A DNA stretch of 64,000 bases from Tomitella cavernea (GTDB lineage: Bacteria > Actinomycetota > Actinomycetes > Mycobacteriales > Mycobacteriaceae): the NCBI RefSeq assembly GCF_016599145.1, contig NZ_JAENKO010000023.1:1-64000 (forward strand). The letters run 5' to 3'. Both the position numbers and the translations under genes were made by a program. Shown piece by piece: positions 1-64,000 of this stretch. Every line of letters starts with the position of its first letter. The stretch's first letter is position 1. A model generated the notes under the pieces. The model had not been told where the DNA came from. It saw only the letters and a list, made by a program, of their open reading frames with translations, and searched no databases.

Positions 1-60
1 CGGGTCCTGTGGTGGTCGATGGGGAGCTTCGCAACTCTCATCTTCACACCGCAGGACCCG
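1..60. repeat. Inverted repeat beside the DUF222 gene end
   Basis: Positions 1-9 (CGGGTCCTG) are the exact reverse complement of positions 52-60 (CAGGACCCG). Allowing one mismatch, the arms extend to about 14 bases. The loop is long (about 37 bases). The repeat lies just beyond the stop codon of the truncated DUF222 gene, so it could be a terminator stem or the end of a mobile segment. The window edge prevents seeing further. Confidence 0.5.
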
Positions 61-61
61 C

Positions 62-1213
62 CTACATGTTGTGGTCCCCCCTCACCTCGCTGGACACCCG
101 TCTACGCACTCTGCATTCCGTAGAGCCCCGGGACCTGCGCCGTGTCCGGACGTCCTCGGGTACCCGGATGGGGCGGACCGTGCCCGAGGCGGCGATGGTG
201 CGGGCGTGGTCGGCGCCGATGACCCCGTAGCCGTCGAGGAAGCCCGGCTCGTCGCCGCCCCGCCGCGTGCTGTCCAGCATGATCACGTGCACCAGCGGCT
301 TGCGCTGGGCGGGTGCGCTGCGACCCGCGCGCGGGCAGGACTCGTCACCGCATGCGCACGCGAGGACTCGTGCCCCGTCGACCAACGCCATGAGGGCGTC
401 GGCGCGGCGCTGGTCCAGCGTGCGGTCGTCGGCCTTGCAGACGTCGCGGCTCATCTCGGTGAGGCGGCCGACGAGCCGGCGGCCGTCCTCCGCGGGCAGC
501 GACCCGTTGAGGTACACCGCGCCGTCGGTGTCGTCGCTGATGCCCACGAACCTTTCGGCGCGCTTGCGGATGCGGCGGGTACGGACGCCGTCAGGATCCT
601 TCTTGGCGATGATCCGCGCGATAGTGTCGGTCAGACGCCGTCCGACCAGGCCACGGCGGACCGTGCGGTACGGGGATGCCGCGCTCATGGAACCAGCGGC
701 ACCCGGATCGTCGCCAGCGTGGGCTTCGGCCCGGTCCCAATCCGGCTCCGACTCGGGGGCATCGGGTGCGATGGAGCGGAGGGCCTCGGCCTCGACCTCT
801 GCGACGCGGTCGGCCTCCACGTTCGCCGTCGCCGACTCGATCTGCCGCACGCGGAATGCGCTCAGATGGCCCGTTGCGAGGGCCACGCGCGTGCGTGGGA
901 GCCTGTCGCGCAGGGAGAGGGCAAGGCTCAGCTCCGCGCCGGCGTGACTTCGCTTGGCGGTCGTGGCGGCGGCGATCTGGGCCTCCGCCATCTCGAACGG
1001 ATCCGAGGACCACTCCCCTCGTACCTCGAGTTCGCGATCGACCACCGTGAGGAACTGCGCCGTCGCAGCCAGGCGGCGTTCCAGGAACGCCGATTCGAGC
1101 CGCGCGCAATCCGCGATGACGTCGATGAGTGACGACGAATCCAGTGCGCCGAGGTCCGGCACGGTGCGGCGCCAGGCGCTGCAGTCGCCGAGCTGCGCAA
1201 GATCGGCAAGCAT
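62..1213 (-). CDS. DUF222 (13E12-repeat family) protein, HNH domain apparently lost
   Basis: The 383-residue product carries the alpha-helical DUF222 domain typical of the 13E12 repeat family (ESAFLERRLAA near the start; RLTDTIARIIAKKDPDGVRTRR in the middle). Family members normally continue past the PIRVPED segment into a C-terminal HNH nuclease motif. Here the last 35 or so residues are an Arg-rich tail with no HNH or zinc ligands, and no other frame restores them. The protein looks truncated or degenerate. The start at 1213 is preceded by a GGGGGGA ribosome site. These genes are repetitive in mycolate genomes and often linked to mobile DNA, but their cellular role is not established. Confidence 0.75.
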   Translation of the reverse strand: MLADLAQLGDCSAWRRTVPDLGALDSSSLIDVIADCARLESAFLERRLAATAQFLTVVDRELEVRGEWSSDPFEMAEAQIAAATTAKRSHAGAELSLALSLRDRLPRTRVALATGHLSAFRVRQIESATANVEADRVAEVEAEALRSIAPDAPESEPDWDRAEAHAGDDPGAAGSMSAASPYRTVRRGLVGRRLTDTIARIIAKKDPDGVRTRRIRKRAERFVGISDDTDGAVYLNGSLPAEDGRRLVGRLTEMSRDVCKADDRTLDQRRADALMALVDGARVLACACGDESCPRAGRSAPAQRKPLVHVIMLDSTRRGGDEPGFLDGYGVIGADHARTIAASGTVRPIRVPEDVRTRRRSRGSTECRVRRRVSSEVRGDHNM

Positions 1214-1455
1214 GAAATCCCCCCGTCTGATCTGTTCTGCATGATGCCGAGCACCCTCCCCGGGCTTGGCATCGAACGTGATTTCTATGATACATATGTT
1301 CTAGAGTTCGTCCACGGGAACCATCAGATGGAGGCGTCACCATGGTCGGCGGCGGCGCGTCGGGTACGCAGAACGCCGGAATGAGGCCGGCGGATGCGGT
1401 TCGTTGCGAGTCGGGACGGCCGGAAGCCGGCGGCCTGGCGGAGCACACTGGCGGG

Positions 1456-2322
1456 ATGAACTGGTTCAGCGACGGCGGAGCGGACTACGCGCAATCGCGT
1501 CCCGACTACCCGCGGGAGGTCGTTCGCTTTCTCGCCGAAGTAGCGCCGCCCGGGGCGGGTGCACGCTGGGTGATCGATGTCGGCTGCGGCACAGGGCAGT
1601 TCACCGAGCAGCTGGCGGCGGTGTATCCCGCCGTCATCGGAGTGGACCCGAGCGCGGACCAGCTCGCCAACGCCGTCGCGCACCGCACGGGAGGACGGAT
1701 CGAGTACGCGTGCGGCACGGCCGAGAGGCTGCCCATCGCGGACGGCGCGGTTTCCCTGGTCACTGCGGCGCAGTCCGCCCACTGGTTCGACCTGCCCCGG
1801 TTCTGGCGCGAGGTGCGGCGGGTGACCGCCCCCGGCGCGGTCGTCGCGCTTGCGACCTACGGAAAGCTCGTCGTGGGCAGGCCCGGCGATGACCCGCGGG
1901 TCGATGGCGACGCGTGTCGCGCCGGGGCCGCGGCGGGGCGGACGGGTATCGCGGATGATTCGTCGCAATCGGATCGAGATAGGGGAATCGACTCTGCGGG
2001 TGCGCGATTCCAGCGATTCTATGATGAGGAGATAGCCGAATTCTGGCCGCCGGAACGCGCGATGGTGGAGAACGGTTACGCGGACGTCGCATTCCCCTTC
2101 GGCGAGTGCGCAGCGCCTGCCGCCGTGATCCGCAGGTCCTGGAACCTCGACGACCTGCTCGGCTATGTCGGCACGTGGTCGGCGACGCGTAACCTCCGCG
2201 CACGAGGCCGCGGCGATCTCATCGACCGGTTCGTCGCCGACATCACCGAGCTCTGGGGGGCCCGGGAAGTTCGGCGTCCGGTGGAGTGGCCGGTGTCGAT
2301 GCGGGTGGGGCGTGTGGTCTGA
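1456..2322 (+). CDS. Class I SAM-dependent methyltransferase
   Basis: This is a Rossmann-fold methyltransferase. The SAM motif VIDVGCGTGQFT is motif I, followed by the acidic motif GVDPSADQL. A Methyltransf_11-type core includes AERLPIADGAVSLVTAAQS. The ATG at 1456 (MNWFSDGGADYA) gives the length and N-terminus usual for this family, about 288 residues. An in-frame ATG at 1342 would add a low-complexity extension. A Ser/Asp-rich insert around the middle of the protein interrupts the C-terminal half. The substrate is unknown. The gene is divergent from the DUF222 gene and convergent with the DUF218 gene. Confidence 0.8.
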   Translation: MNWFSDGGADYAQSRPDYPREVVRFLAEVAPPGAGARWVIDVGCGTGQFTEQLAAVYPAVIGVDPSADQLANAVAHRTGGRIEYACGTAERLPIADGAVSLVTAAQSAHWFDLPRFWREVRRVTAPGAVVALATYGKLVVGRPGDDPRVDGDACRAGAAAGRTGIADDSSQSDRDRGIDSAGARFQRFYDEEIAEFWPPERAMVENGYADVAFPFGECAAPAAVIRRSWNLDDLLGYVGTWSATRNLRARGRGDLIDRFVADITELWGAREVRRPVEWPVSMRVGRVV

Positions 2323-2389
2323 GGCCGGCCGGCCCGCGGCAGCGAACCGGTCGGCCCCGCGCCAGGCCGACGCACGGGCCCGCCAGGGC

Positions 2390-3187
2390 CTACGGCGCGA
2401 CGACGCCCTGGATCGAACGCTGCCCGTCGACGGCCTTGCGGAAGTCGACAAGCGCACGCTCCAGGTGTCCGGGGGAGGTGACGACGACCGCTGCGGGCGA
2501 TCGCCGCGCATCGAGGATCTCGTCCGTGAACTGCGCGTTCTCGACGGTCGAGGTGGACCGTTCTTCCTTCGTGATCCTCGTGGCGGGGACTCCGTTGGCG
2601 ACGAGCCAGTCGAACATCGCGTCTGCCTCGGTGCGCCCGCTCTGCGGCACGCCTCCCGTGACGATGATCGGCGCGGACGGGAAGCTGTTCGCCAGTTCGA
2701 GTGCCGCGCGCAGACGGCTCTCCAGCACTGGGCGCATAGTGCCGTCCTCGTGCAGTCCCGCGCCGAGGACGACGATGTCCGTATTCGCCGGGTTGACGCG
2801 CAGCGACAGCGGCGGTTCGGTGGTGAGTGTCTGGTCTTCCGTGCAGGCGATGATGGCCTCGGGGGCGTCGCTCTGGCATCCGCCGACGGTGGACAGGAGC
2901 GCGTTCGAGACGGTGGTCGGCAGTCCCACCGACCCGGATACGGCGGCGATCGCCTCCGGGATCAGGTCCACCGACTCGACCGAGAGGCTGCCGGAGTCGG
3001 CCAGCGCGGCGATGCGCGGGGGTACGCCCGCAGACTCGAGCGGCGCACTGGGCGACTGCGGCGAGGCGCCAGCAGCGCCCGGCGCGGCGATCGCGGTTGT
3101 CGCCGCGATCGCGACGGACGCGGCTGCCGCGCCGACGGCCGAAAGGCCGCGCGACCGGGATGCGGATGCGGTCGTGAAAACCTTCAT
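2390..3187 (-). CDS. Secreted DUF218 (YdcF/ElyC-like) protein
   Basis: The product has 265 residues. The first 40 or so form a signal peptide (MKVFTTASASRSRG, an Ala-rich core, then GAAGASPQ). The DUF218 fold follows from about residue 115: the DIVVLGAGL strand, ESRLRAALELA helix, IIVTGG loop, SGRTEADAM motif and a terminal TSPGHLERA segment. DUF218 proteins of the YdcF/SanA/ElyC type are envelope proteins, and some act in cell-wall or vancomycin-resistance phenotypes. The exact reaction is unknown. The upstream 3188-3410 region is AT-richer and should hold the promoter; it also contains the palindrome GTAACGTTAC at 3335-3344. Confidence 0.8.
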   Translation of the reverse strand: MKVFTTASASRSRGLSAVGAAAASVAIAATTAIAAPGAAGASPQSPSAPLESAGVPPRIAALADSGSLSVESVDLIPEAIAAVSGSVGLPTTVSNALLSTVGGCQSDAPEAIIACTEDQTLTTEPPLSLRVNPANTDIVVLGAGLHEDGTMRPVLESRLRAALELANSFPSAPIIVTGGVPQSGRTEADAMFDWLVANGVPATRITKEERSTSTVENAQFTDEILDARRSPAAVVVTSPGHLERALVDFRKAVDGQRSIQGVVAP

Positions 3188-3410
3188 TCGTGTTGACCTC
3201 CCCGTTCAGGTGTTACGACGGGAGGGAAGGTACGTGTGTCAGTCCAATCCCGCCAGACGGAATTGAACTGCACTGGCAGAGCCATTGAATAACGACAATT
3301 CTGCAGCTATTACACATGTGAAGATCTCGATTATGTAACGTTACGCGCTGCGTCGCAGGCGGAACGGGGGCGACAGGGCGGACTCGCACACGGACCGTGC
3401 CAGTCGGGAA

Positions 3411-4157
3411 TCAGGAGCTCTGGAACCACACTGCGAGCGCCGCATCCCGGTCGGCAGGCCTGCGACGCGGGCAGCTCACGCACTTGGCCTGACCCGGCGC
3501 CTGGAAGATGAGGCAGCATGAGCAGCGCCGCACGATCCGCCGGCCCGTCGCCGGCACGGGAGAAGACGGATCGGCGGGCAGCCGCTGGATCCGGCCCGTG
3601 GGCGGCGTGTCCGGGTGCGGCACGACGTCGACGAACCGTGCCGGCACCAGCGGCGGCACGGTGAGACGGCGCGCGAGGGCGCAGGCCTCGGCGAGCCGAC
3701 CGGCCGCGGGACCGGCGGCGAGCGCACGGCCCGCGAGCGCATCCGACGCCACGGCCCACAACGCCCGCTCCGACGCCCCCGACACGGCGGACAGCGGCAC
3801 GATGACCGCCGAGAGCGCCGACGCCAGGGCCGTGCCGTACTCGCCGGGCTCGCGCACAACGCCCTCTGCGCGTACCGCACCGAGGTAGCCCTGTTCGGTG
3901 AGCGTGCACTCGAGCCGGTCCAGAGCAGGGTCGGGAGCGACGCCGTGTGCGAGCAGCATCCGCGGGCCGGCGTCGGTGAGCACCGCCGCGGCCGAGTACC
4001 ACCAGAGGGTTCCTGCGGTGCGATCATCGCGGCAGCCCCACCTGCGGCGAGTGTCGGCGATCCGCCGCGCGAGCCACGCGTCGTCGCTCAGCAGCGCGCC
4101 GGAGAACGTCGTTCCGGAAGGCGACGCGGGGGCGCCGGGGCCGATCATGGCCGCCAT
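3411..4157 (-). CDS. FhuF-like (2Fe-2S) protein, orphan copy
   Basis: The product has 248 residues. The C-terminus holds C-x-C-C-x10-C-x2-C (C212, C214, C215, C226, C229), the FhuF-type 2Fe-2S binding pattern; FhuF needs CC-x10-C-x2-C. FhuF-family proteins reduce ferric iron in hydroxamate siderophores in the cytosol. The middle carries ATGTLWWYSA-like and VSGASERALWAVASDAL segments. The same segments occur in the paralogue at 34294-35097, which ends a B12-regulated transporter operon. This copy has no transporter beside it and is divergent from the VOC gene. The family is clear; the substrate (siderophore versus another metal complex) is not. Confidence 0.8.
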   Translation of the reverse strand: MAAMIGPGAPASPSGTTFSGALLSDDAWLARRIADTRRRWGCRDDRTAGTLWWYSAAAVLTDAGPRMLLAHGVAPDPALDRLECTLTEQGYLGAVRAEGVVREPGEYGTALASALSAVIVPLSAVSGASERALWAVASDALAGRALAAGPAAGRLAEACALARRLTVPPLVPARFVDVVPHPDTPPTGRIQRLPADPSSPVPATGRRIVRRCSCCLIFQAPGQAKCVSCPRRRPADRDAALAVWFQSS

Positions 4158-4246
4158 ACTGCCCTGCCCCGGGATGCCCCCTGCGAGCAGGACCGGTGGA
4201 GCGATGACACCAGGTCGACCACGACGTCGAATGGGACAATGACGCC

Positions 4247-4768
4247 ATGTCGATCAAGCGCCTCAACCATGCCGTGCTGTACGTGTCGGAACTGCAGCGC
4301 AGCCTCGATTTCTACGTGGGAACGCTGGGATTCCGGGTGCTCAGCCAGTTCCCCGGCGCAGCGTTCCTGCAGGCCGCGGACTCGGCCAACGACCATGACC
4401 TGGGCCTGTTCCAGCTGGGCGACACCGGACCCCGTCCGGCGCGCGGGGTGGGGCTGTACCACTTGGCGTGGGAAGTGGACACGCTCGACGCGTTGGCGGA
4501 GATGGGGCGGCGGCTCTCCGAGGCGGGCTCCCTCACCGGCGCCGGTGACCACGGTTCCACCAAGGCGCTCTACGGCGCGGATCCCGACGGGATCGAGTTC
4601 GAGGTGTGCTGGATGGTGCCGGACGCGTCGATACTCGACGAACTCAAGCCCGGCTCCCCGCCCACCCGGCCGCTGGATCTCGACGCGGAGATCGCCAAGT
4701 ACGGGGCCGACACCCCCGGCGGGCCGCGCGAGGACTTCGACGTGTGGGAGCAGATCCGCGCGCGGTGA
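4247..4768 (+). CDS. VOC-family protein (glyoxalase/extradiol dioxygenase type)
   Basis: The product has 173 residues with two beta-alpha-beta-beta-beta modules of the vicinal-oxygen-chelate fold. It begins IKRLNHAVLYVSELQRSLDFY, with His7 a typical first metal ligand. The second module has GLYHLAWEVD and ends YGADPDGIEFEVCW, where the His and Glu are the usual remaining metal ligands. Members include catechol 2,3-dioxygenase-like and glyoxalase-like enzymes. No neighbouring aromatic pathway identifies the substrate. The C-terminal 40 residues resemble the tails of single-domain 2,3-dioxygenase homologues. Confidence 0.8.
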   Translation: MSIKRLNHAVLYVSELQRSLDFYVGTLGFRVLSQFPGAAFLQAADSANDHDLGLFQLGDTGPRPARGVGLYHLAWEVDTLDALAEMGRRLSEAGSLTGAGDHGSTKALYGADPDGIEFEVCWMVPDASILDELKPGSPPTRPLDLDAEIAKYGADTPGGPREDFDVWEQIRAR

Positions 4769-4809
4769 GGCGAGGTGCGGCAGGCTACGAGTTCCTGCGG
4801 CGCCCGGCA

Positions 4810-5736
4810 TCACCCCAGCAGCGCGGTGGCCACGAGGATCACGGGCACCGAGGCGATGGTGGTGACGAGGGCGGCGTCGCGCGCCAGCACCATGCCCCGC
4901 CCGTACTTCGAGGCGTAGATGAACACGTTCTGCGCGGTGGGCAGCGCGGCTACGACGACCACCGCGAACAGTGCATGCCCGTCGAGTCCCAGCCCGTACC
5001 GGCCCAGCAGGTAGGCGAGGGTCGGCTGGGCGATCGCCTTGAGCAGGGAGGCGACGGCCACATCGCGCCGGGGGCTCGTGCCCTTCCGGAGCACCTGCGC
5101 CCCGGAGAGCGACAGCCCGAACGCCATGAGGGCGCCCGGCACGGCGGCGCCGCCGAGCAGTGAGATCGAGTCCATGATCGGCTCGGGCGGCAGCCACCGG
5201 GCCCCCGCCAGGACCAGGCCCGCGATGCCGCCGAGCGCGATGGGATTGCGCACGATCGACGCCGCCACCCCGCGCAGTGAGCCGGCCCGCCCGGTGGTGG
5301 TCATGTCCAGCACGGTCAGGGCGATCGGCGCGTACACGATGATCTGGAACAGCATCACCGGCGCCACGTACGACGCGTCGCCGAGGACGAACACGGCGAT
5401 GGGGATGCCCAGGTTTCCGCCGTTGAGGTACGACGAGGCCATGGCGCCCACCATCACCTCGGGTCCCGCGCGCCGCAGTACGTATCGCGCCACCGCCGCG
5501 TACACGACGGCCACGGCGGCGGCGGTGCCCGCGGCGACGGCGAGCCCCGACGAGAACAACGTCTGCAAGTCGGCGTGCGCCACCACGTCGATGAGCAGCG
5601 CCGGGGTGGCCACGTAGAACACCAGACGGGTGAGCACCATCCGGCCCTGGTCCCCCAGCGTGCCGCGCCGGCCCAGCAGGTATCCCACGGCGATCACCAC
5701 GAAGATCACCACGAACCCCGACAGCACACCGGACAC
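4810..5736 (-). CDS. AEC-family (auxin efflux carrier-type) transporter
   Basis: The product has 308 residues and about ten hydrophobic helices. It opens SGVLSGFVVIFVVIAVGYLLGRRG, the standard AEC first helix, and has the conserved SSYLNGGNLGIPIAVFVLG helix and ALPTAQNVFIYA near the end. AEC carriers export or import organic acids such as malate. The GTG at 5736 is chosen because GGAGGT lies eight bases upstream and the helix starts at once; a longer open frame upstream is antisense to prpD. It is divergent from prpDBC with a 144-bp gap, so a role in moving C3 or C4 carboxylates is possible but unproven. Confidence 0.85.
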   Translation of the reverse strand: MSGVLSGFVVIFVVIAVGYLLGRRGTLGDQGRMVLTRLVFYVATPALLIDVVAHADLQTLFSSGLAVAAGTAAAVAVVYAAVARYVLRRAGPEVMVGAMASSYLNGGNLGIPIAVFVLGDASYVAPVMLFQIIVYAPIALTVLDMTTTGRAGSLRGVAASIVRNPIALGGIAGLVLAGARWLPPEPIMDSISLLGGAAVPGALMAFGLSLSGAQVLRKGTSPRRDVAVASLLKAIAQPTLAYLLGRYGLGLDGHALFAVVVVAALPTAQNVFIYASKYGRGMVLARDAALVTTIASVPVILVATALLG

Positions 5737-5880
5737 GCGGGGCACCTCCGGAGACGCGGCTGGGGGACCCGCCAAGTCTAGGACGGGCGGGGGCGGGCCA
5801 CAGCACGAGTAGCGTCGGAAGCGGGGCCCGCGAGACCGCAGCGGCGGACCCGGGGCGACGAGCGAAATGCTGGAGGCCGC

Positions 5881-7428
5881 ATGTTTGATGAACCCGACAC
5901 CGCGCAGCCTGCCGGCGCACAGCACATGCGGATGCACACGGTCCGCACCCGCCGATCCGCGGAGGACTTTCCCCGCGACGAGCACCTGGCCTGGAAGATC
6001 GCGCAGGTCGCGGCCGATCCAGTCGCCGTCGACGACGACGTGCGCGAGATGGTGGTCAACCGCATCATCGACGACGCCGCAGTGGCGGCCGCCGCGTTCG
6101 CCCGCCGCCCGGTCGCGGCGGCCCGGGCGCAGGCGCTGGTGCGTCCGTATTCCCCGGGCGGCTCGGTGTGGGGTATCCACGGCCGGTTCGCCCCCGAGTG
6201 GGCCGCGTGGGCCAACGGCGTCGCGGTGCGCGAGCTCGATTTCCACGACACGTTCCTGGCGGCCGAGTACTCGCATCCGGGCGACAACATCCCCCCGATC
6301 CTCGCCGTCGCGCAGCACGCCGGCGTATCCGGCGCGGACCTCGTGCGCGGCGTCGCCACCGGGTACGAGATCCAGATCGACCTGGCGCGCGGGATGTGCC
6401 TGCACGAGCACAAGATCGACCACGTCGCCCACCTGGGGCCGTCCGTCGCCGCGGGGATCGGCACCCTGCTCCGCCTCGAGCCGGAGGTGATCTACCAGGC
6501 GATCGGCCAAGCCCTGCACACCACCACCGCGACGCGGCAGTCCCGCAAGGGCGCGATCTCCAGCTGGAAGGCCTACGCCCCCGCCTATGCGGGCAAGGCC
6601 GCCGTCGAGGCCGTCGACCGCGCCATGCGCGGCGAGGGTGCGCCGGCCCCGATCTGGGAGGGCGAGGACGGCGTGATCGCCTGGCTCCTCGATGGGGCCG
6701 ACGCCGAATACCGGGTGCCGCTGCCCGCAGCGGGCGCCCCCAAACGTGCCATCCTCGACAGCTACACCAAGGAGCACTCGGCGGAATACCAGGCGCAGGC
6801 CGTCATAGACCTGGCGTTCCGGCTTCGGGAGCGCGTCGGCGATCCGGCGCGGATCTCTTCCGTCACCCTGCACACCAGCCGTCATACGCACACCGTGATC
6901 GGCACCGGCGCGGACGACCCGCAGAAGTTCGACCCGCACGCGAGCCGCGAAACCCTCGACCACTCGGTGATGTACGTCTTCGCCGTCGCGCTGCAGGACG
7001 GCGCCTGGCACCACGAACACTCCTACTCCCCCGAACGTGCACGACGGCCGGACACGGTCGCGCTATGGCGGAAGGTCTCCACCGCCGAGGATCCCGAATG
7101 GACTCGGCGCTACCACGACCCGGACCCGGCCAAGAGGGCGTTCGGGGCGCGCGCCGAGGTCACCCTGGACTCGGGCGAAACGGTCGTCGACGAGCTGGCC
7201 GTGGCCGACGCCCATCCGCAGGGCGCCCACCCGTTCACTCGCTCCCAGTACGTGGCCAAGTTCCGGTCGCTCGCCGACGGCATCGTCGCCCCCGACGAAC
7301 AGGACCGCTTCCTGGGCGCGGTGGACACCGTCGCCGACCTGCCCGCCGGGCAGCTGCACCGGCTGGGGTTCACCGTGACCGACGAGGCGGCGGCCCGCGT
7401 GCCCGCCATCCCGGAAGGACTGCTCTGA
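5881..7428 (+). CDS. prpD: 2-methylcitrate dehydratase (MmgE/PrpD family)
   Basis: The 515-residue protein has the MmgE/PrpD fold throughout, with recognisable segments [22 protein letters not shown] and [15 protein letters not shown]. It dehydrates 2-methylcitrate in the methylcitrate cycle, which turns propionyl-CoA plus oxaloacetate into pyruvate and succinate in the cytosol. The next gene starts inside its stop codon (ATGA), and the cycle's lyase and synthase follow, which fixes the assignment. The start ATG at 5881 has CTGGAGG eight bases upstream. No adjacent prpR-type activator gene is visible. Confidence 0.95.
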
Positions 7429-8342
7429 TGACCGGATTGATCACCGCGGCGACCTCGGCGGACGACAAGCGCACGGCGTTGCGCGCGGGCCTGACGTCGG
7501 GCACCATCCAACGTCTGCCCGGCGCCTTCAACCCGCTCACCGCGAAGCTCATTCAGGAGGTCGGTTTCGAGGGCGTCTACGTCTCGGGTGCCGTCGTGTC
7601 GGCGGATCTCGCCCTGCCGGACATCGGGTTGACCACGCTCTCCGAGGTGACCGATCGCAGCCGCCAGATCGCCCGCGTCACCGACCTGCCCACCTTTGTC
7701 GACGCCGACACGGGCTTCGGCGAGCCGATGAACGTGGCGCGCACCATCACCCACCTGGAGGGTGCCGGCGTGGCGGGCTGCCACCTGGAGGACCAGGTGA
7801 ACCCCAAGCGGTGCGGGCACCTCGACGGCAAGGCCGTGGTTCCGGCCGCCGACATGGTGCGCAGGATCGGCGCGGCGGTGGGGGCACGGCGCGACGCGGA
7901 CTTCGTGGTCTGCGCCCGCACCGACGCCCGCGGCATCGAGGGGCTGCCCGCCGCCATCGACCGCGCCAAGGCCTACGCGGACGCGGGCGCCGACATGATC
8001 TTCACCGAGGCGCTGGCAGACGAGGCGGAGTTCGAAGAGTTCCGCGAGGCCGTCGACGTGCCGCTGCTCGCGAACATGACCGAGTTCGGCAAGTCGGAGC
8101 TCATCCCCGCCCAGCGGCTGCAGGACATCGGATACAACGCGGTGATCTACCCGGTGACGACGCTGCGCCTGGCCATGTTCGCGGCCGAGGAGGGACTGCG
8201 CGGGCTCGCCGCCGAAGGCACCCAGGCCGGGATGCTGGACCGGATGCAGCACCGCAGCCGCCTTTACGAACTGCTCGACTACGAGGGGTACAACGCGTTC
8301 GACGGCTCGGTGTACGACTTCACGCTGGAAGGAGGTGCATGA
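7428..8342 (+). CDS. prpB: 2-methylisocitrate lyase
   Basis: The product has 304 residues of the isocitrate lyase/PEP mutase superfamily. The catalytic motif KRCGH lies at 127-131, the form typical of methylisocitrate lyase, and the metal-binding VDADTGFGEP starts at 91. It cleaves 2-methylisocitrate to pyruvate and succinate. The start overlaps the prpD stop by four bases, and the stop overlaps prpC, indicating translational coupling in a prpDBC operon. Confidence 0.95.
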   Translation: MTGLITAATSADDKRTALRAGLTSGTIQRLPGAFNPLTAKLIQEVGFEGVYVSGAVVSADLALPDIGLTTLSEVTDRSRQIARVTDLPTFVDADTGFGEPMNVARTITHLEGAGVAGCHLEDQVNPKRCGHLDGKAVVPAADMVRRIGAAVGARRDADFVVCARTDARGIEGLPAAIDRAKAYADAGADMIFTEALADEAEFEEFREAVDVPLLANMTEFGKSELIPAQRLQDIGYNAVIYPVTTLRLAMFAAEEGLRGLAAEGTQAGMLDRMQHRSRLYELLDYEGYNAFDGSVYDFTLEGGA

Positions 8343-9562
8343 TGCGGGATTCCCCCGACGGTGCCGGTCGCGGAGGTGAGGCGACTGCGCACGGCGCCCG
8401 CGCGCCCGTACCCGACATCCACCAGGGGCTGGCCGACGTGGTCGTCGACTCGACGGCGATCGCGGCGATCGATCCCGCAACCCAATCGCTCACCTATCGC
8501 GGCTACCCGGTGGAGCAGCTGGCCAGGCAGTGCAGCTTTGAAGAGGTCGCGTACCTGCTGTGGAACGCGGAACTGCCGGAGCCCGCGCGGCTGCACCGGT
8601 TCATCGAGCGCGAGCGCGAGCACCGCCGTACCGACCGGCCAGTGAACGACCTGATGGCGTTGATGCCGCAGCGGTGCCCGCCGATGGACGTGCTGCGCAC
8701 CGTGGTGGGCTTCCTGGGATCCCGTGACCCGGACGAGGACGCCGCGATGGTCGACCCCGGCGGCTCGCGCGACGCGGCGGCGTTGCAGGAGGGGCGTCAG
8801 CAGGACGAGGCGCTGCGGCTCATGGCCCTGATGCCCACGGTGGTCGCGGCCGACATGCGCCGACGGCGGGGACTGGCCCCGGTGGCGCCCGACGAGCGGC
8901 TGGGATTCGCGGCGAACTTCCTGCACATGTGTCATGGCGAAGTGCCCGATCCGGAGCTGGCCCGCGCTTTCGAGGCGTCGCTGATCCTGTACGGCGAGCA
9001 CAGCTTCAACGCCTCGGCCTTCACCGCGCGCGTGATCACGTCCACGCAGTCCGACCTGTACAGCGCGGTGACCGGTGCGATCGGCGCGCTCAAGGGTCCA
9101 CTGCATGGCGGCGCCAACGAGGCGTCCATGCGCAACCTCCTCGAGATCGGCAGCCGTGAGCGCGTCGGCGACTGGTTGCGCGGCGAGCTGGACTCGCACC
9201 GCAAGGTGATGGGATTCGGGCACCGCGTGTACAAGAACGGCGACTCGCGGGTGCCGACGATGCGGGCGGCGCTCGGGGAGATCGCCGAGCGGCGGGGCGG
9301 GCAGGAGCTGCTCGCGGTCTACGACGAGCTTGAACGCGCAATGGCCGATGCGACCGGGCTCAAGCCCAATGTCGACTACCCCGTGGGCTTGTCGTACTAC
9401 CTGCTGGGCATCGACATCGCGATGTTCACGCCGATCTTCGCGATGGCGCGCATCGCCGGCTGGGCGGCGCACATCATCGAGCAGCGGCGGTCGAATCACC
9501 TGATCAGGCCGCTGGCCCACTACGAGGGTCTGGCGCGGCGCGACGTGCCGGCAGCGAGTTGA
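8339..9562 (+). CDS. prpC: 2-methylcitrate synthase (citrate synthase family)
   Basis: The product is about 407 residues of the citrate synthase fold. The catalytic signatures are GPLHGGANE (active-site His), GFGHRVYKNGDSR (second His and Arg) and the terminal AHIIEQRRSNHLIRP. It condenses propionyl-CoA with oxaloacetate. Two adjacent ATG codons (8339 and 8342) follow GGAGG, and either could start translation; both overlap the prpB stop. Operon position identifies it as the methylcitrate rather than the housekeeping synthase. Confidence 0.93.
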   Translation: MMRDSPDGAGRGGEATAHGARAPVPDIHQGLADVVVDSTAIAAIDPATQSLTYRGYPVEQLARQCSFEEVAYLLWNAELPEPARLHRFIEREREHRRTDRPVNDLMALMPQRCPPMDVLRTVVGFLGSRDPDEDAAMVDPGGSRDAAALQEGRQQDEALRLMALMPTVVAADMRRRRGLAPVAPDERLGFAANFLHMCHGEVPDPELARAFEASLILYGEHSFNASAFTARVITSTQSDLYSAVTGAIGALKGPLHGGANEASMRNLLEIGSRERVGDWLRGELDSHRKVMGFGHRVYKNGDSRVPTMRAALGEIAERRGGQELLAVYDELERAMADATGLKPNVDYPVGLSYYLLGIDIAMFTPIFAMARIAGWAAHIIEQRRSNHLIRPLAHYEGLARRDVPAAS

Positions 9563-9566
9563 CGGT

Positions 9567-10811
9567 CTACCCCGCAGTCTGCTTCGCCCGCGTGGCCGTG
9601 TACTGGCGCCCGATGATCTTCGCGGCCAGCGGGAACAGCAGCACGGTGGTGGCGCCGGCGGCCACCATCGTCGACGCGAGGTCCTCGTCCAGCAACCCGG
9701 TGCGCGTTCCGACCTCGGTGACCGCGACGATGATCGGCAGCCCGGCCGCCGCGTACAGGCCCAGTTGCACACGGTCGGCCGCGGTGCCGACGCTGGCGCC
9801 GTGCGGGAAGATGCGGTCGCTGAGCCACACCGGCAGCCCGCGGGCTACCAGGATGATCAGGACGAACACCACCCAGGTGCCCGGTGCCGCGGCCACGGCG
9901 GCAGGGTCGATGCCCATGCCGGAGACCACGAAGAACGCCGGGATGAGCACCCCGTAGCCGATCGCCTCCAACGGCTCGTCCAGGTCCGGCCGGGCGGCGC
10001 CGGCGAGTCGGCGCAGGATGATGCCCGCCGCGAACGCCCCGAGTACCACGTCGAGGTCGAACACCGACGCCACCGCCATGAGTACGACGAGCAGCAGGAA
10101 GACGACGCGGATCGGCAGTTGCTCGGTGCCGCCGCGCAGCGCGCCGAGCACTCCGCCGATCGCAGGGAACCGCCGGGCCAGGCGCGCTGGGACGACGGTG
10201 AGCGCGAGCGCGGCGACGACGAACAGCGCGAGCACCGCGACCGCCGCCCACGCCTGACGGCCGGTGAGCAGCAGCGCCATGGCGATGACGGGGCCGAACT
10301 CGCCGATGGCGCCATGGGCCATGACCGCCCGGCCCAATGGCTTGTCCATCAGCTTCTCGGATTTGAGTATGGGCACCAGCGTGCCGAGCGTGGTGGAGCA
10401 CATGGCGATCGCCACGGCGATGATCGACGTGACGGACGTGTCGCCGGTGGCGATCAGGGCGACCAGGCCCAACGCGATGAGCAGGCTCATCAGCCACGCG
10501 CTGCCGGCGACCCGCCCGGTGCGTCCGCGCATGAGCGCCGGGTCCAGCTCGTAGCCGGCGAGCAGGAACAGCATGCCCAGGCCGAGCTCGTCGATCAGCT
10601 CCAGTCCGCCGGTGTCCGAGGCCAGCCCGGCCACCGACGGGCCGAGGAGCATCCCCAGCACGAGCAGGAACACGACGCTGGGAACGTAGCCGCGGATCGC
10701 GCGGGCCAGCAGCGGCGCGACGACCGCGGCGAGCGCCACCCAGAACAGCGAGACGATGTCCGACGGGCCGCTCGCAGCAGCGGCGTCAGCGGCGTCCGCC
10801 AGCAGGGTCAT
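9567..10811 (-). CDS. Cation:proton antiporter (CPA2/KefB-type membrane domain)
   Basis: The 414-residue product has roughly eleven or twelve membrane helices and no cytoplasmic RCK domain. Conserved CPA2 segments are GMLLGPSVAG, the helix LGMLFLLAGYELDP, the TTLGTLVPILKSEKL segment and DVVLGAFAAGIILRRL. Family members exchange Na+ or K+ for protons across the cytoplasmic membrane. It ends five bases from the prpC stop in convergent orientation, and is divergent from the LLM monooxygenase gene. Confidence 0.85.
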   Translation of the reverse strand: MTLLADAADAAAASGPSDIVSLFWVALAAVVAPLLARAIRGYVPSVVFLLVLGMLLGPSVAGLASDTGGLELIDELGLGMLFLLAGYELDPALMRGRTGRVAGSAWLMSLLIALGLVALIATGDTSVTSIIAVAIAMCSTTLGTLVPILKSEKLMDKPLGRAVMAHGAIGEFGPVIAMALLLTGRQAWAAVAVLALFVVAALALTVVPARLARRFPAIGGVLGALRGGTEQLPIRVVFLLLVVLMAVASVFDLDVVLGAFAAGIILRRLAGAARPDLDEPLEAIGYGVLIPAFFVVSGMGIDPAAVAAAPGTWVVFVLIILVARGLPVWLSDRIFPHGASVGTAADRVQLGLYAAAGLPIIVAVTEVGTRTGLLDEDLASTMVAAGATTVLLFPLAAKIIGRQYTATRAKQTAG

Positions 10812-10931
10812 GACCGCATCGTGCCACGCGCAGGTGGTCCCGGTGTGGCTTTCCGGCTGTCGGCCAATCGGTCAACGACCGCCCGTGCACAGGAGGAATA
10901 TCCGACCGCGGCCCACGGTTACGACAAGTAG

Positions 10932-10943
10932 TTGCGCACGCAA
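10932..10943. promoter_or_regulatory. Palindromic operator TTGCG-CA-CGCAA before the LLM pair
   Basis: A perfect 12-bp palindrome lies about 50 bases before the LLM start codon. A TACAGT hexamer at 10951-10956 could be a -10 box. The size and symmetry suit a MarR-type repressor, but no such gene is adjacent, so the regulator is unknown. Confidence 0.45.
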
Positions 10944-10990
10944 AGACATGTACAGTGGCCACCAGCAGCAGACGATCCGGGAGGTTCCCA

Positions 10991-12106
10991 GTGCAGTTCG
11001 GCATCTTCACCGTCGGCGACGTCACCGCCGACCCCACCTCGGGGCGCACCCCCACCGAGCACGAGCGCATCCAGGCGACCGTCGCCATCGCGAAGAAGGC
11101 CGAAGAGGTGGGCCTGGACGTCTTCGCGACCGGCGAGCACCACAATCCGCCGTTCGTGCCGTCGTCGCCCACCACCACGCTGGCCTACATTGCGGCGAGC
11201 ACCGAGCGCATCATGCTGTCCACCTCCACCACGCTGATCACCACCAACGATCCGGTGAAGATCGCCGAGGACTACGCGACGCTGCAGCATCTCGCCGGCG
11301 GGCGCGTGGACCTCATGCTGGGCCGCGGTAACCAGGGGATGGTGTACCCATGGTTCGGCCAGGACATTCGGCAGGGCATCCCGCTGGCCGTGGAGAACTA
11401 CAACCTGCTGCACCGCCTGTGGCGCGAGGACGTGGTGGACTGGAAGGGCCGGTTCCGTACCCCGCTGCAGGGGTTCACGTCGACGCCGCGCCCGCTGGAC
11501 GGCGTGCCGCCGTTCGTGTGGCACGGCTCCATCCGCAGCCCCGAGATCGCCGAGCAGGCCGCGTACTACGGCGACGGCTTCTTCCACAACCACATCTTCT
11601 GGCCGCCGGAGCACACCAGGCGGATGGTGGAGCTCTACTGCCGCCGGTACGAGCACTACGGGCACGGGGCCGCCGACCAGGCCATCGTCGGCCTCGGCGG
11701 GCAGGTGTACATGGCGAAGAACTCGCAGGACGCGGTGCGCGAGTTCCGGCCCTACTTCGACAACGCCCCCGTCTACGGCGGCGGGCCGTCGCTGGAGGAC
11801 TTCTCCGAGCAGACGCCGCTCACCGTCGGCAGCCCGCAGCAGGTGATCGACCGGACGCTGGGCTTCCGCGACTACGTGGGCGACTACCAGCGGCAGATGT
11901 TCCTCGTCGACCATGCCGGGCTGCCCCTCAAGACGGTCCTCGAGCAGCTGGACATGCTGGGCGAGCAGGTGGTTCCAGTGCTGCGCAGGGAGTTCGACGC
12001 GCTGAGGCCCGCGCACGTGCCCGAGGCGCCGACGCACGCGTCGCTCCTCGCGGCGCGCGACGCCGCTGCGGAATCGGCAGACCAGAAGGCGGGGGTGCCG
12101 GCATGA
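10991..12106 (+). CDS. LLM-class flavin-dependent monooxygenase (CE1758-type)
   Basis: The product has 371 residues of the luciferase-like TIM barrel. Typical segments are QFGIFTVGDVT at the start, VFATGEHHNPPF, LSTSTTLITTNDPVKIAEDYATLQHLAGGR and MLGRGNQGMVYPWF. The GTG at 10991 (QFGIF) with GGGAGG upstream matches the family N-terminus; an ATG at 10955 would add 12 residues. It overlaps the following FMN reductase by four bases. The two together form the CE1758/CE1759-type duo, in which the reductase supplies reduced FMN. The substrate is unknown. Confidence 0.85.
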   Translation: MQFGIFTVGDVTADPTSGRTPTEHERIQATVAIAKKAEEVGLDVFATGEHHNPPFVPSSPTTTLAYIAASTERIMLSTSTTLITTNDPVKIAEDYATLQHLAGGRVDLMLGRGNQGMVYPWFGQDIRQGIPLAVENYNLLHRLWREDVVDWKGRFRTPLQGFTSTPRPLDGVPPFVWHGSIRSPEIAEQAAYYGDGFFHNHIFWPPEHTRRMVELYCRRYEHYGHGAADQAIVGLGGQVYMAKNSQDAVREFRPYFDNAPVYGGGPSLEDFSEQTPLTVGSPQQVIDRTLGFRDYVGDYQRQMFLVDHAGLPLKTVLEQLDMLGEQVVPVLRREFDALRPAHVPEAPTHASLLAARDAAAESADQKAGVPA

Positions 12107-12705
12107 CCCGCAGGATCGTCGCCGTCTCCGCCGGGATGTCGGAGCCGTCGAGCACGCGCCTGCTGGCCGACAGACTGGCGCGCGAGTCCGCAACGGCGTT
12201 GGGCGGTCTGGGATCTGGCGGCGCGGAGATCCGCGCTGTCGAGCTGCGCGGGCATGCGCACGCCATCGCCGACGCGATCCTCACCGGGTTCTCCTCCGGC
12301 GCGCTGCGCGGGGTGGTCGACGACGTCGCGGCGGCCGACGGCCTCATCCTCGTCACTCCGACGTTCACCGCGTCCTACAGCGGGTTGTTCAAGGCGTTCA
12401 TCGACATCCTCGATCCTGATGCGCTGCAGGGCAAGCCGGTGATTCTGGGCGCCACCGGCGGCACCGAGAGGCACTCGCTGATGATCGACCACGCGATGCG
12501 CCCACTGATGGCGTACCTGCGCGCCATGCCCGTACCCACCGGCGTCTACGCGGCGTCGACCGACTGGGGCGCGGCCGGGCTGGACGAGCGGATCGGGCGC
12601 GCCGCCGCAGAACTCGCGGCGATGGTGACCGGCGGCCCCGTGCAGCAGCCGGTGCGCGACGGCTTCGCCGACCCGGTGCCGTTCGAGGAACTTCTGAATG
12701 GGTAG
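12103..12705 (+). CDS. NADPH-dependent FMN reductase (CE1759-type)
   Basis: The product has 200 residues of flavodoxin-like fold. Motifs are IVAVSAGMSEPSSTRLLADRL (phosphate-binding start), ADGLILVTPTFTASYSGLFKAF (flavin-site loop) and GKPVILGATGG. It reduces free FMN with NAD(P)H to feed the two-component LLM monooxygenase encoded just upstream, with which it shares an ATGA junction. The pairing is characteristic of Mycobacteriales. Confidence 0.88.
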   Translation: MTRRIVAVSAGMSEPSSTRLLADRLARESATALGGLGSGGAEIRAVELRGHAHAIADAILTGFSSGALRGVVDDVAAADGLILVTPTFTASYSGLFKAFIDILDPDALQGKPVILGATGGTERHSLMIDHAMRPLMAYLRAMPVPTGVYAASTDWGAAGLDERIGRAAAELAAMVTGGPVQQPVRDGFADPVPFEELLNG

Positions 12706-12745
12706 ACAGCGGCAGCGTCACCTGCGCCCGGTCACCCGCGTCCGC

Positions 12746-13150
12746 TCACACGCGCCCGTCGAGCTCCCGGATGCGCTTGGCGGGCGCGGTCATCCGGTAC
12801 GACATGTCCAGCAGCTCGGCCACCTCCTCCCAGTCGACGGGCGGCGCGCCGCCGGGGGCGAGGTCGATGCCGACCCAGCCGTACGGGGCCATGTACTTGG
12901 GCTCGTAGTAGCGCGGGTGCTGCAGCAGCGCCGGATACTCGCCCTGGTCCGGCTTGACCAGGATCGACTGGGGGAACCGGCGACCGTCGCCGTGGCGCAG
13001 GGAACCGCTGTATGTGGCGAAGACCTTGACGGTGAAGAAGTTCGGGCGGCCGTGCGAGATCTTCTCGGCCGCGCCGGGCAGCGCCAGCGCGGCGGTGCGC
13101 ACGCGGGCCAGTACGGGATCGTCGTCGTCGAACATGATCGGGTGCGGCAT
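12746..13150 (-). CDS. MmcQ/YjbR family DNA-binding-like protein
   Basis: The product has 134 residues. It has the MmcQ/YjbR (CyaY-like) fold hallmarks: PGAAEKISHGRPNFF near residue 25, a central VKPDQGEYPALL and the terminal DWEEVAELLDMSYRMTAP. The family is widespread and often annotated as DNA-binding, although the biochemical role is not settled. It is transcribed towards the FMN reductase and away from the YbjQ-like gene. Confidence 0.8.
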   Translation of the reverse strand: MPHPIMFDDDDPVLARVRTAALALPGAAEKISHGRPNFFTVKVFATYSGSLRHGDGRRFPQSILVKPDQGEYPALLQHPRYYEPKYMAPYGWVGIDLAPGGAPPVDWEEVAELLDMSYRMTAPAKRIRELDGRV

Positions 13151-13200
13151 GCCGCCAGATTAGGCGCAAGCGCGCCGGTGCGGCGGGTACCGTGCGCGGC

Positions 13201-13521
13201 ATGATCATCGTGACGACCAACGACGTCCCCGGCGCGCGCATCACGCGCACCATCGGCGAGTGCTTCGGGCTGACGGTCCGCTCGCGGCACGTCGGTTCGA
13301 ACCTCGGCGCCGGGCTCAAGTCCCTGGCGGGCGGTGAGCTCAAGGGCATCACCAAGCTGCTGCATGAGGCGCGCGAGGAGGCGCTGGCGCGGCTGTCCGA
13401 GGAGGCCGAGAAGCGCGGGGCCAACGCGGTGGTGGCGTTCCGCTTCGAGACCAACGAGTACGAGTCCTCGGGGGTCGAGGTGTGCGCGTACGGCACCGCG
13501 GTGGTCGTCGAAGCGGTGTAG
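13201..13521 (+). CDS. YbjQ/UPF0145 family protein
   Basis: The product has 106 residues and forms the compact beta-rich YbjQ fold. Conserved segments are MIIVTTNDVPGARI, the centre LHEAREEALARLSEEAEKRGANAVVA and the end EVCAYGTAVVVEAV. The ATG at 13201 matches the family start; a GTG nine bases earlier is less likely. The family is often called heavy-metal-binding, but its function is not established. Confidence 0.82.
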   Translation: MIIVTTNDVPGARITRTIGECFGLTVRSRHVGSNLGAGLKSLAGGELKGITKLLHEAREEALARLSEEAEKRGANAVVAFRFETNEYESSGVEVCAYGTAVVVEAV

Positions 13522-13574
13522 TGGCCGATCAGCCCGGATCGGCCCCGTCGACTACGCGTCATGCGGACCGGGTC

Positions 13575-14135
13575 TCACCCCGCCGGGCTGGGGCGTAGCA
13601 GCAGCCCCACCAGCTCCAGGGCCGTGTCGATCTCGGCGTGGTCGCCCCCCAGTAGCGGGGCGTACAGGTGCACATCGCAGATGCGCACGATCGCGCTCGC
13701 CAGGGTTGCGGCGGGCAGCGGCAGAGCGAGCCTGCCCGCGTCGGCCTCCACCTGGATCACCTGGGCGGTCAGCGCCGCGGAAACGTCCTCGATGGCGCCG
13801 GGCATGAGTGCGAGGCGGATGAACAGCATCGGCTCGCGTGCGGTGAGCGCACGCAGCGGCGGCGCACTCTCCACGTCCCGCATCACCGTTTCGACGAAGT
13901 CGAGCACGCGCGCCGCCCCGGTGCCCCGTGCCGATGCGATCGCCTTGCGGTAGGTCCGCTCGGTGGCCTCGGCGAGCACGGCGGCGAGCAGCGCGTCGCG
14001 ATTGCCCGCGTTCCGGTAGAGCGTCGCGCGGCCGACGCCGAGTTCCGCCGCGAGCGTGGACATGTCGATCGGATCGCCCGCCAGGTATCGCCGCGTCGCC
14101 GCGTCGATCACGCGCCGCCGTCCGTCAGTGGTCAT
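13575..14135 (-). CDS. qsdR: TetR-family regulator, QsdR type
   Basis: The product has 186 residues. The N-terminal helix-turn-helix reads DMSTLAAELGVGRATLYRNAGNRDALL, and the C-terminal ligand domain is of the QsdR type. It is divergent from a phosphotriesterase-like lactonase and an acyl-CoA ligase, the same gene content as the qsd locus of Rhodococcus erythropolis, where QsdR represses lactonase genes and lactones induce. A perfect palindrome between the divergent starts is the probable operator. The symbol rests on domain plus neighbourhood, not on a database search. Confidence 0.75.
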   Translation of the reverse strand: MTTDGRRRVIDAATRRYLAGDPIDMSTLAAELGVGRATLYRNAGNRDALLAAVLAEATERTYRKAIASARGTGAARVLDFVETVMRDVESAPPLRALTAREPMLFIRLALMPGAIEDVSAALTAQVIQVEADAGRLALPLPAATLASAIVRICDVHLYAPLLGGDHAEIDTALELVGLLLRPSPAG

Positions 14136-14176
14136 CGCCCGCCCTCCTCACGTCGGCCGTTGACATCCTCGCACAG

Positions 14177-14203
14177 GTGAGACAGTCTCGTAATCTGTCT
14201 CAC
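14177..14203. promoter_or_regulatory. qsdR/qsdA operator palindrome
   Basis: The perfect 9-bp arms GTGAGACAG and CTGTCTCAC are separated by nine bases, centred between the divergent qsdR and qsdA genes. A shorter palindrome, GAGAC-A-GTCTC, is nested in the left part. This is the expected form and place of a TetR-family operator controlling both genes. Confidence 0.75.
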
Positions 14204-14251
14204 ATAGTGTCGCAGGACACACTCCTGCGGAGCCGCGCAAGGGAGCGTGCG

Positions 14252-15226
14252 ATGTCACCAGTGGAAACCGTCCGCGGACCGGTCGAGAGCGGGCAGCTCG
14301 GCCACGTCCTCATGCACGAGCACGTGTTCGTGCTGAACACCGAGATGCAGCAGAACTATCCGGACTTCCCCAACAGCTGGGATGAGGAGGCGCGCATCGC
14401 CGACGCCGTCGCCCAGCTGCGCGAATGCAAGGCGCGCGGGATCGACACGATCGTCGACCCGACGGTGATCGGCCTGGGCCGCTACCTGCCCCGAATCCAG
14501 CGGATCAACGAGCAGGTGGACATCAACATCGTGCCCGCTACCGGCGTCTACACATACAACGAGGTGCCTTTTCAGTTCCACTACACCGGCCCTGGGCTGC
14601 TTTTCGACCAGCCGGAGCCGATGGTGGAGCTGTTCGTCCAGGACATCCGCGAGGGCATCGCGGGCACGTCGGTCAAGGCGGCGTTCCTCAAGTGTGCCAT
14701 CGAAGAGCAGGGCCTCACTCCGGGCGTCGAGCGGGTGATGCGCGCGGTGGGCCAGGCGCACGCCGAGACCGGTGTGCCGATCACCGTGCACACCCACCCG
14801 CACTCGGGGTCCGGGCTGGTCGCGCAGCGGGTGCTCAAGGAGGAGGGGGCCGACCTGGAGAAGGTCGTCATCGGGCACTCCGGCGACTCCACCGACCTGG
14901 ACTACCTGTGTCGCATCGCCGACGCCGGATCGTATCTGGGCATGGACCGCTTCGGGCTGGACGTGCTGCTGCCCTTCGAAGAGCGGGTGGCGACGGTGGC
15001 CGAGCTGTGCCGCCGCGGCTACGCGGAGAAGATGGTGCTCGCGCACGACGCGGCCTGCTTCATCGACTGGTTCGAGGAGAATGCCAAGCGTGCCGCCGTG
15101 CCGAATTGGAACTTCACGCACATCAGCGACGACGTGCTGCCCGCGCTGCGCGACCGGGGCGTCACCGATGCGCAGATCACTACCATGATGGTGGACAACC
15201 CGCGCCTCTACTTCGAGGCCGCGTGA
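14252..15226 (+). CDS. qsdA: Phosphotriesterase-like lactonase (QsdA type)
   Basis: The product has 324 residues of the amidohydrolase barrel, PLL subgroup. All binuclear metal ligands are present: H22 and H24 (LMHEHVF), the carboxylated lysine K147 (FLKCA), H180 (VHTHPHS), H209 (VIGHSGDST) and D266 (LAHDAACF). PLL enzymes open gamma-lactones and N-acyl-homoserine lactones. The gene follows the operator and is translationally coupled (ATGA) to a CoA ligase, so the hydroxy acid released is probably thioesterified and catabolised. A phosphotriesterase-only role is less likely from context. Confidence 0.83.
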   Translation: MSPVETVRGPVESGQLGHVLMHEHVFVLNTEMQQNYPDFPNSWDEEARIADAVAQLRECKARGIDTIVDPTVIGLGRYLPRIQRINEQVDINIVPATGVYTYNEVPFQFHYTGPGLLFDQPEPMVELFVQDIREGIAGTSVKAAFLKCAIEEQGLTPGVERVMRAVGQAHAETGVPITVHTHPHSGSGLVAQRVLKEEGADLEKVVIGHSGDSTDLDYLCRIADAGSYLGMDRFGLDVLLPFEERVATVAELCRRGYAEKMVLAHDAACFIDWFEENAKRAAVPNWNFTHISDDVLPALRDRGVTDAQITTMMVDNPRLYFEAA

Positions 15227-16863
15227 TGGCCGCGCAGACTATGAGCCGGTCCGAGGGCCACGACGGCCGGACCCTGCCGAACGAGTTCCCCACCGCGCTC
15301 GCGATGTTCCGCGCCTCCGCGGCGGCCGCCCCGGACGCCCCGCTGGTCAGGTACTTCGACACGACGCTGACCTTCGCCGAGGTGGACGGGATGTCCGACG
15401 CGCTGGCCGTCGCGCTGTCGGAGCACGGACTGGCCCGGGGCGACCGGGTGGCCGTGGTGCTGCAGAACATCCCGCAGTATTTTCCCGTGGTGCTCGCGGC
15501 GTGGAAGATCGGCGCCGTACCCGTGCCGATCAATCCGATGTACAAGCGGCGCGAGCTGCACGTGATCCTCGCCGACAGCGGCGCCGTGGCGGCCGTGTGC
15601 CTGGAGTCGGTGGCCGAGGAGCTCGTCGCCGCGGCGGCGGACACGGACGTGCGGGCGATCTTCACCACGAGCGAGCTCGACCTGCAGACGCGGGACGACC
15701 CCCGCATCTTCGCGGCCTCCGAGCGTCGGCGCGGAACTGGGACGGCGGACCTGCTCGAGACGATCGAGCGGTATCGCGGGCGGCGGCCGGAGCCGGTGGA
15801 CCTGGGGCCGGACGACCTCGCCTACCTGCCCTACACCTCCGGCACCACGGGCCCGCCCAAGGGGTCGATGAGCACGCACGCCAACGTGGTCTTCACCGCA
15901 CAGGTCTACCGGGACAGTGTGGGAATGGCCGCCGGCGGCGGCATGTTCGCCGTGGCGCCGCTGTTCCACATCACCGGGCTCATCGGGCACATCGCGGCCC
16001 CGATGCTCACACGCTGCCCGGCGGTGCTCACCTGCCGCTTCCACCCTGTCGCCGCCGCCGACGCCATCCGGGAGCACGGGGCGACGCGGATCATCGGGGC
16101 CATCACGGTGTTCATCGCGTGGACGGACGCCGCGGAGGTGGCCCGGGAGCACCTGGCGAGCCTGCAGTCGGTGTTCTCCGGGGGCGCGCCGGTGCCGGAG
16201 GGGGCGCTCGCGGCGTTCCGCGACAAGTTCGGCCACTACATCCACAACGGCTACGGGCTGACCGAGACCAACAGCCCCGCCATCACAGTGCCGTTCGGCG
16301 CCGCCGCGCCCGTGGACCCGGAGTCGGGCGCGGTGTCCATCGGCACGCCCGTGGCGGACACGGTCGCGGAGGTCGTCGGCGACGACGACGCCGTGCTGCC
16401 CGTCGGCGAGGTGGGCGAGATCGTCATCGCCGGCCCGCAGGTGTGCGCCGGGTACTGGAACAAGCCGGACGAGACGTCGCGCGCCATGCCGGGCGGCCGG
16501 TTCCACACGGGCGACGTCGGCCTGATGGACGCGGACGGCTGGTTCTACATCGTCGACCGCAAGAAGGACCAGATCAACGCGTCGGGGTTCAAGGTGTGGC
16601 CGCGGGAGGTCGAGGACGTGCTGTACGCGCATCCGGCAGTGCGCGAGGCCGCGGTGGTCGGCGCCGTCGACCGGTACCGGGGTGAGACGGTGAAGGCCGT
16701 CGTCTCGCTCAAGTCCGGCGCGGAGGCGGACGAGGACGGGCTCATCGCCTTCTGCCGCGAGCGGATGGCCGCCTACAAGGTGCCGCGCACCGTCGAGATC
16801 CGCGATGAGCTGCCGAAGACGGTCACCGGCAAGATCCTGCGCCGCGCGTTGCGGGGCGGGTAG
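15226..16863 (+). CDS. qsdC: Class I acyl-CoA ligase (QsdC type)
   Basis: The product has 545 residues of the ANL superfamily. The AMP-binding P-loop is YTSGTTGPPKGS near residue 205, then GYGLTETNSPA, FHTGDVGLMDADGWFYIVDRKKD and the catalytic C-terminal lysine in LPKTVTGKILRR. It activates a carboxylate to its CoA thioester. It overlaps the qsdA stop codon, so the likely substrate is the hydroxy acid produced by lactone opening. A qsdA-fatty acyl-CoA ligase pair is known from R. erythropolis; the exact chain length here is unknown. Confidence 0.83.
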   Translation: MAAQTMSRSEGHDGRTLPNEFPTALAMFRASAAAAPDAPLVRYFDTTLTFAEVDGMSDALAVALSEHGLARGDRVAVVLQNIPQYFPVVLAAWKIGAVPVPINPMYKRRELHVILADSGAVAAVCLESVAEELVAAAADTDVRAIFTTSELDLQTRDDPRIFAASERRRGTGTADLLETIERYRGRRPEPVDLGPDDLAYLPYTSGTTGPPKGSMSTHANVVFTAQVYRDSVGMAAGGGMFAVAPLFHITGLIGHIAAPMLTRCPAVLTCRFHPVAAADAIREHGATRIIGAITVFIAWTDAAEVAREHLASLQSVFSGGAPVPEGALAAFRDKFGHYIHNGYGLTETNSPAITVPFGAAAPVDPESGAVSIGTPVADTVAEVVGDDDAVLPVGEVGEIVIAGPQVCAGYWNKPDETSRAMPGGRFHTGDVGLMDADGWFYIVDRKKDQINASGFKVWPREVEDVLYAHPAVREAAVVGAVDRYRGETVKAVVSLKSGAEADEDGLIAFCRERMAAYKVPRTVEIRDELPKTVTGKILRRALRGG

Positions 16864-16961
16864 CGCGGAATCAGCGTCACGACGCGGGATTCGCTGCACA
16901 TTACCACCGGGTAGTGATTGGCATCACACTTCGTCCCGAACAGGCTGAAGCGAACTTCAAC

Positions 16962-16983
16962 TTGAAGATGGAGTCAACCTCAA
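16962..16983. promoter_or_regulatory. 22-bp regulon site (copy 1), before the MFS gene
   Basis: This site begins TTGAAG, ends CCTCAA and shares the TG-n2-G-n-C core with three other copies in the window. It is the most degenerate copy on its right arm. A further perfect palindrome CTTCAA-C-TTGAAG overlaps its left half at 16955-16967. It lies 67 bases before the transporter start, a promoter position. Confidence 0.6.
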
Positions 16984-17050
16984 CGTATGGGTCGCGGCCG
17001 GCACGGCGTGTGTCGGCCGCCTCCCGTGAATCCGGGCAAGAGGTGATCTG

Positions 17051-18475
17051 ATGACCAATCACACGGCCACCCGCGCGCACGGCGGCGGACGAGCGCAGAA
17101 GAAGCTGCTGGCGGCAGGGCTCTTCGGCAGCTCGATCGAGTGGTACGACTTCTTCCTCTACGGCACGGCGGCGGCACTGGTGTTCCCGCACGTGTTCTTG
17201 CCCGTGGCGTCGGCGCTGATGGGCACGCTGCTGTCGTTCAGCACCTTCTGGGCCGGGTTCGTCGCCCGTCCGCTCGGCGGCGTCATCGCCGGGCACTTCG
17301 GCGGCCAGTACGGGCGCAAACCCACCGTCGTCGTGTGCCTCATCGGCATGGGCGCCGCGACGTTCCTCATCGGCCTGCTGCCCAGCACGTCGGCCATCGG
17401 CATCGCCGCGCCGATACTGCTGGTGACGCTGCGGTTCATCCAGGGTATGGCCTGCGGCGGGCAGTGGGGCGGCATCATCCTGCTGCTCACCGAATCGGCC
17501 GACCCCAAGCGCAAAGGCTTCGCCGGCACCTTCGGCCAGATGGGTGTGCCATTCGGCGTCCTCCTCGGCAACCTCGTGTTCCCGGGCGCCATCGCGGCGC
17601 TGTCGCACGACGCCTTCATCACCTGGGGCTGGCGCGTGCCGTTCCTGGCGAGCGCGCTGCTGTTCCTCGTCGTCCACTACATCCAGACCAAGGTGGAGGA
17701 CACCCCCGAGTTCAGCGACCTGCAGGCCGCCGCGCAGGCTGAGGCCGCAAAGGCCGCTGGCAACGCCGTCGCCAAGGCCCCGCTGGCCGAGGTGGTCCGC
17801 CACCACTGGCGCAAGATCCTGCTGGGCTGCGGGCTGCTCGCCGCCACCAACTCGCTGTTCTACATCTCCATCGCGGGCGTGCTCAGCTACGCCACCGCGG
17901 AGCTGGGCATGGACTACGACGGGCTGCTGGCCATGGCCTTCGTCAGCTCGGTGATCGGCGCCGGGGTGATCCGGTGGTCCGGCGGCACATCGGACCGGGT
18001 CGGGAGGCGCCCGCTGCTCATCATCGGCGCCATCGGCATCATGGTGTGGGCGTTCCCGTACTTCTGGCTGGTCGACACGGCCTCGCCGGCCCTGTTCATT
18101 GTCGCCGTCACGGTGGGCGCGGTCTTCCAGTCGATGACGTACGGCTCGCTCGCCGCATTCATGTCGGAGATCTTCGCCCCGCGCATCCGCTACTCGGGCA
18201 TGTCGCTGGCCTACCAGCTGGCCGCCATCACCATCAGCGGCGGCACCCCGATGATCATGACCGCGATCATCGCGGGCACCGGTTCCACCACGCTGGTGGC
18301 CGTGTTCGTCATGGCGATGGCCCTGGTGACGCTTCTGTGCGCGCTGGCGCTCAAGGAGACCAACCCTGCCGCGGTGCGGGAGGGTCCGCGGGCCGTGCCC
18401 GGCATCGACGCCGCGCAGTCCGTGTCCGCGCAGCGCGGCGTCGGCGTCGGAATCGGTGGCCGCGCCCTCGCATGA
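17051..18475 (+). CDS. MFS transporter, metabolite:H+ symporter (MHS) type
   Basis: The product has 474 residues with twelve predicted membrane helices. It opens with the MHS signature LLAAGLFGSSIEWYDFFLYG and has the MFS loop GHFGGQYGRKP and a second-half counterpart GGTSDRVGRRP. MHS members (ShiA, ProP, KgtP relatives) import organic acids and osmolytes with protons. A long helix 5 insert (QAAAQAEAAKAAGNAVAK) lies in the central cytoplasmic loop. A regulon operator precedes it, and a TetR gene and a HAD gene follow in the same direction, so it probably imports the regulon's substrate. Confidence 0.85.
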   Translation: MTNHTATRAHGGGRAQKKLLAAGLFGSSIEWYDFFLYGTAAALVFPHVFLPVASALMGTLLSFSTFWAGFVARPLGGVIAGHFGGQYGRKPTVVVCLIGMGAATFLIGLLPSTSAIGIAAPILLVTLRFIQGMACGGQWGGIILLLTESADPKRKGFAGTFGQMGVPFGVLLGNLVFPGAIAALSHDAFITWGWRVPFLASALLFLVVHYIQTKVEDTPEFSDLQAAAQAEAAKAAGNAVAKAPLAEVVRHHWRKILLGCGLLAATNSLFYISIAGVLSYATAELGMDYDGLLAMAFVSSVIGAGVIRWSGGTSDRVGRRPLLIIGAIGIMVWAFPYFWLVDTASPALFIVAVTVGAVFQSMTYGSLAAFMSEIFAPRIRYSGMSLAYQLAAITISGGTPMIMTAIIAGTGSTTLVAVFVMAMALVTLLCALALKETNPAAVREGPRAVPGIDAAQSVSAQRGVGVGIGGRALA

Positions 18476-18534
18476 CCACCGCGCTGCGGCGGGTTTCCGC
18501 TGGTCGGCGAGCACGGTCCGGTATAACGGACGCC

Positions 18535-19215
18535 ATGCCCGCCCCAGTGGAACCCCGGCTGTTCGCCCTCCCCTCCCCGCCGTCGAGCGCGCGCGGCCTG
18601 CGCACCCGCGCGGCCCTGGTCGCGGCGGCGCGGGCCGTGTTCGAGCGCATGGGCTTCCTCGACGCCCGGCTCATCGACATCACCACCGAGGCGCAGTGCT
18701 CGGCGGGCACCTTCTACAACTATTTCGACAGCAAGGAACAGATCTTCTCCGCCGTGCTCGAGCAGGCGAAGGAGGAGATGATGCACCCGGGCACGGCGCG
18801 GGTGCCGGACGATGCGGACCCGGCGACGGTGATCGAGGCGAGCACCCGCGCCTACCTCATCGCCTACCAGCGCAACGCCAAGCTCATGGGCCTGATGGAG
18901 CAGGTGGCCGGCATCTCGCCGGAGTTCCGGCGGCTGCGGCATGAACGCGCCGAGGCGTTCGTCGCCCGCAACGCGCGCTCTATCGCCAACCTGCAGGCGC
19001 GCGGGCTCGCCGATCCGGAGGTGGACGCCGACCTGGCCTCGCGCACGCTGTCCGGGATGATCAGCCGCGTCGCGTTCTCGTACTTTGTGGCCGACGTGGA
19101 GCTGGACGAGTATCCGCGGGCGGACCTGGACGAGATCGTGCGCACGGCCAGCCGGCTGTGGGTGAACGCGCTGCGCATCCCGGAGTCGGATCCGGGAGGG
19201 AAGGAACAGTCATGA
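18535..19215 (+). CDS. TetR-family regulator (paralogue 1)
   Basis: The product has 226 residues. The helix-turn-helix region runs RTRAALVAAARAVFERMGF, then IDITTEAQCSAGTFYNYFDSKEQIF. The C-terminal half (RAYLIAYQRNAKLMGLMEQVAGI, then RHERAEAFVARNARSIANLQARGLAD) closely matches the TetR at 36064-36846, so the two are paralogues. Both are associated with the 22-bp sites, making these proteins the obvious candidate binders. It sits between the MFS gene and a HAD gene that overlaps its stop by four bases. Confidence 0.83.
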   Translation: MPAPVEPRLFALPSPPSSARGLRTRAALVAAARAVFERMGFLDARLIDITTEAQCSAGTFYNYFDSKEQIFSAVLEQAKEEMMHPGTARVPDDADPATVIEASTRAYLIAYQRNAKLMGLMEQVAGISPEFRRLRHERAEAFVARNARSIANLQARGLADPEVDADLASRTLSGMISRVAFSYFVADVELDEYPRADLDEIVRTASRLWVNALRIPESDPGGKEQS

Positions 19216-19850
19216 TGGACGGCGCATCGGCATCGCAGGTGACGGCCGTGTTCGTCGACTTCGGCGGCGTGCTCACCACCAGCGTGCTCGACTCGTTCGC
19301 GGAGTTCGGGGCGCAGTACGGCCAGCCGGACCTCCCCGTGCGCCTGCTCACCACCGACGAGGCGTCCCGCAGGCTGATCTCGGAGCACGAACGGGGCCTG
19401 ATCGGCGCGGACGAGTTCGAGCAGGGTTTCGCCAAGCGACTGCGCGCGCACGGCGTGGACGTGGCCGCAGACGGCCTGCAGGAGCGGATGAAGGCCGGGC
19501 TGCGGCCGGACGAGGCGATGACCGCGCTGGTCATGGGCCTGCGGTCGGCCGGGGTGCCGGTGGCGCTGGTGTCCAACGCCTTCGGCCGCGACTCCTACGC
19601 GGGCGTCGACCTGGACGCGCTGGCCGACGCGGTGGTGGTCTCGTCGGACGTGGGCGTGCGCAAGCCGTCGCGCAAGATGTACGAGGTGGCGTGCGAGCGG
19701 CTGGCCGTCGCGCCGGAGCAGGCGGTGATGATCGACGACCTGCAGCAGAACCTCGACGGCGCCGCGCGGCTGGGCATCGCCGGGGTGCTGCACACCTCGG
19801 CGCGGGACACCGAGCGTCAACTGGCCGAACGGTTCGGCATCACGCGGTAG
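19212..19850 (+). CDS. HAD-IA hydrolase, ACAD10 N-terminal-like
   Basis: The product is about 212 residues. HAD motif I is VFVDFGGVLT, motif II lies near VALVSNAFG, motif III is RKPSRKMYEVAC and motif IV is VMIDDLQQNLDGA. This subgroup (soluble epoxide hydrolase N-domain/ACAD10 N-domain type) hydrolyses small phosphate esters. In human ACAD10 this domain is fused to an APH kinase and an acyl-CoA dehydrogenase. Separate kinase and dehydrogenase genes of that kind occur at 38846-42007 under the same operator motif, which suggests a shared pathway. The start overlaps the TetR stop. Confidence 0.78.
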   Translation: MMDGASASQVTAVFVDFGGVLTTSVLDSFAEFGAQYGQPDLPVRLLTTDEASRRLISEHERGLIGADEFEQGFAKRLRAHGVDVAADGLQERMKAGLRPDEAMTALVMGLRSAGVPVALVSNAFGRDSYAGVDLDALADAVVVSSDVGVRKPSRKMYEVACERLAVAPEQAVMIDDLQQNLDGAARLGIAGVLHTSARDTERQLAERFGITR

Positions 19851-21498
19851 CGGCGTGGGCGCCGGGCACCCGCCGACCGCCGATCCAGGTCCCCAGTACG
19901 CGGATGGCGCCGAGGGCGCCCGGGTCCACGGCCGTCGGGTCGTCGCTGAGCAGCACGAAGTCCGCCAGCTTCCCCGGTTCGATGGAGCCCGCCTCGTGCT
20001 CGGAGTGCAGCTGCCATGCCGCGTGGATGGTCTGCGCCCGTATTGCCTCGCGCACCGATACCCCGTACTGCGCGCCCAGCACGGTGCCGCCGCGGGAGGT
20101 CCGATCCACCGCAGTCTGCATGTTGAGCAGCGGGCTCTCCGGGGTGACGGGCGGGTCGTTGTGCAGCGAGAACCGCATGCCGCACGCCTCGGCCGCGCCG
20201 GCCGGCACCCACGCGTCGGCGCGCTCGCCGAAGAACTCCCGCAGCACCTCGCCGTAGTAGTAGATGTGCGCGGGGAAGAACGAGATGGTCACGCCCAGGC
20301 CGGCGGCCCGGCGCACCTGCTCCGGGGTGATGCTGCCGCAGTGCTCCATGCGCAGCCGGAACTCCGTGCCCGGGTTCTCGCCCTGCACCGTCTCGTACAC
20401 GCCCAGCACGGAGTCGACGGCGACGTCGCCGTGCACGTGGCAGGCGATCTGCCAGCCCTGGCCCATGTACCGGCGGCACAGCTCCAGCAGCTGCTCGGCT
20501 GTGTAGTTGGCGCAGCCGCGATGCCCCTCCGTCACGCCGATGACATCGGTGGCGTGCCCGGCGTGGTAGGCGAAGCTGGTGGCGATGTTGCCGATCCATG
20601 GCGAGCCGTCCGACCAGATCTTCACGCCCACCGGGCGGAAGAACGGGTCGGCCTCGTCGCCGTGGGGGATGGTCTCGCGGATGCCGGAGATCTCGTAGGC
20701 GCGCATGCGCACCGGTGCGGTGCCGGCGGCGTAGTACGCGCGCACGGCCGCCTCGGCGTCGGGGCTGAAGGCCAGGTCGCCGGTCATCGTCACGCCCGCC
20801 GCGGCCGAGATCTCCAGCGCCGCCTGCAGCCGGGCGCCGAACGTGCCCTCCGGGATCTGCGCGCCGGGGCCCATGATGATGCCGGCCGCGGGGAACTCGC
20901 GGCCCTCCCCTGTGGGCTCACCGTCCGCGTCGCGTACATACACCGATCCGGCCGGGTCGGGGGTGTCGCGGGTGATGCCCAGCCGGTCCATCGCGGCGTC
21001 GTTGGCCCACGCGGCATGGCCGGAGTAGTGCATCACCGACAGCGGGATGCGCGGTGACAGCTCGGTGAGCAGGGCGCGTGAGAGCGGGGGCAGTTCGTCG
21101 TTGAGCAGCGGGTCCCAGCCCGACGCGGTGACCCACCCGTCCTCCGGCGCGGCGGCGACGGCCTCGTGCAGTCGCGTCAGCACGGCCTCCGCCGACGGGC
21201 ACACCGCGGCGCGCAGGTCCACGGCGCCCGGCCCGGCCATCACCATCTCGGCGGTGGGATGCCCGTGCGCTTCGACGAACCCCGGCAGCAGGGTGGCGCC
21301 GTCCAGCTCGACGGTCTCGGTGTCCGGGCCCGCGAGCGCGAGGACGTCCGCGCGCGTGCCCACCCGCAGGATGCGGCCGTCGGCGACGGCCACCGCCTCA
21401 GCCGTGGAGAACGCGTCGTCCACGGTGTGCACGGTGCCGCCGAGGAACACCGTGTCTGCGGTCGGAGTGCCGGATGCCGACGGTGCGTAGTGGGTCAT
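19840..21498 (-). CDS. YtcJ-like amidohydrolase
   Basis: The product has 552 residues of the metal-dependent amidohydrolase superfamily, YtcJ/AepA branch. The first metal site is PGFVEAHGHPT near residue 75. Later landmarks are KIWSDGSPWIGN, QIACHVHGDVAVD and the C-terminal IEPGKLADFVLLSDDPT, the composite-domain strand typical of the family. Reported activities are amide or N-acyl hydrolysis; the substrate here is unknown. Its 3' end overlaps the HAD gene by eleven bases in convergent orientation. Confidence 0.82.
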   Translation of the reverse strand: MTHYAPSASGTPTADTVFLGGTVHTVDDAFSTAEAVAVADGRILRVGTRADVLALAGPDTETVELDGATLLPGFVEAHGHPTAEMVMAGPGAVDLRAAVCPSAEAVLTRLHEAVAAAPEDGWVTASGWDPLLNDELPPLSRALLTELSPRIPLSVMHYSGHAAWANDAAMDRLGITRDTPDPAGSVYVRDADGEPTGEGREFPAAGIIMGPGAQIPEGTFGARLQAALEISAAAGVTMTGDLAFSPDAEAAVRAYYAAGTAPVRMRAYEISGIRETIPHGDEADPFFRPVGVKIWSDGSPWIGNIATSFAYHAGHATDVIGVTEGHRGCANYTAEQLLELCRRYMGQGWQIACHVHGDVAVDSVLGVYETVQGENPGTEFRLRMEHCGSITPEQVRRAAGLGVTISFFPAHIYYYGEVLREFFGERADAWVPAGAAEACGMRFSLHNDPPVTPESPLLNMQTAVDRTSRGGTVLGAQYGVSVREAIRAQTIHAAWQLHSEHEAGSIEPGKLADFVLLSDDPTAVDPGALGAIRVLGTWIGGRRVPGAHAATA

Positions 21499-21582
21499 GT
21501 CCTCATTGTCGGCCGTTGCGCCGCCGCATGCGTGAGGATCCCGCTCTCCGGCACGGCGCGATCCTCCGCGTGGCGGCCGCGG

Positions 21583-21720
21583 TCAGGCGATCCGCAGCAT
21601 GAGCTTGCCGGTGTTGGCTCCGTCGAACAGCTTGTTCAGCGTGGCGCCGGGGTCTTCGTCGATCGGATGGCAGCCGATGAACGTCATCATGTGGTGGATG
21701 GCGGCGTTGGGGATGGATCG
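21583..21720 (-). pseudogene. C-terminal remnant of an MDR-type reductase
   Basis: The minus strand encodes about 45 residues ending FDGANTGKLMLRIA before a stop at 21583. The ending NTGKLMLR matches the C-termini of medium-chain dehydrogenase/quinone reductases (compare NFGKLVVRV in the gene at 51367). No N-terminal part is found upstream, where the DNA falls into other frames. It is best read as a decayed fragment left between the amidohydrolase and the lower-GC serine hydrolase. Confidence 0.5.
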
Positions 21721-21875
21721 CGCCGAGCTGGACGATTCGGCCGACGATGTCGGCGTGACGCGTCAGTTGGGCTTCACGGCGGGACCGGTCGCCCATCGTC
21801 AGCCGCCGTCTCCCTACCCGCCTTGCCTCTCTTCAACGCCTGTGCTGTTGCTACGAACACATGACGCCGCCCCCC

Positions 21876-23033
21876 TCATGCTTCGTTCAGTATTCTGTAG
21901 AACGTGTCGATGTATTGCTCGGTCCTATCCGAGCCCAGAATCCCGGGGCCCATCTTGTTCATCATGTAGGAGAACGTCACCCGGCGGTCCAGATCCATGA
22001 CGATCTGGGATCCGCCCCAGCCTCCCCAGAAGCAGATCTTCCCCTCCGGGATGAACGGGATGGTTTCCGGAAGCGGGAGGGCGTATCCGATGCCGCGGCG
22101 CAGGGGCATGCCGAGGACCAGGTCGGTGCCGTTCGACTGCTCGTCGAAGATCAGATCGATCGTGGATTGCGACAGCAACCGATTCCCGTCGACAGTCCCT
22201 CCCGATGTGATCGCCGACATGATCCGCGCGACAGAACGCGCGTTTCCATGGCCATTGAGTGCCCCCATATCCGCTCGGCGCCACGCATCCGTGTTGGCGG
22301 CCTCAGCATTGGCGGGCGGTCCGGTGAACGTTTTGAGCATGGGGCTGTCCGCATCGAGCGTGTCGAGTTCCAATGGCAGCGGCGGTGGTGGCACGATCTC
22401 CGCGACGCGTCCGCGGTCGCGGTCACTGGCGCCAATCTGGAAATCCGCTCCGAGTGGACCGGAGATCTCGGTGGCGACGAACTCTTTGAGGGACTTCCCG
22501 GTGACCCGGCGGATGATCTCCCCGATCAGGTGGCCTTGGTTGTGCGCGTGATAGCCGGATGCGGTACCAGGTTCCCACCAGGGAGCCTGTGTGGCGAGAA
22601 GCGTGACGGCGGACTCCCAGTCGTACATGTCTTCGGTCGTGAACGGTTGCTCCCAGCCGGACACCCCCGATGTGTGCGCGAGGAAATGCCGGACCTCCAC
22701 CTTCTCTTTGCCGTTGGCGGCAAACTCCGGCCAGTATCTGCTCACCGGTGCGTTCAGATCGATCAATCCGCGGTCGACCAGCATCAGCGCAGCAAGGCAG
22801 GTGACGGTCTTGGTGGTCGACCAGACATTGACGATCGTATTCTCCTCCCATGGCAGGGTGCGTTTCGCGTTGCGGTATCCGCCCCACAGGTCCACGACCC
22901 GCTCCCCGTCGATGTCGACGAAGATCGACGCTCCCAGCTCGGTGCCCTGGCGGAGGTTTTCTTCCAGTGCGGCGCGTACCGGTTCGAATCGCCCTGCACA
23001 GGCGCCCTGTACTGCGGAAGTCGACTCAGTCAT
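21876..23033 (-). CDS. Serine hydrolase of the beta-lactamase/esterase EstB family
   Basis: The product has 385 residues. The catalytic S-x-x-K is in NVWSTTKTVTC, about residue 70, and the second motif Tyr is in SGYHAHNQGHL. An early VRAALEENLRQGTELGASIFVDIDG strand is typical of beta-lactamase-fold esterases. There is no signal peptide, which favours a cytosolic esterase over a resistance enzyme. Base composition is near 58-60% GC, against about 70% around it. Together with the gene fragment at its 3' side, this suggests more recent acquisition. Confidence 0.83.
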   Translation of the reverse strand: MTESTSAVQGACAGRFEPVRAALEENLRQGTELGASIFVDIDGERVVDLWGGYRNAKRTLPWEENTIVNVWSTTKTVTCLAALMLVDRGLIDLNAPVSRYWPEFAANGKEKVEVRHFLAHTSGVSGWEQPFTTEDMYDWESAVTLLATQAPWWEPGTASGYHAHNQGHLIGEIIRRVTGKSLKEFVATEISGPLGADFQIGASDRDRGRVAEIVPPPPLPLELDTLDADSPMLKTFTGPPANAEAANTDAWRRADMGALNGHGNARSVARIMSAITSGGTVDGNRLLSQSTIDLIFDEQSNGTDLVLGMPLRRGIGYALPLPETIPFIPEGKICFWGGWGGSQIVMDLDRRVTFSYMMNKMGPGILGSDRTEQYIDTFYRILNEA

Positions 23034-23193
23034 CGTGGCTTCTCCTTCTGCTTTCGATAGCGTTTCGGATGCGGACAGGTCACGCGTGTCGATGTTCTGT
23101 CTGCTGAGGATCGATTCCGATCGGAGTGATCAGATTGCGTGTCGAGTCCAGTGGAATGCAGTGCGAATCGGCGGGTGAATTGGCAGGTCGGCC

Positions 23194-24726
23194 CTATGCC
23201 CGGTCCGTACGCTCGTGCGTCGGCCCCCGCAGCCCGGCGCGATCGATGGCGCGTTTGAGGATCTTGCCCGTCGCCCCCTTGGGCAGCGAGTCGGTGAACC
23301 GGACGAGCCGCGGAACCTTGTAGGCGGACAGCCGCTCCCAGCACCAGGCATCGATCGCGTCCGCGTCGGCGCAGGATCCGGGGCGGACGACGATGAGCGC
23401 CGCCACCTCCTCGCCGTAGTGGTCGTCGGGCACGCCGACCACGGCCGCCTCCACCACGTCGGGGTGCGCGTAGAGCACCTCCTCCACCTCGCCCGGGTAC
23501 ACGTTGTAGCCGCCGCGGATGACGAGGTCCTTGAGCCGGTCGACGATGCGCAGGTCGCCCTCGTCGTCGAGCACGCCCAGGTCGCCGGTGCGGAACCAGC
23601 CGTCGCGCAGTGCGGCCTCGGTCGCGTCGGGGCGGTTCCAGTACCCGGTGGTGACGGTGGGGCCCTGGACGAACACCTCGCCCACCTCGCCGGGCGGGCA
23701 CGCGTGGCCCTCGATGGGGTCGCGGATCTCCACCGCCATGCGGGTCATGGGCGCGCCGACGGAACCGATCTTGCCCCCCTTGTCGATGTCGTTGAACGTG
23801 GCGATGGCGGCCGTCTCGGTGAGCCCGTAGCCCTCGAGGAGGGTGCAGCCGAACTTCGCCTCGAACGCCCGGGCCACTTCACCCGGAAGTGAGGCCCCAC
23901 CGGAGACGGCGACGCGCAGACTCGCGAAATCCGCGGGCGAGGCGTCGGAGGCGGCGTGCAGCATGGCGTTCCACATGGTGGGCACGCCGCACATGATGGT
24001 GAGCTTGTCGCGCCGCAGCATCTTGATCATCGCCACCGGGTCGAAACGCGGCAGCAGCGACAGCATGCCGCCGCCGCAGAAGGTCGCCATCATCACCGAC
24101 GCCTGCCCGAACACGTGGAACAGCGGCAGCCCGGTGCCAGTGCGGTCGTCGGCCCCGCCGCGGGCGCCGTGTGCGCCGATCTCGCCCGCCGCCAGCAGGT
24201 TGTCCACCGTGATCTGGGCGCCCTTGGGACGGCCGGTGGTGCCCGAGGTGTAGAGGATGGCGCAGGTGTCGTCGGCTTCGCGGTCCACCACGTCGATATC
24301 CGTACTTGTGGCCGTTTTTTGCGCGGCGGCGGGGTCCATTGACGGCAGCGCCCGGTACGGCACGCCCGCGGTGCCGGCGCCGTCGGCGACGGCCGGGCCC
24401 AGCCCGTGCCAGCCCACGGCCAGCGTCGCGCTGGAATCGGACAAGTAGTACTCCACCTCGGCGGCCGTGGACATCGTGTTGACCGGCACCGCGATGGCGC
24501 CCACCGCCTGGATGCCCAGGTAGGCGACGATGAACTCGGGTGTGGTGGGCGCGGCCAGGAGGACCCTGTCGCCGGTGGTGATGCCGTCGCGGCGCAGCGC
24601 CGCACCGTAGGCGAGGGCGGCCGCATACAGCCGTCCGTAACTCCAGTCGGTGGCGCCCTCGCGCACGACGGTCTTGTCCGGGCTGTCCGCGGCGTGGCGG
24701 CGGACGGGGTCGATGACGTTGGGCAT
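23194..24726 (-). CDS. Class I acyl-CoA ligase (FadD-like)
   Basis: The product has 510 residues. ANL motifs are ILYTSGTTGRPKGA, LLEGYGLTETAAIA, WFRTGDLGVLDDEGDLRIVDRLKD and the terminal lysine in LPKGATGKILKR. The ATG at 24726 with AAAGGTG upstream gives the family N-terminus; a longer reading frame beyond it is not coding. A perfect copy of the 22-bp regulon operator lies 59 bases upstream, so this ligase probably activates the acid that the regulon degrades. Confidence 0.87.
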   Translation of the reverse strand: MPNVIDPVRRHAADSPDKTVVREGATDWSYGRLYAAALAYGAALRRDGITTGDRVLLAAPTTPEFIVAYLGIQAVGAIAVPVNTMSTAAEVEYYLSDSSATLAVGWHGLGPAVADGAGTAGVPYRALPSMDPAAAQKTATSTDIDVVDREADDTCAILYTSGTTGRPKGAQITVDNLLAAGEIGAHGARGGADDRTGTGLPLFHVFGQASVMMATFCGGGMLSLLPRFDPVAMIKMLRRDKLTIMCGVPTMWNAMLHAASDASPADFASLRVAVSGGASLPGEVARAFEAKFGCTLLEGYGLTETAAIATFNDIDKGGKIGSVGAPMTRMAVEIRDPIEGHACPPGEVGEVFVQGPTVTTGYWNRPDATEAALRDGWFRTGDLGVLDDEGDLRIVDRLKDLVIRGGYNVYPGEVEEVLYAHPDVVEAAVVGVPDDHYGEEVAALIVVRPGSCADADAIDAWCWERLSAYKVPRLVRFTDSLPKGATGKILKRAIDRAGLRGPTHERTDRA

Positions 24727-24784
24727 GGTCACCTTTCGGAGGACGGACCCGGGAGCGCGTCGACGGCGCGGCCGACGGGCCGAG

Positions 24785-24806
24785 TTGAAGTTGACGACAA
24801 CTTCAA
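24785..24806. promoter_or_regulatory. 22-bp regulon site (copy 2), before the fadD-like gene
   Basis: This is the best palindrome of the set: the 10-bp arms GTTGAAGTTG and CAACTTCAAC flank ACGA (24784-24807). It lies in the 146-bp gap between the acyl-CoA ligase start and the MBL gene end, as expected for a TetR-type operator. Confidence 0.75.
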
Positions 24807-24872
24807 CAATAGCGCGTAGTGAGAGTTGCGTCACTACCCGGATGCGGGTGCGCCCGCGGCGGCGCGTGCCCG

Positions 24873-25739
24873 CTACACGCCCAGCACTCCGCGGCGCGTG
24901 AGCTCGGCCAGGTGGTCGGCGCACATCGTGCGTTCCACCGCGTCGGCGTAGACGGGCCGCGGGCCGGGCCGGAAGATCACGCCGCGCCCAACCAGCGCAT
25001 CGGCCGTGGCGTGGCCCTGGGCCACCAGGTCCAGCAGCCGCCGCTCGCGCTGGTCCAGCACGGCGGAGTGCGCGGCGAGGGCGGCCTGGTAATCGTCGCG
25101 GTCGGTGTACGGGCCCTTGTGGTGGTACGGCGCGTACACCGCGGCCTCCATTGCGGCGCACGCGGCGAGCGTCGCGCGCGTGTCGGCCAGGCTGGAGCCG
25201 GCGTCGCCGTACATGGGCCCGAACGACGACATATCCACGTCCGCCAGGTACAGCACCCCGTCGGGCTCGATCATGAACCCGCAGTGCCCGGCGGTGTGAC
25301 CGGGCAGCGGCACGACGCGGATCGTCACGCCGCCGCCCACCTCGAAGACGGCACCGTCGCCGAACGCGGTCGCGTCCGGGAGTGCCGACCAGGAGAACTC
25401 CTCGACCATGTCGTGCTCCCAGCCGCCCGGCTCCACGCCGAGAGCCGCGCGGAACTCGTCCCACGAGCGCACGGCCTCGGCGTCGCGCACGTGCACGGCG
25501 ACCTGTCCGCGGTGCGCGCCGGCGCCTACGACGTGGTCCTCGTGGTAGTGGCTGAGCAACAGCAGGTCGCACGCGGAGACGTCGGTGCCGAAGGTGGAGT
25601 CGATGATGACGGTGGTGTCGCCCGCCGTCACCCGCAGCGGATTGCCGGCCGGATACTTGCCGCCGCGGGGCCCGCGCAGCTGCGTGACGTGCGGGCTCAG
25701 GCTGAGCTCGCGGCCCGCCGGGGTGTCCTGGTCGCTCAT
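24873..25739 (-). CDS. MBL-fold metallo-hydrolase
   Basis: The product has 288 residues. The metallo-beta-lactamase motif LLSHYHEDHVVG has the H-x-H-x-D-H pattern, and the later ligands are in PLPGHTAGHCGF and YLADVDMSSFGPMYGD. The C-terminal winged region (RRLLDLVAQGHATADALVGRG) matches MBL hydrolases of the LACTB2/acyl-thioesterase-like group. The start overlaps the upstream TetR stop (ATGA), so the two form an operon. A hydrolytic role on a thioester or lactone is plausible from context only. Confidence 0.8.
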   Translation of the reverse strand: MSDQDTPAGRELSLSPHVTQLRGPRGGKYPAGNPLRVTAGDTTVIIDSTFGTDVSACDLLLLSHYHEDHVVGAGAHRGQVAVHVRDAEAVRSWDEFRAALGVEPGGWEHDMVEEFSWSALPDATAFGDGAVFEVGGGVTIRVVPLPGHTAGHCGFMIEPDGVLYLADVDMSSFGPMYGDAGSSLADTRATLAACAAMEAAVYAPYHHKGPYTDRDDYQAALAAHSAVLDQRERRLLDLVAQGHATADALVGRGVIFRPGPRPVYADAVERTMCADHLAELTRRGVLGV

Positions 25740-26431
25740 CGCGTCGCCGCGTCCTTTCCTGATCGGGTCTGCCGCGTATCCGTGCAGCCGACGATGCGCA
25801 GTGCCATGTCGGCGTAGCCGCGTGCCACCGTCTCCGGGCTCCACCGGCCGTGCGGGCGGTACCAGCGGGCGATGTCGATGCCCAGCGACAGCAGGGCCAG
25901 GGCGGCGAAATCACGGTCGGGCGTGTCGAAGACGCCCGCCGTGATGCCCCGCGCCACCAGGGTGCGGACCTCGTGTTCGATGTCCCGTCGCATCTCGCGG
26001 ATCTCCGTGAAGTGTTCGGGCGTGAGGGATCCCAACTCGTAGTTGACGATGCGCGCGCGGGTGCTGCCGCGGGCGTGCTGCAGGGCGTAGTCGTGCACCA
26101 GCGTGCGCAGAGCGGTGGCGGGGTCGTCCGAGGAGGCCGCGGCCGAGCGCACGGTGTGCAGCGCCTCCCGGTGGCCTGCCCTGGAGATGACGTAGAGCAA
26201 CTCCTCTTTGGATCGGTGGTGCACGTACAGCGCGGCCGGGCTCATGCCGGCGGCGGCCGCGATGTCGCGGGTGGTGGTGCCCGCGAACCCCTTCTCCGCG
26301 AATGCGGCGGTGGCGGCCTCGGCGAGCCTGTCCCGGGTGGCCGCGGCGCGGTCGGGTTCGGGGCCCGTACCGCCTCCGTGCACCGCCCTGTCCCCCTGCC
26401 CGGTGGCCCCGGTGTGCTCGTCGTTGTTCAT
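25736..26431 (-). CDS. TetR-family regulator
   Basis: The product has 231 residues. The helix-turn-helix is TTTRDIAAAAGMSPAALYVHHRSKEELLYVI. The C-terminal domain (VHDYALQHARGSTRARIVNYELGSLTPEHF) is of the TetR_C type common next to fatty-acid genes in actinobacteria. It is divergent from the SDR at 26608, and the palindrome at 26502-26517 is its likely operator. It is not close to the two paralogous TetR proteins elsewhere in the window. Confidence 0.83.
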   Translation of the reverse strand: MNNDEHTGATGQGDRAVHGGGTGPEPDRAAATRDRLAEAATAAFAEKGFAGTTTRDIAAAAGMSPAALYVHHRSKEELLYVISRAGHREALHTVRSAAASSDDPATALRTLVHDYALQHARGSTRARIVNYELGSLTPEHFTEIREMRRDIEHEVRTLVARGITAGVFDTPDRDFAALALLSLGIDIARWYRPHGRWSPETVARGYADMALRIVGCTDTRQTRSGKDAATR

Positions 26432-26501
26432 CGCGGCTCCCCATCCGGCCCGGAGGCGCGGTCGACTCTTGACGCGCCCCGTGTCGTGCGTCACGATGAG
26501 T

Positions 26502-26517
26502 CTAAGCAAGCGCTTAG
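26502..26517. promoter_or_regulatory. TetR operator CTAAGC-AAGC-GCTTAG
   Basis: The perfect 6-bp arms CTAAGC and GCTTAG flank AAGC in the divergent gap between the TetR gene at 26431 and the SDR gene at 26608. The AAGCGCTTAG core is typical of actinobacterial TetR operators of lipid genes. Confidence 0.65.
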
Positions 26518-26607
26518 TAACCTGCAATCCGGCTTTGCGTCCGGAATCGCGGTCATCTGTCCCGGTCCCCACAACGGGGCGTGGAGCGGCCCCACAGGAG
26601 GATCTGC

Positions 26608-27363
26608 ATGAACGATTCCAGAATCGCCATCGTCACGGGCGCAGCGCGCGGCATCGGCGCCGGTGTGGCCGAACGGCTCGCAGCGGACGGGCACGCCGTC
26701 GCGGTGCTCGACCTGGACGAGGCGGCCTGCCGCCCGGTGGCCGGGCGGATCGAATCCGCGGGCGGCCGCGCGCTGGCAGTGGGGGCCGACGTCTCCGACG
26801 AGGCCGCCGCCACCGCCGCCGTCGAAAGGGTGGCCGCCGAGCTGGGCGCGCCGACGATCCTGGTCAACAACGCCGGCATCATCCGCGACAACCTGCTGTT
26901 CAAGATGAGCGTCGCCGATTGGGACGCGGTGCTGGCCGTGCACCTGCGCGGGGCGTTCCTCATGTCGAGGGCGGCGCAGGCGCACATGACCCAGGCCGGC
27001 TGGGGGCGCATCGTCAACCTGTCCAGCACCTCGGCGCTGGGCAACCGCGGCCAGGCCAACTACGCGGCGGCGAAGGCCGGCATGCAGGGCTTCACCAAGA
27101 CGCTCGCGCTGGAGCTGGGCAAGTTCGGGGTGACGGCCAACGCCATCGCCCCCGGGTTCATCGAGACCGAGATGACGATGGCGACGGCCGAGCGCATCGG
27201 GGCGCCCTTCGACGAGTTCAAGGCGCACATGGCCAAGGAGATCCCGGTGGCGCGCACCGGCGTGCCGGCGGACATCGCGCACGCGGTGTCGTTCTTCGCG
27301 AGTGAAGGCGCCGGATACGTCTCCGGCCAGGTGCTATACGTGGCGGGAGGGCCCAAGGTATGA
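26608..27363 (+). CDS. SDR oxidoreductase, FabG-like
   Basis: The product has 251 residues. The cofactor motif is TGAARGIGAG and the structural motif is NNAG. The catalytic Ser, Tyr and Lys lie in NLSSTSALGNRGQANYAAAKAG, and the C-terminus is SGQVLYVAGG. It is likely a 3-hydroxyacyl-CoA or ACP dehydrogenase. AGGAGG lies just before the ATG. It leads an SDR-MaoC-acyl-CoA dehydrogenase group controlled from the divergent TetR promoter. Confidence 0.85.
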   Translation: MNDSRIAIVTGAARGIGAGVAERLAADGHAVAVLDLDEAACRPVAGRIESAGGRALAVGADVSDEAAATAAVERVAAELGAPTILVNNAGIIRDNLLFKMSVADWDAVLAVHLRGAFLMSRAAQAHMTQAGWGRIVNLSSTSALGNRGQANYAAAKAGMQGFTKTLALELGKFGVTANAIAPGFIETEMTMATAERIGAPFDEFKAHMAKEIPVARTGVPADIAHAVSFFASEGAGYVSGQVLYVAGGPKV

Positions 27364-27806
27364 GGATCTTCGACGGCATCCCCGCGGCCTCGGCGGCGGC
27401 TGGGGTACTCCGAGTGGCACACGGTCACCCAGGAGCAGATCGACACCTTCGCCGAGGCCACGGGCGATCACCAGTGGATCCACGTGGACCAGGAGAAGGC
27501 GGCGCAGGGGCCTTTCGGCACCACTATCGCGCACGGATTCCTCACCCTGAGTCTGGTTCCCATGCTGGCCGGGGAGGTCTACGCGGTCGAGGGCATCGCG
27601 ATGGGCATCAACTACCGGGCCAACCGGCTGCGCTTCCCGTCCACCGTGCCCGCGGGCTCGCGCGTGCGGACGGACGTGGAGCTGCTCGCGGTGGAGCCCT
27701 CCGGTCAGGGGGCCAGGCGGTGACGCGGGTGACCGTCGAGCGCGAGGGCGGCGACAAGCCCGCGTGTGTCGTCAAGATGGTCAGCGTCGTCGTCCCCGCC
27801 ACCTGA
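27360..27806 (+). pseudogene. MaoC-type (R)-enoyl-CoA hydratase, two frameshifts
   Basis: The gene starts MRIFDGIPAAS in one frame at 27360. It continues as SEWHTVTQEQIDTFAEATGD with the hydratase motif (Asp and His of GDHQWIH) in a second frame from about 27405. It then returns to the first frame near 27715 for the end, VTVEREGGDKPACVVKMVS. All parts of a MaoC hydratase are present and adjacent, but no single frame reads through. The second shift is at a run of five G. It is either a recently inactivated gene or carries sequencing errors. The start overlaps the SDR stop, as a functional operon member would. Confidence 0.75.
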
Positions 27807-27879
27807 TGACCGCCCGGCGGCCTGGCGCCCGGACGCTCTGGCGGCCCCGCCCCGAACGTTCGACAACCCTGGAGCAACC

Positions 27880-29739
27880 ATGACCGGATCCCCCGCCCGC
27901 CCGCTGTCCCGTCAGGACCTCGCCTTCCTGCTCTACGAGTGGCTGGACGTCGAATCCCTCACGGCCCGCGAGCGTTTCGCCGAACATTCGCGCGAGACGT
28001 TCGACGCCGTCATGGACCTGTCCGAGGACCTGGCGATGCGCCTGTTCGCGCCGCACAACAAGGCGTCCGACGCGCACGAGCCGCGCATGCTGCCCGACGG
28101 CACCGTCGAGATGATCCCCGAGGTGAAGAAGGCGCTCGACGCTTTCTCCCAGGCCGGGCTCATCGCCGGCTCGTTCGACGGGGAACTGGGCGGGATGCAG
28201 CTGCCGGTGGTCGTCGCCCGCGCGGCGATGGCCTGGTTCCAGGCGGCGAACATCTCCACGGCGGGCTACCCGTTCCTCACCGTCGGCAACGCGAACCTCA
28301 TCGCGGCGCACGGATCGCCGGCGCAGGTGGACACCTTCGTGCGGCCCATGCTCGCCGGGCGCTGGTTCGGCACCATGTGCCTGTCGGAGCCGCAGGCCGG
28401 CTCGTCGCTGGCGGACGTGACCACCAAGGCGGTCAAGGACGACGGCGCGGAGCCGGGGCGGTACCGGATCACCGGTACCAAGATGTGGATCTCCGGCGGC
28501 GACCACGAGCTGACCGAGAACATCGTGCACTTGGTGCTGGCCAAGGTGCCGGGCGCGCCCGCGGGCGTCAAGGGGATCTCGCTGTTCATCGTGCCCAAGC
28601 ACGTGCCGGATGGCGGCGTGCGCACGGCGGCCGAGCGCGGCGGCGAGGCCGCGCTCGGCGGGCGCAACGACGTCACTCTGGTGGGGCTCAACCACAAGAT
28701 GGGCAATCGTGGCACCACCAACACGCTGCTGGCCTTCGGCGACGGGACGCATCCGGTGGACGGGAAGGCGGGTGCTGTGGGCTATCTGGTGGGCGAGGAG
28801 AACAAGGGCCTCGTCTACATGTTCCACATGATGAACGAGGCGCGCATCGGGGTGGGCTTCGGCGCGATCGCGCTCGGCTATGCCGGCTACCAGACCTCGC
28901 TGGAGTACGCGCGCATCCGCACCCAGGGCCGCCGGCCCGGCGAGAAGGATCCGTCCACGCCGCCCGTGGCACTGGTCGAGCACGCCGACGTGCGGCGGAT
29001 GCTGCTGGCGCAGAAGGCGTACGCCGAGGGCGCACTGGCCCTGGGCCTGTACTGTTCCATGCTCGTCGACCAGGAGAAGACAGCGGACGACGACGCGGTA
29101 CGGGCCCGCACCACGCTACTGCTGGACGTGCTCACGCCGATCGCCAAGAGCTGGCCCAGTCAGTGGTGCCTGCACGCGAACAGCCTGGCCATCCAAGTGC
29201 ACGGCGGTTACGGGTACACCCGCGATTACGACGTGGAGCAGCACTACCGCGACAACCGGCTCAACCCTATCCACGAGGGCACCCACGGCATCCAGGGCCT
29301 GGACCTGCTGGGGCGCAAGATGATCATGCAAGGCGGCGCCGGGCTGGTACTGCTGGCGCAGACCATCGAGGCCACCGCGGAACGGGCCCGCCAGGCCGGC
29401 GGCGACGCGGCCGGATACGCCGAGGAGCTGTCGGCGGCCGTGGCGCGGCTCACCGAGGTCACCGGCACGCTGTGGGCCGGCGGTGGCGCCGAGGACACCG
29501 CGCAGGTGGCGCTGGCGAACTCGTCGGTCTACCTGGAGGCGACCGGGCACGTCGTGATCGCGTGGATGTGGTTGGAGCAGCTGCTGGCGACAGGCGGCAA
29601 GGACGGCGACTTCTACGAGGGCAAACGCACGGCCGCCCGCTACTTCTACCGCTACGAGCTGCCGCGTACCGGCCCGCAGTTCGATCTGCTCGCCAGTCGC
29701 GACCGCACCACGGTGGACCTCGATCCGGCGTGGTTGTGA
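27880..29739 (+). CDS. Acyl-CoA dehydrogenase, long FadE5-like type
   Basis: The product has 619 residues, longer than the usual 380-400, with the extra C-terminal helical domain of the FadE5/very-long-chain class. Landmarks are MCLSEPQAGSSLADV (flavin-binding loop), GTKMWISGGDHEL, NEARIGVGFGAIALGYAGYQ and VHGGYGYTRDYDVEQHYRDNRLNPIHEGTHGIQG, where the Glu of HEGTHG is the probable catalytic base. It introduces the 2,3 double bond in acyl-CoA. GGAGCAACC precedes the ATG. Confidence 0.88.
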   Translation: MTGSPARPLSRQDLAFLLYEWLDVESLTARERFAEHSRETFDAVMDLSEDLAMRLFAPHNKASDAHEPRMLPDGTVEMIPEVKKALDAFSQAGLIAGSFDGELGGMQLPVVVARAAMAWFQAANISTAGYPFLTVGNANLIAAHGSPAQVDTFVRPMLAGRWFGTMCLSEPQAGSSLADVTTKAVKDDGAEPGRYRITGTKMWISGGDHELTENIVHLVLAKVPGAPAGVKGISLFIVPKHVPDGGVRTAAERGGEAALGGRNDVTLVGLNHKMGNRGTTNTLLAFGDGTHPVDGKAGAVGYLVGEENKGLVYMFHMMNEARIGVGFGAIALGYAGYQTSLEYARIRTQGRRPGEKDPSTPPVALVEHADVRRMLLAQKAYAEGALALGLYCSMLVDQEKTADDDAVRARTTLLLDVLTPIAKSWPSQWCLHANSLAIQVHGGYGYTRDYDVEQHYRDNRLNPIHEGTHGIQGLDLLGRKMIMQGGAGLVLLAQTIEATAERARQAGGDAAGYAEELSAAVARLTEVTGTLWAGGGAEDTAQVALANSSVYLEATGHVVIAWMWLEQLLATGGKDGDFYEGKRTAARYFYRYELPRTGPQFDLLASRDRTTVDLDPAWL

Positions 29740-29859
29740 CCGGCAGCGTTTCAGCGCGCCGGGGAGACCTGACGATGGCAGTCACCGACATCCGTGCCGA
29801 GGCGGCCGGGGAAGCGGCGCTCCCGCCTCCGGCGTGCGCGCCGTGCCTGTGCATAATGT

Positions 29860-29970
29860 CGGGCAGCATCATCCGCGCTCGCGTGGGGGAAGTCCGGTGA
29901 GAGTCCGGCGCTGACCCGCAACGGTAGGCCGCCACCCGGCGGCGAGCCCGACCACCCGCGCCTGCGTGTT
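29860..29970 (+). promoter_or_regulatory. Cobalamin (B12) riboswitch
   Basis: The transcript contains the cobalamin-aptamer landmarks in order: GGGGGAAGTCCGGTGAGAG at 29885-29903, TCCGGCGCTGACCCGCAAC at 29904-29922, a variable GC hairpin around 29926-29943, then the B12-box-like GAGCCCGACCACCCGCGCC at 29944-29962. It lies directly before a binding-protein/permease/ATPase operon, the usual target of this riboswitch. Cobalamin binding normally lowers expression. The 5' boundary is approximate. Confidence 0.88.
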
Positions 29971-30108
29971 GCGATCCCATGTGCCGCCGTGGTCTGCGGG
30001 CAGGGGTCCGGTGGGCTCGTCGCGCCGCGCCCGGGGTCTCCCCGCGCGTACGGCGCCGCCGGGCCGTACCGCGACCGCTCCCCGGGCCACCCGTCGAAAG
30101 GCCCGAGG

Positions 30109-31179
30109 TTGGCCCGCCCAGGATTCCCCCACACCCGGCCCGGAGTTCGTTCCGGCGCTCCCGCCCGGCGCCTGCTCGCCGCCTCCGCGGCTGCACTCAT
30201 GCTCGCGGCGCCGCTGGCCGGCTGCACCCGCGGCTCCGGCAATGCCGACACCTCTGCCGTCCCTGCCGCTGGGTCCGCCACCACCGCGTTCGCGCAGCCG
30301 GTGTCCGTGCAGAACTGCGGCCGCACCGAGACCTTCGACGCGCCGCCGCAGCGGATCATCACGCTCAACGGGCACGTCACCGAGACGCTCATCGCGCTGG
30401 GCGCCGGAGACCGGATCGTCGGCGACGCCTACCCCGATTCGCCCCCCGCGCCCGAGATCGCCGACACCTACAACGCCATCCCGCAGCTCTCGGCGAAGTT
30501 CCCCACCGCCGAGCAGGTGCTCGACCAGCGCCCCGACCTGGTGGTGGGCGGTATGACCAGCGCCTTCTCCGACAAGGACGGTCGTGGCCGCGACGCGCTG
30601 GAGGGCGCGGGCATCCCCACGTTCCTGTTCTCCGAGTACTGCGGCGCCGGCTTCACCGGCCTCGACGTGCTGCGCGACGACTTCACGCAGCTCGGCGAGG
30701 TGCTCGGCACGCCCGACCAGGCGCAGCACGTGATCGACACGATCACCGCGGGCCTCGACGGCGTCCGCGCGCGCATCGAAGCGAGCGGGGCGGCTCCGGT
30801 GCCCACATTCTTCTACGATTCGGGCACTGACCAGCCGACGACGATCGGCACCCGCGGCGTCGGCAGCGTCATCGCCGAGTACGCGGGCGCCCGCAACATC
30901 ACCCCGGACAGAGCCAAGCCGTACTTCTCCACCAGCTGGGAGACGGTGGGCGAACGCGCGCCCGAGGCCGTCGTCGTCTTCGACTACGGCGACGAGACGG
31001 CGCAGCAGAAGATCGACTTCCTCAAGAGCCAGCCGATCATGGCCACCACTCCTGCAGTGCAGAACAACCGGTTCGTCGTGGTGCCCCTCGCCGACATGTT
31101 CGAGAGCCCCCGCATGGTGCGCGCCGCCGACACCATCGCCCGCGGCCTGCACCCCAGCGCCTTCGCGAACGAGGGCTGA
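30109..31179 (+). CDS. Corrinoid/metal-chelate ABC binding lipoprotein 1 (BtuF/FepB family)
   Basis: This is a cluster A-II periplasmic-binding lipoprotein of about 356 residues. With the TTG at 30109 (GAAAGG eight bases upstream) the signal peptide has an Arg-rich start and the lipobox LAGC with Cys39. A GTG at 29989 would extend it into the riboswitch tail without a ribosome site. The mature part has NCGRTETFDAPPQRIITLN and TFLFSEYCG. It is about half identical to the next gene. Riboswitch control argues for cobalamin or cobinamide rather than an iron siderophore. Confidence 0.83.
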   Translation: MARPGFPHTRPGVRSGAPARRLLAASAAALMLAAPLAGCTRGSGNADTSAVPAAGSATTAFAQPVSVQNCGRTETFDAPPQRIITLNGHVTETLIALGAGDRIVGDAYPDSPPAPEIADTYNAIPQLSAKFPTAEQVLDQRPDLVVGGMTSAFSDKDGRGRDALEGAGIPTFLFSEYCGAGFTGLDVLRDDFTQLGEVLGTPDQAQHVIDTITAGLDGVRARIEASGAAPVPTFFYDSGTDQPTTIGTRGVGSVIAEYAGARNITPDRAKPYFSTSWETVGERAPEAVVVFDYGDETAQQKIDFLKSQPIMATTPAVQNNRFVVVPLADMFESPRMVRAADTIARGLHPSAFANEG

Positions 31180-31182
31180 CCG

Positions 31183-32223
31183 GTGACCCGTCGCAACGCC
31201 GGCACCCGCCGTACCGTCGCCGCCCGTGCGGCCTGCGTCGCCCTGGCCGTAACGCTCCTGGGCTCGGCCGCGGCATGCTCCCGTGGGGAGGCCCCCACCG
31301 ACACCGCATCATCAGTCCCCTTCGCCCAGCCTGTGACCATCGAAAACTGCGGGCGCACCGAGACCTTCGACGCCCCACCGCAGCGGATCGTCAGTATGAA
31401 CCGGCACGTCACCGAGACCCTCATCCAGCTCGGCGTGGGCGACAGGATCGTCGGCATGGCGCAGGACGATCAGAAGGACCCGCTGCCCGAGGTCGTCGGC
31501 CAGCTCGCGAAGATCCCCTCGCTGTCGAAGGAGTACCCGCCCGCCGAGAAGGTGCTCGATCTGCAACCCGATTTCGTCGTGGCCGGCATGTCCAGCGCGT
31601 TCTCCGACAAGAGCGGGCTGAGCCGCGACGCGCTCGAGAGCAGCGGCATCCGGACGTTCCTGTTCTCGGAATACTGTGGCGACGGCTTCTCTGACATCAG
31701 CGTGCTGGAGGACGACTTCACCGACCTGGGCCGAGTACTGGGCGTCGAACCCGCGGCGCAGGCGCTGATCGATCGGATCGTCGGCGGGCTCGATGCCGTG
31801 AGCGGCCTCCTCGATGCGGCGGGCGTGGAACCGGTGCGCACGTTCTTCTACGACATGGGCGAAGAGCAGCCCACGACCATCGGCAGCGCCGGTATCGGCA
31901 ACCTCATCGCGCAGTACACGCGGGCCGAGAACATCGCGCCCGATCAGTCCAAGCCGTTCTACAAGACCACCTGGGAGACAGTCGGCGATCGAGCACCCGA
32001 CGCCATCGTCGTCGACAACTTCGACATGACCGGCACGGCGGACGGCGACCGCAAGATCGACTTCCTCAAGAACCAGCCGATCATGCAGACCACGCCCGCC
32101 GTGCGCAACGACCGGTTCGTGATGGTGCCGCTGAGCAACATGTTCGAGAGCACCCGCATGGTGATGGCCGCGGAGACGATCGCCCGGGGGCTGCACCCCG
32201 AGGCGTTCACGGACAACGAGTGA
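31183..32223 (+). CDS. Corrinoid/metal-chelate ABC binding lipoprotein 2 (BtuF/FepB family)
   Basis: The product has 346 residues. The signal peptide ends at Cys32 in LLGSAAAC, a weak lipobox. The body repeats the first protein's landmarks: NCGRTETFDAPPQRIVSMN, DFVVAGMSSAFSDKSG, TFLFSEYCGDGF and the end FESTRMVMAAETIARGLHPEAF. It begins three bases after the first gene ends. The tandem arrangement indicates duplication, perhaps to give two ligand ranges to one permease. Confidence 0.85.
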   Translation: MTRRNAGTRRTVAARAACVALAVTLLGSAAACSRGEAPTDTASSVPFAQPVTIENCGRTETFDAPPQRIVSMNRHVTETLIQLGVGDRIVGMAQDDQKDPLPEVVGQLAKIPSLSKEYPPAEKVLDLQPDFVVAGMSSAFSDKSGLSRDALESSGIRTFLFSEYCGDGFSDISVLEDDFTDLGRVLGVEPAAQALIDRIVGGLDAVSGLLDAAGVEPVRTFFYDMGEEQPTTIGSAGIGNLIAQYTRAENIAPDQSKPFYKTTWETVGDRAPDAIVVDNFDMTGTADGDRKIDFLKNQPIMQTTPAVRNDRFVMVPLSNMFESTRMVMAAETIARGLHPEAFTDNE

Positions 32224-32231
32224 GGGGCGTC

Positions 32232-33406
32232 ATGACCGCACCAGCCGCTTCGTCGTCCACGGCGGCGGCCGCCGATGACGACCGGGCCGCCGTGCCGCGG
32301 CGGAACCAGGAGACGGTGGTCGTACCCGGGCGCGACGTGCCCGGCCCCGGCCGCCGCGCCTCGCGCCGCGCCGTGCTCATCGGCCTGGCGCTGGCCGCCG
32401 CGCTGCTCGTCTCGCTCGGCGCGTCTGTGTCGCTGGGCTCGGTGACGATCCCGTTCGGCGACGTGTGGGCGATTGTGGCGCATGCCGCCACGCCGTCGTC
32501 GTGGTGGACGGGCTCGTGGGCGCCGTGGTGGACCCCGGCACGCGAGGCCATCGTCGCCGACTCGCGCCTGCCGCGAGCCCTCACCGCCGCCTGCGTAGGC
32601 GCCGCACTGGCCGTGGCGGGTGTGGTGGCGCAGGCGGTGACCCGCAACGCGCTGGCGGACCCCTACCTGCTGGGCATCTCATCGGGCGCCGGGTTCGGGG
32701 TGGTGCTCGTGATCGTCACCGGATTGGGGGCGGGAGCGCTGGGCGCCTTCACGCTGCCGGCCGCCGCGTTCGCCGGGGCGTTGCTGCCGCTGGCCGGCAC
32801 GATCGCGGTGAGCGCCAAGGCTCGCGATGTCACCGCGGTGATCCTCGCGGGTGTGGCGATGTCGATGGTCTTCTCGGCCCTCATCACGTTCTTCGTGCTG
32901 GTGGTGGGCGACGACCACACACTGGGCAGCGTCATGCGCTGGCTCGCGGGCGGGTTCGGCGACGCGCGCTGGCCCACCCTCGCCGTCCCTGCGGCGGCCG
33001 TGCTCCTGGTGGGCGGCGGCGTGATGGCGAGCGGACGGTGGCTCAACCTGCTGCATGCCGGCGACGACGGGGCGGCGGCGCTGGGCATGAACGTGCGGCG
33101 CTTCCGGCTGCTGGTGTTGCTGGCGGTGTCGCTGCTCACCGCGGCGGCCGTGTCGGTGTCGGGGGCGATCGGATTCGTCGGGCTGCTCGTGCCGCATGCC
33201 GCCGGGTTCCTTGTGGGGCGCAACGCCGTCCGCCTCGTGCCGGTGGCGGCGTTGGGCGGGGCGCTGGTTCTGGTGCTCGCCGACGTGGTGGCCCGCACCG
33301 TCAGCCCCACCACCGAGTTGCCGGTAGGCGTCGTGACGGCGATGGCCGGCGGGCCCGTGTTCCTGGCGATGCTGTGGCGGCAGTACAGCCGACGGGGGAT
33401 GGCGCG

Positions 33407-33410
<4 letters not shown>
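32232..33410 (+). CDS. btuC: ABC permease, FecCD/BtuC family
   Basis: The product is about 392 residues with a charged cytoplasmic N-terminus of about 45, then some ten membrane helices. BtuC/FecC signatures are DSRLPRALTAACVGAALAVAGV, TRNALADPYLLGISSGAGFG and GFVGLLVPHAAGFLVGRN, the ATPase-coupling region. The ATG at 32232 has GAGGGG upstream; a GTG at 32220 overlaps the previous stop. It forms the membrane channel of the riboswitch-controlled importer. Confidence 0.87.
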
Positions 33411-34293
<883 letters not shown>

Positions 34294-34297
<4 letters not shown>

Positions 34298-35097
34298 CGG
34301 ACATGGACCTCGGCGGTGCCTACGCGGCCGCGGCCGCACTGATGGGACGGTTCGCGCAGCGCACGGGCGACTCCGACGATGCCGACGCGTTCTCCGGCAC
34401 GGCCCTGTGCGACGAGGGCTGGCTGGCGCGCCGGGTCGCCGACACCGTGCGGCGCTGGGAGTGCCCCGACGATCGGACGGCAGGCACGCTCTGGTGGTAT
34501 TCGGCGAGCGTGACGATGACGGCCGCCGCGCCGGCGATGCTGCTGGCCGCGGGCGTGGCACCCGACCCGGAACCGGGCCGGGCCACCTGCGCCCTCACCG
34601 ATCACGGCTACCTGCGCTCCGTGCGGGCCGGACGGTTGCTGTCCGGGGCCGACGACTTCGCCCGGGCGCTGGGCCCCGCGCTGGGGCGGGTGATCGCACC
34701 GCTGGCGCGGGTCTCGGGCGCGTCCGAACGCGCGTTGTGGGCGATCGCGGCCGACTCGCTGGCCAACCAGGCGCTGGCCGCGGGGCGGGAGGCCGGACGC
34801 ATCGCCGAGGCCGGGGCGCTGGCAGTGCGGCTGGCGGCGCACACGCCGATGCCGACGCCGCGCTACACCGACCTCAGCGCGGGGTGCGGCTCCAAGGGGC
34901 CGGGGGCTGCCGAGGACATCACCGTGCTCCCCGTCGATCCGGCGTCCGATGTGCCCGGCGGTGCCCGGCGGGTGGTACGGCGCTGCTCGTGCTGCCTGAT
35001 CTACCAGGCGCCCGGCGAGGGCAAGTGCGTGAGCTGTCCGCGCCGACGGCCCGACGACCGTGCGCAGGTGCTGGCCGAGTGGCTCGCACGGCAGTGA
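34294..35097 (+). CDS. FhuF-like (2Fe-2S) protein at the end of the B12-type importer operon
   Basis: The product has 267 residues and is a paralogue of the orphan at 3411-4157. The shared elements are CDEGWLARRVADTVRRWECPDDRTAGTLWWYSA-type N-terminus, VSGASERALWAIAADSL and the C-terminal C-x-C-C-x10-C-x2-C cluster in RRCSCCLIYQAPGEGKC. FhuF proteins reductively release iron from siderophores. Here the gene is translationally coupled to a cobalamin-riboswitch importer, so it may act on a corrinoid's cobalt or on co-imported chelates. That role is inference. Confidence 0.82.
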
Positions 35098-35227
35098 CGA
35101 GGGGCTGCGCGAAAGTGGCCCCGGATGCGTCTTTCGACCGGGCACCGCAGACGGGACGCGCTCCCGCGGCGGATACTGTGAGCCTGGCAACAATCGCATC
35201 CGCGCACGCATCGGAGGAGCACTCATC

Positions 35228-35989
35228 ATGACCGTTCCCGACCTGTTCCGCCTGGACGGTCGCGTCGCCATCGTCACCGGCGCGTCGTCGGGCCTCGGCG
35301 TCGCGTTCGCGCGTGGATTCGCCGAGGCGGGCGCCGACGTGGTGCTCGCCGCCCGGCGCGCCGACAAGCTCGAGGACACCGCCGCGCTGGTCCGCACGGC
35401 GGGGCGCACGGCGCTGTGCGTGGCCACCGACGTGGCCGACCCGGCCGCCTGCCAGGCGATGGCGGACGCGGCGACGGCGGAGTTCGGGCGGATCGACGTG
35501 CTGGTCAACAACGCGGGCATCGGCACCGCCGTCCCGGCCACGCGTGAGACGCCCGAGGAGTTCCGGCGCGTCGTCGACATCAACCTGTCCGGTTCGTACT
35601 GGGCGGCGCAGGCGTGCGGGCGGGTGATGGAGCCGGGCAGCGCCATCGTCAACATCTCCAGCGTGCTCGGCCTGACCACGGCGGGGCTGCCGCAGGCCGC
35701 GTACTCGGCGAGCAAGGCGGGCGTCATCGGGCTCACCCGCGACCTGGCCCAGCAGTGGGGCGGGCGCAAGGGCATCCGCGTCAACGCCATCGCCCCCGGG
35801 TTCTTCGCATCCGAGATGACCGACACCTACCAACCCGGCTATCTCGACGCGATGCACCAGCGGATCGTCCTGGGCCGCATCGGCGATCCCGCAGAGCTCG
35901 CGGCGACGGCGGTGTGGCTGGCGTCGGACGCCGCCGGATACGTGGTGGGGCAGACGATCCCCGTCGACGGCGGCGTGACGATCACCTGA
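35228..35989 (+). CDS. SDR oxidoreductase
   Basis: The product has 253 residues. The motifs are TGASSGLGVAFA (cofactor), NNAGIGT and the catalytic SSVLGLTTAGLPQAAYSASKAG with Ser, Tyr and Lys, and the C-terminus is GQTIPVDGG. GGAGGAGC lies nine bases before the ATG. It is single, with its own probable promoter (GGATACT near 35168), between the FhuF-like gene and the second paralogous TetR gene. The substrate is probably a hydroxyacyl or alcohol of the neighbouring pathway. Confidence 0.83.
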   Translation: MTVPDLFRLDGRVAIVTGASSGLGVAFARGFAEAGADVVLAARRADKLEDTAALVRTAGRTALCVATDVADPAACQAMADAATAEFGRIDVLVNNAGIGTAVPATRETPEEFRRVVDINLSGSYWAAQACGRVMEPGSAIVNISSVLGLTTAGLPQAAYSASKAGVIGLTRDLAQQWGGRKGIRVNAIAPGFFASEMTDTYQPGYLDAMHQRIVLGRIGDPAELAATAVWLASDAAGYVVGQTIPVDGGVTIT

Positions 35990-36028
35990 ACGCGGCCCGC
36001 CGCCGCGACCCGACACGGCCCCTCGTTC

Positions 36029-36050
36029 TTGGAATTGACGTCATGTTCAA
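36029..36050. promoter_or_regulatory. 22-bp regulon site (copy 3), before the second TetR gene
   Basis: This copy begins TTGGAA and ends GTTCAA around the conserved core TTGACGTCA. It lies 14 bases before the ATG of the TetR at 36064, overlapping its promoter or leader, consistent with autoregulation. Confidence 0.6.
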
Positions 36051-36063
36051 GTATAAACGGGGC

Positions 36064-36846
36064 ATGGTAGGCAATCGCTCGCTGCACGCAGACCGCCCGG
36101 CCCCCGGAGTCGGAACCCGCACCGCCTCCGGATCCTCGTCGGCGGGCGGCCGGTATCCGGTCACCGAGCGCGGGGCCCGCACCCGCGCGGCGTTGGTGAC
36201 GGCGGCGCGCGCGGTGTTCGAGCGCGCCGGGTACCTGGACACGCGGCTCACCGACATCACGCGTGAGGCGCGATGCTCGACGGGCACCTTCTACACCTAC
36301 TTCTCCGGCAAGGAGGAGATCCTCACGGCGGTCCTCGACGAGGCGCAGGAGGACATGCTCCATCCCGGCATGGCCCGCGTGGCCGACCCGGACGACCCGT
36401 ACGCGGTGCTCGAGGCGAGCAACCGTGCATACCTGGAGTCGTACCGGCGCAATGCCGAGCTGATGGTCCTCATGGAGCAGGTCGCCAACATCGACGCCGA
36501 CTTCCGCGAGCACCGGCGCCAGCGGGCCGAGGTGTTCATCGCCCGCAACGCGCGCAACATCGCCGACCTGCAGCGTCGCGGGCTCGCCGACGCGGCCCTC
36601 GACCCCATGCTCACCTCCCGTGCGCTGTCGAGCATGGTCAGTCGCGTCGCCTACAGCGTCATCGGTTTCGGCGAGGGTTTCGAATCGGTCGCCGGCGCGG
36701 CCCTTGCGGCGGGGTCCGACGGCGAGGCGGCTGACGGTGCTGCAACCGACAGCGCTGCGGCCGAGGACGCCGCCTTCGCCATGCTGGTCGACACGCTCAC
36801 GCGCGTGTGGGCGAACGCCCTGCGCCTGGAGCCGCGCCGGGCCTGA
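36064..36846 (+). CDS. TetR-family regulator (paralogue 2)
   Basis: The product has 260 residues. After about 35 disordered residues, the helix-turn-helix is RTRAALVTAARAVFERAGYLD, then ITREARCSTGTFYTYFSGKEEIL. The ligand domain (YRRNAELMVLMEQVANIDADFR, then RQRAEVFIARNARNIADLQRRGLAD) is clearly homologous to paralogue 1 at 18535-19215. An Ala/Asp-rich loop near residue 220 is extra. Copies of the 22-bp site lie both upstream of it and 60 bases beyond its stop, so it likely regulates itself and the downstream SDR operon. Confidence 0.85.
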   Translation: MVGNRSLHADRPAPGVGTRTASGSSSAGGRYPVTERGARTRAALVTAARAVFERAGYLDTRLTDITREARCSTGTFYTYFSGKEEILTAVLDEAQEDMLHPGMARVADPDDPYAVLEASNRAYLESYRRNAELMVLMEQVANIDADFREHRRQRAEVFIARNARNIADLQRRGLADAALDPMLTSRALSSMVSRVAYSVIGFGEGFESVAGAALAAGSDGEAADGAATDSAAAEDAAFAMLVDTLTRVWANALRLEPRRA

Positions 36847-36905
36847 AAGGTGGACCCGGCGGCCGGAATGCGTTCGCGCTGGCGGTCCCTCGTCACGCCA
36901 AAGTA

Positions 36906-36927
36906 TTGAAGGTGACGTCGACTTCAA
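36906..36927. promoter_or_regulatory. 22-bp regulon site (copy 4), before the SDR-ECH-ACAD operon
   Basis: The arms ATTGAAG and CTTCAAT enclose GTGACGTCGA, with an internal GACGTC palindrome. The site lies 94 bases before the SDR start codon at 37021. It and copy 2 differ at only three positions, which is the strongest evidence for a shared regulator. Confidence 0.72.
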
Positions 36928-37020
36928 TTAGACTTCCCTGTAATGCCGGTCACGACGGGCCGGCGACCGTGCGGCAGACAGCAGCGAGCACATCGCTGCG
37001 GCCGAGGAGGGAAGGGCGAC

Positions 37021-37842
37021 GTGCAGATCCCTGGAAAGACGGCGATCGTCACCGGCGGCGGCGGCGGTATCGGCTCCGCGGTCGCGCAGGCGCTGGCGGC
37101 GCGCGGCGCGCGGGTCGTCGTCGCGGACCTCGACGGGGCCGCGGCCGAGCGCGCGGCCGCGACGATCAACGCGGAACATCCCGGATCCGCAGTGGCAGAG
37201 GGCGGTGACGTCGCCCGTACCGAGGTGATCGAGCGCCTCATCGCGCGGGCGCAGGCCGAGTTCGGCCCGGTGGACATGTATTTCGCGAACGCGGGAATCA
37301 CCGGCGGGACGGGCCTGAACCTCACTGAGCAGCAGTGGGACACGGCTCTGGACGTCAATCTGCGCGCGCACATCCGCGCGGCGCAGCTGCTGGTGCCGGA
37401 GTGGGCCGAGCGCGGCGAGGGCTGCTTCGTGTCCACCGCCTCGGCGGCCGGCCTGCTCACGCAGATCGGCTCGGCCGGCTACTCGGTGGCCAAGCACGCC
37501 GCGGTGGCCTTCGCCGAGTGGCTCTCGGTCACATACGGAGACAGTGGAATCCGCGTGAGCTGCCTGTGCCCGATGGGCGTCGAGACGGCGCTGCTGCGCG
37601 AGGGCGAGCGTTCGGGAGACCGCCTGGGCGAAGCCGCGACCCGCGCCGTCACCAGCGCCGGCGACGTCCTCGCCCCGGAGGCGGTGGCCGCCGAAGCGAT
37701 GGCGGCCGTCGAGGACGAGCGGTTCCTCATCCTGCCGCACCCGGGCGTGCTGGACATGTACCGGCAGAAGGGCGCCGACTACGACCGGTGGCTGCGCGGC
37801 ATGCGCCGCTACCAGCGCACGCTGCTGGAGGTGGATGCGTGA
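37021..37842 (+). CDS. SDR oxidoreductase, first gene of a regulon operon
   Basis: The product has 273 residues. The cofactor loop is TGGGGGIGSAVA, the NNAG-equivalent is ANAGITGG, and the catalytic residues lie in STASAAGLLTQIGSAGYSVAKHA. The C-terminus is extended (PHPGVLDMYRQKGADYDRWLRGMRRYQRTLLE), a form seen in SDRs next to ACAD10/11-type genes. The GTG at 37021 has GAGGAGGGAAGG upstream. It is coupled (ATGA) to the enoyl-CoA hydratase and follows a regulon operator. Confidence 0.84.
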   Translation: MQIPGKTAIVTGGGGGIGSAVAQALAARGARVVVADLDGAAAERAAATINAEHPGSAVAEGGDVARTEVIERLIARAQAEFGPVDMYFANAGITGGTGLNLTEQQWDTALDVNLRAHIRAAQLLVPEWAERGEGCFVSTASAAGLLTQIGSAGYSVAKHAAVAFAEWLSVTYGDSGIRVSCLCPMGVETALLREGERSGDRLGEAATRAVTSAGDVLAPEAVAAEAMAAVEDERFLILPHPGVLDMYRQKGADYDRWLRGMRRYQRTLLEVDA

Positions 37843-38786
37843 TGGCGGCGTCGGAAACGCAGGCGGGCCAGGGTGATACGGGTCTGGGCGGTTCTGTGAA
37901 CGTGTACGCGTCGGCCCCGAACGCTCCGGTCCTCGCCGAGCTGCGCGGCGCGGTCCTGCTGCTGACCCTCAACCGTCCCGACAAGCTCAACGCGTGGAAC
38001 AACGCGATGGAGGACCGCTACCTGGACCTGCTCGAGACGGCCGACGCGGACCCCGCGGTGGCGGCGGTGGTGGTCACGGGCGCCGGCCGCGGCTTCTGCT
38101 CCGGCGCCGATCTGGGCGGACTCCGACACGCGGGCGAGCGCACGGCCGACGACATCATCAAACCGCGGGCGCGGGACACCGCCCGGCAGCTGCGCAAGCC
38201 GTTGATCGGCGCCATCAACGGGGCTGTCGCCGGGTTCGGGCTGGCGCAGGCGCTGTATTTCGACGTGCGGTTCGCGGCGCGCACGGCCCGGTTCACCACG
38301 GCGTTCGCGCGGCGCGGGCTCATCGCCGAGTACGGCACCACCGTGATGCTCACGGACCTGGTGGGCCGCAGCCGGGCGGCCGACCTGCTGCTCTCGGCCC
38401 GCATGGTCGAGGCCGAGGAGGCCTGGCGGATCGGGCTGGTCGACCACCTGGCGGGCGAGACCGGGCCCGAGGTGGTCGCCGCCGCCGTCTCCTACGCCGC
38501 CGACCTCGCCGCGCACTGCTCACCCCGCTCGATGGCCGCGATCAAGCGGCAGCTGCGCCGCGATGTCGACGGCGCCTACCCCGGAGCCGCGGCACGCGCG
38601 GAACCTTTGATGCTGCAGGCATTCCACTCGCCCGATTCGACGGAGGGGGTGGCGAGCCACCTGGAGCGGCGTGCGCCCCGGTTCCCGCCGCTGCCGCCGC
38701 GCCCCGAGGGGGAGACGCCGGCCACGGAAGCCGGACGGGTCGCCCGTGCGGCCGGCGCGATCTCCCTGCCGCCGCTGCCGTACTGA
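37842..38786 (+). CDS. Enoyl-CoA hydratase/isomerase family protein
   Basis: The product has 314 residues of the crotonase fold. The oxyanion-hole segments are [12 protein letters not shown] and [16 protein letters not shown], and [13 protein letters not shown] corresponds to the active-site helix, with a Glu in place. The C-terminal extension is Pro-rich ([10 protein letters not shown]). It probably hydrates the enoyl-CoA made by the downstream dehydrogenase. It overlaps the SDR stop. Confidence 0.85.
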
Positions 38787-38845
38787 GGATCCACCGCCGG
38801 GGCCCGAACAGCCAGAACGCAATCCAGTCAGGAGCACTGATCCCG

Positions 38846-40075
38846 ATGTTCGAATACTCCGAACGCACCGAGCAACTCCGCGAGGAACTGCTCGACTTCA
38901 TGGACGCCCACGTCTACCCGGCCGAGCCCGTCTACGAGCAGCAGATGCGCGAGTCCGGCGACCCGCACTTCCAGCCGCCGGTCATGGAGGAGCTCAAGGC
39001 CGAGGCCCGCCGACGGGGCCTGTGGAACCTCTTCCACCCGCACCCGTCGTCCGGAGTGGCGCTGACCAACCTCGAGTACGCGCCGCTGGCGGAGATCATG
39101 GGCCGCAGCCCGCACATCGCCCCCGAGGCCTGCAACTGCAACGCTCCCGACACCGGCAACATGGAGGTGCTCGAGCTCTTCGGCACCGAGGAGCACAAGG
39201 AAAAGTACCTGAAGCCGCTGCTCGAGGGGACCATGGCGTCGGCGTTCGCCATGACCGAGCCGGCGGTGGCCAGCTCGGACGCCACCAACATCGCGCTGTC
39301 GATGGTGCGCGAGGGCGAGGGCGACGACGCGGTCTACGTCCTCAACGGCCGCAAGTGGTTCGCGTCCAACGCCCTGCACAAGAACTGCAAGGTCATGATC
39401 GTCATGGGCAAGACCGACCCGTCGGCGGAGACGCACCGCCAGCAGTCGATGATGGTCGTCCCCATCGACGCGCCCGGCGTCACCGTCATGCGCGGGCTGC
39501 CCGTCTACGGGTACCAGGACCGCGAGGGGCATGCCGAGATCGACTTCCAGGACGTGCGGGTGCCCGCCAAGGACGTCCTCAAGGGCGAGGGCGAGGGCTT
39601 CGCGATCAGCCAGGCGCGCCTGGGGCCCGGCCGCATCCACCACTGCATGCGCGTGGTCGGCATGGCCGAGCGCGCCTTGGACCTGCTGTGCGAGCGGGCG
39701 CTGAGCCGCGTCACATTCGGCAAGCCGGTGGCCGAGAACGCCAACATCCAGGACTGGATCGCCGAGGCGCGCATCGAGATCGAGATGGTGCGGCTGCTCA
39801 CCCTCAAGGCCGCGGACATGATGGACACGGTGGGCAACAAGGCGGCGCGCACCGAGATCGCGGCCATCAAGGTGGCGGCGCCGAAGATGGCGCTCAAGGT
39901 GCTCGACCGCGCGGTGCAGGTGCACGGCGCCGGCGGTGTCACCGACGACTTCCCGCTGGCGCGCACCTGGGCCGGAGTGCGCACCCTGCGGCTGGCCGAC
40001 GGCCCCGACGAGGTGCACAAGCGGGCCATCGCCCGCCAGGAGCTGCGCAAGCACCGCAACGCCGGGGGGCGCTGA
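38846..40075 (+). CDS. Acyl-CoA dehydrogenase of the ACAD10/ACAD11 type
   Basis: The product has 409 residues of the acyl-CoA dehydrogenase fold. It starts with the ACAD10/11-typical [20 protein letters not shown]. The diagnostic segment is [13 protein letters not shown], followed by [44 protein letters not shown] and [14 protein letters not shown]. In human ACAD10 and ACAD11 this domain is fused to an APH kinase and works on 4-phospho-acyl-CoA during 4-hydroxy-acid breakdown. Here the kinase is a separate gene two positions downstream. GGAGCACTGATCCCG precedes the ATG. Confidence 0.85.
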
Positions 40076-40077
40076 CC

Positions 40078-40881
40078 ATGGCGGGCACGGCGCACCCCGG
40101 AGTGGACCTGTCCGGCAGCACCGCGGTGGTCACCGGGGCCTCGCGCGGCATCGGGCTCGCGACGGCGCAGCACCTGGCCGCCGCGGGCGCGAACGTGGTG
40201 CTCACCGCGCGCACCCAGGAGGCGGCCGACGCCGCGGCGGCGCAGGTCGCAGGACCCGGCACGGCCGTCGGCATCGCCGCCCACGTGGCGCACGAGGACG
40301 AGGCGCGCGCGTGCGTCCAGCGCACGGTGGAACTGTTCGGGGGCATCGACATCCTCGTCAACAACGCCGGCACCAACCCGTCCTACGGCCCGCTGATCGC
40401 GCAGGACCACGGACGGTTCGCCAAGACCTTCGACATCAACCTGTGGGCACCCATCCTGTGGACGTCGCTGGTGATGGACGCGTCGATGCGCGAGCGCGGC
40501 GGGTCGGTGATCAACACGGCGTCGATCGGCGGCATGGGCCACGAGGCCGGCATCGGGATGTACAACGCGTCCAAGGCGGCGCTGATCCACGTGACCAAGC
40601 AGCTGGCGCTGGAGCTCTCGCCGCGGGTACGCGTGAACTGCGTGTGCCCCGGCGTGGTGCGCACGCGGCTCGCCGAGGCGCTGTGGAAGGAGCACGAGCA
40701 GGCGGTGTCGTCGGCGACGGCCCTGGACCGCATCGGCGAGCCGGACGACGTGGCGGGAGCCGTGACGTTCCTGGCATCCGATGCGGCGCAGTGGATCACC
40801 GGCGAGGAATTGGTGATCGACGGCGGGCAGCGGCTCGGATCGCCGGCAGGATTCCGGGAGGAGACGCGTGCCCGTGGCTGA
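40078..40881 (+). CDS. SDR oxidoreductase
   Basis: The product has 267 residues. The motifs are TGASRGIGLATA, NNAGTNPSYGPL and the catalytic NTASIGGMGHEAGIGMYNASKAA, and the end is TGEELVIDGGQ. It starts two bases after the dehydrogenase stop and overlaps the kinase gene by 14 bases, so it is part of the same polycistron. A ketone/alcohol oxidoreductase of the 4-hydroxyacyl pathway is plausible (compare LvaD of levulinate catabolism). Confidence 0.84.
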   Translation: MAGTAHPGVDLSGSTAVVTGASRGIGLATAQHLAAAGANVVLTARTQEAADAAAAQVAGPGTAVGIAAHVAHEDEARACVQRTVELFGGIDILVNNAGTNPSYGPLIAQDHGRFAKTFDINLWAPILWTSLVMDASMRERGGSVINTASIGGMGHEAGIGMYNASKAALIHVTKQLALELSPRVRVNCVCPGVVRTRLAEALWKEHEQAVSSATALDRIGEPDDVAGAVTFLASDAAQWITGEELVIDGGQRLGSPAGFREETRARG

Positions 40882-42007
40882 CAGCGCACGGTCGGCGACG
40901 GAGGCGGAAACCCGCGTGCGGGGACAGAGCAGGCCGGGACAGGACGTGCCGGGGATCGACGTTGCTGCGGTGGCGGCCTGGATGCGGAGCCTCGGGCAGC
41001 CGGTGGACGGCGCGCTGCGGCTCACCCGGATCGGCCTGGGCCAATCCAACCTCACCTACCTGGCCGAGGACCGGGGCGGCCGCCGGTGGGTGCTGCGCCG
41101 CCCGCCGCTCGGGCACCTGCTGGCCTCGGCGCACGACGTGGGCCGCGAGGCGCGGATCATCCGCGCGCTCGAGCACACCGACGTGCCGGTGCCGGTCATC
41201 CACGGGGTGGCCGGTCCGGACACCATCGTCGGCGGCGCCCCCGTCGCCGACGCCCCGCTCGTACTCATGGAGTACGTCGACGGGCTGGCGGTGGACCGCA
41301 TGTCCGTGGCAGAGGGGCTCACCCAGGAGAGGCGACGCGCCATCGGGCTGTCGATGCCGGCGGTGCTCGCCCGCATCCACGCCGTCGACCTGGACCAGGC
41401 CGGCCTGGCAGACCTCGCCGGCCGCAAGCCGTACGCCGCGCGGCAGCTCAAGCGGTGGGCCGGCCAGTGGGAGCAGTCGAAGACCCGCGAACTGCCGGCG
41501 TTCGACGCGCTCACCCGCCGGCTCATCGCCGCGGCCCCCGAGCAGACGGAGGTGACGCTGGTGCACGGCGACTTCCACCTGCGCAACGTGCTCGTCGCGG
41601 GCACCCCTGACGGGGGCGGCCCGCGCGCGTGCGGCGAGGTGGTGGCGGCACTGGACTGGGAGCTGTCCACGCTGGGCGAGCCGCTGGCCGACATCGGCAG
41701 CATGCTCGCCTACTGGCCGGAGGCCGGCGAGGACTTCGGTGGCGATTTCACCGCCACCGCGCTGGAGGGATCGCCCACCCGCGAGGAGGTCGCCGCCGAG
41801 TACCTGCGGCTCACCGGCCGTGACGAGTCGGCGCTGCGGTACTGGCACGTGCTGGGGCTGTGGAAGGTGGCGTCCATCGCCGAGGGCGTGATGCGCCGGG
41901 CGCTCGACGAGCCGCGCAACAAGGCGGCCGCCGGCACGCCCACGCCCGAGCGCATCGACGCGCTGGTGGACAAGGCGACGGAGCTGGCCGACCAGGCGGG
42001 CATCTGA
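40868..42007 (+). CDS. APH-type phosphotransferase (ACAD10/11 kinase-like)
   Basis: The product has 379 residues of the aminoglycoside phosphotransferase/choline kinase fold. The glycine-rich start is GLGQSNLTYLAEDRGGRRWVLRR, with the lysine or arginine clamp in RRPP. The Brenner motif is LVHGDFHLRNVL (catalytic Asp), and the metal-binding DFG equivalent is AALDWELSTLGEPLADIG. This subgroup (ACAD10/11 kinase domain, FadE36-like, LvaA) phosphorylates 4-hydroxyacyl-CoA rather than aminoglycosides. The neighbouring ACAD11-type dehydrogenase supports that function. Confidence 0.84.
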   Translation: MPVADSARSATEAETRVRGQSRPGQDVPGIDVAAVAAWMRSLGQPVDGALRLTRIGLGQSNLTYLAEDRGGRRWVLRRPPLGHLLASAHDVGREARIIRALEHTDVPVPVIHGVAGPDTIVGGAPVADAPLVLMEYVDGLAVDRMSVAEGLTQERRRAIGLSMPAVLARIHAVDLDQAGLADLAGRKPYAARQLKRWAGQWEQSKTRELPAFDALTRRLIAAAPEQTEVTLVHGDFHLRNVLVAGTPDGGGPRACGEVVAALDWELSTLGEPLADIGSMLAYWPEAGEDFGGDFTATALEGSPTREEVAAEYLRLTGRDESALRYWHVLGLWKVASIAEGVMRRALDEPRNKAAAGTPTPERIDALVDKATELADQAGI

Positions 42008-42074
42008 CGGGATGAGTCGGGGTGAGTCGGGATGAGCACAGTGAAGAGAACGGGACAGTGAAGGAGTCGAATCA

Positions 42075-43091
42075 GTGACGGAGAGGGGCCTGATGAAGGC
42101 GTGGCAGGTGACTCGGCTCGGCGAGCCCCGTGACGCATTGGAACAGGTGGAGGTTGCCGTGCCGGCGCCGTCCGCGCAGCAGGTGCGGGTGCGGGTGCGC
42201 GCGGCGCCCGCGAACTTCCCGGACGTGCTGATGTGCCGGGGCGAGTACCAGATCAAGCCGGAGCTGCCGTTCACCCCGGGCGTGGAGCTGTGCGGCGAGG
42301 TGCTCGAGGCCGGTGCGGACGCGGTGGGCCCCGGCGGGCGTCCCGTCGCGGTGGGCGACCGGGTGCTGGGCACCCCGTCGCTGCCGCACGGCGGGTTCGC
42401 CGAGCAGGCGATCATGGACGCCGGGGACGCGTTCGCCGCGCCGGAGTCGCTCGACGACGCGGCCGCGTCGGCGCTGTGCATCGGCTACCAGACGGCCTGG
42501 TTCGCGCTGCATCGTCGCACCCGCATCGCCGAGGACGATGTGCTGCTGGTGCACGCGGCCGCCGGCGGCGTGGGCAGCGCCGCGGTGCAGCTGGGCAAAG
42601 CGGCCGGGGCCACGGTGATCGGCGTGGTCGGCGGGCCGCGCAAGGCCGAGTACTGCCGGAACCTGGGGGCCGATGTGGTGGTGGACCGGCACCGCGAAGA
42701 CTTCGTCGCCGTCGTCAAGGAGCACACGGGCGGACGCGGCGCGGACATCGTGTTCGACCCGGTCGGCGGCGACGCCTACGCCGGGTCCACCAAGTGCATC
42801 GCGTTCGAGGGCCGGATCGTGGTGATCGGCTTCGCCGGCGGCACCATCCCGCAGCCCGCCCTCAACCACGCGCTGATCAAGAATTATTCGATAGTGGGAT
42901 TGCACTGGGGCCTGTACAAGAATCGGAACCGCGGGGTGATCGCCGAGTGCCACGATGCACTCACCCGGCTCGTCGACGCCGGCGCCGTCGCGCCGTTGAT
43001 CAGCGAGCGGCTGGGACTGGCCGACGTGGCCGACGGCATCGGCAGGCTCGGCGAGGGCTCCACGGTGGGACGCCTGGTGTTCCAGCCGTGA
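42075..43091 (+). CDS. NADPH:quinone reductase-type MDR protein
   Basis: The product has 338 residues of the zinc-free medium-chain dehydrogenase/quinone reductase family. It begins MKAWQVTRLGEPRDALEQVEV, and the nucleotide-binding motif is HAAAGGVGSAAVQLGKAAGA. No structural zinc cysteines are present. A GTG at 42075 with GAAGGAG upstream starts it. It may reduce an enoyl intermediate or act in redox balance. Immediately upstream, 42008-42045, lies a short imperfect repeat of GGGATGAGTCG. Confidence 0.83.
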   Translation: MTERGLMKAWQVTRLGEPRDALEQVEVAVPAPSAQQVRVRVRAAPANFPDVLMCRGEYQIKPELPFTPGVELCGEVLEAGADAVGPGGRPVAVGDRVLGTPSLPHGGFAEQAIMDAGDAFAAPESLDDAAASALCIGYQTAWFALHRRTRIAEDDVLLVHAAAGGVGSAAVQLGKAAGATVIGVVGGPRKAEYCRNLGADVVVDRHREDFVAVVKEHTGGRGADIVFDPVGGDAYAGSTKCIAFEGRIVVIGFAGGTIPQPALNHALIKNYSIVGLHWGLYKNRNRGVIAECHDALTRLVDAGAVAPLISERLGLADVADGIGRLGEGSTVGRLVFQP

Positions 43092-43138
43092 CCGGCACCG
43101 CGCATCCGCAGCCGCACAATCCGCAGGAAGGCACGCAC

Positions 43139-45226
<2,088 letters not shown>

Positions 45227-45237
45227 GTGTCCTGATG

Positions 45238-45297
45238 GCCGACCAAGCGGATTCGGCACGTTTCGGCTGTGGAATGTGCCGAATCCGCTTGCTCGGG
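45238..45297. repeat. 60-bp palindromic repeat, copy A
   Basis: The perfect 16-bp arms at 45244-45259 (CAAGCGGATTCGGCAC) and 45276-45291 flank a 16-base loop. The whole 60-bp unit starts GCCGACCAAG and ends CTTGCTCGGG, and shares GTTTCGG at offset 23 with copies B and C. It sits 11 bases after the fadB stop and could act as a transcription terminator. Confidence 0.75.
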
Positions 45298-45300
45298 CCC

Positions 45301-46178
45301 TCACACATCCGCTTCAGCCTTCCGGAGCGCCGCCCGCAGCTGGCCCAGTACCCGCGGCATGTCGCCCCGCAGGTGCGGCGCGCGCACCCGGATGACGGTG
45401 TATCCCGCGTCGGTGAGGTCGTTCCACCGGGTGATGTCGCGGTCGCGCTGCCGGGTTGTCGAGTGCGGACCGTCGCCGTCGTACTCGAAGATCACCCGGT
45501 ACTGCGGCCAGCACATGTCGACGCGGGCGAGGAAGCGGCCGTCGGCGTCGTAGATGCAGACCTGCGTCTCGGGGCGGGGGAGCGCGGCGGCGACGACGGC
45601 CGTGCGCGCCCGGGTCTCCCACACGGATTCGGCGCCCTCGTCGGAGGCCTCGACGGCCGCCGCGGCCCCTGCGATGCCGGGGAAGCCGGGGTGCCGGGCG
45701 ACGTACTCGGCGAGCCCGCGGCGGGTGAACCCGGTGGCCTGGTAGATCTGATCGATCACCTCGACGTTCGCGGGGTACGGCATGCGGCAGGCCACGTCGA
45801 AGGCGGTGCGCGCGGGCGCCGTGATGGCCATACCCCGCACCCGCTGCACGTCGTCGGGTCGAGCGTGTCCTGGTGCACGTGCAGCCTGCGGTATTGCGGG
45901 GCAAGGCGGTGGGGTGTGGCGCGAATGCAACAGGCGTGCGTGTGGTCGCCGAGGTACTGCGCGCCCAGGACCGCCGCCGCGGACACCCCGGCCAGTACCG
46001 CGCGTCCACGGGACCATTGCCACACCGCCCGGGCGCGCTGGAGCGGGGTCAGCGCCGCCGTGGTGCGCAGGTACACGCCGGGCAGGATCCGCCGGTGCTG
46101 CTTCGCCAAGAGCCGCCGGGAGACGGCCCCGGCCGCCAGCGCCTCGGTGCCCCGGAACGGCGCGTTGTCGATGTCCAC
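45301..46178 (-). pseudogene. DUF559 (Vsr-like endonuclease fold) protein, frameshifted
   Basis: The N-terminal part (GTG at 46178; DIDNAPFRGTEALAAGAVSRR, then HRRILPGVYLRT, a winged-helix AbiEi-type start) and the C-terminal part (GMAITAPARTAFDVACR, then VIFEYDGDGPHSTTRQRDRDI, the DUF559 nuclease-like core) are in different frames. They join at about 45857, where one C appears missing from a CCC run before GACGACGTG. One added base would restore a continuous protein of about 290 residues. It is flanked by two 60-bp repeats. The gene is probably inactive, unless the sequence has an error. Confidence 0.75.
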
Positions 46179-46300
46179 GCCCCGAGCATGGCCGACCGGC
46201 CACCTGCTCCCGCGCGGCCGGCGAGCCGCTACCTGGGGAAATGCAGAATCCTGTGGAGAGCGGTGCGGGCTGTGGACAACCGCTCCGGCGATGTCGGCGC

Positions 46301-46360
46301 GCCGACCAAGTGATTTCTGCCTGTTTCGGCGCCCCGGTGTGCAGAATCCGCTTGCTCGGC
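46301..46360. repeat. 60-bp palindromic repeat, copy B
   Basis: The unit has the same length and orientation as copy A. The outer arms GCCGACCAAG and CTTGCTCGGC pair with one mismatch, and GTTTCGG is at offset 23. It lies between the DUF559 gene start and the copper-ATPase operator. Confidence 0.72.
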
Positions 46361-46419
46361 GACGGCTGTTGCCCTCTTGACGGATCCCGGCGCATCGGTT
46401 GGCAATGGAGTCAGCAGAC

Positions 46420-46438
46420 GATACCCTATGGGGGTATC
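46420..46438. promoter_or_regulatory. CsoR-type copper operator
   Basis: GATACCC-TATGG-GGGTATC is a perfect 7-5-7 palindrome of the ATACCC/GGGTAT type bound by CsoR-family copper sensors in actinobacteria. It is 37 bases before the P-type ATPase start. No csoR gene lies in the window, so the regulator must be encoded elsewhere. Confidence 0.75.
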
Positions 46439-46474
46439 GAATCGGGCGGGCCGACACGGGCGAGGTGGAGCACG

Positions 46475-48601
46475 ATGAACGGACATGAGGCGGGGCACCA
46501 CGGCCACGCCGGGGCAATGGAACACGCGGGTACCGGGGAGCACGGCGGCCACGGATCCCACGACGGGCACGGATCCCACGGCGGCCACGCGGGCCACGTC
46601 GCCCAGTTCCGCCGCCTGTTCTGGTTCAACCTGGTGCTGGCGGTGCCGGTGGTGGCGTTCTCCGGGGGCTTCGCGCACCTGATCGGCTATCACCTGCCGG
46701 GCGGCGTCGGCTGGATCTCGCCCGTGCTGGGCACCGTCATGTACGTCTGGGGCGGGCGCCCGTTCCTCACCGGCGGCTGGGACGAGATGCGCAGGCGGCA
46801 GCCAGGCATGATGCTGCTCATCTCGCTGGGCATCACCGTGGCGTTTCTGTCGTCGTGGGGCGCGACGCTGTCGATCCTCGACTCGGGCTTGGAGTTCTGG
46901 TGGGAGCTGGCCCTGCTCGTGGTGATCATGCTGCTGGGGCACTGGATCGAGATGCGCTCGCTCGCCGGCACCACCTCGGCGCTCGAATCGCTGGCTTCGC
47001 TGCTGCCCGACGAGGCCGAGCGCCTGGACCCGGACACCGGCGAGGCCGCCGCCGTCGACCCCGCCGACCTGCGCGTGGGCGACGTCGTGCTGGTGCGCCC
47101 CGGCGGCAGCGTCCCTGTCGACGGTGAGGTGATCGACGGCTCCGCGCACGTGGACGAGTCGATGATCACCGGCGAATCGCGCCCCGTGCGCCGCGGCGTG
47201 GGCGACACGGTGGTGGCGGGCACGGTGGCCACCGACTCGGGCCTGCGCCTGCGGGTCACGGCCACGGGCGATGACACGGCGCTCTCCGGTATCCGGCGGC
47301 TGGTCGAGGAGGCGCAGGGGTCGTCGTCGCGGGCCCAGCGCATCGCGGACCGGGCGGCGGCGCTGCTGTTCTGGTTCGCCCTGGGCGCGGCGGTGATCAC
47401 GGCGATCGCGTGGGCGCTGGCCGGGTCGGGGGACGACTCGGTGGTCCGGGTGATCACGGTGCTGGTCATCGCCTGCCCGCACGCCCTGGGGCTGGCGATC
47501 CCGCTGGTGGTGGCCATCGCCACCGAGCGGGCGGCGCGCGCCGGGGTGCTGGTGAAGGACCGGCTGGCGCTCGAGCGTATGCGGTCGGTGGACGTGGTGG
47601 TGTTCGACAAGACGGGCACGCTCACCGAGGGCGAGCCGGAGGTCACCGGGTTGATCGCCGTCGAACCGGGCGGCGAGCAGCGGGTGCTGGCGTTGGCCGC
47701 GGCCGCCGAGGCGCCCAGCGAACACCCGCTGGCCCGGGCGATCGTGCGCCGCGCCGAGGCGGACGGCGTTCAGGTGCCGGGCGCTGCGGAGTTCTCGTCG
47801 TCGCCCGCGGTGGGCGTGACGGCGCTGGTCGACGGCGCCGAGGTGCGCGTGGGCGGTCCGCATCTGCTGGGCGAGGCCGGGCGCGACCCGCTCGACGGCA
47901 CCCGGCGGTGGCGCGACCACGGCGACACTGTGCTGCACGTGCTGCGCGGCGGCGAGGTGATCGGCGCCCTCGCGGTGGCGGACGCCGTGCGGCCCCAGTC
48001 GCAGCCGGCTGTGGACGCCTTGCACCGGGCGGGCGTGGAGGTCGTGATGATCACCGGCGACGCCGAGTCGGTGGCCCGCAGCGTGGCCGACGACCTGGGC
48101 ATCGACGGCGTGTTCGCGGGGGTGCGGCCGGAGGACAAGGCGGCCCGGGTGCAGGGGCTGCAGGACGACGGCCGGGTGGTGGCCATGGTGGGCGACGGGG
48201 TCAACGACGCCCCCGCGCTGGCGCAGGCCGACGTCGGGATCGCGATCGGCGCGGGCACCGACGTGGCGATCGGCTCGGCCGGGGTGATCCTGGCCGGCGA
48301 CGACCCGCGCGCGGTGCTGTCGGTGATCGCGCTCTCGCGTGCCGGGTACCGCAAGATGAAGCAGAACCTGTGGTGGGCGGCCGGCTACAACCTGATCAGC
48401 GTGCCCCTGGCGGCCGGGGTGCTGGCGCCGGTCGGGTTCACGATGCCGATGTCGGTGGGCGCGGTGCTCATGTCGTTGTCCACGGTGGTGGTGGCGCTCA
48501 ACGCGCAGCTGCTGCGCCGGCTCGACCTGGACCCGGCCACGGTGGCAGGCGCGGTGCGGACCGGTGAAGCGCGGGTGCCGGCCGCCGTCGCCGCGCGGTG
48601 A
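46475..48601 (+). CDS. Heavy-metal P1B-type ATPase, CPH (CopB-like) class
   Basis: The product has 708 residues. The first 40 are His-rich (MNGHEAGHHGHAG and repeated GSHDGHG units), a metal-binding N-terminus without CxxC domains. Motifs are TGES at 232, the transmembrane C334-P335-H336, phosphorylated D378 in DKTGTLTEG, SEHPLA and GDGVNDAPALAQAD. The CPH class (CopB, P1B-3) exports copper ions across the membrane. The copper-type operator upstream supports a copper-resistance role. ATG at 46475 follows a GAGGTGGAG ribosome site. Confidence 0.9.
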   Translation: MNGHEAGHHGHAGAMEHAGTGEHGGHGSHDGHGSHGGHAGHVAQFRRLFWFNLVLAVPVVAFSGGFAHLIGYHLPGGVGWISPVLGTVMYVWGGRPFLTGGWDEMRRRQPGMMLLISLGITVAFLSSWGATLSILDSGLEFWWELALLVVIMLLGHWIEMRSLAGTTSALESLASLLPDEAERLDPDTGEAAAVDPADLRVGDVVLVRPGGSVPVDGEVIDGSAHVDESMITGESRPVRRGVGDTVVAGTVATDSGLRLRVTATGDDTALSGIRRLVEEAQGSSSRAQRIADRAAALLFWFALGAAVITAIAWALAGSGDDSVVRVITVLVIACPHALGLAIPLVVAIATERAARAGVLVKDRLALERMRSVDVVVFDKTGTLTEGEPEVTGLIAVEPGGEQRVLALAAAAEAPSEHPLARAIVRRAEADGVQVPGAAEFSSSPAVGVTALVDGAEVRVGGPHLLGEAGRDPLDGTRRWRDHGDTVLHVLRGGEVIGALAVADAVRPQSQPAVDALHRAGVEVVMITGDAESVARSVADDLGIDGVFAGVRPEDKAARVQGLQDDGRVVAMVGDGVNDAPALAQADVGIAIGAGTDVAIGSAGVILAGDDPRAVLSVIALSRAGYRKMKQNLWWAAGYNLISVPLAAGVLAPVGFTMPMSVGAVLMSLSTVVVALNAQLLRRLDLDPATVAGAVRTGEARVPAAVAAR

Positions 48602-48630
48602 CCGGCCGCCCCGCCGCCCCCCGCCTTCCC

Positions 48631-48690
48631 GCCGAGCAAGCGTTCTCTGCACGTTTCGGGCGCCGAGGTGACACTTTTCGCTTGGTCGGC
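48631..48690. repeat. 60-bp palindromic repeat, copy C
   Basis: The unit starts GCCGAGCAAG and ends CTTGGTCGGC, exactly 60 bp, and again has GTTTCGG at offset 23, so it aligns with copies A and B in the same orientation. It lies 29 bases after the P-type ATPase stop, before the carboxylesterase. Confidence 0.72.
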
Positions 48691-48781
48691 GCACTCCCCC
48701 GCCTAGCCCCCGCCGATTCGGGGCCGGACGCCGCCCGCGCTGCCTAGGCTGCCGGTGAGGGGGCGCGGAGCGGAGGTTCGC

Positions 48782-50380
48782 ATGGACGTGGTGGTGGAGA
48801 CGGCGGCGGGCGCGGTGCGCGGCGTGCGCGGTGCACAGCACGGACACGCCCAGCACGAGAACGGGCACGAGCAGGCGCAGGTCACCGCGTTCAAGGGCAT
48901 CCCGTTCGCGGCCCCGCCGTACGGGGAGAACCGGTTTGCGCCGCCGCAGCCGGTGGTGCCGTGGGAGGGGGTGCGCGACGCGCTGGACTACGGCCCCACC
49001 CCGCCGAAGCCGCCGTACCGCGCGCCCATCGACGCCTTGCTGCCGGAGCCGTCGATTCCCGGCGAGGACGTCCTCAATCTCAACGTGTGGTCGCCGGACA
49101 CCGGCTCGGTGGGCTTGCCGGTGCTCGTGTGGATCCACGGCGGTGCCTTCGTCAACGGCACCGGTGCGGTGCCGTTGTATGACGGGTCGGCGTTCGCACG
49201 CAGCGGGGTGGTGTGCGTGACGGTGAACTACCGGCTCGGGGCGGAGGGGTTCGCCCTGCTGCCGGACGCGCCGGGCATCGCGCCGGCCAACCGCGGGCTG
49301 CTCGACCAGGTGGCGGCGCTCGAGTGGGTGCGCGACAACATCGCCGCGTTCGGCGGCGACCCGCGCCGGGTGACGGTGGCGGGCGAGTCGGCCGGGGCGA
49401 TGAGCGTGACCGCGCTGATGGCGATGCCCGCGGCGGACGGACTGTTCCAGCGGGCCATCACCCAGAGCGGCGCCGGGCATCACGCCATGCGTCCGGAAAC
49501 GGCGCGTACCGTCACGGCGGCGCTGGCCGAGTCGCTGGGAGTGGCGGCGACCGCCGAGGGTCTGGGCGCGGTGCCGATCGCCGAGTTCATCGGGGCGCAG
49601 CGCGCGCTGTCCGAGCGGATCGCCGAGCAGCCCGATCCCGTGCGGTGGGGCGAGATCGCGGTGGACGGGATGGCGTTCGAACCGTGCGTCGACGGGAGCG
49701 TCCTGCCCGGGCGCCCCATCGACCGGATCGCGGGCGGCGCGGGGGCGTCCGTCGGGCTGCTCACCGGTACGAACGCAGACGAGTTCGCGCTGTTCACGGT
49801 GCCGTTCGGGTTGGACGCCGCGATGACGGAGGCCGGCGTGCGGGGGCTGGCCGCGTCGATGGGGCTGGACGCCGACGAGGCGGTGGGCGCCTACGCGGCC
49901 GCCGGGCCGGCCGTGCCGCCGGAGCAGCGGGCGGGGGCGCTGTTCATGGCGTTGATGCGGGACGTGTTCTTCCGCATCCCCGCGATCCGGGTGGCGGAAG
50001 CGCGCGCGGTGCACGGCGCGGGGAGCTTCGTGTACGAGTTCGGCTGGAGGTCGCCGGAGCTCGGCGGGCGGCTGGGCGCGGCCCACGCGATGGAGCTCGG
50101 CTTCGTCTTCGACACCCTCGCTCACCCCGACGCGCGTCCCATGACCGGGCCGAATCCTCCGCAGCACCTGGCCGACGCGATGCACGGGGCATGGGTACGC
50201 TTCATCGAGTCCGGGCACCCGGGCTGGGACGAGTACGGCGCCCGGCGCACGGTGCGCATGTTCGGACATGGCATCGCAGGCGGCGGGGCCGGCGACGACG
50301 GAGAGGTAGGCGACGGCGGGCCGACGGTGGTGGACGATCCCGGGGCGTCGACCCGCGCGCTGTGGGAGGGGCGGCGGTAG
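48782..50380 (+). CDS. Type B carboxylesterase
   Basis: The product has 532 residues of the alpha/beta-hydrolase carboxylesterase family. Motifs are FKGIPFAAPPYGENRF at the start, EDVLNLNVWSP, the oxyanion hole WIHGGAFVNG, the nucleophile elbow GESAGAMS, and a C-terminal His in the LGFVFDTLAH region. It lacks a signal peptide, so it is cytosolic. It hydrolyses carboxylic esters, perhaps including acylated lactones or xenobiotics. A His-rich insert (GAQHGHAQHENGHEQ) near residue 25 is unusual. Confidence 0.87.
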   Translation: MDVVVETAAGAVRGVRGAQHGHAQHENGHEQAQVTAFKGIPFAAPPYGENRFAPPQPVVPWEGVRDALDYGPTPPKPPYRAPIDALLPEPSIPGEDVLNLNVWSPDTGSVGLPVLVWIHGGAFVNGTGAVPLYDGSAFARSGVVCVTVNYRLGAEGFALLPDAPGIAPANRGLLDQVAALEWVRDNIAAFGGDPRRVTVAGESAGAMSVTALMAMPAADGLFQRAITQSGAGHHAMRPETARTVTAALAESLGVAATAEGLGAVPIAEFIGAQRALSERIAEQPDPVRWGEIAVDGMAFEPCVDGSVLPGRPIDRIAGGAGASVGLLTGTNADEFALFTVPFGLDAAMTEAGVRGLAASMGLDADEAVGAYAAAGPAVPPEQRAGALFMALMRDVFFRIPAIRVAEARAVHGAGSFVYEFGWRSPELGGRLGAAHAMELGFVFDTLAHPDARPMTGPNPPQHLADAMHGAWVRFIESGHPGWDEYGARRTVRMFGHGIAGGGAGDDGEVGDGGPTVVDDPGASTRALWEGRR

Positions 50381-50416
50381 GGGCTTCGCCTGCGGGCGCA
50401 ATGGGAGCCACGCAAG

Positions 50417-50770
50417 TCAGCCGTGGTGATCCCGCTGTGGGAGCGGATGCCGCTGGAGAAACTCGACGGCTGCGGTACGCAACAGCGCACTTATGGTGAC
50501 GTGCGCTTGGGTGCTGTAATCCGTGAGTTCGCGGTCGAGGGCGGCGCCCAGTCGGATAGTCCGGGCTGGAGATGGCCCGGCGGGCGGAGTGCCGGCGAGC
50601 TTCGGCGGTCGTCCCAGTTTCAGTTCTGCGCTGATCTCGACAGATTCCGGAATCACGGTGTAGTTGATGTCCGTGAGGTCGGCGATGACATCGTCGTACT
50701 CGTGCACGTCATAGTCGCGGGACATGTCTGATCCTTCCACGCCGGTCGGCTTCCCCGGGTTTTTGCTCAT
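50417..50770 (-). CDS. Ribbon-helix-helix (CopG-like) protein, antitoxin-like
   Basis: The product has 117 residues. The C-terminal 45 fit a ribbon-helix-helix DNA-binding domain: the beta strand RTIRLGAALDRELTDY, then helices ending SALLRTAAVEFLQRH. The first 65 residues are acidic and probably flexible, as in antitoxins that wrap a partner. GAGAGGAGTAGCAGC is a strong ribosome site. It starts four bases after the upstream 101-residue gene, a toxin-antitoxin-like layout. The toxin-first order and partner identity are unproven. Confidence 0.6.
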   Translation of the reverse strand: MSKNPGKPTGVEGSDMSRDYDVHEYDDVIADLTDINYTVIPESVEISAELKLGRPPKLAGTPPAGPSPARTIRLGAALDRELTDYSTQAHVTISALLRTAAVEFLQRHPLPQRDHHG

Positions 50771-50774
50771 GCTG

Positions 50775-51080
50775 CTACTCCTCTCGTGCGTTGATTGGCG
50801 GCGTTTGCGGTGTGGTGTCTTGTGTGTACGTCGGTCCTATGAACCGTCTTTGGGGCGTAGCGGTGTACCCCGGAAGAGGGCATCCGATTACAGCGCGTGC
50901 TTCTTGCTCAATCCGGAGAGATAGAAGCATTGCGTGGAACGCGACCTGCACCGCTTGCGACGTATACTCTTCGACGACAACCTCGATCCACGGCTCTTGG
51001 TCGATTCGTCCGAGCATTCGGAAGTGGAGCCGTCCCTTCCTGATCCTCAGGCGGTATCGGATCAGCGGCGAAGCGATCAC
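50775..51080 (-). CDS. Small basic protein, possible toxin partner
   Basis: The product has 101 residues from a GTG, of a family I do not recognise. The first 60 are rich in Arg, Glu and beta-forming residues (RYRLRIRKGRLHFRMLGR, then EPWIEVVVEE), and the tail is Thr/Pro-rich. Composition is near 52% GC, well below the window's 70%. It is the first gene of a two-gene unit with the ribbon-helix-helix protein, which suggests a toxin-antitoxin or phage-type module. Function is otherwise unknown. Confidence 0.5.
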   Translation of the reverse strand: MIASPLIRYRLRIRKGRLHFRMLGRIDQEPWIEVVVEEYTSQAVQVAFHAMLLSLRIEQEARAVIGCPLPGYTATPQRRFIGPTYTQDTTPQTPPINAREE

Positions 51081-51149
51081 CGAGCGGATCTCTCTCGCTG
51101 TGACCGAGTGCTGTAGGGCTACCGGACGGATGTTCAGGAATATCGTCCT

Positions 51150-51164
51150 AAGTGTATGACACTT
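51150..51164. promoter_or_regulatory. Palindrome AAGTGT-ATG-ACACTT upstream of the TA-like pair
   Basis: The perfect 6-bp arms lie 70 bases upstream of the small-protein pair, in an AT-richer gap (51081-51366) that otherwise shows no gene. Ribbon-helix-helix antitoxins commonly bind such short palindromes to autoregulate. Confidence 0.4.
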
Positions 51165-51366
51165 TTCTTGGAAGGGCTAGCACGTCTCGGGCTGCTGTAG
51201 TGCGCAACAGGTGGGACACGCGTCCTTTCGCCCGGTCGAGGCCGGCGCACCGGGGCGGAACGGTGATCTCGCGGGCGGAGTCCGCGATATTCGGGCGCAC
51301 GACCAACTCGTGCTCCTATGGTGGTACCGAGCACCGCGCCCGGCCGCCAACACGAGGTACCCGTCG

Positions 51367-52401
51367 ATGACCGACCAGATCGTCCAGAGCACCCGCATAG
51401 TCCTCGCATCCCGCCCGCACGGCGCCCCCGTCGAGGAGAACTTCCGGTTGGAGACGGCGCAACTGCCGCCGGTGGGGCGCGGACAGGTGCTGCTGCGGAT
51501 CATCTACCTGTCGCTGGACCCGTACATGCGGGGGCGCATGAGCACCGCCGAGTCGTATGCGGAGCCGATGGAGATCGACGACGTCATGGTGGGCGGCACC
51601 GTGGCGCAGGTGCTCGCATCGCGGTTCCCGGGCGTGGATGCCGGCGACTACGTGCTCTCCTTTTCCGGCTGGCAGACGCACGCGGTGGAGGACGGTGCAC
51701 GCGTGCGCAAGCTCGACGCCCGGCGGGCGCCGCTTTCCACGGCGCTGGGGGTGCTGGGCATGCCCGGATTCACCGCGTATGCGGGTCTGCTGGCCATCGG
51801 CAAACCGGTCGCGGGCGAGACCGTGGTGGTGGCGGCGGCCAGCGGGCCGGTCGGGTCGGTGGTGGGGCAGATCGCCAAGCTGCAGGGGGCGCGGGCCATC
51901 GGCATCGCCGGCGGGCCCGACAAGTGCGACTACGTGCGCGGCAGGCTGGGGTTCGACGAGGCCGTGGACCACCGTTCGCCCGAGTTCACGGAGCAGCTGG
52001 CCTACGTGGTGCCCGACGGGATCGACGTCTACTTCGAGAACGTCGGCGGCCCTGTGACGGACACGGTGCTGCCGCTGCTCAACACGTACGCGCGGGTGCC
52101 GGTGTGCGGGCTGGTGTCGCAGTACAACCTGCCCGGCCGCCCCGACGGCCCGGACCGGCTCCCCGCATTCATGAACTACGTGCTCACCAAGAGCCTGTCC
52201 GTCCGGGGGTTCATCCAGAGCGAGTTCGTCGACGAGTGGTATCCGGGCTTCCTGATGGACATGTCCGACTGGGTGCAAAGCAAACGGGTGCGCTACCGGG
52301 AGGACATCGTCGACGGGGTGGAGAACGCGCCGGCGGCGTTCATGGGCCTGCTGGAGGGGCGGAACTTCGGCAAGCTCGTGGTGCGGGTGGCGGAGGAGTA
52401 G
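51367..52401 (+). CDS. NADP-dependent MDR oxidoreductase (CurA/leukotriene B4 dehydrogenase type)
   Basis: The product has 344 residues. It has the family start STRIVLASRPHGAPVEENFRLE, then YLSLDPYMRGRMS, GMPGFTAYAGLLAIGKP, the nucleotide loop AAASGPVGSVVGQIAKLQGAR and the end LLEGRNFGKLVVRVAEE. Members reduce alpha,beta-unsaturated ketones or aldehydes with NADPH. It stands alone between two lower-GC islands and ends at a strong hairpin. Confidence 0.86.
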   Translation: MTDQIVQSTRIVLASRPHGAPVEENFRLETAQLPPVGRGQVLLRIIYLSLDPYMRGRMSTAESYAEPMEIDDVMVGGTVAQVLASRFPGVDAGDYVLSFSGWQTHAVEDGARVRKLDARRAPLSTALGVLGMPGFTAYAGLLAIGKPVAGETVVVAAASGPVGSVVGQIAKLQGARAIGIAGGPDKCDYVRGRLGFDEAVDHRSPEFTEQLAYVVPDGIDVYFENVGGPVTDTVLPLLNTYARVPVCGLVSQYNLPGRPDGPDRLPAFMNYVLTKSLSVRGFIQSEFVDEWYPGFLMDMSDWVQSKRVRYREDIVDGVENAPAAFMGLLEGRNFGKLVVRVAEE

Positions 52402-52432
52402 CCTGCCCGCCGAACGGCGCATGACGACGCCC

Positions 52433-52482
52433 GCCTGACGCCCGCCGCCGACTTCGCGGTGAGGCTGCGGCGGGCGTCAGGC
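52433..52482. terminator. Strong hairpin after the MDR gene
   Basis: The perfect 16-bp arms GCCTGACGCCCGCCGC and GCGGCGGGCGTCAGGC flank an 18-base loop, starting 31 bases after the stop codon. No T-run follows, as is common for terminators in GC-rich actinobacteria. Confidence 0.65.
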
Positions 52483-52991
52483 ATGTCCGGGGCCTGGCCT
52501 CGCGGGCGCACCTGAGTCGCGCCGGTGGCCGTCGGCGGCGACCGACACGCCCGGGCGCAGCGGTGCGGATGTCCGGATGGGACTGCCGGAGCGCATCCTC
52601 GGGCTGGCCGGTGTCCTGCTCAGGGCTACCCGCGCGTCCCATGAAGGGCGTGGTCAGCGTTGCAGACACCTGTCCAAATCCCAAGCGGTGCAACATGATT
52701 TAACGAACGGCCACCCTGATCTCGATTCGCCGCGGGGGCGGCAGATGCAACGTCAAGACTGGTCCGAACGGTTGGACCGGAACCTGTTATGGACGGCTGT
52801 GAACAGCGATGGTTTCAAAGAATTTTGACGCAAGAGGTTACGTGTTTCACCTGGTGGATGTACGGTGATCGGAACCACAACGAATCGCAGGACAAGGGGG
52901 TTCTTGTTGAACTGTGCCGGTGCCTTCGGGTATCGGACCGTTGCGAAGGTTTACCTAATTTGGGTAAGCCGCAATTGAATGAGGGAGTGTA
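52483..52991. other. Non-coding leader of the small-protein operon
   Basis: No credible gene is seen here. GC content falls from about 70% to near 50% from about 52660 onward. The stretch should hold the promoter of the downstream operon. A short inverted repeat TTACC-n6-GGTAA lies at 52951-52966, close to the start region, and GAGGGAG at 52981-52987 can serve as a ribosome site for the next gene. Confidence 0.45.
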
Positions 52992-53486
52992 CTGAGGCAT
53001 CGAGGTCTTTCTGCTGTCGGGGTGACAGCAATGATTGCGGGCGCAGGTCTTACGCTGGCGACGGCCGCATCTGCGGCGACGATCGGGGCGCCTGGTTCGG
53101 CAAGCGCCGCCGTACCCAACGCGAACAACCAGATGTGCGGCAACGCAGTGGCCGCCGGGAATGCCGCTGTGCAGGGGGTTTCGATCACCGCTTCGCTCTA
53201 CGATTCGAGCGGCGCGGTGGTCTTCGGTCCGCAGTCCACCGACACGGATGCCGCCGGCGCATGGTGTATCACCGGGAATTCCACGCTGGCAAACACGGTA
53301 CTTAACGGTGGCCACGTCGAGTTGTGCGCCACTCCGATGGCCGTCGACGGCAAGTCGGCAAACTTCCTCGGCTCCGGCACGAACTGCGCTGATCTGGATA
53401 AGGATGCGTTCCAGGACCATCTCTACACGAGTGTGATACCTCTGATCCTCGCATCGGCAGACGGTCTGGATGTGACCTACAGCTGA
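52992..53486 (+). CDS. Secreted four-cysteine protein, first gene of the small-protein operon
   Basis: The product is about 164 residues from a CTG at 52992 (RHRGLSAVGVTAMIAGAGL), or 154 from the GTG at 53022. The CTG start gives a proper Arg-containing signal peptide, cut near GSASAAVP, and has GAGGGAG five bases upstream; the GTG start leaves the signal without positive charge. The mature part of about 125 residues has four Cys (two possible disulfides) and a beta-sandwich look (VSITASLYDSSGAVVFGP, then TDAAGAWCITG). No family is recognised. Five tiny genes follow in the same direction, so an envelope role beside them is likely. Confidence 0.65.
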   Translation: MRHRGLSAVGVTAMIAGAGLTLATAASAATIGAPGSASAAVPNANNQMCGNAVAAGNAAVQGVSITASLYDSSGAVVFGPQSTDTDAAGAWCITGNSTLANTVLNGGHVELCATPMAVDGKSANFLGSGTNCADLDKDAFQDHLYTSVIPLILASADGLDVTYS

Positions 53487-53553
53487 GTTCGAGTTCCGCG
53501 GATGCACAGGTGACTTGTGCGCCTATTCACTCACAGGGCAGAAGGTAGGGTTT

Positions 53554-53679
53554 ATGTCAACAATGTTCCTCGGTAATACTGCGGAGATGCTCTCGCAGTT
53601 GTTGACCGCAATCTCGACGGGTTCAGTAGACCAGGGCTTTGAGGCATTCAAGGGCAGCGTGAACACGTTGAGCGCTTAG
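53554..53679 (+). CDS. 41-residue small protein 1 (PorA/PorH-like candidate)
   Basis: The ATG at 53554 follows GAAGGTAGGG by three bases. The protein is acidic to neutral, Ser/Thr-rich and without a signal peptide, with a hydrophobic face (EMLSQLLTAIS) and an amphipathic second half (VDQGFEAFKGSVNTLS). Size and character match the PorA (45) and PorH (57) channel proteins of Corynebacterium cell walls. Sequence identity to those cannot be judged by eye. It is the first of five such genes in a row. Confidence 0.6.
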   Translation: MSTMFLGNTAEMLSQLLTAISTGSVDQGFEAFKGSVNTLSA

Positions 53680-53726
53680 CTTCCGCTATCGCTGTGTAAA
53701 TTGTTTGCGCGAGAAAGGGGTTACGC

Positions 53727-53852
53727 ATGGGGTCATTGGGCTCAGTGGTAGATGCAGTAAACAGTCCGGAGTGGTCGATCATCAAGGTGTATGGAGCCTT
53801 GTTCACGATGCTTCCTTTGGTGGCATCGGTTGATTTCGACTGGAAGGCGTGA
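53727..53852 (+). CDS. 41-residue small protein 2 (PorA/PorH-like candidate)
   Basis: The ATG at 53727 is six bases after AAAGGGG (53714-53720). The protein starts MGSLGSVVDAVNSPEW, followed by a hydrophobic stretch IIKVYGALFTMLPLVAS and the end VDFDWKA. There is no signal peptide. It is probably one amphipathic helix with aromatic ends, as expected of a mycomembrane-associated peptide. It overlaps the ribosome site of the next gene, from which it is separated by three bases. Confidence 0.58.
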   Translation: MGSLGSVVDAVNSPEWSIIKVYGALFTMLPLVASVDFDWKA

Positions 53853-53855
53853 ATC

Positions 53856-54044
53856 ATGGCAGATGGCAGCATGGGCGCGCTTTCCAGTATTGACGCCGGC
53901 ACTCTGACGCCGGTGGCCACAGACTTCGGGAACATGGTCCAGGGCGCGTTCGCGGCGATTTCGGGATCACTCGGAGTGGCCGAGAGCGGATCGGTGGGAA
54001 TCGCGCAGTTGCTCGGTGCCGGCCTGGCCTCTATCGGCAACTGA
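53856..54044 (+). CDS. 62-residue small protein 3 (Gly/Ala/Ser-rich)
   Basis: The ATG at 53856 uses GGAAGG inside the end of the previous gene. The product is rich in Gly, Ala and Ser, with two hydrophobic segments (MVQGAFAAISGSLGV and VGIAQLLGAGLASIG) containing G-x3-G-like packing. There is no signal peptide and no cysteine. It is the largest of the five and resembles PorH-type peptides or small holin/bacteriocin-like proteins in composition. Confidence 0.65.
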   Translation: MADGSMGALSSIDAGTLTPVATDFGNMVQGAFAAISGSLGVAESGSVGIAQLLGAGLASIGN

Positions 54045-54058
54045 AGGGAGGGTGCAGC

Positions 54059-54172
54059 GTGGAGAGTTCACTTACGTATCTGTCTCAGATGATCTCGTTT
54101 GTCTCAGTGGATCTTACGAAGGTGCTGATCGGCTATGTTGACGGCTTGTCGTCCGATCCCGCCAACGGCTAA
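54059..54172 (+). CDS. 37-residue small protein 4
   Basis: The GTG at 54059 is seven bases after AGGGAGG, the best ribosome site of the set. The protein reads as an amphipathic helix (SSLTYLSQMISFVSVDLT, then KVLIGYVDGLS) with a polar tail. The motif YVD-L recurs in the next protein, suggesting common ancestry. It was found by reading between the longer frames. Confidence 0.55.
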   Translation: MESSLTYLSQMISFVSVDLTKVLIGYVDGLSSDPANG

Positions 54173-54197
54173 TCCTACCAACGGCTAAGGAGCGATC

Positions 54198-54287
54198 ATG
54201 TTGGAAAAATTCATCATGACGTACGTCGACCTGTCGGTCTCGTTGCCCAGCTTGATCGATTTGGGCAGTACGATGATGAACCAGTAG
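54198..54287 (+). CDS. 29-residue small protein 5
   Basis: The ATG at 54198 has AAGGAG five bases upstream. The protein begins MLEKFIMTYVDLSVSLPSL and ends with a polar MMNQ. A 10-bp direct repeat CAACGGCTAA at 54163 and 54179 spans the end of the previous gene and this gene's leader. The terminator hairpin follows 37 bases later. Being so short, it is supported mainly by its ribosome site, spacing and likeness to protein 4. Confidence 0.5.
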   Translation: MLEKFIMTYVDLSVSLPSLIDLGSTMMNQ

Positions 54288-54323
54288 GAGACGTGCCGTC
54301 GTGATTGCAGTCGCGACGAAAGC

Positions 54324-54355
54324 AGTGGCAGGGCCGGTCCACCGGCCCTGCCACT
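54324..54355. terminator. Terminator of the small-protein operon
   Basis: The 15-bp perfect arms AGTGGCAGGGCCGGT and ACCGGCCCTGCCACT are separated by only CC, then CTTCGCTTGT. It lies between the last small gene and the convergent reductase gene, so it could stop transcription from both sides. Confidence 0.8.
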
Positions 54356-54374
54356 CTTCGCTTGTATCGCCGCT

Positions 54375-56531
54375 TCACAGTCCCGCCGCCGCCTTCCAGG
54401 CGGTGTGGATGGCGCCTTCGATGTAGTCGACGGAGCCGGCGTCGCCGACCACGCGGACGTTATCAATCACTCCCGCGAGCTGCTGTTCCAGGGGTGCGGC
54501 GGCGTCGGTGCCGAGCGCGTAGATCACCATCGACGCGGGTGCGGACATCGTCTTGGTCTCGGTCGTCTTGCCCTTGCGGTCCTTGACAGCCACGTCGAAC
54601 TCCACGCGGTCCGCGGTGATCCGGGTGGCTTCGGCGTTGCGGTGGATGGTCACGCCGGCCTCGGTGGTGTGGCGTACCGCGGTCCAGCGCCTGGGTAGCG
54701 CCATCGGCAGGCCCAGTTGCTGCTCGTCGTGCAGCAGGGTGACCCGCCGGCCGCGCTCGGCGAGGAACTCCGCCAGCTCCAGGCCCACCAGCGAGCCGCC
54801 GATCACGACGACGTCCTTGCCCATCGGCAGGAACTTCTTGGTCACCTCGCGGATCAGGCGTGGGCTCTTGGTGATGCCGGAGAGCTTGCCCAGCTTGCCG
54901 GCGGCCCGCAGGTACCAGGACTGCCCGGCGGTGTCGCCCACACCGGTCATCAGCGCGCGCATGGTGTCGCCGGTGTGCACGTGCGGCAGGTCGCCGCCGG
55001 GGATCTGCGGGCGGTCCCGCAACGCGCCGGTGGCGAGCACGACGGTGTCCGGGCGCAGCGAGGAGATCAGCTCGGGGGTGGCCTCGGTGTTCAGCCGGAT
55101 GTCCACGCCCAGGCGCGCCGTCTCGTTCTTCAGCCACTCCAGCAGCGGATAGTTGGCCGGGGTGGTGAGCGCGGAGAACCACAGGGTGCCGCCGAGCCGG
55201 TCCGTCTTGTCCAGCACCGTCACCCGGTGCCCGCGCTCGGTGGCGATGCGCGCCGTCTCCAACCCTGCGGGCCCGGCGCCCACCACGACGATCCGCTTGC
55301 CCGTCTTCGCGGTGGGGAACGGCAGCAGCGTTTCGTTGCCCAGGGCCGGGTTGACCGCGCACAGCGGCGTCGCGTCCCAGAAGTTCTCCTGTACGCACAC
55401 GTAGCAGTTGATGCACGGCCGCACCCGTTCCGGCGTGCCGGCGCGCAGCTTGTTCACCAGGTCCGGGTCGGCCAGCAGCTGGCGGCCCATCGCGACGTAG
55501 TCGGCCTTGCCCTCGGCGATGGCCTGCTCGCCGACCTCGGGCAGCACCCGGCCGACGGTGACCACGGGGATCGTCACGGCCTGCTTGACGGCCGCAGCCA
55601 GGTCCACGTAAGCGCCCACCTGGTCCGGCAGCGGGCCGTCGGTGAAGTTGGAGAACGGATTGCGGCCCCACCCGGTGACATCGATGGCGTCGGCACCCGC
55701 CTTCTCAAACATCTGCGCCGCCGCAGTGGCTTCGGCGGTGCTCAGGGCATTCGGTTCCTCGGTGCCGCCGAACTCCCTGCCGGAGACGCGCACCAGGATC
55801 GCCAGGTCCTCGCCCACGGCCTCCTTGACGGCCGCGATGACCTCGCACGCGAAGCGTGCCCGGTTCTCCAGCGAACCCCCGTACTCGTCGGTGCGGAAGT
55901 TGTCGGCCCGGCTGAGGAATCCGCTGAGGATGTAGCCATGCGCGCAATGGATCTCCACCGCGTCCGCGCCGGAGGTGCGCACCCGCCGCGCCGCGTCGGC
56001 GTAGAGGCGGGTGATCTCCGCGATCTCCTCGACGGTGACCTCGTGGTAGCTCGCCTGCTTGCCGCCGGTGACGGCCGCCATCTTGGCCAGCTCGCCGGGC
56101 GTGTTGTCGGCCAGCGCGCTCAGGTCCATCTTCTGGCGCGGGGTGGACGGCACCTGCAGGGGACGGTCGTCGACGGTGTCGATGCGGGCGACCTTGCCGT
56201 GGTGCACCATCTGGATGCACAGCTTGTTCCCGGTCTCGTGCACCGCGTCGGCCAGCGCCGTCAGGCCCGGGATGAACTTGTCGTCCGACAGCCCCGGCTC
56301 CTTCTTGCTGGTGCTGCCTACCGGGTAGCCCACCGAGCAGCAGCCGGTGATGATCATGCCGGTGCCGCCGGCGGCCCGCGCGACGAAGTGGTCGATGTCC
56401 TCCCGCTCCACCACGCCGTCCGCGGACAGGTTCATGTCCATCGCGGACATCATCACGCGGTTGTTCAGCTGCACCGGGCCGATGCGGCCGGGGCTGAGCA
56501 GGTGGGTGTAGGTCTGAGTCTTCGTCGCCAC
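54375..56531 (-). CDS. 2,4-dienoyl-CoA reductase-type NADH:flavin oxidoreductase
   Basis: The product has 718 residues. The N-terminal Old Yellow Enzyme barrel binds FMN (RVMMSAMDMN, GADAVEIHCAHGYILSGFLS, VTVGRVLPE). Cysteines C-x2-C-x3-C-x11-C in RPCINCYVCVQENFWDATPLC hold a 4Fe-4S cluster. The C-terminal FAD/NAD(P) module opens VVVGAGPAGLETARIA. This is the FadH/trimethylamine-dehydrogenase architecture, which reduces dienoyl or enoate substrates. The GTG at 56531 (ATKTQTYTHLLSPGRIG) is the probable start; the open frame continues upstream. Confidence 0.85.
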   Translation of the reverse strand: MATKTQTYTHLLSPGRIGPVQLNNRVMMSAMDMNLSADGVVEREDIDHFVARAAGGTGMIITGCCSVGYPVGSTSKKEPGLSDDKFIPGLTALADAVHETGNKLCIQMVHHGKVARIDTVDDRPLQVPSTPRQKMDLSALADNTPGELAKMAAVTGGKQASYHEVTVEEIAEITRLYADAARRVRTSGADAVEIHCAHGYILSGFLSRADNFRTDEYGGSLENRARFACEVIAAVKEAVGEDLAILVRVSGREFGGTEEPNALSTAEATAAAQMFEKAGADAIDVTGWGRNPFSNFTDGPLPDQVGAYVDLAAAVKQAVTIPVVTVGRVLPEVGEQAIAEGKADYVAMGRQLLADPDLVNKLRAGTPERVRPCINCYVCVQENFWDATPLCAVNPALGNETLLPFPTAKTGKRIVVVGAGPAGLETARIATERGHRVTVLDKTDRLGGTLWFSALTTPANYPLLEWLKNETARLGVDIRLNTEATPELISSLRPDTVVLATGALRDRPQIPGGDLPHVHTGDTMRALMTGVGDTAGQSWYLRAAGKLGKLSGITKSPRLIREVTKKFLPMGKDVVVIGGSLVGLELAEFLAERGRRVTLLHDEQQLGLPMALPRRWTAVRHTTEAGVTIHRNAEATRITADRVEFDVAVKDRKGKTTETKTMSAPASMVIYALGTDAAAPLEQQLAGVIDNVRVVGDAGSVDYIEGAIHTAWKAAAGL

Positions 56532-56688
56532 GATCAAAGAGTAGGCGCACCTCCCGGCGAGGATGAGCAGGTTTTCGATCACCAGGAACACGGACGGGCC
56601 GGGGCCGCGGTGCGTGCGCGCGGCGCGCAGGCGACAGCCGCCGCGCGCAGCAGGTCCGCCGTCGGTCATACCCGGTCATACTCGTGGT

Positions 56689-56748
56689 ATGAAGACGGCG
56701 ATCCTGGACGAGGTGGACCGAGGCCTGCGCCGGGTGCTGGGCCTGTGA
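56689..56748 (+). CDS. Possible 19-residue leader peptide
   Basis: The ATG at 56689 opens a 19-residue frame (MKTAILDEVDRGLRRVLGL) whose stop TGA overlaps the GTG of the hydrolase gene, an arrangement typical of translational coupling. An inverted repeat CATACC/GGTATG surrounds its start. It may be a leader or a fortuitous frame. Confidence 0.35.
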   Translation: MKTAILDEVDRGLRRVLGL

Positions 56749-57512
56749 CCCGCCGCCGGTTCGCCTTCCCCGGCGCGGTCGACGCGCCCGTCGCCGGCAT
56801 CCTCGACCTGCCCGACGGCCCGGCTCGCGGCACCGTTCTGTATGCGCACTGCTTCACCTGTTCCAAGGACACCATCGCCTCCGCGCGGATCTGCCGGGAG
56901 CTGGTCGACGCCGGGTTCGCGGCGGCGCGGATCGACTTCACCGGGCTCGGCGAATCGGGCGGCGCATTCCGCGACACCACCTTCAGCGCCACCATCGAGG
57001 ACCTCGTGCTGGCCGCCGAGCACCTGGCAGGCATCGGCGCGGCGCCCGACCTGCTGGTGGGCCACTCGCTGGGCGGGGCGGCGGTGCTGGCCTCCGCCGC
57101 GCACATCCGCGGCGTGCGCGGCGTGGCCACCGTCGCCGCGCCCTACACCGTCACCGCTCTGCACCGGCACTTCACCGCGCAGCGCGCACGGATCGAGCGC
57201 GACGGGCAGGCCGACGTGCCGCTGGCCGGCCGTCCGCTGACGATCACCCGCGAGTTCGTCCACGACCTGGACCGGCACGACATCGCCGCCAGCGTCGCGC
57301 GCTTGGGCGTGCCGGTGCTGTTCGTGCACGCGCTCGGCGACAGGGAGGTGCCCCTCGCCGACGCGGAACGCCTCTACGCCGCGGCCCGCGAACCCAAGGA
57401 TCTCGCCACCCTCGACGACACCGCCGATCACCTGCTCACCCGGCACGGCTCGGCGGCCCGGGCGGGACGGATCATCGCGCAGTGGGCGGCGCGGGTGGTG
57501 GAGACGCGATAG
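56745..57512 (+). CDS. Alpha/beta hydrolase (OsmC-associated/dienelactone-like type)
   Basis: The product has 255 residues. It begins RRRFAFPGAVDAPVAGILDLP, then LYAHCFTCSKD (oxyanion region), the nucleophile elbow VGHSLGGAAVLA, the Asp region VLFVHALGDREVPLADAERLY and the His in TADHLLT. This group is often fused or linked to OsmC-like proteins; none is nearby. It may hydrolyse peroxidised esters or lactones. The GTG start overlaps a short upstream frame. Confidence 0.82.
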   Translation: MTRRRFAFPGAVDAPVAGILDLPDGPARGTVLYAHCFTCSKDTIASARICRELVDAGFAAARIDFTGLGESGGAFRDTTFSATIEDLVLAAEHLAGIGAAPDLLVGHSLGGAAVLASAAHIRGVRGVATVAAPYTVTALHRHFTAQRARIERDGQADVPLAGRPLTITREFVHDLDRHDIAASVARLGVPVLFVHALGDREVPLADAERLYAAAREPKDLATLDDTADHLLTRHGSAARAGRIIAQWAARVVETR

Positions 57513-57524
57513 GTCTCCACGCCG

Positions 57525-58484
57525 TCAGCCCCAGTGGCTCGTCGCCAGCAGTGCCAGCAGTTCGTAGACGACGTGCGCCGCGGCGATCCCGGTGACCTCG
57601 GCGTGGTCGTAGGCCGGCGCCACCTCCACCACGTCCGCGCCCAGCAGCCCCCGGCCCGCCAGCGCCCGCAGCGTGAGCAGCAACTCGCGGGAGGTGAGCC
57701 CGCCCGCCTCGGGGGTGCCGGTGCCGGGGGCGTGCGCCGGGTCGAGCACGTCCACGTCCACCGACACGTAGACGGGGCCGTCGCCGAGGCGCCGCAGCAT
57801 CCGATGCGCCACCCCGGCCGCGCCTTCTGTTTCGTAGGTGTCCGCCGGGATCACCTGGAAGCCCAGGACCGCGTCGTCGCGCAGGTCGTACTCCGAATAC
57901 AGCGGGCCGCGGGTGCCCACGTGCACCGAGCGGCGCAGGTCGATCAGCCCCTCCTCGCTGGCCCGCCGGAACGGGGTGCCGTGCGTGTACGGCGCGCCGA
58001 AGTAGGTGTCCCAGGTGTCCAGGTGCGCGTCGAAGTGCACCACCGCCACCGGGCCGGTGTCGCGCGCCACCGCCCGCAGGATCGGCAGGGCGAGGGTGTG
58101 GTCGCCGCCGAGCGTCACCACCCGCATGCCCGACGCGCGCAGCCCCGCCACGCCCGCCTCCACGTCGCCGAGCGCGGCGGGGATGTCGAACGGGTTCAGC
58201 GCCAGGTCGCCCGCGTCCACCACCTGCCGCGCCGCGAACGGGGAGACGCCCAGGCCCGGGTGGAACGGCCGCAGCAGCCGCGACGACGCGCGGATGTGCC
58301 CGGGCCCGAACCGCGCGCCCGGCCGGTAGCTGGTGCCCGCGTCGAACGGGGCGCCCAGCACGGCGATCCCGCCGCGAAGTCCGTCCGGCCGTACCTCGTC
58401 GATGCGGGGCAGGCGGGCGAACGTGGGCGGGCCCGCGAACCGCGGCACCCGCGTGGCGTCCACGGGGCCCACGGGATCCGTCAT
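57525..58484 (-). CDS. Ureohydrolase (agmatinase/guanidinobutyrase family)
   Basis: The product has 319 residues with all binuclear manganese ligands of the arginase superfamily: GGDHTLALP, HFDAHLDTWD and SVDVDVLDPAHAPGTGTPEAGG. Agmatinases release urea from agmatine, and guanidinobutyrases from 4-guanidinobutyrate. The PGTGTPE form is typical of the agmatinase/guanidinobutyrase branch rather than arginase. The near presence of a nitrilase-type amidase and an amino-acid 2-monooxygenase favours guanidinobutyrate, but this is inference. Confidence 0.85.
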   Translation of the reverse strand: MTDPVGPVDATRVPRFAGPPTFARLPRIDEVRPDGLRGGIAVLGAPFDAGTSYRPGARFGPGHIRASSRLLRPFHPGLGVSPFAARQVVDAGDLALNPFDIPAALGDVEAGVAGLRASGMRVVTLGGDHTLALPILRAVARDTGPVAVVHFDAHLDTWDTYFGAPYTHGTPFRRASEEGLIDLRRSVHVGTRGPLYSEYDLRDDAVLGFQVIPADTYETEGAAGVAHRMLRRLGDGPVYVSVDVDVLDPAHAPGTGTPEAGGLTSRELLLTLRALAGRGLLGADVVEVAPAYDHAEVTGIAAAHVVYELLALLATSHWG

Positions 58485-58601
58485 GGTGCCGATTGTCCCC
58501 CTCGCACGCGCCGAGTGGGCGGTTCTCCGGTGTCCGATCGGCGGTGGAGCACCGAAGAACACCCCACTCGCGGGGGCGACGCGCCGGTAACATCGTGAGC
58601 C

Positions 58602-61022
<2,421 letters not shown>

Positions 61023-61025
<3 letters not shown>

Positions 61026-61097
61026 GCCCGGCGCTTCGCGGAAGGTATGAGCCCGGCGCTCCGCGGAAGGTATGAGCTCGGCGCTTCGCGGAAATAG
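61023..61097. repeat. 25-bp tandem repeat, three copies
   Basis: Three consecutive units start TGAGC(C/T)CGGCGCT at 61023, 61048 and 61073, with one to five differences between units. The first TGA is the stop codon of the UvrA-like gene. Each unit holds GCGCTTCGCGG, a small hairpin. Confidence 0.8.
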
Positions 61098-61176
61098 TGC
61101 CGCGCGGGCGGGTGTTCTGGTGGGATGGAGGAGGCCTCCCAGGAGACCATGGTCGATCTGAATCGAGGAGCCACCA

Positions 61177-61662
61177 GTGAACCTGAAGCCACGCAATGCC
61201 CGCCTCCGTCGCCTGCCGCTGCGGGCCGTGACGGGCGCGTTCATCCTCAACTCGGGCGTCGGCAAGCTGGCCTTGGACGACGACGGCGCGGCGGGGCTGC
61301 AGTCGATGGCCGCCAACGCCGTCCCGCCCGTCAAGAGCCTGGGCCCGGGCACGTTCGGCAAGGTGCTCGCGGGCGCGGAGATCACGCTCGGATCGGCATT
61401 GCTGGCGCCGTTCGTTCCCACGGTCGTGGCGGGCGCCGGGCTCGTGGCCTTCAGCTCCGGGCTGCTGACGATGTACGCCCGCACGCCCGGCATGCACGAG
61501 GACGGCTCGCCGCGGCCCACCCAACAGGGCACGGCCATCGCCAAGGACTCGTGGCTGTTCGGCATCGGCGCCAGCCTGCTGATCGACGCCGCGCTGTCAC
61601 GCCGGAGCTGCTGTTCGTCGGAGGCGGCCGCGGTCGAGCCGCCCGCCGACGCCACCGGGTAG
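61177..61662 (+). CDS. DoxX-like small membrane protein
   Basis: The product has 161 residues with about four hydrophobic segments: LPLRAVTGAFILNSGVGK, FGKVLAGAEITLGSALLAPF, TVVAGAGLVAFSSGLL and WLFGIGASLLIDAAL. The pattern resembles DoxX/thiosulphate:quinone oxidoreductase DoxD-type membrane proteins. The tail has a Cys pair (SCCSSE). The GTG start has CGAGGAG nine bases upstream. Function is not established. Confidence 0.7.
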   Translation: MNLKPRNARLRRLPLRAVTGAFILNSGVGKLALDDDGAAGLQSMAANAVPPVKSLGPGTFGKVLAGAEITLGSALLAPFVPTVVAGAGLVAFSSGLLTMYARTPGMHEDGSPRPTQQGTAIAKDSWLFGIGASLLIDAALSRRSCCSSEAAAVEPPADATG

Positions 61663-61684
61663 ACGTAGTGAGCGGAGGCGCAAC

Positions 61685-62623
61685 ATGCGGGTGGCACTGC
61701 TGCAGGGGCCCGAGTCGGTCGACGTCGACGGCGCCCTGGCCGAGGTCGCCGCCTCGGCGCGTTCCGCAGCGGAATCCGGCGCGGTCATCCTCGTGTGCTC
61801 GGAACTCACCAGCACCGGGTACCGCCGGCCGCTGAGCCCCGAGCCGCGGCCCGACGGCGACGCGGCCGGGCCCATCGGCCGGACGATGTCCCAGGCCGCG
61901 CGCGAATCCGGCATCGCCATCGCCTACGGGTACGTCGAACAGGGCCGGGGCGGTGGCACGGGTGGCGGCGAGGATCGGGCCCTCTACAACGCGGTGGCCG
62001 TGGTGGGGGCCGACGGCGCGCTGCTCGCCCACTACCGCAAGACCCACCTGTACCGGCCGGCGGAGGAGGACGCCCGCCCGTCGGTCGGCGGCGCCCCGGA
62101 CGACGCGCACTTCACCCCGGGAGACGACCCCGTCGTGCAGTTCTCGCTCGGCGGCCTGACCTGCGGAATCCTTATCTGTTACGACGTCGAGTTCCCGGAG
62201 GCGGTGCGCGCCCACGCACTGGCGGGCACCGACTGGCTACTGGTGCCCACGGCCCTCGTCTACCCCGACGACCACGTGGCCAGGATCCTGGTGCCCGCGC
62301 GCGCCGTGGAGAGCCAGCTGTTCATCTCCTACGTCAACCGCATCGGCCAGGAGCCGGGGGCGTTCGAGGGCTCGCCGGTCACCTACTACTGCGGGCACAC
62401 CTGCGCCGTCGCGCCGGACAGCACCGAGTTCGCCCGCGCCGGGGACGAGGCCGAGCTGCTCGTGGTGGACCTCGACCCCGAGCTGCTGGCCCGCTCGCGG
62501 CGGCGCAACACCTACCTGCGCGACCGGCGCACCGACCTGTACGGGACGTCGGGTGACGGGATGGCGGGCGGCGGGACGGTGGGCGGCGGGGCCGGTGCGC
62601 GCAGCGCCGAGGGCCCGGCGTGA
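61685..62623 (+). CDS. davA: Nitrilase-superfamily amidase, DavA-like
   Basis: The product has 312 residues. The catalytic triad of carbon-nitrogen hydrolases is present: E40 in VCSELTSTGY, K119 in HYRKTHLY and C165 in LICYDVEFPE. The following gene encodes a DavB-type amino-acid 2-monooxygenase and overlaps its stop (GTGA). In Pseudomonas DavB makes 5-aminovaleramide from lysine and DavA hydrolyses the amide. The same chemistry exists for arginine (4-guanidinobutyramide). The amide substrate here is undecided. A Gly-rich insert (GRGGGTGGGE) is near residue 90. Confidence 0.8.
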   Translation: MRVALLQGPESVDVDGALAEVAASARSAAESGAVILVCSELTSTGYRRPLSPEPRPDGDAAGPIGRTMSQAARESGIAIAYGYVEQGRGGGTGGGEDRALYNAVAVVGADGALLAHYRKTHLYRPAEEDARPSVGGAPDDAHFTPGDDPVVQFSLGGLTCGILICYDVEFPEAVRAHALAGTDWLLVPTALVYPDDHVARILVPARAVESQLFISYVNRIGQEPGAFEGSPVTYYCGHTCAVAPDSTEFARAGDEAELLVVDLDPELLARSRRRNTYLRDRRTDLYGTSGDGMAGGGTVGGGAGARSAEGPA

Positions 62624-64000
62624 GCATCCCCGTCGCGCCCGGACCAGGCAGCCCGTTGTCGATGGTCGGCCCCGACTTCCCCTTCCCGTACGACACGTTC
62701 CGCGAGCACCCGGCGGGCATCGGCGCGGTGCCCGCGGCAGCGCACGGCACCGAGGTGGCGGTGATCGGGGCGGGCCTGTCCGGCGTCGTCGTCGCCTACG
62801 AACTGCTGCGTATGGGGCTGCGGCCCGTGGTGTACGAGGCCGAGCAGGTCGGGGGGCGCATGCGGTCCGCCGCGTTCGACGGGCACCCGGGAACCGTCGC
62901 CGAGCTGGGCGCGATGCGCTTCCCTCCGTCGTCGACCACTCTCTACGGATACGTGCGCGAGGCGGGACTGCGCACGTCGCCATTCCCGAACCCGCTCGCG
63001 CCCGCCACCCCCGAGACCGTCATCGACCTCAAGGGCACCACGGTCCGCGGCCGGACGCTGAACGAGCTGCCCGCGGTGTTCCGGCGCGTGGCGCGGGCCT
63101 GGAAAGCGACCCTCGAGGACGGCGCGGGCATGTCCGCCCTGCGCGACGCGATCCGGGCGCGCGATCCGCAGGCGATCGCGGCGCTGTGGGATCCGCTGGT
63201 GCGCCGCCACGACGACACCGCCTTCTACCGGTTCCTGGTGGACTCGCCGCACCTGTGCTCATTCGCGGACCGGGAGTTGTTCGGCCAGGTCGGCTTCGGC
63301 ACCGGCGGCTGGGACACCGACTTTTCCAACTCGATCCTCGAAGTGCTACGCGTGGTGGCGACCGCGGCCGACGAGAAGCACCGCGGGATCGACGGCGGCG
63401 CACAGCAACTGCCGCTACGGCTGTGGTCGTCGGCGCCCGCGGGGACGGCGCACTGGCCGGACGGCACCTCGCTCGCCGCCCTGCACCCCGGCGGTCTGAC
63501 CCGGCCCGCGGCGACGGCGGTCCGGCGCACGCATCCGCACCACATCACGGTCACTGACGCCGACGGAGCCATCGCCACCTACCCCGCCGTGGTGCACACG
63601 GCCCCGGTGTGGCTGCTGCTCAACACGATCCGGACGGACGAGTCGCTGTTCGGCCCGCTCCACTGGAGTGCCATCGAGCGCACCCACTACATGGGCTCTT
63701 CCAAGGTGTTCGTGCTGGTGGACAGGCCATTCTGGCGCGACGCCGACCCCGCGACCGGCCGCCCGGTGATGGGCATGACGCTCACCGACCGCATGCCGCG
63801 CGGCACCTACCTGCTCGACGGTCCACTGGCCGGGGCGGGCGCGCCGGAGGACGGACCCGCCGCGATCTGCCTGTCCTACACCTGGGCCGACGATTCGCTC
63901 AGGCTCGTGCCCCTGGGTGCCGTCGAACGCATGGACCTCATGCTGGAATCCCTGTCCGCGATCTACCCGCACGTGGATATCCGCGCGCACGTCGTCGCCC
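62620..64000 (+). CDS. davB: Amino-acid 2-monooxygenase, DavB-like (partial, runs off the window)
   Basis: An open frame of 460 codons from the GTG at 62620 is cut by the window end. It is a flavin monoamine oxidase-fold protein. The start GPDFPFPYDTFREHPAG is followed by the FAD motif VAVIGAGLSGVVVAYELL at 47 and GGRMRS. Diagnostic segments are AELGAMRFPPSS, FGQVGFGTGGWDTDF and MGSSKVFVLVDRPFWRD. These match L-lysine 2-monooxygenase (DavB) and the related tryptophan and arginine enzymes, which decarboxylate the amino acid oxidatively to an amide. Substrate is uncertain. Confidence 0.85.
   Translation, partial: MSIPVAPGPGSPLSMVGPDFPFPYDTFREHPAGIGAVPAAAHGTEVAVIGAGLSGVVVAYELLRMGLRPVVYEAEQVGGRMRSAAFDGHPGTVAELGAMRFPPSSTTLYGYVREAGLRTSPFPNPLAPATPETVIDLKGTTVRGRTLNELPAVFRRVARAWKATLEDGAGMSALRDAIRARDPQAIAALWDPLVRRHDDTAFYRFLVDSPHLCSFADRELFGQVGFGTGGWDTDFSNSILEVLRVVATAADEKHRGIDGGAQQLPLRLWSSAPAGTAHWPDGTSLAALHPGGLTRPAATAVRRTHPHHITVTDADGAIATYPAVVHTAPVWLLLNTIRTDESLFGPLHWSAIERTHYMGSSKVFVLVDRPFWRDADPATGRPVMGMTLTDRMPRGTYLLDGPLAGAGAPEDGPAAICLSYTWADDSLRLVPLGAVERMDLMLESLSAIYPHVDIRAHVVA

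Follow-up and report, generated by a model that had tools for sequence, protein, structure and literature searches.

A conserved operon of five small peptides without export signals in Tomitella cavernea and Rhodococcus relatives, probably encoding a channel of the mycolic-acid outer membrane

A two-peptide channel of the mycomembrane is formed by PorA and PorH of Corynebacterium, two different acidic, Cys-free and amphipathic alpha-helical peptides of 45 and 57 residues in C. glutamicum, which are encoded together, lack a presequence (PMC3792995) and are O-mycoloylated on serine. Mycoloylation sites are Ser, less often Thr, placed among Ser, Gly and small residues without a strict motif (PMC11066868), and Ser15 of PorA lies in an interhelical loop (PMC11927696). 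The porH-porA pair is located between groEL2 and a polyphosphate kinase gene (PMC5944148), and an AlphaFold2 model composed of five PorA and five PorH has been published. A closed ring with a hydrophobic outside, an acidic lumen and Ser in one lipid-facing belt has been reported for PorA-PorH (PMC12632848). ProtX of C. glutamicum, described as a single small protein, is also helical, signal-less, mycoloylated and surface-exposed (PMC9671496, PMC12632848), and it is a probable phage receptor, while PorA is needed for infection (PMC9671496). The export route used by PorA, PorH and ProtX is unknown (PMC12632848), and how such peptides reach the mycomembrane and form pores has been studied almost only in Corynebacterium. 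In contrast, the MspA-family porins, such as PorARc, PorARr and PorBRr of Rhodococcus, are proteins of about 20 kDa with Sec signals and beta-strands (PMC9233653). A small channel subunit of 8.4 kDa has also been described from R. erythropolis (Lichtinger, Reiss and Benz 2000), which represents an untested lead, since its sequence was not compared here and whether its gene is known was not established.

A stretch of 64,000 nucleotides of Tomitella cavernea (GCF_016599145.1, contig NZ_JAENKO010000023.1, positions 1 to 64,000), hereafter the window, carries six consecutive genes on the forward strand, for which the original prediction had proposed a larger, multi-peptide version of the PorA/PorH system. 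The observation itself was confirmed, since all six ORFs were found at the predicted places. The first encodes a secreted protein of 164 residues (52992-53486), with a CTG start behind GAGGGAG at 52981-52987, the first ATG/GTG/TTG start being the GTG at 53022. It is followed by five small ORFs, named here b1 (53554-53679, 41 aa), b2 (53727-53852, 41 aa), b3 (53856-54044, 62 aa), b4 (54059-54172, 37 aa, with a GTG start) and b5 (54198-54287, 29 aa), and the gaps along the six genes are 67, 47, 3, 14 and 25 bases. A scan of the entire window for small ORFs poor in Arg, His, Cys and Pro, containing Ser, Gly and Thr and preceded by a ribosome site returned only six ORFs, these five and one artefact inside fadH. 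Some details of the prediction required correction: the ribosome sites, claimed to be good for each gene, are moderate (4-6 matching bases) and not uniformly good, and only two of the four Cys of the secreted protein are conserved in its family. Moreover, the hairpin at 54324-54355, described as a perfect terminator, is indeed a perfect 14-bp stem (fold –41.9 kcal/mol, z –6.6) between the operon and the convergent fadH and might be a bidirectional terminator, but it has no T-run and does not pass the terminator scan. The operon is flanked on the left by an NADP-dependent oxidoreductase gene (51367-52401, forward strand) and on the right by a gene for a FadH-type 2,4-dienoyl-CoA reductase (54375-56606, reverse strand), both named from sequence character and not from a family search.

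The conservation of the frames and of the gene order in relatives had been named in advance as a condition that the prediction should fulfil, and both were verified. A single-protein scan of genome contigs found nothing and an alignment query found only Prescottella equi, but in another genome of the window's genus (G002) the whole order, from the secreted protein to b5, is present at the same site, where a transposase-like ORF (L003:2299-3333) lies just upstream of the secreted-protein gene and is possibly relevant to cassette exchange. Profiles of b1-b4 then revealed the set at 23 loci, so that b1 and b2 have homologues at 22 other loci of this type (type B), and the ORF directly after b4 proved to be b5 at every one of the 23, with gaps of median 48, 41, 17 and 15 bases. 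In nine informative genome pairs, dN/dS of the concatenated peptides was 0.15-0.40, and synonymous change exceeded amino-acid change gene by gene in nearly all cases, the b5 value of one pair (loci L150 and L151) being void because a wrong ORF had been taken there. These findings are strong evidence for five translated and selected genes. The b3 profile hits 23 of 401 genomes of the family, in 3 of 31 genera, namely the window's genus, a genus containing Prescottella (g10) and a large-genome genus (g35) taken here to be Rhodococcus, the genus labels other than Prescottella being inferred, and the b4 profile found nothing else in a sample of 200 genomes of the order. One genome, G054, is Prescottella equi (NZ_LWTX01000002.1).

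A sister version of the system was found in a third species of the window's genus (genome G003), in which the same chromosomal site, with flanks 98.5% (oxidoreductase) and 95% (FadH) identical, carries the secreted protein followed by a different set of four peptides, a1-a4 (type A). Type A occurs near the secreted protein in about a dozen loci of the Prescottella, Rhodococcus-like and related genera. Two further clusters of secreted protein plus four peptides (L054:2998-4221 and L055:5661-6627), both in one genome (G141) that also has a type-A and a type-B operon and thus harbors four related clusters, bridge the types. Profile comparison revealed that their peptide c1 matches b1 (77%) and a1 (69%), c2 matches a2 (89%) and c4 matches b5 (88%), while a4 matches b5 (51%), against a shuffled-control maximum of 6.4%, although the c profiles rest on two sequences each. 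So types A and B look like versions of one system with equivalent first and last positions, the second position being less certain (a2-b2 only 6.4%), and b3 is the extra peptide of type B. Two other genomes, G001 and G004, lack an operon at the fadH site. The exchange of whole cassettes between nearly identical flanks is inferred to be typical of surface structures.

None of the six window proteins gave a match above cut-off in Pfam, NCBIfam, PHROGs or PADLOC, Pfam had nothing for eight relatives either, and neither peptide set is in Pfam. Matches to a holin (PF04971, E 0.03) and to rodlin (E 5.7) were below cut-off and were discarded, and PDB searches with the profile of the secreted family, the b3 profile and PorA gave nothing useful. 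All the peptides are Cys-free and no signal peptide is apparent, since the families are nearly free of Lys and Arg in the first 8 residues, as judged from composition and not with a dedicated program. With 29-62 residues, the window peptides match PorA and PorH in size. Families b1-b4 are acidic, with mean net charges of –2.4 to –4.7, as are PorA (–3.7) and PorH (–6.4), while b5 is acidic in the window but basic in most relatives. The helical hydrophobic moments exceed those of shuffled sequences (mean z 0.8-2.5, in comparison with 2.1 for PorA and 2.6 for PorH) with no beta periodicity, the resemblance being weaker for a3 and b4. The b3 peptide alone was modelled, without an alignment, as helical (helices at 6-10, 14-39 and 49-61, the central one of 26 residues, pLDDT 66), and the peptides were not modelled together.

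Serine accounts for 12 of the 34 invariant columns, against 46 of 363 consensus columns (p = 3e-4), and each of the nine families has at least one invariant Ser, as expected of O-mycoloylation sites, although lipidation was not assayed. The b1 family has an invariant GS (S24 of the alignment), b2 has two invariant Ser and b3 has invariant Ser at alignment positions 5 and 12, while b4 presents a conserved VDL...LxxLS and b5 a conserved M(L/I)xxY/F...GSxxl.

The profile search against PorA and PorH, which had also been proposed beforehand as a check, came out against sequence homology. The best profile-profile probability was 3.9%, against a shuffled-control 95th percentile of 4.4%, and another direct comparison was equally negative at this sensitivity. 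The C. glutamicum query sequences, which were not taken from a database record, agree with the papers in their lengths and in Ser15 and Ser56, and they retrieved homologues in the expected place. The operon therefore works, in the reading favored here, like PorA/PorH, from which it differs in having five or four peptides instead of two and a secreted partner in some clusters, but it is not shown to be a member of that family. ProtX was not compared by sequence.

In relation to genomic context, the groEL side of the porH-porA neighborhood was recovered in the Corynebacterium loci, and in eight g35 genomes the b1-b5 operon lies within about 4 kb of the orthologous groEL2, whose product is 80-85% identical to the Corynebacterium protein. 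This proximity is loose (1.6-3.3 kb, in varying orientation) and the eight genomes are related, so it represents one suggestive coincidence and not eight. In the window genome the operon is not next to groEL2, which lies on another contig with no such peptide detected after it. Nevertheless, other signal-less small ORFs of the same character are enriched downstream of groEL2 in several genera, with 17 in 54 kb (0.31 per kb) against a background of 0.040 per kb that itself contains real ones. For example, Ser/Gly-rich ORFs of this kind were found downstream of groEL2 in genome G007 (L205, on contig C1), with four arranged as two related pairs starting 343 bases after groEL2, in G001 (three, L192) and in G002 (two, L193), together with a 46-residue family conserved across five Prescottella-group genomes (L196-L200).

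The presence of other channel proteins was also examined. The window genome (G000), G001 and G002 have no MspA-family match, similarly to G007 and the two Corynebacterium genomes tested, while G003, G004 and the Prescottella and Rhodococcus-like genomes do have one, so that in the latter two groups the operon coexists with MspA porins. Moreover, all nine genomes tested, including that of the window, have a DUF3068 candidate channel protein (PF11271), the family of the C. amycolatum channel protein (PMC5944148). Consequently, the operon need not be the only channel of the window organism, and no need for a further porin is proved.

The interpretation offered in the original prediction was thus partly supported, and the channel-peptide idea is the best-supported reading. 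What the analysis demonstrated is the existence of five co-conserved genes under purifying selection, the chemistry of their short, signal-less, Cys-free and mostly acidic products with helical amphipathic periodicity, their invariant serines, the genomic context and the related four-peptide set that can stand at the same site with the same secreted partner, whereas export, mycoloylation, oligomerization, pore formation and the role of the partner are inferences, with no proteomic, lipidation or conductance data at hand. In this view, held with moderate confidence, the operon encodes a five-peptide complex for the mycolic-acid outer membrane, whose peptides would be exported without a signal by the route used by PorA, PorH and ProtX, mycoloylated on the invariant serines and assembled as a hetero-oligomeric helical channel, the idea being based on the published AlphaFold2 model of PorA and PorH, while the secreted protein would act in the periplasm or at the cell wall as an assembly, anchoring or adapter partner. 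The absence of MspA in G000 and G002, as in Corynebacterium, and the exchange of cassettes at one site, which fits a surface structure, are consistent with this reading.

The main alternative, considered possible but rather unlikely, is a lipidated structural or anchoring peptide set that is not a pore, comparable to ProtX, with helices held in the mycomembrane and tied to the cell wall and the secreted protein as the wall-side partner. The same chemistry, invariant Ser and cassette exchange would fit it, MspA porins are already present in the Rhodococcus-like genomes carrying the operon, and CnaB-like folds are common in surface proteins. However, four or five different co-conserved helices in a fixed order look more like a hetero-oligomer than a coat, and G000 and G002 lack MspA. 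A complex of small cytoplasmic-membrane proteins or regulators that stays inside the cell is very unlikely: small signal-less membrane proteins are common in bacteria and export is not shown, but the helices are amphipathic rather than uniformly hydrophobic, the type-A set is regularly linked to a secreted protein, the system is restricted to a few genera of the family and whole cassettes are swapped at one site.

Leaderless bacteriocins, such as aureocin A70 and cereucin V, which had been named as the main alternative, are also short, signal-less, amphipathic and encoded in tandem (PMC6131525), but this explanation was weakened and is very unlikely. The window peptides have pI 4.05-4.23 and charges of –2 to –4, whereas leaderless bacteriocins are cationic, with pI of about 11 and charges of +3 to +4 for the cereucin V peptides (PMC6131525). 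Multi-peptide leaderless bacteriocins come with transport and immunity genes, and no immunity or transporter gene adjoins the operon, whose immediate neighbors are two metabolic enzymes, 98% and 87-95% identical in the two related genomes with an operon at this site. In addition, the peptides are conserved under purifying selection over three genera, and plasmid searches with a relative's b3 peptide and a relative's secreted protein returned no match.

The secreted protein has a signal sequence, and its family keeps two Cys and a V.GV.VT..LY.S......TTT.A.G.YC core. Seven of 16 members match CarboxypepD_reg (PF13620, best 3e-5) and three match SdrD_B, but the window protein itself gave no match. 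A low-confidence model made from the single sequence, without a deep alignment, is beta-rich and closest to CnaB2 and transthyretin folds (E 0.03 and weaker), so a CnaB/transthyretin-like beta-sandwich is probable, but profile and fold together leave the assignment undecided. It is not an obligate part of the peptide operon, since most type-B loci outside the window's genus lack it nearby, and it goes regularly with type A. In P. equi DSM 20307, this gene appears split by a frameshift (L043:4815-5375), while the four type-A peptides downstream are intact.

If the channel reading is correct, an operon of five such peptides in Rhodococcus-like bacteria and Prescottella, including P. equi, would extend that type of channel to other genera and give a natural comparison set, type A against type B at the same chromosomal site. 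It is absent from the family libraries searched and not described in the papers found, although supplementary data and subscription papers were outside the literature search and earlier mention elsewhere is not excluded. It also offers candidate genes for small channel proteins isolated biochemically from rhodococci and shows a class of genes missing from the standard libraries. A more far-reaching possibility, only tentatively held, is a new class of mycomembrane channel built from five different signal-less helical peptides, as one branch of a fast-diverging group of small lipidated peptides that has PorA/PorH as its Corynebacterium branch, is found around groEL2 in several genera of the family and is exchanged as cassettes at the cell surface, with a dedicated secreted beta-sandwich assembly factor in some clusters.

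Other genes recur in the vicinity of these operons. A WS/DGAT-family acyltransferase gene (PF03007) lies near most type-B operons (L141-L145, L147, L148, L152, L153, L157-L159 and others), and one lies downstream of groEL2 in G002 beside two small peptides and a secreted PF00756 esterase, the Pfam family of the antigen 85 mycoloyltransferases. Beyond the WS/DGAT gene, two more small signal-less ORFs (MGSLMDILGG... and MLEGSVMDAAG...) were observed at L148:783-1175, L157:1129-1521 and L159:8684-9076, which resemble peptides downstream of groEL2 in G001. Finally, b3 starts with GTG in 22 of the 23 loci (ATG in the window, at 53856), while b1 and b2 always start with ATG, possibly a translation-level setting of subunit ratio.
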